A stretch of DNA of 64,000 bases from Macrotrachela quadricornifera (Eukaryota > Rotifera > Eurotatoria > Philodinida > Philodinidae): NCBI GenBank assembly GCA_022393335.1, contig JAJEKB010021738.1, positions 62,001-126,000 on the forward strand. The letters are read 5' to 3'. The translations under genes and the position numbers were made by a program. Below the pieces are notes generated by a model, which was not told where the DNA came from, ran no database searches, and saw nothing but the letters and a program-made list of their open reading frames with translations. Positions within the stretch are counted from its first letter, which is position 1, and the number at the start of each line of letters is the position of its first letter. Shown one piece after another: positions 1 through 64,000 of this stretch.

Positions 1-890
1 TTCGTATCATCGATATCCAACGGCATAATAGATTTTAAATATTTCGTTATACATCGATCATATTCAAAATTTTTTATTACAAGTTTAAATTTAAGAGCTG
101 CAGCAAATGAACACATAGTAAATAAATAATTTTGATCAATTGGTACATGTTCAAGTACGAGATTGTGATTTGAACATGAATTTGTTTTTTCAAAAATAAC
201 AGTACGTTCAAATTCGTTTACAATTAGTGAACGATATTTGGACACGAGTTGAATTATTGCTTGCACAGATACTTCAAGTGCAACATATTTCAATTTACAT
301 TGAGTATGATTTGGTAGTGCACAACAACTAAGTATAGCATGTATTGTTAAACCAACACTCGATATATCGTTTTTAGTTCGACAGTCGAATTCAAAATCAT
401 CATTACAATCATTCCAATTCTTTTTCAAATAAAATGTTTCACCATCATCACTATGACCACCAAGTGTAACAAGTAAGTTGAGATGAAGATCAATTGGACG
501 TTGAGTAAATTGACAACCACCAAGTTTAACACAACGTACACTACCATATGTTAGTAAAGTATTTCCAGCTACATCAATACTAGCTCGACTAAATGATGCT
601 GAAGTTAAATCAGTTAATTTATATCCATTTGGTATAATGGTTAATGATCGATAATTATGAAAATAAAGGTCGGCTACATTATCCTCATCGATCCATTGCA
701 AAATACGTGCTACATCATAAGAGATGTTTTCATAAAATCCATCTTTAAAACAAACCACTTGCCGTAAACTAATTGCAGCAAAAAGAAGATGAACACAAGC
801 ATTTTTGTCTGATGGAATATAAATGGTTTTCAGAACGTTTTCATTTTTCCATGAGTGATTTTGTCTAATTATTAATTTTGATGGCGTCAT
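1..890 (-). CDS. murA: MurA-like UDP-GlcNAc enolpyruvyl transferase (3' end off window)
   Basis: MurA transfers enolpyruvate from PEP to UDP-GlcNAc, the first committed step of peptidoglycan precursor synthesis. From the ATG at 890 the frame is open for 296 codons to the left edge; bacterial MurA is about 420 aa, so the last third is missing. Family landmarks are visible: Lys-Asn at residues 29-30 (SDKNAC), matching the catalytic Lys22-Asn23 region; R102 in SRASID; and GGCQFTQRPIDLH at 124-136, which keeps the PEP-binding Cys (C126) and the RPxDLH signature. PIDQNYLFT near residue 265 matches the DRIETGTF region with its catalytic Asp. The RPxDLH signature argues against EPSP synthase. An in-frame TAG lies just upstream of this ATG, but that TAG is inside a putative 57-nt intron. 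Splicing it out fuses this frame to the MurB exon at 951-2009. The sequence is divergent, so activity is uncertain. Confidence 0.82.
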   Translation of the reverse strand, partial: MTPSKLIIRQNHSWKNENVLKTIYIPSDKNACVHLLFAAISLRQVVCFKDGFYENISYDVARILQWIDEDNVADLYFHNYRSLTIIPNGYKLTDLTSASFSRASIDVAGNTLLTYGSVRCVKLGGCQFTQRPIDLHLNLLVTLGGHSDDGETFYLKKNWNDCNDDFEFDCRTKNDISSVGLTIHAILSCCALPNHTQCKLKYVALEVSVQAIIQLVSKYRSLIVNEFERTVIFEKTNSCSNHNLVLEHVPIDQNYLFTMCSFAAALKFKLVIKNFEYDRCITKYLKSIMPLDIDDT

Positions 891-893
891 AGT

Positions 894-950
894 CTAAAAT
901 AATATAATACTGTATGAGCATATTTGATTTAAATATTTTATAAAGCATAC
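894..950 (-). other. Putative 57-nt intron joining MurB to MurA
   Basis: On the minus strand MurB codon 353 (AAA, ending at 951) is followed by GTATGC, and 57 nt later TATTTTAG precedes ACT-ATG-ACG of MurA. Both sides are phase 0, so removing this stretch joins the two frames exactly. The length matches other introns in the window (51-64 nt). Left unspliced, the TAG at 896-894 ends MurB. The splice is inferred; no transcript data are available. Confidence 0.7.
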
Positions 951-2009
951 TTTAATTGGTTTAAACATTCGAATGATATTAACTTCTGCTTCTAATCGGA
1001 TATGAAATCGCTTTTCTACAACTGTACGAATATCTTTTGCTAATGTCCATAAATCATAACCATTACTCGATCCATTATTAATCAATACATTAGCATGAGA
1101 GTGCCAGGTACCAGCTGTACGTAGATAATAACCTTTCCGATCACATTTTTCAATGAGCCATCCAGCTGGAATTTTTATTTGATTATCACTCATTCGATAA
1201 TGGGTAATCTCAGTTTGTTCTTGTTGCATAATCTTTTTGTATTCATCGTTTGTTATTATTGGATTCAGAAAGAAACTCCCAGCATTTCCATAATCTAACC
1301 ATGGATCAGGTAATTTTATGGATCGACGTTTTAGAATTCTGTTAATGATATTTTTGCTTTGTAATTCAACAGATTCTGGCGATGATCTAAGTAATTCAAA
1401 AGTCACATGTGTAATTATATATCGCATATGGCCAAGATTATCCTTATCCTGTTTAAATCTGCTTTTACGATAGGCAAACTGGCATGCATCTTTATCAAAT
1501 ATAACGAAACATTTATTCTGAGTATCGAATGCTTGACATTCGAGAAATATTTCACTTAATTCTGCTCCATATGCACTTATATTTTGAATTGGTGCAGCAC
1601 CAACAGTACCTGGAATACCAGCTAAATATTCCAAACCTTTGTATCCATGTTGAACCGTATAATTTATTAAATCCGTCCATTTTTCACCAGCACCAACTTT
1701 CAATATAATCTTGCTGTTGTCATCGTCATTTGTGACAATAGTAAAACCTTTTATGCACATATGAATTATAAGTCCATTAAAGAATTTGTCAACAAAAAGC
1801 GTATTGCTTCCCTCGCCAAGAACAAGTTTATGTTCGATATTTATAAAATATGGATCATGAAAAATTATCAACAAATATTCTTCTTTCTCAATTTTAACAA
1901 AAAAACGAGCAATTACATCAAAGCCAAACGTATTTAGCTTTCTAAGAGATACATTTTTTTCTGAACGAAGCGTTTTCGTATCTTTCAGTGTCGAATTACT
2001 GTGATGCAT
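951..2009 (-). CDS. murB: MurB, UDP-N-acetylenolpyruvoylglucosamine reductase (type I)
   Basis: MurB reduces UDP-GlcNAc-enolpyruvate to UDP-MurNAc with FAD and NADPH, acting directly after MurA. The first 353 codons span the whole enzyme. FAD-binding landmarks are NTFGFD (26-31), LGEGSNTLF (64-72), GAGEKW (106-111) and GIPGTVGAAPIQNISAYG (131-148). The catalytic set is present: Y180-R181 in AYRKSRFK, Ser245 in GNAGSFFLNP, and Glu342 in LEAEV. The AGWLIE and HxxxxLIN blocks place it in the E. coli-like type I class. Only about ten residues follow the usual end before the predicted splice donor at 950, so the exon ends where the domain ends. A read-through version would add a 17-residue hydrophobic tail and stop at 894. 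The start at 2009 is the first ATG ahead of the NTF motif; extra 5' exons cannot be excluded. Bacterial origin by transfer is inferred from the family's normal restriction to bacteria and some plants and algae. Confidence 0.93.
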
Positions 2010-2695
2010 TGATAAGAAACCAGGAGATAAAATACACTGGAAAAGGAAATTGAATTAATTTCGTTTCAAGTTGAAATTTATCCACATTCAGCAAATAAAT
2101 CTGCAATAAAAGTACAGAACAAAGTACGCCATTAACTAAGCTATTGTTAAATACATTATTACTATCATAATATAGATTGAATCAACATCTATATGTAACT
2201 AATCTAATCCTTATTTTTTAAAACTTTACAATTTCTAGATCATATATTGAGACGATGGAAAGCAGCGTTAAATAGTGGTTACGATATTGTCAATGAAAAA
2301 CTTATAATCGTGAATGTACTGTAGTCAAACTTTCTTGTATACTCTGTATTACGATTGTATCTTGCCAGGTCGTATAGGACCGGGTATCACAACATCATCC
2401 TACATTGATTCTGCTGTGAAACGAATCTAATTTTGACGTATACGACAGTATTCAGCCGTGACGGGTAACTTATAACGTCCGTTTAGAATGTTAGAAAATC
2501 GAAAAGATATTGTATAAAATATTTGAAAATGCAAGAATCAACGTCCCAATAAAATAGATAAAACACCCACTATTCTGCCCTCTCTACGTCCCTTATACGG
2601 ATACCGATTATAGCATTAACCTATATGGTCCACCAATAAAGAGCAATAACCGAATGCGATGACGCTAAACTCTTCAAGAGGATTTGCAAGTATCT
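2010..2695. other. Intergenic, upstream of murB
   Basis: About 690 bp with no convincing open frame. It should hold the murB promoter. A TTTTCCAG near 2040 on the minus strand could be the acceptor of a 5' UTR intron. Nothing else is recognised. Confidence 0.4.
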
Positions 2696-2877
2696 AAAAA
2701 TGGAAGGTCGGGAACTGATGAGCCGCAATATTGACCCTGTTCGAGTGAAACGATTATTCTCATCGAGAGACTAACAAAATCAAAATATGACGTGCTGTTG
2801 GTGTGTCTAGACAGAGATCTTTGAATCCTAAGATATATGAAATTTTGATATAAAAAAGAATCAGAGAAAAGTTTGTC

Positions 2878-2987
2878 CACTATTAGAAGGACAAAACATC
2901 GTGTTGTTTGGGCTATATGAGAGAGCATCCTTGATAATCCTAGGATTGGCTCAAACAGTACCATGTTTTGTCCGTATAGTAGTAGAG
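2878..2987. mobile_element. Palindromic MITE, copy 1
   Basis: About 110 bp, nearly self-complementary, with ends CTATTAGAAGGACAAAACAT and ATGTTTTGTCCGTATAGTAG. Related copies lie at 3049-3156, 5665-5773 and 5817-5903. It starts inside the end of the left foldback arm. Confidence 0.65.
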
Positions 2988-3048
2988 TTAAATTTTCTAG
3001 TGGTTGATATAAAACCCCGTTTCCATCAGATACAGGAAAATATCATTC

Positions 3049-3156
3049 TACTATTATAAGGATAGGACATGGTGTTGTTCGAACCATATGAAAGAGAATC
3101 CTAATAAACCTCATAAGCGGCCTGAACAACACTATATTTTTGTCTTTATAATAGTG
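3049..3156. mobile_element. Palindromic MITE, copy 2
   Basis: Begins CTACTATTATAAGGATAGGA and ends TTTATAATAGTGG, with the shared inner block GGTGTTGTTCG on one side and GAACAACACT on the other. It abuts the right foldback arm in mirror position to copy 1. Confidence 0.65.
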
Positions 3157-3339
3157 GACAAACTCTTCTCTGATTCTTTTTCATACCTAAATTTCACATA
3201 TCTTGGGATTCAAAAATTTCTGTCTAGGTACGCCAGCAGCACGTCATATTTTGAATTCGTCAGTTTCTCGATGAGAGTAATCATTTCACTCGAACAAGTC
3301 CAATCTTGCTGCCCACCAGCTTCCGACCTTCCATTGTAA

Positions 3340-5290
3340 GTCATGTTTTAAATGGTTGCCGTCATACTGGAAAGCTGTTCTAGAGATTTTCTAGTAAGCA
3401 TAGAAGTCTCTTGCGTTTTGTATTCGTGTCATTTTTTCCACTGCACTTCCGACATGCACAGAAGACAACAACACTGTTCGAACATGGTCGCTACTCCATT
3501 TTGCAGTATCTAAATGAGTCATTGATGGAGTACAACCGTTGTTGTTATGAGTACAACTGGATTGTGTGTTAAAGAAAAAATTGTTACCAACAAAACCTAT
3601 TAGTTTGAAGGAATTCAATGTTATAACTCACGTCATCGTTTCTTTCATATTCTCCTTTCATTCCACATAATACAACTCGTTCGTCATCGCTTTATTCGAA
3701 TCCAAAGAAACGGAAAGAAAATAACGTCATGCAAACGTTTGCTTATTTTTAATAACTCACTAATTTAACGGCGCTGATACTTTCAGAGATCTCTTTAATT
3801 TACTAAATCATACTTATTACTGAATTGATGTTTCGCTTTTTGTTTAAAAACACAATCTCCTGTTCCAATTTACGCAGACATTTGCCGTGTGAAAATTGGA
3901 CAAAAGGTAATGAAAGTAACAAAATTGTTGAACGGACCGAGGTATTATTCAAATCACTCATACTAATACATCCATACATTTTCATCTAATTACAGGGAAG
4001 TCATATGGACCATACGACGGCTTCGCTTGCACATGCGTGAGCGTGCAAAGTTTGCTATGAATGGAAGGTTGGTGCACAGCATGTGGTGTCGATTAAGTGA
4101 AAAGTCTACAATGTCAAAGGATCCTAAGTATCCAATTTACGGCAAGTCCTCTAAAAGTATGTGGGACTTTTCATATCTTATGAAATATCACGTATATCAC
4201 TAGTTATATGAAACAAAAATAATGAATTCTGAACAAGTAGATTTTGTTTCTCTTCTCGAACCTCCCTATATGCCTGAGCCTCATTTGCATGATCAGCAGA
4301 AACATTTGAAGAAAGAAAATTCACAAGGACAATTGATACCTATGTCTACATATTTGACTCTTTTTATACTGATGTGCAATCGATATTTTGTTGTGCTTGA
4401 TAAAAGTGATTGGAAGTTTGTGAAGATACTAAGAGACGAGAGAAGGGGTAAACAATCTCTCTCAGCTACGTGCCTCTCATTACACAGCAAAATATTTTTG
4501 ATTAATATCAGCATCTTAAATTTGTATTATTCAAGTATTTCTCATCGTAACAATTATGAAAGTGCGTGAATAAAGGGCCGCGCAAGTACGAGTGCAAAAT
4601 GGACTCCTAAATGAATATAACTACTTCTCGCCCCCCCCCCCCCCCCCAACACAAAAACGACGTGTTGCAAAATTTAACTCATCAGACTTATTCATTAGGC
4701 ATACGTCAGAGTACAGCTGTTTGCAAAAAAAAAACTTCGAAACATTCTTCCGCATATATCATCTTCTATACAAATGCTCTTCGAATTGCTTTATATACTG
4801 ATAGATAGCCTGTGACGAGTACTATACAAAAATATAAATTCATATTTTATTTATTTACTTCTACAAGTATCGACGAGTAAAGAAATTAGACTTCTATATA
4901 TACAACATGTAGTATATCTGTTGAGGGTTTCTACTTCCGAAAAATTACTTTTGTAATTACTTATAATAGTAGAGAAACGACTGCTTTAAAAATAAAATTT
5001 TTTCGAAGTTTATTTTGCAAACATCTGTATTTCTTCCAGAATTTTTGCAATAATCGTCATGAATACAATGGCATGGTACTTTTTGAGAGGAAACGAACAA
5101 TTAATTTGATTCAGTAAATAAATTAGTGAAATATTGTGTTGCTTGCTATGAAAAAAGCTTTATTTCATAAATTTTCTTAATTAAATACTCTATTTTGGAA
5201 GATTAATGTACCTGTTCTAAAAATGAATGTAATATAAATGTACTTCACGTGGACTTGCATAAATCTCATTTGTAAAATAAGAAATGGTAG
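3340..5290. other. Gene-poor region
   Basis: No convincing coding sequence. Short frames at 3391-3618 and 4222-4569 show no family motifs and no splice context. A short hairpin around TTGCAC...GTGCAA lies near 4027-4052. A CTTATAATAGTAG block near 4963 resembles one end of the palindromic MITE. Confidence 0.4.
4631..4647. repeat. Poly-C tract (17 C)
   Basis: An uninterrupted run of 17 cytosines in a roughly 70% AT background. Short frames reading polyproline across it are artefacts of the run. Confidence 0.9.
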
Positions 5291-5293
5291 TCT

Positions 5294-5440
5294 TGAATAG
5301 TTGAGTACTTGAATAGTTGAATACCTGAATGATTAATAGTTGAATCTTTGAATAGCTGAATACCTGAATGATTAATAGTTGAATACTTGAATAATTGAAT
5401 ACCTGAATGATTAATATTTGAATAGTCGGATACTTAAATT
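5294..5440. repeat. 39-bp tandem repeat, ~3.5 copies
   Basis: ATACCTGAATGATTAATA recurs at 5321, 5360 and 5399, a period of 39 bp. Inside each unit is a shorter (T)TGAATA-type step. The frame that reads KIQLLIIQVFNYSSIQ on the minus strand only reflects this repetition. A similar TTGAATA motif appears at about 30918-30945. Confidence 0.85.
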
Positions 5441-5664
5441 CAACTTTCAAGTATGACGCTACTTTTTTTTAAAACTATGCTTTATTTATTTCGTGACGTC
5501 CCACTTTTTTTTAGTTTTTTACATTTTTTTACGGACGCTTACGAAAGAATCGAAGGACAGGATGATGATAACATACAGTGAACAGAAAAGAAACACACAA
5601 AAACGAAATTCTGGTAAGACAGCAATGACATAATTGGCACTGTTGCTTGTTTTTTAATGTTTTT

Positions 5665-5773
5665 CACTATTATAAGGATAAAACATACTATTGTCCGGGC
5701 CATGTGAGAGAGGGTGATAATTTAAACCCTAAATCGATCCGAACAACACCATGTTATACTCTTATAATAGTAG
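5665..5773. mobile_element. Palindromic MITE, copy 3
   Basis: Starts CACTATTATAAGGATAAAAC and ends CTTATAATAGTAG, with GTCCGGGCCATGTGAGAGAG inside the left half. It is the best preserved copy of the family. Confidence 0.7.
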
Positions 5774-5816
5774 AGAAAAGCCACCAGCTCATCATGTCAA
5801 ATGATAACTTTTTTTT

Positions 5817-5903
5817 ACTATTGTAAGAATAAAATATGATATTATTCGCGCCAATTCAGGGATATCTATGGCCCGAACAATAGTACGTTTTATCCTTACA
5901 TTA
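5817..5903. mobile_element. Palindromic MITE, copy 4 (shorter)
   Basis: Starts ACTATTGTAAGAATAAAATA and ends TTTTATCCTTACATTAG; about 20 bp shorter in the centre than copy 3 and only 43 bp away from it. Confidence 0.6.
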
Positions 5904-6369
5904 GGGCTATATGAAAACGGGATACCAAACTGACTGAAAACTTCCATATATATATATGAATACAAAAACAATAAAACAGAGAACATACGATTCTTCAAAA
6001 AATAAAATTTTGTGTTGCAATTGAAAAATCCTGCAATTCAAATGGAAACCTGTTCTCTATTTCATATCAAGCAGAGCAGTAACACTCTAAAGTGAACACC
6101 ATCGTATAATGATCGCTTTTATAGGGTCTCGATAATATTTATAATAGAGAAGTTTTTACTACACGAAACAAGATTTACCTCGGCTTTCAATGGTTCATCT
6201 AGTATTAAATACTTTTGTTTGGTCAAAAATGTAAGATAAAATGCTTGATCATGATTAATAAAGCTAATAGAATGTCTCACGACAACTACGCAATTCGAAT
6301 ATTTCTATATAAAACTACCAATCTCAATCAACTAAATAAATAATTGTACGTTATTCTCTCGACTGTAGG

Positions 6370-7075
6370 GGAGATCATATGAAAAAAAAAGTTTATATGT
6401 ATGTATGCATGTATGTGACTGTCAGAGTTAAAAAAACATCGTCTAAACGGTTAATGGGCACTTGTCTTCCACATGCACTTCCTGTAAAGTTTGACCAAAA
6501 GGTTTTCAAGATCGAGGAACCGAATGGCACTATTAGTTTTCGAAATTTCTCAAATAAAGTTTTTCTTTCACCCGAAGTGAGGTTATATGAAAAATACTAA
6601 TAGGATTTCGTGTGTATTGTTGTTTGTGCCAGATCTTAGAGCGCAGGTTAAATAAACGCATGATTACAAAACCGATTTTCGGAACCTGGAAAATGATCCA
6701 ATTAAAGTTTTTCGATGTCGCACTTTGAATCAAATACTTTTTTTTTGGTCCCAGACTTCATAGAATTGAATGTTTTCGAGTTCACTTTCTTCACTAATTA
6801 GAGTTTTTCAAATCAGAAGTCAATCCCATTAAGAGTTTTAGCGTTTCGTTTTCAAGGAATTTAAGTATTGGAGCTGCAAAATCCATTCAATTATAGATTT
6901 TCAATGGTAGGTTTAGGACAATTGAGATTTTATCAGGCTGAAAATGCAATGAATCAAAAGTTTGCGAACTTATGCTCTCTTCCAATTACACTTTTTCATG
7001 CCTAAATTTCGATTAATGACGAATTTTCGATGCCGAGCTCTTCATCAATTACATTAGTTTTAGGCTGGATATTTA
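6370..7075. repeat. Degenerate dispersed-motif region
   Basis: A loose motif of the form CAATTA-AGTTTTTC-ATG recurs at irregular spacing near 6519, 6691, 6788, 6822, 6881, 6912, 6977 and 7039. The start, CATATGAAAAAAAAAG with TATG steps, resembles 7728-7800. It may be a decayed tandem array; no coding potential is seen. Confidence 0.35.
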
Positions 7076-8535
7076 AGTACCCAGAAATCTAATAATGGGT
7101 TATGTAAATAATTTTGTGCAGCTAGAGTATCTACACCGACCGTATAGGAAAATTGGAGAACCGCAAGGATAAATGAGATAAATCGTATAGAGAAAGCTAC
7201 ACAGAATGAAGGAGTATGGATGCACAGAGAAGCGGCTAGTCGTGAGTGGCGCTTCGAAGGTGCGCCGATGAACAACTAGCCGGTCAATCCTATCATTAAT
7301 TAAAGTTAAGTATGTTTGAGACTAATTAGGGATTGTTCAATCAGAATTAAGTTTACGAGGGAGCATCCCCAACTGTCCTCTCACTTTTGCATCGAGTATA
7401 TGCTCAAGTGGTAGACTTCAGTGAGCTATTAAACTCCTTGAAAGGATTCGGTTTCTCAGACCGTTCAAGTAGAGATATACAGTTATTAATGTTACTAGTT
7501 TGGCAGTGCTACTGTACTAATATATATGATATCTTTAGTAAAATCTTCCAATCCTGTGCAAGTTTATATCATTAGTAGAGTAGTCAATACTGATTAAGAT
7601 CCTAGAATATGAACATAAATCAATGCTTTTTAACGAAAATACAAACTTGTTTGACATGTGGGTTCATTATAAAAAACAATCTATACTCTTCCTCAAGGAT
7701 GCAAATACTCCCTTGACTGAAGGAAGAGTCATATGGAAAAAACTAAAAAGAGGTTGTGTGTCTGTTTGTTTGTGCTAAGGTCAAAAGAACGTCAAAGTCA
7801 AGATACGTTTGTACTCTTGCTTGGATAGTTACACACGTTGCTTTCAATATCCAGTCGTGAGCTTATGAAGTGTTTTGCTCTGGTGCTTTTTGTATTTGAC
7901 ATGGGAGCCACTAGTCGTGAGTGGCGCCGAAGAACGGCTAGTCGCTTGTTTGTGAGGAACAATAGGAATTCTTACAGAGTAGGTCTGCAGAAAATTTACC
8001 AGGTATTTCAAAAAAACTTCATTGTGATTCTAATATTCAAAAAATTTCAATATAATGCAATTTCTTTAAATAGATGACAAAATTGAATTTATAATGGATA
8101 GCTACCAACAAAACTTGAACTTCGATATGCTCAAAGACAATTATTTTCGTGTCAATTAGAGAATTTTCTGAAAGTGAAACGCCAGTCTGATGGTGGGGTA
8201 TATAAATCATTTTTTATCACAGTTCTTAATATTTCTTTCTGATTGACAGACTAATCATTTTCTAATTGGTTTTTCCTGATATATTAGCATTTCTTTTCCT
8301 TTCTCATTACTTATTTAACTGCTAGCTTAACTTGTTCTGGAGCTGCATTCAATAAATCTACAATGGACTTCAGCAACTTATCGTGCATTCAGACATATAC
8401 AGAAGCACTTATCTAAAAAATTTGATCGTGCTAATCACCCATAAATAAATTAAATTTACACTGAAGAGTTAGCTATATATCGCTTCGCAATTTTTAGGTC
8501 ATCTCTCATTTACATACAAATCATTATTTTTTGAC
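7076..8535. other. Gene-poor region with a repeated 17-mer
   Basis: CTAGTCGTGAGTGGCGC occurs at about 7236 and 7910, each beside an imperfect inverted copy of CGGCTAG. These may be remnants of one element. No coding sequence is supported. Confidence 0.35.
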
Positions 8536-8539
8536 AGTA

Positions 8540-9228
8540 TCTATCGCACATTTCAAAATGAAAGGCGCGTGGGTATTTTTCGAATAACTTTCAATAGAAG
8601 AAAAATAGAGAGCTGTGGTTTTCACTGTTGGAAAGAGGAGATAAAGACGCATCGAATCGTATAATACAATTTTTTCCGGGAGGCTTTTTAAAGTTTTCTC
8701 AATCAATTTTCTACAGAAAAATGCCGAAAATTGAGTTCCTATTTTATGAGAAAAACGCAAAAAAGTGGTTTTTTTTCACAGAAATGAGTAGGAAAATCGG
8801 CTAAAAATTTTGAGTAGGATACTTATAACTGCTGAACGTATAGACCTAAAAGTCTCGGCCTTGCGTATAGTTTGTAAATCTTTTCTTAGAGATTCAAATG
8901 CATACGAAATAATTCAATAATTACTGTTGTCATTCTACGGATTATGTTCGTTTTCAAAAACATTACGGCAAGGCTTTAAAAAAAACCACAGCAAATTATC
9001 TTTTAATATACGGTTCGATACGTCTCTATCTCCTCTTTTCAATGGTAAAAACCGAAGCTCTCTATCGTGTTTCTATCAAAAGTTATTCAAAAAATATTCA
9101 CGCGCCTTTTATTATGAAATGGGCAATAACTTTTGCACTGTTTTACATATAGTTCGAATAAAGGAGCAGTCCGGATATAAGAGCCTCTTTTAGAGATCCC
9201 GACCGCGCTCTTATAAGCGGATTCGACT
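8540..9228. mobile_element. Foldback MITE with a DNA-transposon-like end
   Basis: 8540-8690 and 8985-9130 are diverged inverted copies; CTTTCAATAGAAG, GAGATAAAGACG and GAAAGGCGCG on the left pair with the right arm. The right end reads CTTATAAGCGGATTCGACTG followed by TA, which is the kind of CAGT...TA terminus seen in Tc1/mariner or pogo-type elements. The matching left end is not recognisable, so the element is probably truncated. Confidence 0.6.
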
Positions 9229-9322
9229 GTAATTATGCCAATACCGCGCAACCAATGTTGTTTGCGAGTACTTTGTTCGACTTGTTCGAGTAATAATTGC
9301 CCATCTTCTAAATTACTTAGAG
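9229..9322 (-). pseudogene. Possible exon fragment of unknown gene
   Basis: After a good acceptor (CTATCTTTTAG) the minus strand is open for about 31 codons with coding-like composition (LSNLEDGQLLLEQVEQ and onward), then runs into the end of the foldback element. It could be an exon cut by insertion at a TA. The parent family is not recognised, and chance is possible. Confidence 0.3.
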
Positions 9323-10452
9323 CTAAAAGATAGTTTTTTCAATATTTGTAATATTTGATATCCAGTGATTGTTCGTTATATAAGATGCTAAAAATAAAAT
9401 CTTCCCAATAGAGACAACGATACACTCTTATCAGATATGTATAAGACATGTGAGAGAGATCTTTTTGTTGTCTAAACGAAAAAGATGGAAAGGTAGCAAA
9501 TGATCATGCAAATAAAGGATAGACAAAAGTGGAAAATAAAATAAAATGATTTGCTATTGAAGATACACCATTAAATTAACATCTATTAACTATAGCAATT
9601 CTTTGTCTTATCTTTATTAGAATATGTCTTAAGCGAGAGTCCACAACAAGATCAAGAAATTCCGTACTCTCCAAAACAATTTTGATTTTTACGGATTAAA
9701 AATGTTTTGTTTTATGCTGGCTTTGTAGCTTTTTTATATGTCCATTCGATGTGCGATTCAAATTTCTTGGGTCAACTTATCTTGAGAGACAATTTCTCAA
9801 ATTACTGATTTTTGCTTCCCCACTACGTGGTATTAATTTTAATTTTATCAGTAATTAACTACGGTGTGGTCTTCATAACTTCTTCATTATACCATCAATC
9901 GAGCTAATACTTTGGGCTCAGTAGCTTCTCACCATGAACTATTGATTCCACTAATAAAATAAGCAGGTAAAAATTTTCGGGAGTAAGGGTATACAAAAAA
10001 ATTCCCCGATTAACTCGTGAATCCTCTTTTAATAAAGTTGACTAACCCAGCTTGGTAGATAACTAGTAACTCAAATATTTAAATTGGTTAATCCAAGTCA
10101 TATTTAAGAGTTGGCATAGGGTTAGACAAATCATGAGCACGAGCCGTCCAGATAGCATTTATCTTCTTATAATTGATTTATTGGACGGCTAATACTGAGT
10201 AATACTTGAGATTATCGAAAAACCTCTTTCAAACGGTAGATAATCCTTATGGGTGTTCTTAAAATTTTCAAATACAGCTATTTGTGGTAAGATATCCACT
10301 CCCGTTGTTTTTTTTCACATGGAATACATTCGATTTCAAGAATGCATCTACCCTGAAAAACCGTATGCTACTGAAATCATGACAATTTATCCGAATAGAA
10401 CTCTGTATGCCATTTATTTCTTTTGCATCATCAAATGTCTTACAGACAACTT
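9323..10452. other. Intergenic, nothing recognised
   Basis: AT-rich sequence without coding frames, clear repeats or RNA genes. A frame at 10253-10531 is the antisense shadow of the protease 3' end. Confidence 0.4.
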
Positions 10453-11331
10453 CTACGATTTTCTGAGCTCAACAATTTTGTCATGGAGTTGTTGCGACCA
10501 TATGGCAATATTTGCATTCTTTTCTGTATAGTTTGGCAACCACAATGATTCTGAACCACCATTTCTGAACTCGGCTACATTCAATGCATAGATATACGGT
10601 GTATTGTCCCACAATGCAAAAATCGGACCACCACTGGCCCCACGACCATTATCACAATCATGCAAATAGAAATTTTCACGTAATTTTTTCTTTATATGAC
10701 ATCCAATATGTGCTCCGGCTGTCTGTCCATTGTGAAAATTAGTCGAATATCCAACCATTGTTCCAGCTGTGGCAAGCATCTCACTTTCGCTAAGTGTCTT
10801 AAACCCGAAGTGGCCGTACTGATCACCAAGCGGTTTAGACAAGCGTAGTAGGGCCCAATCACTTTCACGATAGACGTCTGGTTTCGTTGTACCCCACCAA
10901 ATATAACTGATTGATGATGAATCAGGTGCGTTTCCATTGATTCTGTTCGGGTAAAAAGTTTGTATGTTGTTAAGCTGCTCGGTACTCGGATTGATCACAC
11001 AGTGAGCGGCCGTTAATACTAAATCTCGTCCCACTAATGCTCCAGTACATCCGGTATTCAAGTATCCTATTGCACGCCACGGATAATCCTTCGAGGTGAC
11101 TTGAACTCGGCTATCAATACCAAATATATTCCTGCTTGTTTGATCTGGAATACATGTTGAATGTCCCTGCTCATTCACAACCGAATAACCAACTGAATAA
11201 CCCATTCGCTGATCACAATCAGCGTCGATCGTTGAGTTATAAACGCAACGGTAGCCAATAATGCACATTTTTTCAGCAGTTATGAAGTTTGAACAAAAGA
11301 AAACAACAAGTAATGGTAGAAATTTCGCCAT
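10453..11331 (-). CDS. Secreted trypsin-fold serine protease (V8/glutamyl-endopeptidase-like)
   Basis: An intronless 292-aa frame. Residues 1-19 form a signal peptide (MAKFLPLLVVFFCSNFITA), so the enzyme should be secreted. The chymotrypsin-fold triad is visible: His110 in LTAAHC, Asp158 in SDWALLRL, and Ser233 in GASGGP. Cys95 and Cys111 probably form the usual disulfide flanking the His. The S1 pocket sequence before Ser (HDCDNGRGASGGP) and the compact length recall bacterial and fungal S1B/trypsin-like enzymes more than the multi-cysteine animal digestive trypsins. Residues 20-75 would be a propeptide. The ATG at 11331 is chosen because it begins the signal peptide. Codon use is less AT-biased than in the GH32 or GT32 genes of the window. 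Substrate specificity cannot be read from the sequence; transfer from a microbe is possible but unproven. Confidence 0.9.
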   Translation of the reverse strand: MAKFLPLLVVFFCSNFITAEKMCIIGYRCVYNSTIDADCDQRMGYSVGYSVVNEQGHSTCIPDQTSRNIFGIDSRVQVTSKDYPWRAIGYLNTGCTGALVGRDLVLTAAHCVINPSTEQLNNIQTFYPNRINGNAPDSSSISYIWWGTTKPDVYRESDWALLRLSKPLGDQYGHFGFKTLSESEMLATAGTMVGYSTNFHNGQTAGAHIGCHIKKKLRENFYLHDCDNGRGASGGPIFALWDNTPYIYALNVAEFRNGGSESLWLPNYTEKNANIAIWSQQLHDKIVELRKS

Positions 11332-13851
11332 TTTCAGTATCCGTATTGTGTTTCGTTGTGCCGTGTTTTTATCTGATGTGGTATATGTGATCAGATGTCA
11401 ATATTCTCACTACCACTAGAAAAACAAAATTTTTGTTTTCTAGCCTCTAAAAAAAGTGTATTGGGGACAAAACCTTTTAGTGTTTTAGATTTTGGTAGTA
11501 TATTCTGGACCTTTTAAGGTTCTAGCAAAATATGGTTCTATCTTGAACTTGTTTTTTTATTCTTTCAAGAAAAAATTCTAGTCTTGTTCAAAGCAATCAA
11601 CCAAACGCACTTGTTTTAGTACTAGTGATTAACTTTATATCTCACCTGTTTCAATTCTTTATCTAAATGCGTATTTCTATATCTGACCCTTAATTAAGGG
11701 TAGACCATTGAATTTAACGTCAAACGAATTTAAGTTTTATTAATTAACACTTCATATGAAGTATTAAGTTTTTCAATTAACACGTAATTTACTTGAAATT
11801 ATGTGGTTTAATGATAAGTGTGAGACAAGTACAACTTAATTTCGATTTTCTTGTTAGAAGAGAACTATTTGTCGAAAATAATGATATTCTATAAAGATTA
11901 ATAAAAAGTTGCCATGATCGAGGCATGCAATTCCATTGATGGATTTTCTAAATTTTTGGTCTTGAAAATTCCACTAAGGTAGGAGTATTGCTCTAAAATA
12001 GCGATATTTTATAAAGTTTCATGGAGTACCTTCAAGGTGAAGAAACCACCTTACGGTTCAAAATTCTCGATCCCAAAAATCTTTGATCAAGCTTCTTGGA
12101 AAACATCCGTCTTCTTGCAAAGTTCTTAAATCCACAAACAAAACTTTATTTGTTTCAAAATACATTTGATCATTGGTCAAAGTCACGCAGAGCAGTTCCG
12201 AATCCTAGAAAAACCGTTTGTATCCTGTCTTGCGAAACAATTGAGACTATTCTAGAAATTTTCATTAAGAAACATTCGCGATCAGAACAACACAAAAAAC
12301 ACCCTGTCTCAAATTTTGTCTTTTACTATAAGTTTTCTTTATTGACAGTTATTAAATAACACATAACTTCAAATTACTACAAGTTCTATACTAACTCTCT
12401 TCATTCGTTCATTATCCATGAAATACGGACATTATTAACTAGTTGCAAATTTAAGCTGCCCCTCATAATATATTTCTCTCAATGTCTCTTATGTTTATGT
12501 GAAATACAACTTGGAATTAATAAAATCAAAATAGATAAATTTCTGATAGACCTCAACAGAGTACTGGATTTACTGGCATAAACAAAGTTAATAAGGCGTA
12601 TTATTTTGCCATGTGAAATGGAAATAACTGATGATTCGCTATTTATTGACATAATTTACTTTCATTTGAAGTAGAACAATAAAATTTTTTTCTGAAACAT
12701 CGTAATTCGAAAGCTCTGTTTTTACTTTTGTAGGGATATCAGATAATTTATGTATGCTAAAGGAGTGTGACTTTATATATCGTAGTAATTCTTTCATATG
12801 TATACCATAGGTTATCTAAAAAAATGAACAACCTTGTCTGCCAAAAAAGGATCATTTGAAACAAAACTCTATGATAGATAATTGATATAATATTTTAGTC
12901 AGTTTTTAAACATTGGAAAGAACTCAGGACCAGTGTTGTTTCAAAATATTTTTGTATCAATCTGTTTTTTTCTCGAATTTATTTCTAAAACAATATAATC
13001 AATTTTCGGCTATGCGAGTAGTTCGCTAACATTTTTGTGGCAAATAATTAAAATTTAATTTTAAGAAATATTAAATATGTGTCCTACTTCTTTCGTCAGC
13101 CACTTAGCAAGAGAGTACAAGGATCAACTGAAGCTTCATTTAGTTGTGAATAATTACAAATCTGCCATTCTACAAGTATTTTCAACAGTCGCGAAATAAT
13201 AAAAAAGAAAAGTAAAGAAAAATTTAATTTATGCTCAAAATCTTCTCGTTAATCGATATAATAGCATATTCTACGAATAACAGAACAATTATCAAATATT
13301 TATGGCAGAAAGCAAAAAAGTAAATGCATATTTTGTCAAAATAATTAGTTTGTCCTACGCGATGAATATAATCGTTCATTGATTTTGACAAATCATAATT
13401 AGAAACAATATTTTATATCATATATAGATTTTATCATTTTCTGTATCAACAAAACATGATGGTAGAAACATGGCCTCTTAAATATCTAAACTACTTAAAG
13501 TCAGGTAAGTAGCAATAAGAATATTGACAGTATCTAATTCAAAATCTTCAAGGCATGTTCATGATCATTTTGACCCCTAAAGAACAAATCATAATATTAA
13601 ACAGATTAAATTTCTGAATTTACTGACAATCATAAATAGATCGATAAGAAATGTGCTTTTAAATAAGTTCATTCATAATAACATCAGCGTTATATGTAAA
13701 ATAAATATCAAGATATTTATAATTGCTATGACTGACTTGTGGAGATTTACGATTAACAAAAACTGATCGCTTTATTTTATGAACTGGTTCGATCAAGAAA
13801 AGTTGATAATTAAAATCTAGAAAAAAGAAATTATTCATATCAGCATTAAAT
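11332..13851. other. Intergenic, 2.5 kb, nothing firm
   Basis: AT-rich. A frame at 12096-12359 lacks family motifs. A 40-codon frame at 13077-13199 is no longer than chance allows. No RNA genes or strong repeats are seen. Confidence 0.4.
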
Positions 13852-14510
13852 CTACTTCACTACGTCAATTTTTTTCTCTTTTAAAATTTCAATATCTCGT
13901 TCGACAATATGTATAGCATCGCAGAAACCTATATTGTAAATATATGCGGATTAGATGGTATGTAAGTTCCATTCGACTTTGAAATGCGATTGGAAGCTTC
14001 GATTATCGATAATTCGATAATTCGTAGAAAACGAGTTAACTCTATTGGTGCGTACCACACCTGTCTCCTTTCAATATGTTTTTCACTATGGTGAAATTAG
14101 TTTTCTTTCATTATCAAGTCATGCGTCAAAATTACATTACAGACTTCTTCCATTAACTCAGTTGCTGTTGGTACAGTTTGATTAGCTTCAATTTTCATTA
14201 CTTGTTTACTAGGTATTGCTGTTTTCAGAGGTCCTTCCGATAATAAAAAGTACATAAATATGTATATGTATTAAACTGTTCGAGTTTAGCTGATCTAAAT
14301 TCTGAGACAAAGCATATAGAAAGAAGAGAAATAGATATATCACCCACCCTCAACTGGTATATTTAATTCTTCAATAGTTTCGTTAAGTGCAGCTGATGTA
14401 AAATCAAAAATTATATTGCGATTAAGATGAATCTTAACTTTAGTTTTCGGTGTTGTGCCATCTAGTTACGATTGAAATTGTTCAATATTATAGTGATCTA
14501 AAATTTTCAT
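13852..14510 (-). pseudogene. Exon relics of an unrecognised intron-bearing gene
   Basis: Three coding-like pieces lie in order on the minus strand. The block at 14473-14349 encodes LDGTTPKTKVKIHLNR and on to NIPVEG. A donor (GAGG|GTGGGT) and an acceptor near 14236 (CGGAAG) join it in phase to a block that encodes GPLKTAIPSKQVMKIE and continues to a stop at 14097. A further exon at 13928-13852, after the acceptor TTTACAATATAG, ends VERDIEILKEKKIDVVK-stop. An ATG at 14510 is separated from the first block by an in-frame TAA, so the true 5' part is missing or lies beyond an intron that could use the acceptor CGTAACTAG. The phase into the last exon is not resolved. The minisatellite element starting at 14645 may have removed the 5' end. 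The family is unknown; this could also be a living small gene with unseen exons. Confidence 0.45.
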
Positions 14511-14644
14511 TTACTTAATAAAGGAAACAAACAAAAGCCAATGTGTTTTTTATCCATACATTATTCAACAAATGCAATTATCATTTGGCTATAAATAAAT
14601 GGCTTTAACTGTGAATAGTTCGCGTTTATAAAATGACAGCATTT

Positions 14645-15047
14645 TGTGAAACACGATCTGAAAGAGTGTTGAAGTGCTTAGGGGTAGAAATTTGCACCCC
14701 CCCACACCAGACCGTGACAGACAAACTCTATGACCTTTGTCACAGACCGTGATCGACAGACAAGATTAGCATCACAGACCGTGACCGACAGGGAAGAGTA
14801 GCATCACAGACCATGATCGACAGACAAGATTAGCATTACAGACCGTGACCGACACCTAAGAGTAGCATCACAGACCGTGACCGACAGGCAAGATTAGCAT
14901 CACAGACCGTGACCGACAGCTAAGAGTAGCATTACAGACCGTGACCGACACCTAAGAGTAGCATCACAGACCGTGACCGACAGGCAAGATTAGCATCACA
15001 GACCGTGACCGACAGGCAAAATTAGCATCACAGACCATGACCAACAG
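14645..15047. mobile_element. Minisatellite-bearing element, copy A (right end lost)
   Basis: Starts TGTGAAACACGATCTGAAAG and continues AGTGTTGAAGTG...GGGGTAGAAATTTGCACC, matching the start of the element at 60161. About ten copies of a 32-bp unit follow (CAGACCGTGACCGACAGGCA plus AGATTAGCATCA), with unit starts at 14743, 14775, 14807, 14839, 14871, 14903, 14935, 14967, 14999 and 15031. The inverted right terminus found in copy B is absent here; the array runs straight into an ADP-ribosyltransferase exon. Confidence 0.8.
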
Positions 15048-15050
15048 GCA

Positions 15051-15158
15051 ATCCTGGACGAAGAGGAAGTTCTTCTACCAGCTGGTGTCTTATTTAAAGT
15101 CTTAAATGTCGAGGAAGATAAGAATGAAAAAATGTGGACCATACACTTAGAAATTTAA
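15051..15158 (+). pseudogene. 3' fragment of an arginine ADP-ribosyltransferase gene
   Basis: The plus strand encodes a 35-residue tail (LDEEEVLLPAGVLFKV, then MWTIHLEI and a stop). This is the usual C-terminal end of NAD-arginine ADP-ribosyltransferases, where E-x-EVLLPPGT-x-F-x-V is the last strand after the catalytic R-S-EXE core. The catalytic exons are absent; the fragment begins within the last copy of the 32-bp minisatellite. It could be the last exon of a gene disrupted by the repeat element. Family assignment rests on one short motif. Confidence 0.5.
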
Positions 15159-15577
15159 AAGCTACCATCTTGAGCACGTATAACGAACAAAAGTTTGATA
15201 TAATGCAGAGTTTTGCCATTTTAAATACGACTCTCAAGTATTGTTTAAAAAATAAATAGAACTCATAAATGCCGAAAATCGGTTTATGGACTCTACGCAT
15301 GCGTGCGGAACTTTAGTATATATATATACTAACAGAGGTACCCGATGGTAATTGAGATAGAGGAATAGAACATGATTTTCATGTTAGAAAACGACGCTTT
15401 TTCGGTCATCAAAGGTTTTCGATCTCTAATATTGTAAAATACGCTTAGATTTTGCCGTTCACAATTGTTAGTAATTAACATTTTAAACACTCTTTAAAAA
15501 ATTTTTTCTTTTTGATTTTTATCTACGAACTTTTTCAGTAAAAAAAGAATGCAATCGAGTTTTTACTGTAAAGCTGT
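15159..15577. other. Intergenic, nothing recognised
   Basis: AT-rich stretch between the ADP-ribosyltransferase relic and the Helitron relic. A TATATATATAC run lies at about 15317-15330. Confidence 0.35.
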
Positions 15578-16760
15578 TTAGTACACAATGTTTTTGGTTT
15601 TTCCATCAGATGCATAAATATACAAATTCTTCACCATTGTCACTCTTGAACAGGCAACTTTAAAAGATTGTCGTTGAGCTTTATTAATGGACATTGCGAA
15701 AGCAAGACAAACCGAAAACTGAAGTTGCTTGAATTGAAACGGCATATCAGTAGGTGCCAATAATATCCGTGGTATGAATACATCCACACCAATTGCGCAA
15801 CCGGTCAAGGTAGTTACTTCGATAACAAGAATTATTAGATTTTTTACTGCCAGTCTTGTGCCATTGCACAACCTTCGCACATCCAGATTTATCAAAAGCA
15901 TAGTTGGAGAACCGATTTTTAGTAGTAAGTGGCGTGGCAGCATTTCCAAAGGTTCAAAAGAATTGAGAAATTCAATTGGATATTGAAGCATGTCGTCGAC
16001 ATCAATCACAGTATCAACTGACTTGTAAGATGTTGTTTCTCCAGGAAGCTGTTGTGGAATCTATGAATTGATAGCATTTACGCTATTATTTTTTTATGCT
16101 AGAATGGTACGTTCACGTAACCATTTGTGATCTTTGTAAAGAGTTCAGATGTATAGAAATACACTAATCTCGGGTATTTCGATCGAATCAACAACGTTAC
16201 AAAAGTTGTTCGAAATATTGATGAGATCACTTGTTAGATAAATTGGCACTTTTCCCTTTCCTACTATGAACGATTATTCAGCAAATTGTCCTGCAGATAT
16301 GTCACCTAGTAGATGGACTTGTATAGTCATTTTGAGTCCTAGTGTTATAACATGCCTCCAAAGATATGAAGCTTTCAAGCAGGCATTAAGCTCGTCAGTC
16401 ACTGTATCCTTTGGAATTACAGGCAATGTTTGCCTAAAATTCCCAGCAAGAAGTAAAATCGCTCCATCCATATGTTTTATCATTGCCACGAATATTTTGC
16501 AGAGTACGATCCAAGGCCTCTAATGCTTACCTGTGTAACATTGCGTTCGTTTCATACAGTAAGTTATCGTTCCTCCATAACCTTTACTTTACCAGTTCCT
16601 TTGTTAATGTTACACAGAGGAGCTTCACAATGTGTAAGGTTCAAAAGCAGTTTTGATGTTGAGTGAGCCGTGTGACCATCGTGAAGCAGTGTAGCTGCAG
16701 TATCCGAAGAGGCGATTGCAATCGCAACCTTTGACTTCTGCCGAATTTTAGCTAATGAAG
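15578..16760 (-). pseudogene. Helitron (PIF1-like helicase) remnant
   Basis: Minus-strand blocks align in order with the C-terminal helicase of Helitron Rep/helicase proteins. ASSDTAATLL then GHTAHS near 16730-16670 is the region after the Walker A. AGNFRQTLPVIPKD at about 16440 corresponds to the GDFRQ motif. WLRERTILA near 16110 is followed by YPIEFLNSFEPL at 15980 and LCNGTRL, IPRI and FAMSINKAQRQSF, the last a damaged TINKSQGQT motif. Stops and shifts occur between blocks, for example the stop after KVMEER near 16591, and GDFRQ has become GNFRQ. The Walker A and the Rep/HUH nuclease are missing; the 5' side ends where the palindrome at 16755 begins. Confidence 0.85.
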
Positions 16761-17385
16761 GAACATCCTCAACTATTAAATCGCGTTTTGCTTGGTTCTA
16801 TTACCATTCGATTGGTCTTGGTGAATAGTGAAAAAGGCTATTTGGTTTGGTTTACCGGTCTTCCATTATTGATTTATAGGCGTTTTATTGAATTCTTGGC
16901 CTGTGAATATGAGATTTCAAGGGAACCTGAATGATTGAATTCGAGCTGAAATTTTGTCCATAAACAACTTTCATAGTCATCAGAAAATTCCCAAAGTTTC
17001 AGTCAGAACGAATGTACTGTTATCGAGATATTTACATTTTAAACAGCGTCTTTTTTTGGCTCTATTTGAAACCAGGGATATTCCCAGTACAAGCTAATAT
17101 CTCGGCAAGGATACGTTTGTTCTGGCTCAAACTTTGGGACTTTTCTGATGACTATGAAAGCTGTCTATAGACAAAATTTTAGCTCGAAATTCAACCATTG
17201 AAGTTCTCTTGGACTCTCATATTTATAGGTCAAAAACTCAGTGAAACGCGTGTAAGTCAATAACGGAAGAGCGGAAAACCAAAACCAAATAGCCTTTTTC
17301 ACTATTCACCAAGACCAATCGAATGGTAATAGAACCAAGTAAAAAGCGATTTAACAGTTCAGGATGTTCCCTCGTCAGTGTCGGA
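16755..17385. repeat. 630-bp near-complete palindrome
   Basis: The two halves are reverse complements around a centre near 17068. GGTTCTATTACCATTCGATT at 16796 pairs with AATCGAATGGTAATAGAACC ending at 17340, and the match continues inward (CATAGTCATCAGAAAA with TTTTCTGATGACTATG) and outward into sequence flanking the helicase relic (GATTTAATAGTTGAGGATGT with GATTTAACAGTTCAGGATGT). No open frame or transposase is seen. Confidence 0.85.
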
Positions 17386-20124
17386 CACCTTTTTGCCTAT
17401 CAAGAATTAAGAAAATGAAAAACACCAGTCATTTCTAATGACATGGCTCTCTTTTATCAATCAATACTCAACTAAATCTGTCTCTAACACGCTTATCAAA
17501 CGCTGATTGTATACAAATGCATCTCCAGTAAACTTCTCAATATTTCTATTTTCACATACTATGTCTACTGTTCCTCTTTTTTATTTAGTTTTTTCTTTGA
17601 TTTCTTCTCTTTTCATTTGTCTTTCTCTTATTTCCTATTCTTTTTTATTTTTTTTTATAGCTTTCCCTCTTATTTAAATTCCTTACACTGCATAAATACG
17701 AAATTATGTATTGACATATACTTCTGTATGGTAGTTGCACATTACAAACCTAATGAAATTCTATAAATGCTTACGAGCAATACAAATAAATATGTAAAAT
17801 TTAAAAGAAAAGAAAGAACGAATAACATCTTTTTTTTCATTCTGACACGAAACAAAAAATCCGTTGGGTAGAAATTAAAGTGTGACGCCTTTGAATGTGT
17901 AAAATTATTTTTATCGACGAAAAGCAACAAAAAAAACTTTGTTTGTTATTTCATCAATGATTACAGACGCATGACGTAGTTTCTCTCGCCATCTGAGTCA
18001 TTGGAAAATTCCACGGAATTCAAATTCAAAAAACCATTTCTATTTCGAAATACAGATCTTTTTTCCAAGTACGAACGTTATAAATACGAGCATTAAGATT
18101 TACAATAATCCATTCATTTGATCAAGTATCAATCACAAATACTCGAAGGTAATGATCGAAGCTAACTCTTCTCTTTCTAAAATAAAAGACATCTTTTCTT
18201 ACTAAAATTTCTTCAAGCAGATTGTTGAAGTGTTTCAATTTGTTGAAGGAATAACTTAGTACTGCTAGACGACAGATATCTACAGCTTTCAACATTTAAA
18301 TAAGAACAACAAATTATTATCACAATGCAGATTGAGAAAGTTCACCTTTTTGGATTCTTTTTTTTTATTATTTTCTTTATTTGTTAAGAAATCTATTTAA
18401 TATTTTTCTCTGATGGTTGAGTTGCTGTTTTAGTCAGAGGATATAACGCAGGAATACAAGAAAGTGAAACTTACATAAAGTTTCAAAGCAGTTATAGTGT
18501 CGGAATTTGACAAATTATCTGAAACCTTGTGATGAGCAGAGCGATGACGCGATCGTATCGAATGAGTGGAATACGGTGTTATCAACAATATGCAAAAGAT
18601 GCAGCGTTAGAAAGATTATATAGAAATAGATGACGGTTTTGGCGAGATCATTACAAGTCCGAGTGTTACAAACGACTGATCAAAATTAAAGAACTGCGAT
18701 GAATGTTTAAATTAGTTAAATAGATTAAAATAAAAAGCCATGATAATTAGTACATGGTGATAGAAAACTCTTGTAGCATCTGAAAATACGATCTCTTACA
18801 ATGATACATGAAGAGCTGAGAATATGCTAATAGCCGTCTAAAGTTATAGGGACTATTTCTAGATTATCCTCATAAAGTTATGGAAATCACTCATGGATAG
18901 GCTCTGAAAAGCCATAAAGATTACTTCTAGATAGACCTTAAGAGGTTGAATTGTTGATAGCTAAGTCTGATTCATGTGGAAAAGGATAATCGATGAACCC
19001 ATTCACACAGAAATAATCTGTTTATCGTTAGTTTGTGCCAGCTTCTTCTTTTCAAAATTATGACGGAGTTTAATTATAAAATAATTCAAAAATTTTCAAT
19101 GAGATAACGATGAATATGGAAAATTTCTATCGTATCCTAGCCGGTGTGTCTTGTTATTTTCACCTACAATCAGAGGGATTTCTTGCATGTGAGCGTGCTG
19201 TCACTATCATCCTAAACGCTTCCTTAACTGAGAAATGAATAGCAAATTCGATTTCTTCGACACTAAAAACCTTTAGTCATGTTCATATAAGTCTTCATCT
19301 CATTAAAATAGTTCTTTTCAGACGCAGTATTTTCTAATATCTTATAGATCCTGATAAAAACTAAACTATTTTATAGTTTATTTACGTCATTCAGTGGAAT
19401 TCAAAAGTGAGTGCTTACTTTGCAAGATTCCTCTCGTCAGTTTTGATTTCACTTAAAAATGAATTGAAAAAACTTTGAATTGCATTCACGCACGTATATA
19501 TTTCATCACATTTAGATGTACTTTTTCACTTTGGAAACATAGAAGATCGCTCGTTCTCGATTGGCAAATATAGTGACACGACTTTTCTTTAACTAAAGAC
19601 AGACTTATTATGTTCGTTGAGGAAACATCGAATGAACCATAAAGGATGGTGGTTTCAATATGTTAAACATATCTCGATCAATTTTCAATACTTAGACTTA
19701 ACCTTTTTCCAAAAGATTTGCTGTGTAGTGCTGCATAAAACAGAATATAATTAAACAACAAAATGATGTGCAAATTTTTAAATATTCGTTATAAAATATG
19801 AGGTTTTATTCTGATACATTCCTCGACAATTTTTCGGTCTCATTTTGTTGAAAATAATCAAATTTGAAAGAAAAAAGTGCTCTAGAATATGAACTTGGAA
19901 TGCATCGAGACAAAAGGTCAGAATGATATAACGAAAAAAATATTTTTCAAAAAATCTGAAATACTGAAACTACCATTCTTTATAGCGCATTCGATGTTGA
20001 TCAAAATAAATCTTCATAAAAAAAATGCCAAATATGAAAAACATTTGTCTCATTATTTCAATCTTTATTCGAATTTTTAATTTTTTTTCTGTGGCCTGCC
20101 AATTAGATTTTCAACCTCAACTAG
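17386..20124. other. Intergenic, 2.7 kb
   Basis: AT-rich with no supported gene. A loosely repeated block of about 48 bp (AAAGTTATAGGGACTA, then AAAGTTATGGAAATCACT) occurs at 18840-18960. The frame at 19889-20080 has no motif. The promoter of the downstream SAM-caspase gene should be near the right end. Confidence 0.35.
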
Positions 20125-23100
20125 ATGCAAATGTCTGAATCGACTAGTGAACTCAAGGCCTCAAATTCTGAATTACCTAAACAAGATATTGCAGGTAACG
20201 GTTTTCTAACCAATTGTGTCAAGTAACAAATTAGCTTTTTTTTTTTCAAAATTAGAAAGTGTTATGAACAGTATAATACCTGAATCATGGTCATTAGAAC
20301 AAGTAACTCAATGGCTTTCATCAATCCATTTAGAAAAATATATTGAGAAGTTTAGAGGTAAGTTTTCTTCCATGTTTTTTGTAAAATCTAGGAGTATTCA
20401 AGCAGTAAAAAACAAAAAACTAAATCTTCAAAATGTGTGGTTTTAGTGTTTTCAAAAACAATTTTTGGAATAAAAGAGCGGTGTCATAATCCCATTACAC
20501 CGAGTATCTACATCCAAATAGTAGAATACTTAGCAGGCTGCTCTATTACTTGGGATGTATGACTCAAAGGACGATGACTTCGTCACCTTTGTCGATCACT
20601 ATATGTATTTCTAAATTGGTACAGTTTGAGTTGAGTTGTTTTATTACTCATAGGGTAATGGATGTATCTGCATGAAACGGTGAGATTATATTACACTCAT
20701 TGTTGATTCTTGCGGAAGTTTGAAATGTTGATTTTGTTCGCATTTTTGTGCAACTCTAAGTTAAATTTATTCTGTTTCTTACTATGATGTTGGCTCTCTC
20801 AATGTACGCTATACTCTTTAGTGTCAAACTGATTACATCCTCACTTGCTAGTATGAACATTGGTCGCGATAATAAGATAAGCTATTTAGTTGAATTCTAA
20901 AACGTTAACTTTTTAGATTTCTCTTTGTGCGTATGTATCTTTCTTTCTAGAGTTCTACGAGATTTCATGTTAAGCGAATTATCTGATATGTTGCCCTAAT
21001 TATTATACTAGTTGAGTACGTTTCTCTGTCCATGTAAATATTTTTTGCTTCAAAACGCGTCTCAACAAGTTTCATATAAAAGCTCAAAATTTTGAAAAAA
21101 ATATTCAAATCATCTCAGATTCGAACTTCATCACCATCATCAATATTTTTCGATGAGTTTACCCTAAGAGGGTCAGGGTGAGTTGAACGCATTTAGTAAA
21201 CAAAATATATTTGAACGCGCTAAATGTATTTTGAAAACATGAGATGCGGTTAATTTTTGTTTTGGTCGTATTTGAACACTTTCAATCAAAGTCTTATTTA
21301 ACTCATTTAAACGTGATTTCAACATGGAACGTGTTGAAGCGCTATCAATATTTTTTTTACGATTTCGTTTCAACGCGTCACATGCAAAAACTACATTCAG
21401 ATACGTTTCAAAATTTTTCTAACTGTGTCTCAACGCATTCCATGCTTGCATGGGTTTCATTTAATATGAGGATCATTTATTTTCGGATGATGAGGTTGTT
21501 ACACTAGAACGACTAAAAATGCCCAACTTTTAGAATATATAGTTACTTTGCGGAGTAATGATGTCTTTACTCACTTTACTCGATTACTCTATGGGCTATT
21601 CTGATATTTAGCTCTCCATACTTATGCTATAATAATATGACACCTATAGTTTTACCTAACTTTTTTTTTTTTTAAACAAAGTAGTTATTTTATCAGTTCT
21701 TTTTAGAAAATGAAATTGATGGTGCATTATTAATGAGTGACGGTTTAGATGACACACTATTAAAAGAATTAATTCCTCCATTGAAATGTCGAATAATTTT
21801 CAATAGTGAACGTAAGAAACTTAGGTAATGATTTTCACATCATTAAACTTTCTCTTGTTATATTTTGAATAAAAACTCTTGTTTTAGATCAAGACATCAG
21901 CAGAAATCGACAAAATCAATATCAAATACAAATGATATTCATCCTATATTAAATTCAATCGGCGCATTTAAAATGGTAAAATATAAAAGTTTAAGTCAAA
22001 GAAAGTATTCTTTTACAGATATATATTTTTATTTATTAGGAATCATTGCCATCAAAAAATAATAACCAGTTTCTAGATGCTAATGACACACAAAATGAAA
22101 ATATACAAAGTTACAAATCTTTACCAACAGGTAATTGAAGATCTTAATTTACTTAAGTACGGATTACAGTGCATTCCTTTTGAATATTTATAGGGAGAGT
22201 TAGAGAAACATGCGTCAAAAGAAAACGAGCAACTTCTTTGCCTCTATTTTAAATGATACATAGTGCGAATAATTAAAACAGTTACTCTTTTTATTCAGAG
22301 AAAACTTCGGTTAAAAAGAAGTAGATCAGACTAATCAACCTAAAAAAAACAGTTTCAGTTCCTTTTTTTTTTAAGTTATTGAACTCTATTGATCAGTTAT
22401 TCGTGTCTTTTCTATAACTTCAACATAATATTTATTTCGTTTACAACGAAGAGTTCCGAGACGACAATTTTTCACCTAATCTTACCGTCTAATTGTTTGA
22501 CTTGCTACCAACAATAACTATGTCACGATCCATGATTTAATTTTGCAGAACTTATACTAACACCTTTCATTAAAATAGTTTAAAATATAAAATTATCAAC
22601 ATACTTCACATGATAGAAACGAGAGGACAGCTTCAAACATAAATTCTATTCTAATACCTTGTCAGGTTTTTGAAAACTTCGAATTTACATAAAAGATACA
22701 ACTGAAAAAAATTTTGTACAATAAAGAAAATTTATTAGATCGATCAGATCTCATCCCCAACTGAAAAACTTTGGAATTTGATCCAGTCTATAGGTATTCT
22801 ATCATTAAGAAAACTATTGGCTCAAAAGTGTCTAATCACTTGAGAACTTTTTCCCCATTGAACATCAACATTTTAAATCATTCAGAATATCATTCTTTAC
22901 ATTCATACAATACAATGGCAATAGAGTACTATTATAATCATATCTCTTTCGGTTATAAAATCTTCTGCAGATTTAAAGATAATAAAGATCGACTTTTAGA
23001 ATGTTTCAGGTATGAACAGGAAATGGCAAGTTCCAAAATTAGTTCATCTAATTATCGAAAGTTAGCACTGATTGTCAGTAATGGTAAATATAATCTACCA

Positions 23101-25162
23101 GATAATCGACTCAATCATGTTATCGAAAACGTTAAAGTTCTGAGTGATTTGTTAAAGACAATCGGTTTCAATGTCACAACAGCATATGACTTAAAACAAT
23201 CCGAGATGACTACCACTATTATTGAGTTTTCTAAAATGGTCAACAAAGATGATTTAGTTTTATTCTACTTTTCTGGTCATGGATACCAGATTAAAGATAA
23301 AAACTATTTAATACCTGTTGATGATATCCATATAGAAGATGATAGAGACATTGAAAATTTTGCTATTGACTTTGAACAAATAGTAGAGCGTCTAGTAAAG
23401 CGTACTCGATTATGTGTAAATATATTTATCTTGGATTGCTGTGGAACATACTTATTAAATAGCATATCAACATCAAATTGTAAGTACTATCGTCATTGAC
23501 TCTGCAAAAGTAATATTCGTTTTTATATAGTTACAATCAACAATCAAGGTTTTCATGAAATGAGATCAATAAATAGTGCATTCATTCAGTTTGCTTGTGC
23601 TGCTAATGAAGGAGTTTGTAATAATTTATTCACTAAACACTTACTGAAAAATATCACACAAGAAAATGTTAATATCTCTGAACTTTTTCGATGGATTGCA
23701 GTCGATGTACAAAGAGAAAGCAATAACAAACAACGGCCATTATCTATAAATGGATTACGTCATTATCAGAATGTTTATTTGAATGAAGTAATTCCACCTG
23801 TTCAAAGTAAGTCTAGAAGAGTTTACATGAGATTTTTAAAATAGAAAGCGAACATAACTATAGTCATATGGATGAGGAGTATGATATTTAAGAATCAATT
23901 TTTATATTAATTAAAATTTTTTTTTCGAATTTACAGTATGGGATGAAGTCGAACAACATGAAATACAATCAATATTGAAAAAACAAGAAGAACTACGAAC
24001 TTGCTATGACAACTATCCAGATATTAATGATGTTCTCAATCGAGAAACGAGAAATATTAAAAGTGCGGACGAACTTACACGATCTATATTATCTAAATCC
24101 CCATCAGGAAATCTGACAGAAACGGATACACTATGTCATGTAATAAATAATATGATTGGAAATGGAAATCAAGAATGTCTTTTTTTCGACTCTCGTCAAG
24201 GTGTAAATCTTCATGATGCATCTTCAAATTTAGCTGATCTTAGTGTTACAGATAGACCATTTGTTTTGAAATTAAACAATAGTGATGATTTTATCAATAA
24301 AAATGATTTAAAAGATGAACAATATGAGACAAAAATTGTTAAAACATTAAATCGTGTAATTGAACAAAAGCAATCACATCCAATTATTAAGGATATACTT
24401 GAACGATTATCAAAAGCACATGATATTGACAAAAAAAACATTGTTTTAAAAAATGTCTATTTAGGATCATTTAATATAGTGTATACTGTTATAGATTTAG
24501 CAATTAATGCATTTAAAAAATTAACTGACCTTTCAAACAAATTAAAAGAACAATTCAAACAATTTAAAGCAGCAAAAATTCATCCACTTTTATATCGGCC
24601 ATCATTTGATATAGCACAATTTGATGCTCGTGGAAATAAAACTTTTTCTGATAAGGTAGGACCATATGAAGTTGGTCCACCAGGACGAACTAAATCGTAT
24701 ATTCAACCAGCTGGTTGGATAAGATATGGATTAAAAGTTTTGGGTAGATATTCTAATGATGAATGGTTACATCCATTTGGACATCCTGGAAATTGGTACA
24801 GAGCTTTTCATGGAACGGGAAATGCAAAACCTGTAGATTTCTGTAGTCTTCATGCTTCATTTGATGCTCAATACGCTCCTATTGATGCTGCTTCTAATAT
24901 TCATAAAACTGGATTTCGTGAAGCAAGAGTCAATTTTCATGGACCAGGTGTTTATTGTTCGCCAAAACCGACTTTTGTAGAGAAAGGTTATGCTGGAAAA
25001 GCTACATTAGATACAAAGACGGGTAGAAAAACTTTTAAACTTATGCTACAAGTGGCTGTCAATCCTGATGGTGTCAAGTTCGCCACTGAAGATATATGGA
25101 TTGCTCAACATTCGCAAGATATTCGAACTTATGGAATACTCATTAAAGAAGTTTTACCTTAA
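20125..25162 (+). CDS. SAM domain + caspase-like + PARP/ART-like multidomain protein
   Basis: Nine-exon model, about 820 aa. Exons: 20125-20194, 20256-20357, 21707-21824, 21888-21975, 22040-22130, a tentative micro-exon 22299-22320, 23010-23479, 23531-23806 and 23937-25162; phases agree throughout. Exons 2-3 encode a SAM domain (WSLEQVTQWLSSIHLEKY, then IDGALLMS and LKELIPPL). The caspase-like domain (C14) starts RKLALIVSNGKYN, with the catalytic His in YFSGHG and Cys in ILDCCG; exon 8 supplies the second half (IQFACAANEG, SELFRWIAVDVQRES). The last exon has a linker module ending VYLGSFNIVYTV and a C-terminal domain with YRAFHGTG, GPGVYCSPKP, FKLMLQVAVNPDG and YGILIKEV. That order (HGT, GxY, late Glu) resembles PARP/ART folds; this is inference. 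SAM domains mediate oligomerisation, so a death-signalling or immune effector role is likely but unproven. Residues before the caspase core are uncertain because the micro-exon is a prediction. Confidence 0.75.
20358..21706 (+). other. Long intron (1,349 nt) within the SAM domain
   Basis: Donor GTAAGT and acceptor CTTTTTAG, phase 1. The other resolved introns of this gene are 51-130 nt. The inside carries loosely repeated phrases such as TTGAACGCG, TTTCAACGCG and CTCAACGCATTCCATG at 21180-21450, so an old repeat insertion is likely. Confidence 0.6.
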
Positions 25163-27284
25163 AATAATCAAAATTTTTCATTTTTTTGTCTTTTTTTCTT
25201 TCCTGTCCTCTTTCTCTCATTGTTTGGTATATTCCTTACATGTATTAAAATGTGTTGTTTCCGAGTGAAAAGAAGGAATTTGATGCCATCTTTTTGTATA
25301 TTATTAAATTTAATACCAGATTCGAGTATTTCGCATCTGGAGTCGTCTCTTTGTCCAATATGACTCTCGTTCAGGTTGAGTTAGGTGTAGAATTCAATAG
25401 TGAATCGACTGATGATATTTTCGAACTATGTTTCCGATCAAAGAGTATTTGGTATCTAGATTTACTATATTATCTGAATTGAGTCTAAATGTAATTGAGT
25501 TAAATTCAGTTTTAAATTCTGCATCGAATGACATCATTTTCAGCCAGGACATCGAGCAAAAATTTCAATGAGGATGGGGTTAAGGAGTATGAGGTAAGTG
25601 AAGATGAATAAAGCAACTATAATGTTAACATTGGATCTCAGCAAAGAGGATCATTAAATGGTCAAGAGAGCATATCACGACCGGTTTTGTTCTTGCTCAC
25701 GGAACTTATCAAGTGACTTAAGACAGTCAATATCAATTACAATTAAGAATAAATATTAGAGCAACATCTACAATGTTGTATCAAAGCGTTTATTGCATAT
25801 TTTTCTTTCTATTAAAGCTGCTTATCAATGTACTCGCAAGCTGTAAAGACTCTTCTCATGAGGAGCAGAACATAATGATATACAATTTCTAAGATAAAGA
25901 TTACGAATTGCTTTCGTAAAAGAATTGAACCATAATTCAAAAATCTTAGAATCGATCACTTTGATTTAGTATAGAGAAACGCAGTGATATCTTGACATAA
26001 ATGTTTTGTGTAGATGAAAGATAAAAAATATTGATTCTCAAATATCTTTATTTGTTTATTCTTCCCTTTCACTATTATTTTAAAATGTTTGAATAAAGTA
26101 TGAATATTTCATTTTGATGGGAAATGTCACATATAATACGCATCTCTTTCATGGAATCCATAAGTTATTTTTTTATATTGAAGAATTTTATATAAGCTTT
26201 AACTAGAACATTAACTATCAATGCTGGACTTGAGTTTAGCTAGAAGTGATATTTTGAGACAAAAAAATTCTGAGGAAATATTATACAAAAAAACTGTGCA
26301 ATGGGTCTACTTGGACATCACGATATAGATGAAGAGATTAATGTTTATACCTACAGACATAAGAATAAAAATAGTTTTATTAATGACTAAGTTTGAATTT
26401 TCTCTTGTTAGAAAATATGAACTTTTTAAAAATTTCGAAAGGAGTGAATATATGTATTTCAGCTGATGAGAATCATATTGAACAATGTTTGGAAATAAAA
26501 TTTCGTGAAATGAAACTTAAACATACTATAAAAAAAAATCAATTAAGTCGATTGAACTGTATCAAAAATATTTGCGTTAACTTTCTTAAGAAATTTTTGT
26601 GTGTTTTTGTCTTTGAAAGAGCATATTAGGATGCAGTACCTTAAATACGTAAGTGAAAAAAGAAAATTTTAATTTTTTTTTCAATAAATAAAGCTGTTGA
26701 ATAATAATTTCTGTTTTATTAATATTAATCTCTTTATATGATATCATTGTTTATACAAAGAAATACTTTTATATTAACTATATATAGTTCAATAGTTCCT
26801 TTGACATGTAAAAATATGATGAGATTTTTTTTTCTTCTTTGAAATATTCTCATTAGTAATGTCAACATCATTTTTCTTTTGTTCTATGAATTTCAAAGAA
26901 GAATAGAATAAAAGCATAGGATCTTTTATGATGTGATTGAATAGAATAGACGAACATAAAATTCTAGTACCAATTAATTTAAGTACTTTGTCATTCTCTT
27001 GTTTATCTAATAACAACAAAATAATTTTTCGATTCGACTTTCAAGAGTACAGGAAATATTTATCATATTTGAGAGTATTATAATTATTAGAAATGAGTAA
27101 ACATTCATATATAAGCTGATTGAATATATATTAGAAGAGTGAGATAAGCATTTTTAGAAAAACGATCATCATTATCATTACTATCATCTATTTTAAAAGA
27201 AAACGGTGAGAGCTTTGTTTTTATTTACATGATGGATATTTTTTTGCAATATAATTAAATAAAGAAAAATAATTTTTTTTCATT
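25163..27284. other. Intergenic, no firm gene
   Basis: AT-rich. A frame at 26393-26629 after a TCTCTTGTTAG acceptor-like site is lysine-rich and matches no family; a 29-codon ATG frame precedes it at about 26300. An exon-like block TTTTCAG|CCAGGACATC...TATGAG|GTAAGTG lies at about 25545-25595 but is isolated. A poly(A)-signal-like CAATAAATAAAG is at about 26682. Confidence 0.3.
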
Positions 27285-28280
27285 GAAAGGAAGTAGCACC
27301 TTTTCCATGAGCTATACTCCTCTGCTCGATTTATTTCCTTTTAATTATTTTTTTATTGGGATTGATGTGAGGATACAGCATCACGAAATCATTCGTTGGA
27401 CTTTTTTACGATTAGCAAAAAAAAGTGATATTTTTAGAAAGAGTGGATTTCCATATAGAATCCCAGAAAAAACAGTTCATATTTTGAGGTTTTAGTTATT
27501 AAAAATTGTTTTTGATGTAAAATAAACATGATATTCAGAATCAGCACATCAAAATCTACTACAAACTTTATTTTTTAGTATGAAATAGTTCCATAAAAAT
27601 TTTTGTCCTACTCCTCCTCAGATTTTTTACTTGATAATTTATTCCTGTAAATTTTGATGGAAAATATTTCGCGATAAAAATTAAAGTTTTTGGTGTATTT
27701 TCACATGCTGATTCTGAATATAAAATTTATTTTTCATAAAACGCAACTTTTAACAATCGAAACCTTGAATTTTTCCTCATAAAATCTGTCTCTTCAGAAG
27801 TTTGAATCCTACTAATAAAAACTGACATATTTTTTTTATTTGATAGATTTTATAAAGCTGCACTTGTAATGAAAATTCCACTTTTAGCTGAGTGTGTTTC
27901 TCAAGTTCTAGATTAAACAATGTCTGTCATGCATTGAAAAATAAGTATTAGAAAGAGAATTTTTTATGATAGACAGTTGTCGTCAGTATAGTCATTGAAT
28001 AAGATGATTTTAATTTTATTTTGCAGAGAACCTTTAGTTGTATATATAGTAAAAATTTCGTTATTATTCATGCAATTAAGGATGAGATATTAATCTTGAT
28101 ATAATAATGGAGGAAATATCTATTGATGATGATCCTTCTTTTAAAATATTGATTTTTTTGTTAAGAATGAAGAAGTCCATAGAATGATTTTGTATTCTCA
28201 TATCAGTCCTAACAAAAAAAATAATTGAAAGGAAAGAAATTAAGCGGGGGAGGGGCGGGATATAAGCGACAGTTCCTTTC
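27285..28280. repeat. Inverted repeat pair, ~150-bp arms about 0.7 kb apart
   Basis: 27299-27450 and 28125-28275 are diverged reverse complements: CCTTTTAATTATTTTTTTATT, GATGTGAGGATACA and TGGACTTTTTTACGATTA on the left have matching phrases on the minus strand of the right. Both arms therefore give similar spurious frames. It may be a decayed foldback transposon. Confidence 0.5.
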
Positions 28281-28320
28281 ATAGATAAAAATATTTTGTT
28301 TTTTATTTTAGAAACTGTAA

Positions 28321-28560
28321 ATGGCAATTCATTGTGGTCCATCATTTCACAAAATTTTATTTCTAATTGCCTTATATTCAATGTTTCATATAAATGAAAT
28401 TGTTGAAGGTCGTTTTCTTTGGGATTTAAGTTCATATTGCATTAATTATTGTTCGCGTGTCAATGGACAAATGTCTCCAATTGGTATTTGTTCGTGTCAT
28501 CGTATTACATCTTATCATCGTCGAATGGCACTAAAAAATTTTCAAACAATACCTAAATAA
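28321..28560 (+). CDS. Small secreted cysteine-containing peptide (79 aa)
   Basis: A short frame with coding-like composition. The ATG at 28321 is preceded directly by an in-frame TAA and by an intron acceptor (TTTTATTTTAG) in the 5' leader, which supports this start. The N-terminus has a hydrophobic stretch (ILFLIALYSMF, residues 12-22) that may be a signal peptide. The rest holds a C-x3-C and C-x-C pattern (SYCINYCSR, then GICSCHR) and is basic. No family is recognised. It could be a secreted peptide or hormone-like precursor, but no paired dibasic cleavage layout is obvious. It lies about 40 bp past an inverted repeat. Confidence 0.5.
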   Translation: MAIHCGPSFHKILFLIALYSMFHINEIVEGRFLWDLSSYCINYCSRVNGQMSPIGICSCHRITSYHRRMALKNFQTIPK

Positions 28561-31104
28561 ATTTTTCAATATGAATAAAATTGATGATTAATAATATTTC
28601 TTAAATTCAAATCAAATATTACTAAACAATAAAATTCTTTTTAATTAAGAATAAATTATAAAAAAATGTAATTTAAACAAAATTAAAGTAGAATAAAGAG
28701 TCCGTATGGATTAAATCATTGATCGTTTGTAACGATAATGAGCATATCAATTTTGGATAGTTTTAGTATACGTCAGCTTCAATGTATTCTCGTTTGATAT
28801 ATCAAACGATGATCATAGCTCTTATGTACTATTCATAATCTAATGCAAAGGGATTTATTTAGAAAAACGTGCATGGTCTTGTGATAGAGCAAATGTACTG
28901 CTATTCAGAGATGGCTTTGTATTAAAGGTGCTTATCTTTCCCGAGAGAGAAGGACAAGGTTAACTATAAGTTTTTAGTAAAATTTTATCGTTCTATGATC
29001 AACGATAGTTGCTAAATGGCGTTTCAAATTTTTATCCCATAGCAATTGTACTAATACCTTTTCCAAGAGAATATCGTATTTTCTATCTGTTTGTACAATT
29101 GGTCACTATAAAATAGTCTCAACTTTTTCATTCGATTGAATGAATTTCATCTATCTAAATATTAAACTGCTCATCGCTTTTTTCAATTAGTTATATGTTA
29201 AATCAGTAAAATAAAGAATTAATGGTTTTGCATTGTTTGTTCTTGATTTCTAAAACATTTAATGGTTAAGAGTTTCAACATTATTTATACTCGAAATTTT
29301 TTTTTCTTTCAATTGAATTAATATCAATTACATGAAATTGCTATATATAAGACATCATACTATCCGAATTGCTCAGTTAATATTTTGACATACATTTGAA
29401 AAAATAAAAACCTGTAATTTTCATTGAAAATAACAAGATGTCCGTATAAATTCATTTGTTAATCTGCTTATTTGTCTAAGCCAATTGTACAAAAGAATAA
29501 TATTCAATTCAAGAATTCAACAAAAAATGAAAAACAATCTTCAAATCAAGTTATATAAGTTAATTTTAAACTGAATTAGTAATCTAATTCAAATTATATT
29601 TTATCCAATATGAAATATTTCATGAAATTTTCAACAATGTATTTATCTTTTATGAATTTTTTTTCAATTTCAATTAGTTATGAATAAAATTAATTTTAAT
29701 AATAATAAAAAAATTTCTATATTTACTTTCATAAAAAATAAATGAAGCTCAAAAACAAACAAATTTAATTATTGAAATATTTAAATATTTTGATTTTGAA
29801 TAGAAATTATTTAGCAACTATCATAATAGTGTTAGTTTGTAAAATCTGAAGAAAAGAAAAACTATTTCGATAGTAAACCAAAATAACGCTTTCGCAATTA
29901 AATAACCGTTATCAAAGTAATGTATTTCATATTGTTTTATAATTACAATACCATATTCAATATTTGCTACAACCAAACTTTTTTTTTTCAGATAAAACAA
30001 AGTGATAATGAATAAAGAAGAATAATACTACCATTAACCTTCTGATGGCTAAAATGCAGCTATATCATTCAAAATCGCGTCATATGAATTACATTATTTT
30101 AAAAACTTTCATTTTATAAAAACGATTATATTTACACTAATATCATGCCATGAAAAAAAATTTTCGCCTAAACTACTTGCATATTTAACTACAGGCAATA
30201 TCTGAGCCTTTCACAAAACTCAGGCTGATTATCCTTCGAGAGGCTGTGTGATAAAATCTTAAGAAATGCTTTTTTGATTTTATTTTATCCTAAAAAAATG
30301 ATTATCTTTCTTGACCTTATACATCACATTAACTTTTGTTGACTACATTAAAAATTTTCAATCATCTATTGATCCTTATTGTATTGGATACGGTACTTGT
30401 ATTTTTTAATCCTAAAGATGATCGTTTTTAAGAATGGAGTTATGAGTCACACTATATTGTAATGTTTTCGATTTTTTTGGAAACATGAAATGAAAATAGT
30501 AGAAAAAAACACTAAAATTCATGCAAAAATAGTGATAGAATCGCTATTGTTATAGTTTTGTAAAAAAAAGAATATAGTGAAAATAATGAGGGAGAAATAA
30601 GACTAATGTAGTAATTTCAATTCATTTTAAAATAGACAAATTAATGCAATGGAAATAATGTCAAAGTATAATGAAAGTAATGTAATGATTTTAATTTTTC
30701 AAGGATATAAATAACAGATTTTTCTTTTATGAAAAGCTTAAAAATAACTATTTTTATGAACTCTTTTTTATTCTCTAAATTACGATTGATGGTAAGTTGA
30801 ATAAAGTCAATAGAAGGCTACCCCTGCTGTAAAAATTCAAGTACTGAGAGTACTTTGGTTATAAGCAGCACAGGGTGAGGTAGTGGGCGCATCCTTAATA
30901 AATGGAAAATGGATATATTTGAATAACTTAATACTTGAATTCAAGTATGAAGTTTAATACTACTGAAGAAAAACGAACAAATACAAATGTAAATTTTTTA
31001 TAAATATTGTTAGAAGAATTTTGGAACTGTGAAATATTTTTATTAATATAATTGTTTTTATTTATTTTTTTTTTTAATTAATAAAATTTTTTGTTGTTTT
31101 GTTT
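28561..31104. other. Intergenic, 2.5 kb, very AT-rich
   Basis: No genes seen. 28793-28812 holds a short palindrome, TTTGATATATCAAA. At 30823-30895 ACCCCTGCTGT pairs imperfectly with AGCAGCACAGGGTG, possibly a small MITE, followed by TTGAATA-type repeats at 30918. Confidence 0.35.
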
Positions 31105-32028
31105 TTAAGATGATGGTTCTTGTTCGCATACATTGACGGATAATTGAAGACGAGCAGCAAGATCTCCATAATAATAATAATAAGCTTTATTTCTCGAACA
31201 TGGTGATCCATATGTTAATGGTATTATATCCATTTCATGTTTGTCCATACATTTAACAGAACGTAAAAATTCTCTATTAAAATATTTCTTAAATAGAATT
31301 TTTTTTTGTATAATTAAAATAAAAAAAAACTTACGTGCATTTTGTTGGATATTTATCATCGAATGAATAATGACATTTAGTTAGAGTTTGATGACTTAAA
31401 CGTGATGGATGACAATAACCACCTAAATTTATATTTATCAAAAATTATTTTAAATAAAATAATAATTTACTATTTGTAACAGCACATGAACTCATTACCA
31501 ATTTCCAATAAATTTTCGAATATTCATATGAAAATGGATAACGATCAACAGAACAAATTTCATCAACATCAAATATAGAAAAAAGACATTGACGATATAA
31601 TGAACTTTCATTATATGCTCTAAAAATAAAATATAATGAATATAAGAAAAAAATAAATTAAAACAAACTGGCAAAGTAAAGTTCCTTCCATATAATATGC
31701 ATTTTCAGGTGATGTTATATCAATTGTATCATCAATATATTCTTTATAACATTGAAGCATATGCATATTCACCGTATTTTCATCACATTTTCCATTTATA
31801 AAAGATTGACCTATTTAATATCAAATAAATATTTATCACTCATTTTTTATTATATTTATATAATTATTAGAAAAATTTCTTTTTTTTATATTACTCAATA
31901 TATTTGCTTATTTAATGTATTCATAAAATTATAATTTTTCGAATAAATAATAACTTACCGTCAGCAAGAATAAGATTAATAATTAATGTCATGAAGAGAA
32001 AAATATTGATACCAGTTCCACAAATCAT
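31105..32028 (-). CDS. Secreted cysteine-rich protein, five exons, ~205 aa
   Basis: Exons on the minus strand: 32028-31959, 31810-31669, 31619-31471, 31422-31335 and 31273-31105. Every junction has GT...AG ends and matching phase (1, 2, 1, 2), and the total is 618 nt with the stop. Exon 1 encodes a signal peptide (MICGTGINIFLFMTLIINLI). The mature chain has about a dozen cysteines spread through the length, with phrases such as NGKCDENT, LLCQAYN, YRQCLF, DEICSVD, SSCAVT, TKCHYSF, SVKCMDK, GSPCSRN and NVCEQE. The spacing recalls nematode DUF19/T20D4.11-like extracellular domains, but this is only a resemblance. No catalytic motif or membrane anchor is visible. It is probably an extracellular protein of unknown role. 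The donor of exon 2 (GTTTGT) is weaker than the others. Confidence 0.75.
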
Positions 32029-34627
32029 AATGGTTTTCTGAGATAAGAAGAAGATAAAGATGTTAGTTTTATTATAATATGTGATATATTTCTCGATTTT
32101 TTTTTCTTTTCTTTTAGTTTGTGTTTAAATATAATGCAAGAGAAAGCTAAGAAAAGACAACATTATATTTCTACCAACAAATAATACAAAGGCGAACTAA
32201 GGAGAGAAAATATTCTTTCCGTTTCAATGCTGATAGAAATAATACGATTGTGAACACTGCCAGTCGTGATATAGCACAATAAATATAAAGACATGTCAAT
32301 TAGAATAAGTATATATTCTCTCTTTATTGTTCTTTTCAAAAAAAATAAAGAAAAAAAACTGTTATCAAAATCGACTAACACCCACTATTCGATTCAAATC
32401 TCTAAAACATGAAACAAAGAGAAAAGAAAAAAAGGAATTTCTTATAGAATAATATCAATAGAATATTAATACCTTCTGTCACTTATTTCCGTTATACATT
32501 AAAATCATACTGTGATACTATTCTCTTATTAAAGAAAAAGAAAACAAAAGAATAAATATTCTATTAATAAGAACAACAAAAAACTCTTTTTCCTATATCT
32601 ATATCAATCAAATAAACAATAATTTAATATAAGAAAAAATAAAACAAACTTTTTCTAAGAGAAAATTATTCAACATAATATATTATTAAAAAAACTTGAT
32701 ACTATCTTCTATTTCATGTAAAAATAATCAATAATATTACATATATATATAAAGAAAAAAAGGTACATCATAATTTTATCAAAGTAGGTGGATTAATAAT
32801 GATTATGTTCATCTGACAGTAAAGAAAAACTTACCCTGTGGAAATAATACAATAATGTATAAGGAAAAAAAAAAAGAATATTACTTATATAATTATCATT
32901 AACAATTATAATTTTATATTTAATTATTTAAATTAAAATAAAAAAGTATATTTTCTACTAAAATTTATTTATTATTTTAATCTAAAATTTTTATTCTTTA
33001 TTTAATAAAAAACAAACAAACAAACAAATAATTTATTGATAAAATATCCTAGAAGTGAAAATATCTAAAGGATTATTAGTTTTCTTTCATTACGATTCAT
33101 CACTTTTCACATTTCCGATTGATAACAACATTTCTATGTCACATTTCATGTCAACTTATTATACACGCGAAAAACTATTTTATTTACATATTCAACTAAA
33201 TAACCTGAAATAATAATAATAACATATAACAATACAATTAACTTACCTATCAAAATTTTTAATTCTTTAAATAGATGAAAATATAGGAATATATTTTCTT
33301 TTTTTTTTTTGTTATAAATAGAAAGATATCAATTAAAATAATTCATTCTACCTTTTGATATTCAATGGATTAAAAAAATTTTCTTCTATCTTCTACATAA
33401 TTTCTTAATTAAAATATCTAAAATAATCTAGATTCAGAATTTATTCTTTTAGTATTTTTTTTCTATGATAATATAAAAATAAATAAATGTAGAAATATTT
33501 TTAGAAAAAAGAGAAAATACAATTAACATGATATACTTTATATTTGCACTAAATTAATCTTGACTATATCATTGGATTTTATAATTAATTTATTGAGACT
33601 TATTTATCTATTTTAATAAAAGATATTTGATATTCAATAAACTAATTAAATTCTTTTAATCTAGTAGTTTATTTAAAATATTCGATAATGTAATCAACAA
33701 ATTCTTGGAATTATAGTCTATAATTTCATTCTCATGATTTATCAAACCACTAATATATATTTTCATAAGTATCTATTATGACAAATTTTTCAGTGCTTTG
33801 CTTTTATTTCAGTTGGAATAATAGTACACATATACTCCTACACAAAAATCTAATGAATAATGATTCACATATTAGTATTAATTAAATGGCTAACTATGTT
33901 TAAAAAGATTAATCGAAATCTTACATAAGAAAAAAAACATCATAAACAATAAATGGCATAAATTTGCATCATAATGATGCAAATTCACATATGCAAAATA
34001 TTTCTCTCTTAGTCTTAATTATCTTCAAGAAAATAACAATATGATATGAGATATTTTTATGAAATAAGTCAATCAAGAATATAATATAAACATAGGTTAT
34101 ATGAAATTATTTTAGTAATAAAATCGTATCAATTAAAATAAAAATATTTCATTGTTTTACAACTAAGGTTACACTTTACATGAGATTTTAGTTGAATTTG
34201 GAATGCATAGAAGAAATATTTATAGGACTTGGAAATCAAAACATTGCAGCAACGGCAAGCTTTTATTTTGATTATTCATCAAGATAGATTTTCTATCATT
34301 ATGGACATTTTTGATGGGTATGTAATCGAAAATTTATCAACAATCATTCTGTGTCATATTACTTAATGAATAAAATTAAATATCCATCTGATTAATACTC
34401 ATAATCATTTCTTATATTCTAATATCGCAATTGTAAAATATATTTTCTTTAATGCACTTCTGCTTATAAAAATTACTCATATTTTTGATTTAATTATTTC
34501 GAAGAATATAAGATTTATATGAATGATGATAGAAATTTTTTTTTCAAAAATAGGTAGAAAAAATAAAAATTTACTGATTGATATTGACGAATGAAATAAA
34601 AAATTTTCATAGAATTTTATCATAATA
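32029..34627. other. Intergenic, 2.6 kb, very AT-rich
   Basis: Long A/T runs and short TATATA tracts (for example at 32740), no open frames with motifs, no clear repeat family. It should include the promoter of the secreted cysteine-rich gene. Confidence 0.4.
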
Positions 34628-34810
34628 AAGGGATCTTGTTGGTTATACGCCATCATTTTTCAAAAATTTCAAAATCGATTTTTATTCAAATAAAACAACT
34701 TTGAACAAAAGAAGCAATAATTTCAATAAATAAAATCTTGTATACTCTTTCGGTGGCAAAATTTCTGTGATGGATTCCAATATGATGTCGAATGGATCTT
34801 TATCATATGC
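34628..34810. repeat. Partial copy of the 41.2-42.0 kb TIR element
   Basis: GGATCTTGTTGGTTATACGC and the following TTTATTCAAATAAAACAACTT, GAACAAAAGAAG and GATGTCGAATGG match 41174-41335 in order. No matching right terminus follows, so this copy is truncated. Confidence 0.65.
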
Positions 34811-35353
34811 AGGATATATCAACGGATAATAAACATTCTGTTGTTGGTTATAGGTGAACGATGTTAGAGAAGAGAATTTTAGTAGACGTCATGCGATTGA
34901 TCATCGCGACATTACTCAGAATGTTAGTATTTCTAACAGCTGAGATTTGAAGTATTTTCATGCATTATTATCCTTTTAGTTTGTAAAATAAACAACTGAA
35001 ACATTCGAATAGTTTTTTCCAATTCAGAACAAACATCCATTTTCTCTCAAAACTCACGTATTTACCAGGTATGTAATATTCTTTCAATTGGAGTTTTCTC
35101 ACAGATTTAGTTCTATCTTAAAGGATACGTTGGACTTCAATTTGTAAACTATTCAATAGCCGTTGGTTTTCGCAAAATTAGCGAATCATTTTTACTAGGT
35201 TGTATAGTTAATGTTTAATGAGCGTTTCTTATTTTCCTATAACTTGATCATCTTATTATAGTCGAAGTTGATTCATTCATTTCGTTCGAAAGTTTCAAAT
35301 CGAAGTTCATATTAGACAAAAGTTCATTGTACTGCTACAAATAGCAATAACGA
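34811..35353. other. Intergenic, nothing recognised
   Basis: About 540 bp of AT-rich sequence without a supported feature. Confidence 0.35.
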
Positions 35354-35819
35354 TCAGTGGTTTCTACAGGACTTTATTTGATCTATTATTTGTTTTGATA
35401 GACTCTTCATATGTTCTCCATGATGCTGTCTTACCACAGCAGGATTATTGTTAGCTGAACTGATCGCTGTAGCTGTTAATACTCTAGCAATAGCGACTAA
35501 TTTCGATAAAGTTTTTGTATTACTTTGTAACAATATTGTATCTGAAAATAATGTTTCATGGCCACTGTAGCCGCCACAACTATATCGACAACAACCTCGA
35601 TAACAATCAATAATTACAATTGCTATAAGTTAATAAGTTATCTCAATTAATTTCTTCCTAATATTCTCGCAAAAGTGTTCCATATCTTTACGTGCAATTT
35701 AGCTTATTATTTGTATATGCATTATGTCTCATTAAGCAATCCAGAGGAGTGATAACTAACTCGTTCAGTTCAAGATATGTTGTAGAAGCAAGTATTTTAT
35801 ATATTTCGCTTGAAACCAT
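35354..35819 (-). CDS. Tentative two-exon gene of unknown function
   Basis: Exon 1 (35819-35692) starts MVSSEIYKILASTTYLEL and ends at a donor GTAAAG. The second coding block reads to a stop at 35354 and contains CCRYSCGGYSGHETLF, LLQSNTKTLSKLVAIAR and KSLSKQIIDQIKSC, with an alanine- and serine-rich middle. Two acceptors are possible: CTTATAG near 35626, which gives the wrong phase, and CGATATAG near 35585, which gives the right one. The second predicts a protein of about 115 aa. No family is recognised. Composition and the open frame argue for coding; it could also be a decayed exon pair. It lies downstream of GCLC on the same strand. Confidence 0.4.
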
Positions 35820-36086
35820 TCTGAAAAATAATGAACTTTTAGTTTTTTTCTAAACTCTATCGGAAGATAAATAACACTGGTAAATCTTATGTTCTACCTA
35901 AGCTTTAAGAAAGTTGAAGTCATAACAATTGTGAGAGACAAATCCATCCCTCTTTTTTCTTACGTTTGACTAAAATTCTCGATTATTATTAGAGTCAATT
36001 TGTAGCTCGGTTATATACTTTATTTATAACAGAAATGTATAAACTTTTTCTATTTAAAATTTAACTATTTCTATTCGAAAATGTCC

Positions 36087-38487
36087 TTAATTGGTATTAA
36101 GATTAGTATTTGTCTGCATTCGAGGTTGAACAAGAGAAGAACACGTTTCGTGTCCATTGACGATTTGCACAATTTTCCAGATTAAATCATATTGAATTGT
36201 ATCTGAAACAATTGAATCTTGTTTGTAATCAGGATGAGTAGTGACAAATTGTCGAATCCATGAGGCATCAGTCAAAAGAATTCCTTCAAAACGAGAACAT
36301 TCATGAAAAAATTCAAGAGAGAAAAATAGATAAAATACCTGCAGCTCGTTTTGAGATTAATGCAAGATATTGTTCGACAGTAAGTCTTGTATCACTATCG
36401 ATTTCTTCTCTTTCATTCAAATATTGTTGAACAATTGGCACTAAACCTAAGAAATCATTTGTTCCATTAATGATTTCATTGATTGACATTAAACGACTTT
36501 CATTTCCAACACGAAAATAAAATTTGTCACATCGAACAGAATCACGATGTTGAGCTCGAGTCATATTTTCATTAACCTAAATTTTAAGAATTGATCTTTC
36601 TCTTGAACAATGAAGAAAAACTGACTTGAGATATAGGAATAGTTAAATCAAGTTCATATGTAAACAACGCTCGAGTCAATAAAGCCACAAAAACGACTAA
36701 AGATGCATTTTCAAAATCTGTCAATTGAATCTAAAATTAATCAAATAATATATCAATCGTTAAAGAAAACTAAATTCAGACATCCATTGGTCGAAATTCT
36801 ACTCTCCATCCCATTTGATCATCATTCAATGGCGGTGGTTTAAATCGAAGTGAATGCCAAACAGTTGAATTTAAATTCTACATTTAAAAAAAAATTATTT
36901 TCTTTCAAAAGATAAGAAAAATTTAAAACTCACTTCAAAATGATAAGTTGATGAATCATCTTTCGGATGAAGTTCTTCTTCAATAATCATTAAAGGATCT
37001 CGAAGAAATAAATGACCAAAATGACGAGACAATGTTGATGGTATTCCTATCAGACAGAAAAAAAAATCATTATATAACGATATTTTCATTTAAAAATCAA
37101 CCATGATCGATTAATTTTGAAACAATTTCTTCATCAACATCAATTTCTACATCATTAAGATGCTTGTTTTCATCATTAAGATACATCGGAGCTGAGCCAT
37201 ACCGAGAAGGAAAATTTAACCGCTTTTGTTCTTCAACTGTTCGATCATCAGCTGCTTGTGATAAAACATTCCATCGACAATCGATATCCGAAAGAAAACC
37301 TCGCCAAACTGGACAAGCACTACTCAGTGATACCTGAAATATGCATTTTCATATTTAAAATAAAATAAAAATAATCGAAAACTAACTAAAATTCCTGTCA
37401 ATGGTAAAAGTTGATCGTAAAGATTAAGACTTTCTTTAAATGATTGTGCTTGAAATGTTATCTGAAGACAACAACAACCCAAACCAGCTACAGGAGCATC
37501 CATATGAATATGATTATCAATAACATCTGCTGTGTTTTCAAACAGAACATCACGAAATGGTGATGGAGTCGAATTATCTCGATATACTATTCAACATATA
37601 TATATATATATACATTATCAATAGTTTCAATAATATACTACTTGGAACATTAATTGATGTTTTTGGTTGACATCGTTCCCGAAGATTAGTCAATACCGAT
37701 CTTCCATAATAATAATTATTTCAGTTTATATTCAAATAGAAGAACTTACTTCATTCGTGGATGAAGTGGTGAAATGATTGCATCTGGATAACACAATGAC
37801 TGTTTCGAAGATTCACCTTGATCAGCTTTAACGACTGAATATGTATATTGATCTTGACCGAGTCTTTCAAACAGTTAAATAAGATTCAAGAGAAAAAAAC
37901 GTTTATCAGAATATTACCGAGGAAAAGCACTCAAACTTATTACATATTCACAGTCGGATTTTTCAGAAAGGAATTGTTGAGCTTGTTTTCGTCTTAACGC
38001 AATATTTGCTTCTACAGTATTCAAATAAGAAGGCACAAAACCATAAGGTTCAGATGGAACACCTTCAATCATGTAATCAGTCGCTTCTGGATGCCAAGCA
38101 ATGCGGCAAGTACTTACATTTAAAATGAGAATTTATATGGAATTTTATTGATGAAACAACTTACTTGTCAGATATTTTTTCATTCAATTCTATAAGATGA
38201 GGTAATAATTCATGAGCTTTCAATAATAATTGGACACGTTTATTTGAATGATCAAATCGAACCAAAGATAATTCAACCTTGAAGAAAAAAACAATAGAGA
38301 GATGAAATCTTGATAGAATCAATATTTGGTTACTTACCTCATCACCCCATATAAAACTATCTCCTTGACGATCTCTACATTTTTCGAAGATACGAATTAA
38401 TTCCAACAATGCATAATGTCGATGAACATCTCGTTCATTAATAATCTCGTTCCAATTTAGTGGACGACCTTCGGTCAATAAACCCAT
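36087..38487 (-). CDS. GCLC: Glutamate-cysteine ligase catalytic subunit
   Basis: This enzyme makes gamma-glutamylcysteine from glutamate, cysteine and ATP, the rate-limiting step of glutathione synthesis in the cytosol. The gene has about 11-12 exons split by introns of 45-60 nt, starting MGLLTEGRPLNWNEI at 38487. Animal GCLC blocks follow in order: WGDE|VELSLVRFDH across the first intron, MIEGVPSEPYGF with LNTVEANI, RERCQPKTSINVPS, NHIHMDAPVAGLGCCCLQIT, SLSSACPVWRGFLSDIDCRW, DPLMIIEEELHP, RFKPPPLNDDQMGWRVEFRP, TDFENASLVVFV, MSINEIINGTNDFLGLVPI, and near the end WIRQFVTTHPDYKQDSIV. The expected length is about 620-640 aa, close to animal homologues. Glutathione defence would suit an animal exposed to oxidative stress, but that is context rather than evidence. 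A piggyBac-type element starts only about 200 bp upstream of the start codon. Confidence 0.96.
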
Positions 38488-38680
38488 TTTAAATATGGTA
38501 ATACGCGCAAGACAAATACAGAATATGTTATTCTTTAACTATTTCTTTCTCTTTTTCTCTTTTTCTTTTTTTCTTCCTTATTTTTATTTTATTAGGCTCG
38601 CAACAAGGTTATTTTCACAGGCCATACAGACAACGTGTAACTGACACGTGACGACAAAAGTACTGCTTATATACTGTACT

Positions 38681-41062
38681 TTAACCCTTTCAATCCCAAT
38701 GTTTTCTTGCGTTCTATACGAGCACGAAAAAAAAAGAAAAATTCTCTCTCTCTTGCGTTCTGTCATTTCAATCATCTGTATTTCAAATCCATTTTTATCA
38801 CCGATAAATATGAGTTCAGACAAGAACTTCGTGCCAAAAAAAGAACCACATGTAATAAAAAGATTAACTTTGAAAAACTAAACTTCTATAGAATAGAAAA
38901 GAATAAAACATTTCTATTGAACAATCGAAATGTCATACAACATGGAAAATATTCTGGAACAAGATGATGAAATAGATAATTATGTCATAAATCTCGACGA
39001 TTCCGATGTTGATGAAATTGAAGAAGAATTGAAAACATGTTACATTGAAAGGGACGATTATAGGTGCTAAGTAAAACTTTCGACACAAGAATTTACTAAG
39101 AATACTCTATTATAGTTATGATGAGGACATGTATCAATCAAATCGAATCTTACAACCTTTGAAGAACATGCAATTGAATGATATTCATAATAAAAACAAG
39201 TTAGTGCAATGCAGAAAGGACGAAAGTGAAGAATATAGATGATATAAGAGTTTCTAAATAATTGAATTTTAAATAACATTATTGTATAGCACTGATGAAA
39301 ATATGTATTCACCAAAAGTTATAACAACAGAGTCTTATAGTACGACAAAGATTTGTGAAGAGCAATGGATATTCGTTGAAGAAAAGACTGATTGTCGGCT
39401 TACACGTTTATCTGATTTCAATGAGTTATCAGGGCCTACTTTCAATCTTCCAGCATGTCCGATACCTTCGGATTGCTACAACAAAATGCTACCTGATTCT
39501 CTTTTCAATCATATTGCAGAATGCACGAATCTTCGTGCTAAATTGTATCTTGCAAATATACCAATTAAAAAATCATAAATCTTGGTGTGAAGTAAGATGA
39601 AATCAATTTATAAACGACACCTTCTAAATTTATTCTAGATTACATGTAACGAGATGAAAAAATTTTTTGCAATATGTATACATATCATAAAAAAAGAATT
39701 CTACTACTTTTAGTTGATTTCCTGGCTAAGTCCTTTACCAAGAAATTGAGTAGGTGCAATCAAATCGTTTTCCTTGAATAGATTAATAATTTTCAATTGA
39801 AATGAAGTATATTCTAAATTCTTTTTTTTATCAAATGGCACATTTTCTTTTAATGTTTCAATATCATCTATTGAACGTTTGAGACATGAAGACGGTGAAG
39901 CCACAAAATAAAAAGATTGGTTATATTTTATTGAATAAAATAATCGAAATATTTTTTACTTATATTCAGGGATTCTAAAAGAACTAGTAAAGAAACAAAT
40001 GAAGGCACCTGATTCTGCTTTTATGCGAAGTGGTGAACTTCTCCTTGTGAAATTTCAAGACAAAAAGGCATCTGGTGAAAAAGAAATTTATGTTATTGAT
40101 TCGAAAGGAGTTGCTGGAAGATCACTAGTGGAACGATATGGAAAAGGTAAAAAGATGTCGCTTTCGTTTGAATAACTCGCGAAAAGCTTCATTACAGGTG
40201 ATGTGAAGAAAATGATTCTAAAAACGAACAGTATCATTGAATATAATAGACACATGGGGGGTGTCGACCTGTCTGATACTGCTTTACACCATACTTTCAT
40301 CAACAGGAAAACGTATCGATGGTTTGTTAAACTAGCTCTTCACTTTATGAGTCGACTCTTATTCAATTCCTATATTATATACAAAGACTCAAAGCAAAAT
40401 ACTACGTTGGACGATTTTCTGATGAGATATGAAAGAGCCTAATTAAATGAAAGACACACTGTATTGCTTTAGTTACGTGCAAGAAACAATGGAAACAACA
40501 GGTGCTGCACGAAAGTCAGAGAAAGATTTTACACCAAAACAAAAACGATCTATTTCGACAAAGTCTATTGATCGTAGTCCTAAAGTCATGGCCACGTCAG
40601 TCATACATTTTTCAAGTTAGATTTCTTTATATATGAAATCGATCTTGGTTTACTATATGCTTACAATTTCTTTAGGTAAAACTGATATCAATCCTCAATC
40701 AAATCGTCACGTACAGAAACGATGCACATTATGTAACAAAAATGGCATTCGAAAAATGACTATTTATCATTGTAAAACTTGCGATGGGAAAACCAGGTCT
40801 TTGTTTTCCAGATTGTTTCGAAAAATATCATCTTACTTGAATTATATAAAATAATAAACAGAGACAAGATACTTCGTTGACAACTAGAACAAATCTCAAT
40901 AAAGAAATGAACCAGCATCAGACATACAGCGAAATTTTTTTTTTTTTTTCCTTCAAACAGACAATATGATATACGTCGATTTAACAGACGACAGAACGCA
41001 AAATATTTCTTTTGCGTTCTGTATGTCATCTACGAGATGACATTAGGGATTGAAAGAGCTAA
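38681..41062 (+). mobile_element. piggyBac-type transposon, degenerate
   Basis: Left boundary TTAA (38681-38684) is followed by CCCTTTCAATCCCAATGT. The right end, read on the minus strand, is CTCTTTCAATCCCTAATGT preceded by TTAG (41059-41062), a one-base change from TTAA. A TTAA target and a 5' CCC-type terminal repeat are hallmarks of piggyBac. Subterminal copies of TGCGTTCT lie at both ends. The element is about 2.4 kb and carries a broken transposase. Confidence 0.8.
38930..40852 (+). pseudogene. piggyBac transposase remnant
   Basis: The N-terminal acidic region starts MSYNMENILEQDDEIDNY at 38930. A block at 39350-39578 matches the piggyBac entry region (WIFVEE, LSGPTFNLP, MLPDSLFNHIAECTNLRAK). 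The catalytic DDD core that should follow is missing: 39580-39960 holds no matching sequence. The C-terminal part resumes with FMRSGELLLVKFQDKKA at about 40020 and IIEYNRHMGGVDLSD, NRKTYRWFVKLALHF at 40230-40350. The terminal cysteine-rich zinc-binding tail (RCTLCNK, YHCKTCDG) is interrupted by a one-base insertion near 40796; the PGLCFPDCFEKYH continuation is in the next frame. With the core lost the protein cannot catalyse transposition. Confidence 0.88.
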
Positions 41063-41172
41063 CATTCTTTTATTGCTTCTATTATGATTGTATTATCCAC
41101 ATTAATCTTTTACGAACATATTTGTTTGCAACTTAACATACTATTTTAGTACTTTCACCTAAAAAAATCAAA

Positions 41173-41977
41173 AGGATCTTGTTTGTTGTACGCTATCATT
41201 CTTTAAAAGTTTCAAAACCAACATTTATTCAAATAAAACAACTTTGAACAAAAGAAGTAACAATTTCAATTGTCAACTCTTCCGATAGTCAAATGTGTGT
41301 GATGTGTTCAAATATAGTGTTGAATGGCTATTTGTCATTGAGTCTGCTGCGCTACACGAACTCAGACATATAGGATTTGATGAAATTTCGGTTGGGGCTA
41401 AATCGATTTTTGGTGTCTAACTTTACTAGACGCCAGGTATTCTCAATGGTTTGTGTGTGAACAAGCGTCAGAGGATCCACAAAATTGTACATGTAACTCA
41501 CGGTCTGGTGCTAAAATCCTATGGCTTCGATTTCCGTTTAAGCCCTCTATCATTCAGAGATAATCCTTGTTTCTGGCCGAATTTTTGCATGGTTGATGGG
41601 CATAAGAGTAGTAGCACGTCGGTTCGGCCACAATACGATAAAATATTCCTTTATTTCGCGGCTAATACCTCCGGAGATCCATAGCTGAGAAAGAACTCGG
41701 CCAATATTGTTCTTGCATCGCGAGAAGAGGTTCTCCTCGATTTCCACCGTCATTTCTGGGCTTTTTTTTATTAAACTCAAATGACAAGTATATATAGACA
41801 TAACCAATAGAAAAATTCATGAGATAAAAAATTTCATAGATAGTGGGATAATATGCAACGAAATTTTCTATATATACTAAATATAGAAGAGAAGAATTCC
41901 AGCAAAGAGAACGAAAAAGCGGGAAAAAATTATAAATAAAATTTTTGAAAAATGATGGCGTATAACCAACACGATTC
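41173..41977. mobile_element. TIR element, ~0.8 kb, non-autonomous
   Basis: The left end GGATCTTGTTTGTTGTACGC followed by TATCATTCTTTAAAAGTTT is an imperfect inverted copy of the right end, which on the minus strand reads GAATCGTGTTGGTTATACGC and then CATCATTTTTCAAAAATTT. A closer copy of the left end lies at 34628. No transposase is seen inside; 41550-41807 holds only spurious frames. Target duplication is not clear. Confidence 0.55.
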
Positions 41978-42655
41978 TAAATTTTATAAATAGTATTAAA
42001 AAAATTTGTTATCAATTATTATTTGTGAAGTATTGATTATTATTAATATATTTCAATAAAATAATATTTATATTTCGATATTCTAATGAAGATTTTATTC
42101 GGAGAATCATAGAATAATCTTGAACCATCTAATTAAATTCTTTCGAGTAATTGAAAATTAGATTGTATACAACATTAATAAAGTGTTTCATTACCAGTAA
42201 TAAGCTCATCAAATAAAAACCATTTTCTATTTAACACTTTATATAAAATATTTTATTTAATAATTCCAAGATCAGCAAAATAACGTTAAATATCTTTACT
42301 CGAACAATCATTAAAATTCTCAATAGTAGCAAGAATCCGAAATAGTGAAATTCCAATTTTTGGTTCATTTACACAATACTTAATTCTTAAAATTATTGAA
42401 CTGCTCGAAAAAGGTTTGGTTTAAAAGCAGAACATATGTTCTGATAACTCGAAAGTCCAAGTACTCCATTTTTTTTCGGACAAAATTTGAATGATCAGCT
42501 TAATAATTTCACAAAGATCAATTTTTTTTGACCATTCAAATTCAATAGAGAAGGCTAAAATCAAAATTCACCACAATAATGTTATTGATATATGAAACAT
42601 GTTTAATCGTAATGATTAAATTTTATTTATTAGAAAAGAAAATATTTAGTTAAAA
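41978..42655. other. Intergenic downstream of the GH32 gene
   Basis: AT-rich, no coding frame or repeat recognised. It should contain the GH32 transcript end. Confidence 0.35.
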
Positions 42656-44881
42656 TTAAGGTCGTGTTACTGTAAGATTTTTAAAGATAACATTTGAATT
42701 ATCTGCAAATATTCCCCAAGAATTTTTTCCTGCATTATAAATTCTAGCTGTTAAAGCTACTTTATGATCTATATAAGTAATAACCATAGAATTTTCTATG
42801 ATAATATGGATTATATAATCAGTATTTGGAATAAATTTATATTGTATATCAATTGTAGATATAGTTGTACTAGTTAAAGATGAACGATTAATTTTATCAA
42901 AACTAAATCGATGTTGAGAAGGAATAAAACGTAAACTATAAAATTGATTATATCCATCACATACATTTATCATAAAACCAAAATCTTTAATTGAACGTGT
43001 ATATGATATAATTGTACTAATTTTATATCGAATTAAATTTATTGGATTAAAAAGAACATTTGTTATTTCACTATTTAATAAACTTGATAAAGAATATGAT
43101 AATATATCTGTTGAAAGATCTTGTACAATACCCCATTGACTATGTTTTATAATAGGTTGATTAAATATTTCGAAATAATTTTTAATTGTATGTGGTATTG
43201 TAATAGCAAGATCTTTTGAATATTCTAATTGATATAATTTATGTATAATTAAATTTCCACCCCATTTCCATTGTCCATAATCATTATTATTTTCATATTG
43301 ATTTGTCCATCCAAATATATAATAATCATTATAATTATCTCGAATAACTTTTGCACCATAAAGACCATAAGCATCAAAACGATCTATTAAGTGTTCTGTT
43401 GGTTTTTCCCATGGTCCATATAATGATAAACTTTTTCTATAATAAACATTTTTTGTATCAATATCAGAAAATATAAGATAATAAATATTATTTATTTGAA
43501 ATAAATCTGGTGTTTCCATCATATAAAAATATGTTGAATCACCATCATAAAGAATTCCTTGATATAACCAATTATATAAATCATAAGATGTATAATAAAT
43601 AATAACACCACGAGTTGTTCGTGCTGATATAATTAATGTATATTTTTTTAAATTTATATCATAAAAAACAAATGGATCACGAAAATTATTTTCTTCATCA
43701 AAATTTTTTTCAATTGGTGGATAAATTGTTTTAAAATTTAAATCTTTTATAAACTTATTATTTAAATTTAATGAAGTAGCTAACATAATACCTTCTTTTG
43801 TTTTTATACAATATGAAGGTGAATTTGGATTATGACCAGTATAAAATGCATAATATATATTATCTTTTTTTATAATAGAACCTGTACCAATAGCATAATC
43901 TTGTGAACATTCATTAGTATTAGAATTTAATAATTCATCCTGATTTATTAATGAATAAGAATAAAAATTATTTGTTTTTAATCCATACCATGGATGTCGT
44001 TGATGATTAAAATCATTCCAAATATCTTTTAAATATAATATATATAATTGATTTAATTCATAATCAAAATAAGGCATTACATCACCAATAGGACTATTAT
44101 CATCAATAGATAATGAATAAATTATATAATTATTATCGTCTGATGGTTTATTACAAATAAGATCATTTTTATTCAAATTATTATCATTGAATTCTATTAA
44201 TTATTAAAAAAAAAACATTATTTTTAAACTATATTAACCCTGGATAAATGCACCAGTTGATCTTTCCAGTATATGCAGTCTTTTATTTCTCTTTTTCTGG
44301 CGTGTATCATTACATAGACTAAACTGATATAGAAGACAGAGATAAATTACTGAATGATGTCAATAGTTTAGATAACGATTTTAGTAAAATAAAATTTAAA
44401 TCAAATGTTAAGTTTCAGAAGAAGTAGGAAATCATTAAGGAAGTGACGCCAGCTTCGGATTTATTGCTACGAAATTTTTAGCTTCATAGTTTACGAAACT
44501 AATTGATATGCAGGAGATAAGTAGATAACCAAAAGCTATTCGATAGAAACTAATTACTAATGAAGCAATTTTTCTATACAGATTCTTCTTAAAATATAGT
44601 ATTACATCTTCACGAATGAATTAACTTTTAAATTACTATAGACATTTGAATTTTGTTTTTTTTTCGATATCTTCTGCTTATATATAGAATAATTTCATTA
44701 CTTTTTTCTGATCTTTCCCATAATGTTGATTTATTGGATGGAAATTCTAAATTATTTATTATTTATTACAATATTATATTTGAAAAAAAACTAAATTACT
44801 TGAATTTTCAATTGAAATACAATAAATAAATAATAATATTTGATTTAATATCAAAAATAAAATTGATACTTGCATTATCAT
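42656..44881 (-). CDS. Secreted GH32 beta-fructosidase/levanase-like enzyme, two exons
   Basis: GH32 enzymes cleave fructosyl bonds in sucrose, inulin or levan. Exon 1 (44881-44800) encodes a signal peptide (MIMQVSILFLILNQILLFIY). A 606-nt intron (GTAATT...AATAG) leads in phase 1 to exon 2 (44193-42656); the total is about 539 aa. The start at 44881 is chosen because the main frame has no upstream ATG and this exon supplies both a start and a leader. Counting from the TTG at 44176, the nucleophile region is GDVMPYF (Asp32), the RDP motif is at 166-168 (FRDPFVF), and the acid/base Glu221 is in METPDLF. IGTGSII, AFYTGHN, YYLIFSD, YYRKSLSLYGPWEKP and YIFGW follow as in bacterial GH32 proteins with a C-terminal beta-sandwich (about 350-506). 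Metazoan GH32 genes are rare and usually acquired; codon use is extremely AT-rich. The substrate is not deducible. Confidence 0.85.
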
Positions 44882-45300
44882 TCTTTATTAAATGAAAAAC
44901 AAAAATAATATACAGTACCTTTCATAAAAATTATTTTATTTGCTTTTGCTTTTTTTTTTCTTAAATCGAATATTAACATTGTTCTCATATTTCTCTATTA
45001 ATTATACGTAGAGATAAACTATTTCTATCATATCCATATCAAAAGAAAGTTTCTTTTAGACAGATATTTTTCTCTATAAAAAGGTCAATTAACAATAGCT
45101 ATGTAAAATATAATTAAATTATTAGAATATAACACAATTCAATATTTAACAAGATTTTATTTATAAAAATTTAATCGATTTTGATGAAACATATAACCTA
45201 TTATCGTATGAATAAGAAAGATTTTTTTTGTTCGTATGTATATATATAAATTATTTTCATTCATGTGTTATCGATTGAGTAAGTAATAAGGAAATCAATC
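44882..45300. promoter_or_regulatory. Shared upstream region of divergent GH32 and spermidine-synthase-like genes
   Basis: 420 bp separate the GH32 start (44881, minus) from the next start (45301, plus), so both promoters must lie here or in nearby introns. Very AT-rich; a TATATATAAATT lies at about 45239, some 60 bp ahead of the plus-strand start. No specific operator is recognised. Confidence 0.4.
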
Positions 45301-46269
45301 ATGCATATCATAGTTCGTATGTTAATAAAATTGATTCGTATATTTTGCTTTATTTTTAATTTAATAAAAATCTATTTATTTACATTTCATCGTGAAACAA
45401 TAATAACAAAAGAAAGATCAAAATATAATAAATTAATAATAATATCAAAATGTGGTTCGAAACGTTTAATGCGTTTTAATAGTTTATCAAATGGTTCACA
45501 ATCTCAAATTGATTTAAATCGAATAGATTATCCATGTGTTGAATATATTCAATTAATGATAATATCATTAATATATTATCCATATATATTAAATGAAAAA
45601 AATATTTTAATTATTGGTCTTGGTGGTGGAACACTTCCACGTGCAATAAGAAAACTTTATCCAATGTCATTTATAACAATAATTGAAATTGATTCAATTG
45701 TTAATGAAATGGCTAAAAAATATTTTTATTTTAAAGAAGATTCTAGAATGAAAGTATATATTACTGATGGAAGAAAATTTTTAGAAAATTTATCAAATAT
45801 AATAAATTATGATATTATTTATTTAGATGCATATGATTCAATAAGTGGTTTACCATCTCATATGAAAACACAAGAATTTTTTATTCAATTAAAAAATTTT
45901 TTAAATATCAATGGTGGTTTATTAATATTAAATCTTGTTTGTATTTATCAATCATTTAAAAATGTTTATCAAACAATTCAATCAGTTTTTGGACAAACAA
46001 ATTTACTTACATTTCGTTCAACAGATTTTTTTAATATTATTCTTATTGCTTCATCTTCTATTGAATATTTTCCAACAATTAATTACCAATCAAATATTAT
46101 TGATCATATACAACAAAATTTATTAATTAATGTTAATAATTTATTGAAAAAACAACAAAGAAAAATTTCGAATCAAAATTTATCATTAGATATTTATAAA
46201 GATAATACAACAAATATTCATCAAAATGAACAAGATATATCATTATTAGAATTCATTGATATTGTTTAA
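45301..46269 (+). CDS. Spermidine-synthase-like (Rossmann methyltransferase-fold) protein, membrane-anchored
   Basis: Intronless, 322 aa. Residues 7-29 are a hydrophobic anchor (MLIKLIRIFCFIFNLIKIYL), absent from true cytosolic spermidine synthases. The catalytic-fold core is clear: ILIIGLGGGTLPRAI (102-116) is the nucleotide-binding glycine loop; TIIEIDSIVNEMAKKYF (126-142) gives the acidic residue for the ribose; YITDGRKFL (153-161) binds the adenine; and YDIIYLDAYDS (170-180), followed by GLPSHMKTQEFF, is the active-site segment. True aminopropyltransferases carry a different, conserved gatekeeper set, so this resembles the broad spermidine-synthase-like group common in bacteria and may be a methyltransferase. 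The C-terminal 60 residues are polar and Asn/Gln-rich. Codon bias is strongly AT-rich. It is divergent to the GH32 gene. Confidence 0.8.
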   Translation: MHIIVRMLIKLIRIFCFIFNLIKIYLFTFHRETIITKERSKYNKLIIISKCGSKRLMRFNSLSNGSQSQIDLNRIDYPCVEYIQLMIISLIYYPYILNEKNILIIGLGGGTLPRAIRKLYPMSFITIIEIDSIVNEMAKKYFYFKEDSRMKVYITDGRKFLENLSNIINYDIIYLDAYDSISGLPSHMKTQEFFIQLKNFLNINGGLLILNLVCIYQSFKNVYQTIQSVFGQTNLLTFRSTDFFNIILIASSSIEYFPTINYQSNIIDHIQQNLLINVNNLLKKQQRKISNQNLSLDIYKDNTTNIHQNEQDISLLEFIDIV

Positions 46270-46451
46270 AATTTAAAGTTTTATTCATCTTAAATTGATT
46301 ATTACATAATAAATATGTGTTTAAATACGAAAAATCAATGATTTTTTTTCTAATAAATTAATATATTGTAATATAATTGAATCTGTCGTTTTCACTCTTA
46401 TAGATTTAAATTAAAGAATATTTTTATTAAAAAAATTTTTTCCTGAAATTA

Positions 46452-47299
46452 CAGTGAACCTCAATTAGTTTTCCCTCATTAATATTTTTCAGATATAGGA
46501 CAGTTATAGATCAAATAGAAACTGAAAGGAGAAAAATGTATCAAGAAAAAACATAGTAGTTTTTTCCACCACAATCTGCAAAGATAGACTCTTGTTTCTC
46601 TAGCTTTTCTTTGTTTGTATGTAAATAAACAGATGTTCGGGTAACTTTTATATGAATATAATAGTTCCATGCCAGATACTTCTATTCGCTTCATGAAACA
46701 TTGTGATTTTGGATTTGGATTTGAAAATGATACAGAAATATTAATATAAAGTTTAGTCATAACTTGTCAAACTGAAGATTGAAGCTTAAAAAACCATTGG
46801 ATTCGTTCTATAGTTTGTGCTCATCTGGTCTTTTTCTCTCGTTAGTATTGTTGCCTATTTTGAAAACAACATTTTGAAAGCATGTAATCATGCAATATAT
46901 AGCTGTGAATTTTAATAATTAGTAAAACGTTTTATAAAATCAAAGATGGTCATAAATTAATTATGAGGTAGTATGTTCGATGAACGTTACAGTTGAATTT
47001 CTAGAGCAAAAATTGAGAGGTGTTCGACCATTTACCATGATAAAGAGATCATTTTGTTTTGAATGTGTTTCCTTTTTTAATATAGTTCAGATTCAATAGC
47101 AAAGGTAGTAAAAAGACTATTATGTTTTTTCTTTATACATTTTTCTCCTTCCAGTTTCTATTTGATCTATAACTGTCCTATATCAAAAGATGCAATTGAA
47201 TCTGCGTTTTCTTCCTATGGATTTGGTTTTGAAGAAAGAGTAAACTATAGTGAAGAAAAGTGAAAAATACTTATGAGGAAAATCAATTGAGGTTCACCG
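46452..47299. mobile_element. TA-flanked MITE, 848 bp, long TIRs
   Basis: TA|CAGTGAACCTCAATTAG at the left and CAATTGAGGTTCACCG|TA at the right give matching termini with a TA duplication, as for Tc1/mariner or pogo-type elements. The complementarity continues inward with a gap: ATATAGGACAGTTATAGATC near 46493 pairs with GATCTATAACTGTCCTATAT near 47165, and AAGGAGAAAAATGTAT with ATACATTTTTCTCCTT. No transposase remains. Confidence 0.85.
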
Positions 47300-47301
47300 T
47301 A

Positions 47302-48432
47302 TATTTTATAACTTGAATTCAAAATTTTGTAGAATAAAAAAGTAAAGATTTAGAATATAGACATTTATATCGGTAAACGTTATAGAGGACTTTTGAGTGT
47401 GTTTTTAAAGTAAAAGAACTGAACGAAGTGAATGTAATTATTTTATAGATTAATATTCTATTAACAGTATTATTATTAAAATTATTTACAAATATCAAGT
47501 CGTAGAATGTATATGTGAAATGTTATTTAGTTTTTATTCTGCTTCAGATTTTATCTTTTAGCTGAAATATTTTTTGGAAAATATTTACCAATAGATAGAT
47601 GAATGTTCAATTGAGTGTCAAATATAATATACAAATATTCTCTGTTAACAACAGATACTCAAATGAGAGGTAAATGCTTTGATTATAATATAATATAGTC
47701 TTGTTGAACTAACGATATATATAACTCTAGCTCAATATTACTTAATTGATAGATGGTTAAAAAATCTGATAAGTGGTCATATTTTATTACTTTGTTAAAT
47801 ATCTTAAAATATTTTTTTAAATTCAATCTCTATTTGCATCTTATTCGATGAGGTTTAGCATATAGCAATAGATAAAAAAATCAGAATATAAAATAAAGAA
47901 GTACGGAATCATTTAAATAATTCAGTGATACTATATTGTTAAAATTACTAAGCAAGCTCGAACAAAAAATTAAACACTTTAAATAGCTAAGATTTTTTTT
48001 TGAATCGCGAAATTTCAGTATAAAGTTTTTCTTTTGAGAAGATACCCGATGTCGACACTTTTTCTAATAACTGCGTCACAATTTTCCGCATATACGGGTC
48101 ACGGTGCGATCACAATTACCTGTAGCTGCGTTGCAGTTCAATCGCAGTCGAGCATATGAATGCAGATTAAGACGCAAGAAAAGATAAAGAAGAGCAGTAG
48201 TACTAACAAGACGATATAAAACAAATTATAACCATGTGTCTTTATCAAACCATTAGAAACTTAAGAAATTTCATTTTTCAATTGTAAAACTAGATAAAAA
48301 GAGGTAAAAATAAATAATAGATCTATACAAACAATAACATAAATAATTACTCACCAAATCAAGTTGTTATCGAATAATTTTGTAAAAAATGTAAATGTTC
48401 ATAAAAAAGATGTACATGATTACGAATAGCAG
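47302..48432. other. Intergenic, 1.1 kb
   Basis: AT-rich. 48040-48160 is GC-richer (GCGTCACAATTTTCCGCAT and following) with no recognisable function. No genes seen. Confidence 0.35.
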
Positions 48433-48515
48433 AGAGGTGTCCCGATAGAAGAAGCTTTGGGAGCGCGACATCCTTTGTCCTTCCCCCCTAATTTTTGTAA
48501 AATTGGGACACCTCT
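48433..48515. repeat. Short inverted-repeat element (~83 bp)
   Basis: AGAGGTGTCCCGAT at the left pairs with AATTGGGACACCTCT at the right, enclosing a GC-richer centre (GGGAGCGCGACATCC). It may be a very small MITE of the AGGTGTCCCAA-end type. Confidence 0.5.
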
Positions 48516-48578
48516 GGAATAGCATCATTAATATCATATATACGAGAAACATGATCAACATAAATTTTGTTTTTTGAT

Positions 48579-48615
48579 ATACCTTGTCTGTCGATTCTTC
48601 GATCAGACAAGGTAT
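48579..48615. repeat. Strong hairpin
   Basis: ATACCTTGTCTG and CAGACAAGGTAT form a perfect 12-bp stem. The loop itself contains CGA-TTCT-TCG, extending the fold. It is not followed by a T run, and a terminator role is not relevant for a eukaryotic gene. Function unknown. Confidence 0.6.
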
Positions 48616-49621
48616 GAAACAAGTAATCTCAAACTTGAAGAAAAGGATTTAGCATTACACTTTGATTTATCTAGAAAACACAGCCAATATTTCTTAATAA
48701 AAATATGCAAACATTAGTTCGAACTTACACGACGAATATAAGCCGTTGCAGAACGACATTGAACATTTGATATCATATAAAGTTTTTAACAAATTCTGTA
48801 ATTTATTCGTCATTCTGTTTATTATATGAAAGTAAAATGTAATTTATACATGCGATTTAAATTCATTCGGAGTGCACTGATATTCGATAAATAAGTCATT
48901 TTGATAATATCGACCGAAAAGAAAGAGAGAAAAAATGAAGTCTAAATTATCTTTCTCATAGAACGTGTTAAGCAGATCATATCTATCCACTTCTTTCTTC
49001 CTTTCTGTAAGTAACTAAAGAAACGAATTTTTTGTCAAAGAAACAACAGGAGAGACGAACAAAAATTTCAAAAAAGTTAAATATTTTTCTTCTATATAAA
49101 GAAGTGAATTTTCAAACATTTTTCAAGACTTCCCATGTCAATCAATACAGCTATCCGTATTTTTACAGTATACGGCCGTTTAAGGGCCGTAACTTCATTA
49201 TGATAGAGCCGTATTTCTATGCCAGGTCATACGATCGTATTCGTTTCGTTTATGCGTCGTAAAGTAACTGTAAGCGGAACGTATAGGGGCTGTAATTTTC
49301 GACCTGGATTTTCAAGTCATTTTCAGAATTTTTTATTACAGAAGTATATTTTTTTAAAAATTCTGTATAGATAATTGTGCAGAACTTGATAAGTTCTGTC
49401 AAATTATGTAAAAATACCCATAAAAATATTTATTCACTTTTTGAATTATTAATGTCTTAATTTTTGTTCAAATTCAACACTCATTTAAACGTAATATGTG
49501 TACCATATACGAACAATTAATATTTCTTTTGAAATTGTAAATAATTTCATCTACCAAGCTTGATTGTATTATTGTTAATAAAACATACAAAAAAGAAAAA
49601 GAAATTATTAGAAGATATTGT
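48616..49621. other. Intergenic
   Basis: No firm gene. A possible first exon on the minus strand near 48770 (MISNVQCRSATAYIRR, then GTAAGT) has no convincing partner. 49165-49320 is compositionally odd, with the hairpin TACGGCC...GGCCGTA at about 49169-49190 and the pair CCAGGTC / GACCTGG at about 49223 and 49303. Confidence 0.35.
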
Positions 49622-49901
49622 TTAACCATTAGCATGTTCAGTTTTAGCATGATGCTCAGCAGCTTTTGTGGCTGCTTTATTTGCTTCAAATTCGAAATCC
49701 ATTCGTTCACTTGTTTTAGTATTTGGATCATTTGCTTTTTCAAGTTTATGAGCTTTTTTAACTTTTTCTATTCCAGCTTTAATTGCAGACACTTTATTTC
49801 TATAATTAAATTAATAGTCATTATTTTCTATAGATATTCAATATAACTTACTTATAATATACTGATTGGAGAGTGGAAGCAAGTATTTTAAAGTGTTTCA
49901 T
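49622..49901 (-). CDS. Small hydrophilic protein, two exons, ~75 aa
   Basis: Exon 1 (49901-49852) starts MKHFKILASTLQSVYY and ends at donor GTAAGT; a 52-nt intron (49851-49800) ends TTAATTATAG; exon 2 (49799-49622) continues in phase 2 to a TAA. The protein is charged and alanine/lysine-rich, with KAGIEKVKKAHKLEKAN in the middle and KAATKAAEHHAKTEHANG at the end, no cysteines and no membrane segment. It probably forms helices. Such hydrophilic Ala/Lys/Glu proteins include stress-related LEA-type proteins, but no 11-mer LEA repeat is seen, so the function stays open. Clean splice phases and coding composition support reality. The first exon and upstream DNA are duplicated in inverted orientation at 50115-50255. 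Confidence 0.65.
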
Positions 49902-50255
49902 TATAGAAGATCTAGTATTTGCTTATGACGTTGTAGATATGCAACTATAGGATTCATTAGATGCATCACAAGAAGAGGTACAAAACAGTACAATTCGTTT
50001 ATGGATTTCTCATTTCCACTGCAAGCAAACAGAAAGTACTTAAAAATTATATGTCAGCTTATAAAAACTATCGAAAGTGTTCAAGCACTTCCTATTTTTT
50101 CGCGGTAGAGAGAAGGAATCCATAAACGAATTGTACTGTTTTGTAGCGCTTGTTATGATGCGTCTAATGAACCCAATCATTACATATCTACAATGTCATA
50201 TGCAAATACTAGGCCTTCTACAATGAAGTACTTAAAAGTATTTGCTTCTAGTCTC
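49878..50255. repeat. Inverted duplication of promoter and first exon
   Basis: 49878-50010 and about 50115-50255 are reverse complements at roughly 80-85%: AATCCATAAACGAATTGTAC, CATATCTACAA and ATGAAGTACTTAAAAGTATT on the right match the left arm read backward. The left arm contains the start of the 75-aa gene; the right arm holds a mirror start that stops after 11 codons. The centre is about 50065. Confidence 0.8.
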
Positions 50256-51307
50256 TGAGAAAAATAGATCTACCTATTAATAGTTGGATGTTATAAATTG
50301 CATATTTACATGCTAAATTATTCATTCATTACTGAGTATAATAACTTGAAAAGGGATAAAATCTATAAATAGTTGTAAAGGTGTGAGACTAATATTGTCA
50401 AACAACTGAAATTTTAAAGTTAAAATCAAGTTAATTTATTTTTATTATACAGTCAAATAAAATGTGAATGAAAATGAACTATAATAAACGAGAATTGAAT
50501 GTATCTCAACGTTAACAAATCTTTTTGTTCTTAGCTATTTGTGTAAACGTGTTCGTATGTTATTATTCTAATGAAGAAAAGAGATCATGAAATGAGTTGC
50601 AACTTGACTTCTTTCGTCATCGTTCATCATAGAAATTACACGCATCAATCACAGTTTGGTTACACATATAAACATGACTATGTACAATAAAATATGCTCT
50701 TTTTCCTTCTCGTCTATATCAATCAAGAACATGTATCATAGTCTATAAATATCCTTTTATGCACACATATTGTTATGGTTGGTTGGATGTATTAATGATT
50801 AAAGGTCAATCTATTTGGATAATAGTACTCATTAGTTTACTTCTTTTGATACAGTTCTACCTATATTATTTGACCCGTTTTATCATGTCTCAAACAAACA
50901 TTTGTAAAAATACTTTTTCTCAGATAATCTGAAGAATATCAACGAATTTTTGTTTTCCGATTAATGGAAATGAGAAATCTTTAATTGAACTAGCCGTACA
51001 GAGATAGATTGAATGCATGGAAATCTGTCTTAGGATTGGTTGAGCCATATAATGGACGAACCATCGAGAAGTTCTACATCAGAGTGAGCGGTGCCATGTT
51101 CTGTTACCTTTACTTCTGGTGCACCTAATACCATCATGAAATATTTGTTAAATTTATTCTTAATCGGAATTTGATGTATCATTCAGCATTAAAGAAACGT
51201 ATGCTCGAAATAGTATCACATTTAATTCGAGAACGAAATTGTTTTTTTTATGTCGTTCGATGATAATGAAGGAACTACAAGTCAGTAGCTGAAAGAATGA
51301 GAACGCA
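50256..51307. other. Intergenic, nothing recognised
   Basis: About 1 kb of AT-rich DNA without a supported gene or repeat. Confidence 0.35.
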
Positions 51308-52790
51308 TTTAGTCCTAAATCGATATGTCGGAGTTTTTTCAAGGAAACTCTTATTGTTTTGTACCAAATGAAAGATCTCGTTGAGATAAGCATTTTTGCT
51401 GACGAAACCAACTATTTTTCCACGGACGAAGAAAACGTTAAAACAGATCAACATTCGACGTTTTTAGATCTAAATTGTTTCTATGTTTCATTTAATACAT
51501 TACTTGTTGTCATATAAAGACAATAAAAAAAAAGTAGTTTTTTTACTTCGTTTAGTAGACTATACGATCCTCTAACATTGCTATAAATATCAAGTTTTTT
51601 GCATCAGTTCTTCTGACTTTATAGTCGAAAAAGGATTTTTAATCATCTCGAAAGCTCATCTTTAGTCTATTAGGCATGTTCAGTGTTGATCTTATATCTC
51701 TTCAACGACAAGAGTAAACATCGCCATTTATTTCACCATAAAGAGCTCTTTATATTAGCTAAAAATGCACTCATTACAGCTGAGAAAACATTGAGGGAAG
51801 ACAAGTCATGAACACACACACAGTATCGAAGTACTGATTTTGACTAGAAATTAGTAGTATTTCGAGTATTCGTATTTGAAGTCTAGTTAAAATTTAAAAA
51901 GAACAATGCTATATTGCTGAGTATCCCTAAGGAACGGGTCAAAAATGAATTTATTCAAAACCCAGTTTTGCCTGAATAGACATATTTCTTTTAGAGTTAT
52001 AATAAAATATTAAAGGTTGGGAAGTCATTTGCTACTGCCAAAATTACGTTTTAAACGAATTCTTTTTTTGACTCATGCCTGAGGTGTAACTCCAGCTGAG
52101 TTTTTCAAGAAAAATAAAAGTTGTCGTACAGTTTTCAAATATGCATAGATTGACTCAATTTTTCAGGGTGAGCACAAGTATAGCATTGGTTTTATTTTAT
52201 TGTAACTAGATTTCAAAGATGAATACTCGAAATACTACTGGTTTTAAGTCAAAATCAGTACTTCGATATTGTGTGTGTGTTCGTGACTTGTCTCCCTTCA
52301 ATGTTTTGTCATCTGTAATGAGTACATTCTGTAGCTAATATAAAGAGCTCTTTATTGTAAAAAAATGATGATGTTTACTCTTGCCGTTGAAGAAATATAA
52401 GATCACCTCGAACATGCCTAATAGACTAAAGATGAGTTTTTGAGATGATTGAAAATCCTTTTTCGACTATAAAGTTAGAAGAACTGATGCAAAAAACATG
52501 ATATTTATAGCAGTGTTAGAGGATCGTATAGCTTACTAGATAGTGTAAAAAAGAAACTTTTTTTTTATTGTTTTTATATGACTACAAGTAATATATTAAA
52601 TTAAACATAGAAGCAATTTAGATCTAAAAACGTCGAATATTAACCTTGTTCCAACTTTTTATTCCTCCGTGGAAAAATAGCTGATATCGTCAGCAAAAAT
52701 GTTTATCTCAGCGAGACTTTTTATTTTATATAAGATAGTAAGAGTTTCCTTCGAAAAAACTTCAACAGATCAATGTAGGATTAAATGCAC
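51308..52790. repeat. 1.48-kb palindrome (foldback element), ~600-bp arms
   Basis: Left arm 51308-51915 and right arm 52195-52790 are diverged inverted copies around a centre near 52046. Matching phrases include GCATTTAGTCCTA with AGGATTAAATGC at the ends, ATTTTTCCACGGACGAA with the right-arm CTCCGTGGAAAAATAG, and TCGAAGTACTGATTTTGACT with AGTCAAAATCAGTACTTCGA. The 280-bp centre is unique. There is no transposase, and frames inside the arms have no motifs. Confidence 0.85.
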
Positions 52791-53322
52791 CCTCGTCGTC
52801 TATGTGATGATAAATCACACATGTCAGTATTCTATTTCCTGTTCTTTTTTTATTGAAGGAAAATGAGAAGAATTTATATTCTCTATCTTTATGTAAATAT
52901 CAGATCCTCACCACATCTTCAATTAATATATATTAATATTGTCACGAATAGATAAAATATTGTATTTTCGATGCAAAAATATTTTAAAGATTTTTCAAAC
53001 CGTTGAGATAACACTCCATAATAAAATGTTATTTTTTCAAACAAATAAAATTTGACAAGTGTAATTTTCATGACAGAACTATTTATTTGCTGTCATATTT
53101 CCCTTCACGTCATTCTTTGGAAGATATTGACACATTTAGTCATAATATATAAGTAATGTTAGATTTCTATCTCACATAATAAAACAACTCATTTTTCTTT
53201 GTTTTGTGCTCGTAGAATCAAAAAAATGATTTTTATGATAAGTGAAACAAAAGATATAACAGTTAATAATGGCAACGTTGGAGATCTAATGGAAATAGGA
53301 AAAAAAACGTGGAAATTGTAAA
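52791..53322. other. Intergenic upstream of the 219-aa gene
   Basis: No feature recognised apart from the expected promoter of the gene starting at 53323. The short frame near 53225-53321 is not supported. Confidence 0.35.
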
Positions 53323-53982
53323 ATGCAATGGCTGATTAGCTTACAAATTTTAACTATATTTTTTATTTTTTTATTAGTTGGAACATTCTTTCTTTTTAAT
53401 CGTCCAATAATTAAAGAAAATCAATATTTTACAAATATTACACAGAATATTACTCAAGTAAAAGAAGATATTGTAACTTTATATGCATTGGATCCAATTG
53501 CTCACAGTTTTTGCTTCGATGATGGAAAATATGGTCGAATATTTTTGAATCGAAGTGTTTATAATAGATGCAGTGATATTGATTTCAATAATTACAATGA
53601 CGGTAGCTTTACCGTCGGTAAAGAAGGTGGGAAATTTGGTATTATTATAGATTTGGGCTCTGCTGCAGATTTGCAGAATAAGTACAAGTATCGGGAAACA
53701 ATGGGAGATGGTCATGGCTTTGCATCAATCCATCGACAAAATAAGACAATTCTTATTCTTGAAGGTGCACCATATAAACAGATGTTTCAACCGATGGAAG
53801 AATCTGATGAACTATTTCAACAAGAAAAGCCAATAGCAAAGGCCACCATTAATCTTGGACATATTTACATTCTTCGAATTACTTATCTTGATGAACCAGC
53901 TTTTGAGCGCATCGCCAATTTGATAGTAATCGCATACAAACCTAATGAATGGGTTACAATTCGATGGGACGTTATTACATAG
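53323..53982 (+). CDS. Single-pass membrane or secreted protein of unknown family (219 aa)
   Basis: An intronless frame. Residues 4-26 (LISLQILTIFFIFLLVGTFFLF) form a signal anchor or uncleaved signal, so the remainder is probably extracellular or lumenal. The body has an orderly set of blocks: FCFDDGKYGRIFLNRSVYNRC, FTVGKEGGKFGIIIDLGSA, MGDGHGFASIHRQNKTILIL, and near the C-terminus EWVTIRWDV. Several N-x-S/T sites occur (for example NITQNIT and NRS). Two cysteines (in SFCF and NRCSD) could pair. No known family or catalytic motif is recognised. Codon use is clearly less AT-extreme than in GT32 or GH32, closer to the neighbouring phosphatase. A poly(A) signal AATAAAAG lies about 110 bp after the stop. 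Confidence 0.8.
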   Translation: MQWLISLQILTIFFIFLLVGTFFLFNRPIIKENQYFTNITQNITQVKEDIVTLYALDPIAHSFCFDDGKYGRIFLNRSVYNRCSDIDFNNYNDGSFTVGKEGGKFGIIIDLGSAADLQNKYKYRETMGDGHGFASIHRQNKTILILEGAPYKQMFQPMEESDELFQQEKPIAKATINLGHIYILRITYLDEPAFERIANLIVIAYKPNEWVTIRWDVIT

Positions 53983-54375
53983 TTATATGAATACCAATAT
54001 TATTTACTAATATAACGTACTTGTTTTAGCATCTTTAACGCTTGTACAACCTTATATATTCACATACTTAATAATTGATAACGCTTAATTCTCAATAAAA
54101 GTTTACAAATCAATACTATTTGTTTTTTTTTATTCACTATGATTTTGCAGAAAATAAAATATGTCACAAGATTCCACCTAAAAGCCTCTGTACTATGCGA
54201 AAACTTGTTTTAATATATTTTGTTTATTGAATACAACATATCAGATGATAGAAAAACAATTCTCATCGATCATTACATTGCAATCAAGAACAGTAATATA
54301 AATTTCACATATGTATTGGATACTAAGATAACTATCTTTAGCAGTTTCTAATACTTCATGTAGAATAAACTTGAT
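53983..54375. terminator. Transcript-end region between convergent genes
   Basis: The 219-aa gene (plus) and the phosphatase (minus) converge here. CTCAATAAAAGT at about 54090 is a likely poly(A) signal for the first. AT-rich otherwise. Confidence 0.45.
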
Positions 54376-54957
54376 TTACGAAAATTTAAAATCTGTCTTC
54401 TCGAAACGAAGTAGTTGTTGGAGAAATCCCAAGTTAGGACACACACATGGACGTGCTTGATGTACATGTAAAGTAGCTTCGGCTGCACCAATATGACGTA
54501 CAGCCATCAAATAGGCAGCAACTATTGCAGCCGAACGAGATACACCTGCAGCACAATGAACTAAAACAGCTCCATTATCAGCTTGTAAAGATTTATGAAT
54601 GAAATCGAGTGCTACGGGAAAGTGAGCAGAAATGTCATAATTATCTAGATCATGACTATGTAGTGCGAGAAGAGTCACATGTGGATAACCAACAGTAGTG
54701 AAGAAGTCAGCAGGATAACATGTAGATCCTGTCATGTCTAGTACATATTTGATGTTGTGTCGCTTCAGTTTTTCCAAATTACGGGCATCAGGTGCAGAAC
54801 CCAAAAATAAACGTTCACAAATCAATGATGGCGTTTCATCGTCATCTTCTAAAAGCTTTCCAAACATTGTCGAATACAAACGACGAGCTTCTTTTGTAAA
54901 CATTTCATTTTCCTCAGAAGAATCGAACTTAGAGTAAATATTGGATATAGAAGACAT
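54376..54957 (-). CDS. Dual-specificity protein phosphatase
   Basis: A 193-aa single-exon gene for a DUSP, which removes phosphate from Tyr and Ser/Thr of proteins. The signature HCAAGVSRSA places the nucleophile at Cys135 and the phosphate-binding Arg at 141. The general acid Asp is in HSHDLDNYD (103 or 105). The domain starts at ICERLFLGSAPDARN (46-60), as in typical atypical-DUSP members, with the usual IKYVLDMTG strand and the AYLM and ARPCVCPNLGFLQQL helices after the P-loop. No MAPK-docking (rhodanese) domain is present, and the first 40 residues are acidic and probably disordered. The ATG at 54957 is the only upstream start in frame. The substrate cannot be predicted; it is an ordinary eukaryotic signalling gene. 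Confidence 0.94.
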   Translation of the reverse strand: MSSISNIYSKFDSSEENEMFTKEARRLYSTMFGKLLEDDDETPSLICERLFLGSAPDARNLEKLKRHNIKYVLDMTGSTCYPADFFTTVGYPHVTLLALHSHDLDNYDISAHFPVALDFIHKSLQADNGAVLVHCAAGVSRSAAIVAAYLMAVRHIGAAEATLHVHQARPCVCPNLGFLQQLLRFEKTDFKFS

Positions 54958-55222
54958 ACTCCTAATGCATTTAAAAGAAAAAAAAGAAGATATTTATGAA
55001 TATAAATTTTTTCTTTTCAATAAGAATTACTTTAAATACAGTTGATAAACATTAGTGAATACTGACGCACGATGGCGTATATATGACACATGAATTAAAC
55101 ATAAAAACATGCTTTTTTTTCTCTTTCTGTAATCAGAGGAGAAGGACAAAATCTTTTCTTTTCTTTTCTTTTCTCTTCAAAAAATAACATGCAGTACATG
55201 AATCATCCGAATCTTTTGCTTG

Positions 55223-56900
55223 TTATATGACAAGATTATTCTCACTCTCCTCGTATATATCTACATCCAGCTGTAACTCATCTCCATCTTGTAAAAGAGT
55301 CAACATAAGATCGTGATTAAATCAAATTATATCACAAATATAAAAGTAGAAACAATGTTTTGAAATCATTGATAACTTGTATATAAGAACTGATCTTACT
55401 AGTTGAAGAGAAATTACGAATCAATTATTTAAATATTCCAAAATTTAGAGTCAAGTATCATTTTAACATAATCAAAGAGATTCCGAATCAAAAGAAGGAT
55501 CTTCTTTCTGAGGATGTCACTAGTAACATTCGGGTTTCAAGTATGGATGATGTGCATCATACAGTCTCTAATGAACTATGAATATCCTGAAAAACGTTTG
55601 CGCCCATAGCTTATTAGAGCTGAGATACTACATTTTGGCGACATTTTTTAACAGGATGCCATGGTTCCCCTCAAGAAAGTGAGAACAGCCGATTTTTCTC
55701 ATTTTCTGGAAAGATTTTCATCTATCTTGGATACCGCATGAGTACAACAGATGTCATTTATTTTATTAGTTAAATCTCGTTTAATAGAATTATTTAATCA
55801 AAGTTTATGTAATATTAGGTATGATGAATATGGCAGAGACGAAATTATATTAATGCTTTCTTCTGTCAAAATAATGAATAACATAGGATAAATCTGCAGT
55901 CAATGATGATCATCAAGCAGTCTTGTACATTTTGAACCTGACGTCTTTATTTGTATTAACATCACATCTTAGTGAGCTTTTTTTATTAAGTTCTCAGAAA
56001 AATTGAAATTGAATTTTTACCATAGAAGGATACATGGAAGTCTTCTTTTTCAGAATGTGTATGACTCTTTGCAAAATCTATAGATTTCGACAGATTTATT
56101 GGTGAAACCTTAGAAATACTATCGTCTTTTTTGGTTGATGGATCAATTCGTTGTAATAAAAAATCGTCGCGTACAAATTCATGGTATATACTAGATAATA
56201 AGAAAAAGAGAGGGAGACAAAAATAGTTAAATTAAAAGACATGACCTAATTCATTAATATGTTTATCATTTATTTCAACAGCGTCACATGAGCTTTATTG
56301 ATCACTCCAAGAAATGTCAATATTCACTTAAAAATGTCCAAGAATTAAATCATAAGATTAACAATTACAATAAATATTTTAAGTGATGAATCGTTATTGA
56401 CCAGTTAGATCAAATTCTAAATAGCACACTACTTTATTATTTAATCATTTACTAGACGTAGAATCATACTTTGAAAGTATAAAATAGGTTGTAGAAGAAA
56501 GCTGTGAGATCAAATTCTTATTTTTTTCTTAAAAGTTCCTAGGGAAATATTTTATTCATAATTCTCTATGTAATGTAGCCTGATTTGTTCTCAAAGGTTA
56601 AAAACTAAGTGTCACTTTCGATCAGGTACATCGAATGAATCTTTCGAAAAAATTCGGTATGAAAGATAGATACACCAACCGGTTAGATTAACCATCTCAA
56701 TTTAATTATTGTTGTTTCTCTCTCTCTCTTACCATCCAGTATATACTATCAACTTGTGCGCGACATATTGATATAACGTTGGTTTTTGGGATAATTTGAT
56801 GTTTTTCTTTAAATTGTCTTCAAAATCAGCTTTCTCGAGTATATCATTTTCACATTGAATAAGTTTATTGTTCTCGAAAAGGGTTAACAAGAAAAAAAAT
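55223..56900 (-). CDS. Three-exon gene of unknown function (5' end not found)
   Basis: Three coding blocks on the minus strand splice in phase. Block 1 (56900-56733), after acceptor TGTGTACAG, includes LFENNKLIQCENDILEKAD and LYQYVAHKLIVYTG, then donor GTAAGA. Block 2 (56190-56021) continues IYHEFVRDDFLLQRIDPS to EDFHVSFY, donor GTAAAA. Block 3 (55287-55223), after acceptor TTTTACAAG, encodes DGDELQLDVDIYEESENN and a stop. The phases (2 and 1) agree, which chance would rarely give. Introns of 542 and 733 nt are long for this window. The 5' exon with the start codon was not identified, so the gene may extend above 56900. The acidic C-terminus is notable, but no family is recognised. A decayed gene cannot be excluded. 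Confidence 0.55.
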
Positions 56901-57707
56901 CTGTACACACACAAGAGTCAAAGTATAGAATTTAGTATATAGATAATATAGAATCACTCTTTCTAGAAAAGAAGACAAAAAGTCATCTACACAATATATG
57001 TATCATGATAAATAGATATATTTATTCACAAAGTCTTGAATAAAAAGAGAAGAAGAACAAAACATATTTTTTTGAGGTTCATAATCACATAAGTAAGGGA
57101 AAAGATCTAGATTGGTGTGATAAACTTGCTGTGACAAACAATTAGGAGAACATACTGTTCTTTCGAAATCTTATACATCCATAATATGAACGAACTCTAT
57201 CTAGTGTCGTTGAAATAAAATACACCTCTCAAGTTTCTCTATATCCAGTCGCTCCGGGACTTAAAGTCACAAATTTATCCCATCCTCAAGGGCCATATAC
57301 TAGATCGAAGATCCTTTTTTTTCGAGTATATCATTTACGCGGACAAATCTTATTCAATATAAAAGAGACAGTTTTTTTTTCTCTCAGGCAAATATTTGCG
57401 ACTGTATTGTAATAAAATTCGATATTTAAATTTCGCTTTTGTTTCAATAAAAAACTTAAATCTTTGATTTTAATTAGCAATAATCTATTTGGATTATGAA
57501 TATGAACTGCAAATAAACATACATTAAAAACTCAAGCTCTAAGGTTACTCTACAATTTAAAGAACACCTCGATAGGTTTATTTTCATATTCTCATATTAA
57601 AAATCTTTCTACGTAAAGACTATTCTCGATCAATACATAGATTCTGATTGAATTCCATGGTTCTAAAGTAGATTGATAAAACTCGTTTTATTTAATCATA
57701 ATAAATT
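56901..57707. other. Intergenic
   Basis: No clear gene; a missing 5' exon of the upstream three-exon gene may lie here. AT-rich. Confidence 0.3.
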
Positions 57708-58619
57708 TCATACTAAATATAAGAAAAAAAAAATTTGATCTAAATTTCGTAAATTTCGATATTTCCATATAAAAATAATTAACAAAATGCTAATAGATAT
57801 AAATATTTTTGGACTTTCATTAATTTTATTTAAAATAAATCCATCAATTGAATGCCATGATCTACCAGTATAGTGAATAATATAATTCATTGTTTCATTT
57901 TCTGATAGAATCCATAAAGAATTATTTTTATTATTTATTAATTTAATATATTTTCTAAGAGTACGAGTTAAAAAAATTGATCCAGTTGAAAAAACTTCTA
58001 AATAAGGAAGTATATATATTCTTTTATAAAATTTTGGTAAGACAATATCATGAAGTATTAAATTAATTATATATGAAGATTTTTGTGCAATTAAAAAATG
58101 ATTTATTAATGATAAACCATTTGATGAACGTGGAATTAAAAATGATACATTTGATAAAAGAAGTTTTTCAATATTTTTTGAACATGGAAATACATCTAAA
58201 TCAGCATATATTCCACCTTGATTATGAAGAATTATTAATCGACCTAAATCAGCACGTTGAATTGAATATGGATAAGATTTATATATTGTATATAAATATT
58301 TATATTCAGTTTTAGTAAATAATTCTTCTATATCTTTATCTGTCCATAAACGAATTTTATAATTAGGATAAAATTGTTTCCATTGTAAATGAGAATTATT
58401 AATTGGATATGTTAATAAATTTTGATTTTTCCACATTTGATGAATAATTCGTGGTATTGTACTAGTAGTTTTATTTAAATTAATATTAAATAAATTTGAA
58501 TCAATTCCTTGAAATTCTTCTATAATTGTTATTAAAATTAATAAAATTTGCCATAATAAAATAAATATTCCAATTAATAAAATTATCCATAAAAAAAGTT
58601 TTTTTCCAATACTAAACAT
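57708..58619 (-). CDS. GT32-type glycosyltransferase (OCH1/SUR1-like), membrane-bound
   Basis: An intronless 303-aa protein. Residues 8-33 form a signal anchor (LFLWIILLIGIFILLWQILL) typical of Golgi type II enzymes. The domain has the GT32 signature in order: IPRIIHQMWK (55-64), the YPNYKIRLWTDKDI block (84-97), and RADLGRLIILHNQGGIYADLDV (122-143), where D140-L-D142 is the metal-binding DXD of the sugar-nucleotide site. GRSWHS near 250 recalls the WH motif of mannosyl-inositolphosphoceramide synthases (SUR1/CSH1) and alpha-1,6-mannosyltransferases (OCH1). A second hydrophobic segment (IFISISILLIIFIW, about 271-284) near the C-terminus is shared with the SUR1 type. Donor and acceptor cannot be read from the sequence. 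A fungal or bacterial source is plausible; the codons are extremely AT-rich. Confidence 0.88.
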   Translation of the reverse strand: MFSIGKKLFLWIILLIGIFILLWQILLILITIIEEFQGIDSNLFNINLNKTTSTIPRIIHQMWKNQNLLTYPINNSHLQWKQFYPNYKIRLWTDKDIEELFTKTEYKYLYTIYKSYPYSIQRADLGRLIILHNQGGIYADLDVFPCSKNIEKLLLSNVSFLIPRSSNGLSLINHFLIAQKSSYIINLILHDIVLPKFYKRIYILPYLEVFSTGSIFLTRTLRKYIKLINNKNNSLWILSENETMNYIIHYTGRSWHSIDGFILNKINESPKIFISISILLIIFIWKYRNLRNLDQIFFFLYLV

Positions 58620-59564
58620 TTATTTAATCAGTATAGAACATGTATATAGATGTACGATTGACTCGTCAATGAACGTTTTTTAAAAAAAGCATCTAAAAAT
58701 TGTGAATCATCATCACCGATCGAAGCAATGGTTTACATCTTTATTCATGTCTCATTATTTTCTTTTCTCTATCTACGATAAGTAAGAATGTCGACTAGTT
58801 TTTTATAGCAAAGAAACAAATATAAAGAGAATCAAGTTACGTGTATTAGGAAAAAAAATCGAGAAAGAGAGAGAATGACTAAAATGAACATGAGTTCAAC
58901 ACATTTAGAATAAATTGGATTTACTAAATTATTTATTGTAAGCTGAAGAAAATGAAATTAATTTGAAGAACAATTGTTAATTTTCTAGTAAACAAACCCT
59001 TTTTCATAATTATTTATAATTGATTAATTAAAATCCGACTTTTTTTTTCAATAATAAGAAAATCTTGATAAAATATTGTACCCGTAGAGAAAAGAAATGT
59101 TTGAATTGGTTACTATAGTTTATTTCTTTTTCTGTTCAAATAAAGAAAAAAAAAAAAGGAAATAACACTTTAGATAAGCCTACACATCGTTCTTTATATA
59201 TTTCCTTAACATGGAATAAAAAAAAAGGACGGCAAAAAATAATTTTTATTAGAGAACAATGAGAAACAAAAAAAAATCATGTTGATTATCATTCTGATTA
59301 TTTTAATCAGAATTTCTAAAAAGAAATCTGATGCATAATGTATTCCAGATAAAAGTCATTTGTTAAAAAACATTTTGTGTAGTTCATATATACTTTCCAA
59401 AGAAAATATTAAATATATAAATTATAAGTTAATATTTCTCTCATCTCTTCTATTACCCTACAGACATTAACAATTGAGAGAAAAAAAAAACATTAGATGC
59501 ATTTCCGCTGCCACTAAGATTAATAATGATTAGACTTTTATGCATCTGTTTTGGTAAGTTTATA
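58620..59564. other. Intergenic, AT-rich
   Basis: About 950 bp with no gene or repeat recognised. It should contain the promoter of the glycosyltransferase gene. Confidence 0.35.
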
Positions 59565-61217
59565 CAGTCCACACATATTGAAAGTATACCCTTCGAGTTT
59601 TTTATTTTTATCTATTAACCTACTATATATAGGAAGAAAGCCCGAAATGCGCTACATCTTTTGGTGTATTTACATTGATCATAGAATGCAGTTTAAAGTA
59701 TAAAAAGTTACTTTTTATTTTTTCACACGGTGTTCATAATGTTATAACATTTTTTATTTCGCATATGTTAGGTAGTATTACACGTTCCATAGCATATGTG
59801 TTATTAGTAACTGTTGTTCATTCTTCACTTTTGCGTTCTCGTTATGCATGATATATGATCTTGTACATTCTCTTCTTTCGTTTTGTGTTCTCTTAACATA
59901 TGTGATTAATGTATTCACTCTCTCTCTCTCTTTGTGATTCTCGGCGTTATCTCTCCCATTTTCACCTGTATAAGGCGTTGCTCATTTCGAAATAAACATG
60001 CTTTTCACTAAGAATCATCCATCTTCACCAAGATTGATTCTTTCTCTCTGCAAAGCCTCACAGCATATATCTCGGCTTAGGTAAATGATGCAACGTTGAA
60101 TTTTTTTCCAAATGATGCATCGTGAAAGGGTCTACAAAAGCTGCATAATTGGATTCTTTTTGTGAAACACGACCTAAAAGGAGTGTTGAAGTGTATAGGG
60201 GTAGAAATTTGCACCCACCACCCCCGGCCCCCCCCACAGACGTGACAGACATGCTTAGCAACGGCAGATCACAGACGTGACAGACATTCTTATTAACGAT
60301 GTATCAAAAGCATAGGAAATATGCTTAGTAACGACATATCACAGACGTGACAGACATCCTTAGCAACGGGATGTCACATACGTGACAGACAGTATCACAG
60401 ACGTGACAGACATCCTTAGCAACGAGACATCACAGACATGACAGACAGACTTGATGACCCCATCACAGACTGTTACCGACACTTTAATTAATTAATTAAA
60501 TAGCGTCTGATTAATTAATTAGTGGGTAATTCATTACTCATCAAAGACTGTCACAGACCGTGACCGACTCCTTAGCTACGCCTCTTTCAGTCCCAGACGG
60601 TGACCGACAGTCTCACACAGGGTAGTAGATAATGTCGTGAATAGTATCTCAGACCATGAGAGACATAGAACTAAACTATTTCTATGTCATTAGTCACAGC
60701 AGCTATATCGTGTTTCACATTTTAATCCCGTAGGGATTGCGCTAACAGCTTTTTATCTGTTCTAATGGTTTTTCTGATATTTACAATGAATAAATGAAAT
60801 ATCAGTGTCATTTCACATCATACTGGAACAGTTGTAAGATTTTTTTGATCGACATATATCTCGACTTGAAAAAATGACGAAATATAAAATCTTTTCTTTA
60901 ACAAAATATGTCGTCAAAAGATTTACAAAACTTGTATCGATGAAGTCTTATAGTGAATCAGAGAAGTCATCGAAACGTTTTCTATGCCGAGATATACGCC
61001 AAATAAAACATTTTACACCAGCACGGATACTCAAAATTTGGAAAAAGAAAAAATCTCACTTTTTTCTGATATACTTTTTATACTCTGAACTGTATTTTAT
61101 GGTCAATGTAAATATATCAAAAGATGCAGCACATTTCGAGCTTTCTTTCTATATATAGTAGGTTGATAGATAAAAAACAAAAAACTTGAAGGGTATACTT
61201 TCAATGTACGTGGACGG
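59565..61217. mobile_element. TIR element, 1.65 kb, TA-flanked, with a nested insertion
   Basis: TA|CAGTCCACACATATTGAAAG at the left and CTTTCAATGTACGTGGACGG|TA at the right. The inverted match extends about 150 bp inward (AGTATACCCTTCGAGTTTTT with AAAAAACTTGAAGGGTATAC; ACATCTTTTGGTGTATTTAC with the right-arm GTAAATATATCAAAAGATG). The ends and TA target fit a Tc1/mariner-like superfamily. No transposase is seen; the middle holds the minisatellite element at 60161-60719. Confidence 0.8.
60161..60719. mobile_element. Minisatellite-bearing TIR element, copy B (complete)
   Basis: Starts TGTGAAACACGACC and ends TCGTGTTTCACA, giving a 12-bp terminal inverted repeat, flanked on both sides by TTTT (a possible target duplication). 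Its first 80 bp match copy A at 14645, including GGGGTAGAAATTTGCACC and a C-rich tract (60216-60236). The inner array uses ACAGACGTGACAGACAT-type units of about 35 bp here, rather than the 32-bp CAGACCGTGACCGACAG unit of copy A, but switches to CAGACCGTGACCGAC near 60550. A TTAATTAATTAA stretch lies at about 60485. Confidence 0.82.
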
Positions 61218-61501
61218 TATTGAAAAACTTCGTCTGTTAAAAATTGCTTAAACTATTCTAAAATAATTACTACAATCTTCAGTATTTAAAACATTAAAAG
61301 TCATCATTATCATTCGTTCAAACTACTGGATAATTTTCAAGATTATTTTTTCAATTTAATTAATAGTACAACTTGGAAATCAAAACAAATAATCAATTTA
61401 AGAATACTAAATGATAGTTATAGAAAAAAGAACAATCTATGATTGTAACATTTCATGTAGATAGTATTCTGATATTTATTCTTGAGACAGTCACATAAAA
61501 T

Positions 61502-63672
61502 TTAAATATGTTCTTGTCCAAGTTTTAATGCATCTTCATATGCTTTGATTGTTCGAATTAATTTATCTCGTCGAATTGTTCGATCATTAGGTTCTTTCAT
61601 AAAACGAATTAAATCTGTTGGGGAAACTGAACATGTTAAATATTGATCAATAATAAGTGCACATCGATTAATAAATTGATAATAAAATACTTGACAAATA
61701 TTATCAATAACACGTTTTTGTACAACCTTAATTAAATATATATATATAATTGTTATTAAAATACAAAGGAAAAATACTTTTCTTTCTTTTGAATATGATT
61801 CTAGAGCTATTTGTATAGCAGGTGCTGCTCGAGCTTCATTAGAATCATATTTAATTGTATCATTTATTGTTAAATTAGATGAATTTGAAATAAGATTTGA
61901 TGCTTTTGTTGATAAAATTGTTTCATTAAAATTTTCATCATTTAATTGTTATGTTAATTCATTAACTATTTTCATATATTCTTTATTTAATGTAAATAAT
62001 CTTCATTCCATATTAAGTATTTCATTAATTCTTTCATTAGTTCGTTGTTTAGCTAAATCAATTTGTTGAATAAGAATATCTTTAAGTTGTTCAATAGGAC
62101 GTTTATAATCTTTATCAAATATATCATAAAATAATTTTAATAAAAATTCTTTAATATAATTATAAATTTTATTCATTAATGATAAACAAATATTTGGTAA
62201 ATATTCAAATTCTTGATGAAATAAATATTCAATTATTTGAAAATTTGGAAAATTAGGTTATGATACACCAGCTGATTGTTCAATTATTTTCATAACATAT
62301 TTTTTATAATCATTAGAAAGAAAATTTGAAAATTTATTTATAAATTCTTGTTTGAAATTCATATTGAAATTTATATATATGATAAGCAATATGATCATCA
62401 TTTTCTTTTGATAAAATTAATATATCTTTATTATTTAAATTAGATTTTGTTTTTAAAGATAATTCATCATCATTATTATTATCAATATTAATTCTTGTTC
62501 GAAAATCATAATTACCATTAACTTTTGAATGAATATTTTCACGTAATTTATTTATCATTATTTGAAATTTCATCCAATAATCATGTTCGGTAGGTAATGC
62601 AATAGGAATAGTTCTTAATTCTTGTTGTTTTTGACGAATTTGTTTTTTTAATTTATCAATTGTTTCAAGAAATGTTGAACGTATTCGATTATGTTGAATT
62701 AAAGCTAGTTTTTTTATTAATTGATCAATACCTTTATATACATTAGGTAAATATTGAAATGCTTTATTATGTTTAAGAAAAAAAATCTTTTTCACGTTGT
62801 TTCATTTCTTCAAATGATATATTTGTATCAATTTCTTCTAGATTTCTATTAAGTACAGCAACACAACCCAATTGAAGTTTCATTGAACCTAAACCTTCTC
62901 CTTGAAGTTTTTCACTAATACCTTTATCATATTTATCTATTTTTGAACAAGCTATAACTTGTCGTTCACAATTTGGATCAAAATCTTTTGCTAATTTCAT
63001 TGATTCTGATGTTGTAAAATCAACAGATGATGGAATAACATGTAATACAACCTTTATATATTAAAATAAAAAATAAATTCATTTTTATTATAAAATAACT
63101 TACAGCAGTTGATGGTTCAATATACTTATTAATTAAGGTTACAATTTATTCATATATATTTTCAACTTGTCCAGGTAAAGAATTTCGAGTTATACCTGGT
63201 AAATCAATAAGTGCTAAATCGTATGGTATATCACGTTTATAAACCGTTAAATAAATTGGTTCTTGACTTACATTTACTCCATTACCTGCAATTTCATCTG
63301 TTAAATGAGTTACTTCATTAGCAATTTCATTAAAATTTTCAATATGTTTTATTTGATCATTTGTACTTGTACCTTTACGAATAGTAGCATATTCATTAAT
63401 ATTTGTAGATTTCATTTGTAATTCTAATGGACATCGAGTACAAATATTTTTTGTGCTCGTGGTAATTGTATACCAGAAATAGCTTCAAGTACAGATGATT
63501 TACCTACAGATTGATCACCAACAACAACAATTTCTGGTAAACGAATTTTTTCATTATGTAAAATTTCTCGCATACGATCAACTGCAGATAAAAGTTTACG
63601 AAATTCTTCATTATTAAGTTCATCGATTAACATTTTTGATCTTAACAATATATTAAAATATTTTAATGACAA
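61502..63672 (-). pseudogene. Dynamin/Mx-like GTPase pseudogene
   Basis: Dynamin-family large GTPases self-assemble on membranes; Mx-type members act in antiviral defence in vertebrates. The order is intact: P-loop GDQSVGKSSVLEAISG with LPRA near 63500, switch/G3 LIDLPGI, G4 CSKIDKYDKG, a middle/stalk region with YLPNVYKGI, and a GED-like tail ending KLGQEHI before a stop at 61502. It is broken in many places: one-base shifts at homopolymers near 63446 and 62780, and in-frame stops near 63145, 62264, 62010 and 61950. Two introns remain (63055-63104 and about 61732-61785). Two of the shifts could be assembly errors at A runs, but the separate stops argue for a genuine pseudogene. Confidence 0.85.
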
Positions 63673-64000
63673 ATAATAAATGAAATAACTTCAGGACAGA
63701 TCTTCTTATATTACTATTATCATAATAAAGTGCTAAGATAACACATTATATATAATGTCATGTTTTATTTTTTTATTCTGCAGACATAAAAACATAGTTG
63801 CAATATTAATAAATATTCAAGATAGTATATATTACTACTCAACAAACATAAAAGTATTCTATAGTTTGTTACTAAAGTATTGATAAAGTTTGAGTCTTCA
63901 ATATAAGTTTTCATTTAGTATTGGTATATTCCATAAAACGACGGGTTTGATCTTTATCTTGTATTAAAGAAAATTAAAAGTGATGACTTAGCCTGAAGCC
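63673..64000. other. Right end of window, nothing recognised
   Basis: AT-rich sequence upstream of the dynamin pseudogene; no coding frame or repeat seen. Confidence 0.35.

Follow-up and report, generated by a model that had tools for sequence, protein, structure and literature searches.

A MurB-MurA-like fusion gene with a putative intron at the join in the rotifer Macrotrachela quadricornifera and other bdelloids

The first steps of peptidoglycan precursor biosynthesis are catalyzed by MurA, which converts UDP-GlcNAc and phosphoenolpyruvate (PEP) into UDP-GlcNAc-enolpyruvate, and by MurB, which reduces this compound to UDP-MurNAc with NADPH and FAD. The starting compound, UDP-GlcNAc, is a sugar donor made by animals; textbooks give muramic acid as a hallmark of bacteria. 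Bdelloid rotifers are said to carry a foreign D-Ala-D-Ala ligase, according to a gene-transfer report from 2008. Fusions between Mur enzymes are known. Passages of PMC4803751 describe a MurB/MurC fusion in Verrucomicrobium spinosum and cite a MurC/Ddl fusion of Chlamydia trachomatis. The mealybug Planococcus citri has horizontally acquired murA to murF and ddlB, which have been proposed to mediate crosstalk among its bacterial endosymbionts (in passages of PMC5664097). The Mur pathway is also at work, or is inferred to be, in plastids of moss and conifers (excerpts of PMC9434261, PMC12681378). A passage of PMC5169069, citing Flot 2013, mentions a foreign alanine racemase in Adineta vaga.

No paper on a MurA-MurB fusion, or on MurA or MurB from bdelloids, was found among the titles and abstract beginnings of the papers listed, and none was found by exact MurA-MurB fusion phrases; both searches covered few subscription journals. 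A term search of four bdelloid papers (PMC12220480, PMC4632278, PMC3499245, PMC11258130) gave no passage on MurA or MurB; the passages of PMC4632278 and PMC12220480 on peptidoglycan mention its breakdown alone. The parts of PMC5916493 inspected for introns, spliced leader, fusion and peptidoglycan hold no passage on these enzymes.

The window, which is the whole analyzed stretch of 64,000 nt from M. quadricornifera, carries on its minus strand, at 3-2009, a MurB exon, a 57-nt GT...AG stretch and a MurA-like exon, in this order. Exon 1 (951..2009, minus strand, 353 codons) codes for a complete type I MurB (UDP-N-acetylenolpyruvoylglucosamine reductase) domain according to its translation and profile match, and its reading frame stays open upstream to 2054. 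It is followed by a putative spliceosomal-type intron (894..950, minus strand) of 57 nt in phase 0 (GTATGC...TTTTAG), which contains an in-frame TAG. Exon 2 (3..893, minus strand, 297 codons) codes for part of a MurA-like enolpyruvyl transferase domain and is open at the window edge. Only MurB is complete, since the window ends before the last third of MurA, for which relatives had to be consulted. With the 57 nt removed, the frame comprises 650 codons without a single stop. In the unspliced frame, the TAG ends the protein 18 residues beyond exon 1. The GC content of the 57-nt stretch is 17.5%, compared to 32% in exon 1 and 31% in exon 2 (by codon position, 0.44, 0.32 and 0.21 in exon 1; 0.44, 0.33 and 0.14 in exon 2). 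The initial annotation had described a MurB exon that is complete at codon 353, followed by a GT...AG stretch with a TAG and by MurA resuming in phase. The PRK00046 match given below and the 650 stop-free spliced codons bear this out.

The spliced protein was searched against 5.8 billion proteins; scoring was limited to the 7994 candidates with the most words in common and gave 1148 matches. Three proteins with both halves stand at the top of the best 120 of these 1148 matches, each aligning to 98% of the query: a partial protein of 705 aa from Rotaria sp. Silwood2 (P0003; 73% identity), one of 794 aa from Rotaria sp. Silwood1 (P0004; 72%) and one of 796 aa from Adineta steineri (P0005; 66%). 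All three are already in public databases, the Adineta protein under the UniRef label "UDP-N-acetylmuramate dehydrogenase". None of the other 117 among these 120 best matches has MurA and MurB Pfam domains together. Because other bdelloids have the same arrangement, a chance join is excluded. Rotaria belongs to the Philodinida and Adineta to the Adinetida. Since both orders carry the fusion, it would predate their split, unless it was moved later, and as far as named records go, it appears to be general among bdelloids.

Unspliced halves also occur on public contigs in sequences without a species label; these and the named bdelloid proteins are together called bdelloid-like, the bdelloid identity of the unlabelled ones being taken from the trees. 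For P0007 and P0009, the longest contig has 21,612 bases in each case, and for P0011 and P0130 it has 3,605 bases in each case. The equal contig sizes suggest that the two halves adjoin in both pairs. No non-bdelloid animal was encountered among those listed matches of the protein and MurA searches that bear an organism name; as most listed matches carry no such name, this points only weakly to a gene confined to bdelloids.

Exon 1 scores 319.1 bits against NCBIfam PRK00046 (cut-off 277), with residues 16-347 matching positions 4-336 of the 343 in the model, and 205.1 bits against TIGR00179 (cut-off 144.5). It thus belongs to type I MurB by a curated cut-off over the whole model. Its Pfam matches are MurB_C and FAD_binding_4, and E. 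coli MurB (1mbb) matches it with 182.4 bits. In the alignment, the FAD motif GxGSN is present as GEGSN, and the equivalents of Ser229, Glu325 and Arg159 are kept. Aligned columns were named by the residue numbers and roles in E. coli MurB (R159, K217, S229, N233, E325). All seven bdelloid-like MurB sequences have the equivalents of R159, S229, N233 and E325, and six of the seven have that of K217 and the GxGSN motif. The exception is the same in both cases, the deep-branching P0011, which has Asn at the K217 position and GGGTN for GxGSN. The MurB half is predicted to adopt the MurB fold. A different type of MurB fusion was observed in several matches of 592-598 aa (P0052, P0059, P0070 and others), in which MurB is joined to a metallo-beta-lactamase-fold domain (PF12706, PF00753); this is a separate and recurrent arrangement in probably bacterial sequences.

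For the second half, the profile matches are weaker. The partial exon 2 reaches 51.8 bits against PRK09369 (cut-off 297) and 44.2 bits against TIGR01072 (cut-off 392.7), and no Pfam match was found in it. The full-length relative P0006 reaches 97.1 bits against PRK09369 (model positions 14-417 of 419) and 78.1 bits against TIGR01072. Other longer relatives score similarly against PRK09369 (P0130, 111 bits; P0004, 99 bits across its residues 362-792). The matches of the longer relatives span most or nearly all of the MurA model, yet they remain far below 297 bits. Because neither P0006 nor the window exon attains the curated cut-off, we class the second half as MurA-like. The catalytic residues are kept. 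In columns that correspond to the E. coli MurA numbering (K22 to R397), the equivalents of K22 and N23 are found in 11 of 11 bdelloid-like sequences covering them, those of R91, C115, R120 and D123 in 14 of 14, those of D305 and R331 in 13 of 13, and those of D369, R371 and R397 in 12 of 12. Exon 2 itself covers K22, N23, R91, C115, R120 and D123, and the others were read from relatives. These counts leave out a few letters that the read-through tails of P0007 and P0011 place at MurA columns as alignment noise; the alignment does not include P0129 or P0131. The landmarks pointed out by the initial annotation (Lys-Asn, the Cys loop with Cys126 as counted from the Met of the exon, and RPxDLH) are all present in exon 2. 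The predicted structure of the MurA half matches the MurA fold, and NikO (4fqd) scores lower against this model than MurA does.

Exon 2 shares 66-76% identity with the MurA part of P0003, P0004 and P0005. A comparison with bdelloid and bacterial proteins had been suggested at the outset. It returned the fused bdelloid proteins at 66-73% identity; bdelloid and bacterial MurB are 38-46% identical in the pairs compared (about 40% for the window), and identity to bacterial MurA is 20-26% in the pairs compared and up to 27% over most of the query in the best listed matches, being higher only across short stretches. Since the MurA half is below the family cut-offs and this distant from bacterial MurA, altered substrate use is possible. 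It could have a changed job and act on another acceptor, similar to NikO in nikkomycin synthesis, with MurB reducing the resulting product. We consider this unlikely.

The intron can be compared between relatives. A Val (GTN) codon at the donor site of the window is also found in the MurB frames of P0007, P0010 and P0011 from public contigs. In all four, it falls six residues past a conserved Ile-Ile-Arg, and the frames end 16 to 61 residues further on. The annotated proteins P0003 and P0005 switch into the MurA exon exactly at this place. In P0004, the join is two residues earlier as read by eye, due to either an indel or a different gene model. The donor of the relatives is deduced from the Val codon in the protein, not from DNA, and their fused proteins are gene models, not transcripts. 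Because three MurB frames read into Val at the donor site, the intron position looks shared. The median intron length in four bdelloids is 55-67 bp (in the part of PMC5916493 that covers introns), which makes 57 nt a typical bdelloid length. The stretch thus combines GT-AG ends, a kept phase, a typical length and a position seen in relatives, and it is probably spliced out of the mRNA. That an animal gene joins two bacterial-type enzymes, as initially proposed, gains support from the same fusion and the same donor position in other bdelloids.

An alternative reading of this region is a two-gene operon, in which the 57 nt would be intercistronic and MurA would be translated from its own spliced-leader mRNA, starting at the Met of exon 2. 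Spliced-leader trans-splicing does occur in bdelloids. A separate MurA start is possible because Met is the second codon of exon 2 in the window, in P0003 and in P0005, and the gene-finder calls P0006, P0008, P0009 and P0123 start with Met at this place, like a bacterial MurA. However, the four unspliced frames (window, P0007, P0010, P0011) all lack a MurB stop before the donor, the phase is kept across the 57 nt, P0004 has Ile in place of the Met, and three annotated proteins are fused, even though these are gene models. An operon is therefore improbable, and we keep to a spliced fusion gene.

Bacterial contamination or a chimeric assembly was also considered. It might be suspected from P0129, which is filed under an Ignavibacteria MAG although no other MurA sequence is closer to that of the window (85% identity to the MurA exon). 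P0129 is, however, placed inside the bdelloid-like group, and its contig has only 1,359 bases. Thus, the MAG label is the likelier error, and P0129 is probably mislabelled or misbinned rotifer DNA in a bacterial record. The exon GC resembles that of the contig. We rejected contamination, which is extremely unlikely, because the donor position is common to relatives, three named bdelloids are on record with the same fusion, and the flanking genes are of the usual animal kinds (dual-specificity phosphatase (DSPc), a caspase-domain protein, dynamin). Intron-free bacterial flanks had been named at the outset as the sign of contamination, and the flanks differ from this: the genes are of animal type, and one of them, coding for a dynamin-like protein (Dynamin_M and a P-loop piece; 62334-63690, minus strand), has a 52-nt GT-AG intron (63103-63052, minus strand; exact ends judged by eye). 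This dynamin-like gene has frame breaks and an in-frame stop, and it is either a pseudogene or affected by assembly indels.

Several other features of the window are worth recording. A single-frame gene (42659-44200, minus strand; PF00251 and PF16346) is GH32 fructan-hydrolase-like and may likewise have been acquired from bacteria; PMC11311677 describes how GH32 genes were transferred to invertebrates. A caspase-domain open frame (PF00656) is followed by further frames (22765-25162, plus strand). One of these (23915-25159, plus strand) has no Pfam match, and judged by eye, its YRAFHGT...GPGVYCSP stretch is similar to the way in which PARP or ADP-ribosyltransferase-like proteins end. A DXD glycosyltransferase (PF04488; 57711-58619, minus strand) and a spermidine-synthase-like protein (PF01564; 45283-46266, plus strand) are each encoded by an open frame of about 300 codons. 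Two distant tandem arrays (14740-15051 and 60235-60448) have units that share CACAGAC and GTGAC(A/C)GACA.

In the trees, the bdelloid-like sequences are separated from the bacterial ones for both halves. Seven MurB sequences form one group versus 45 bacterial sequences (SH-aLRT 99, branch 1.37), and sixteen MurA sequences form one group versus 31 bacterial sequences (support 100). The two MurA groups are 5.5 changes per column apart (3.85 and 1.66 on either side of the root as drawn). The bacterial samples differ, with 45 of 111 listed sequences used for MurB and 31 of 97 for MurA. Both trees were computed by a quick method without bootstrap and gave warnings for long end branches (in the MurB tree, P0011 is among these), and the MurA tree additionally gave letter make-up warnings for 22 sequences. 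The bacterial donor could not be named: P0012, the closest MurB from bacteria, joins the bdelloid-like sequences at an SH-aLRT of 89, which is below 95.

Among bdelloids, both halves diverge in step. The window and P0003 share 70% identity in MurB and 76% in MurA; for P0003 and P0004, it is 86% in both halves; for P0003 and P0005, 71% and 75%; and for P0007/P0009 compared to P0003, 70% and 73%. As MurA is far from bacteria yet diverges in step within bdelloids, either its source lineage is unsampled or it underwent a large change before the bdelloids radiated and has been held since. In a profile search with 13 MurA halves, 112 proteins were found among 8000 scored candidates; 15 bdelloid-like ones have at least 529 bits, and the next is P0132 with 97 bits. 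When bacterial and archaeal genomes were searched with the MurA alignment, 1 of 59 pattern matches was confirmed, a Terrilactibacillus MurA with 22% identity, and 0 of 3 were confirmed in viral contigs. Being built on two short peptide patterns, these scans argue only weakly for absence.

The window copy departs from otherwise invariant columns in 15 of 148 cases in MurB and in 15 of 147 in MurA. The corresponding values are 2-4 of 134-136 for P0003 and P0004, 10/143 and 7/139 for P0005, 7/140 for P0007, 32/165 for P0010, and 4/136, 5/137, 9/141 and 8/140 for P0006, P0008, P0009 and P0123, respectively. As such departures are more frequent in the window copy than in most others, constraint may be relaxed to some extent in this lineage. 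This faster change, together with the broken dynamin-like gene nearby, might indicate that the foreign gene is decaying and has no function in this species. Such decay is very improbable in view of 650 open codons, active sites that are intact in the part seen, and some fifteen bdelloid-like MurA halves that are open and alignable at 50-86% identity, although those of them that are gene-finder calls are necessarily open.

We consider it likely that the bdelloid gene is horizontally acquired, fused and intron-bearing, and that it codes for a bifunctional enzyme that converts UDP-GlcNAc to UDP-MurNAc. The fusion looks like an old, retained bacterial acquisition with intact active sites. The product would be one chain of about 795 residues, with MurB at the N-terminus, MurA at the C-terminus, almost no linker and a short intron spliced at the join; its location is probably cytosolic. 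The MurA domain is expected to transfer enolpyruvate from PEP onto UDP-GlcNAc, using the Cys loop, the Lys-Asn pair and the Arg/Asp residues. The FAD-bound MurB domain would then reduce this product with NADPH to UDP-MurNAc. Thus, two consecutive steps would be carried out in one molecule, with the domains in reverse order along the chain. Catalysis is predicted from the kept active sites, and the substrates are presumed to be those of MurA and MurB. The UDP-MurNAc might be used for a MurNAc-bearing glycan or small molecule, or for chemistry aimed at bacteria.

That two fused, apparently intron-fitted enzymes have been kept in two orders implies a lasting use. We tentatively raise the possibility, to which we give rather less than an even chance, that bdelloids make their own muramic acid, with the fusion feeding UDP-MurNAc into an animal pathway and without a bacterial symbiont. 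The UDP-MurNAc could end up in a glycan that contains MurNAc or in a muramyl compound that serves as a decoy or acts against bacteria, or it could enter a partial route to peptidoglycan precursors in which the foreign alanine racemase reported for Adineta vaga also takes part. This would bear on how animals that graze on bacteria distinguish their own muropeptides from bacterial ones. It would also matter for assays in which muramic acid counts as proof of bacteria.

Compared to known systems, the MurB half shares with bacterial type I MurB (E. coli 1mbb, P. aeruginosa 4jay, PRK00046) the full-length domain, the FAD motif and the Ser/Glu/Arg residues, but it is found in an animal, has a putative intron at its end and is followed by a C-terminal MurA domain. 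The MurA half differs from bacterial MurA (Aquifex aeolicus 2yvw, E. coli 3swd; PRK09369, TIGR01072) by its long private branch and its location behind MurB. It belongs to the same fold superfamily as NikO (4fqd), which, to our knowledge, has no MurB partner. As in the fusions of V. spinosum and C. trachomatis, in the form described in the passages seen, two cytoplasmic enzymes of peptidoglycan precursor synthesis are joined. Those fusions are, however, bacterial and have other partners (MurB/MurC, MurC/Ddl), whereas the rotifer gene joins MurB to MurA, belongs to an animal and bears a putative intron between the two parts. In P. citri, as in bdelloids, the nuclear genome of an animal holds MurA and MurB genes of bacterial type, but the mealybug murA and murB are listed as separate loci in the excerpts concerned. 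We know of no nested symbiosis in bdelloids like that of P. citri. Moss and conifers, too, are eukaryotes in which UDP-MurNAc is made or its synthesis is inferred; their Mur genes differ, as far as the excerpts describe them, in being plastid-linked and part of a fuller pathway.
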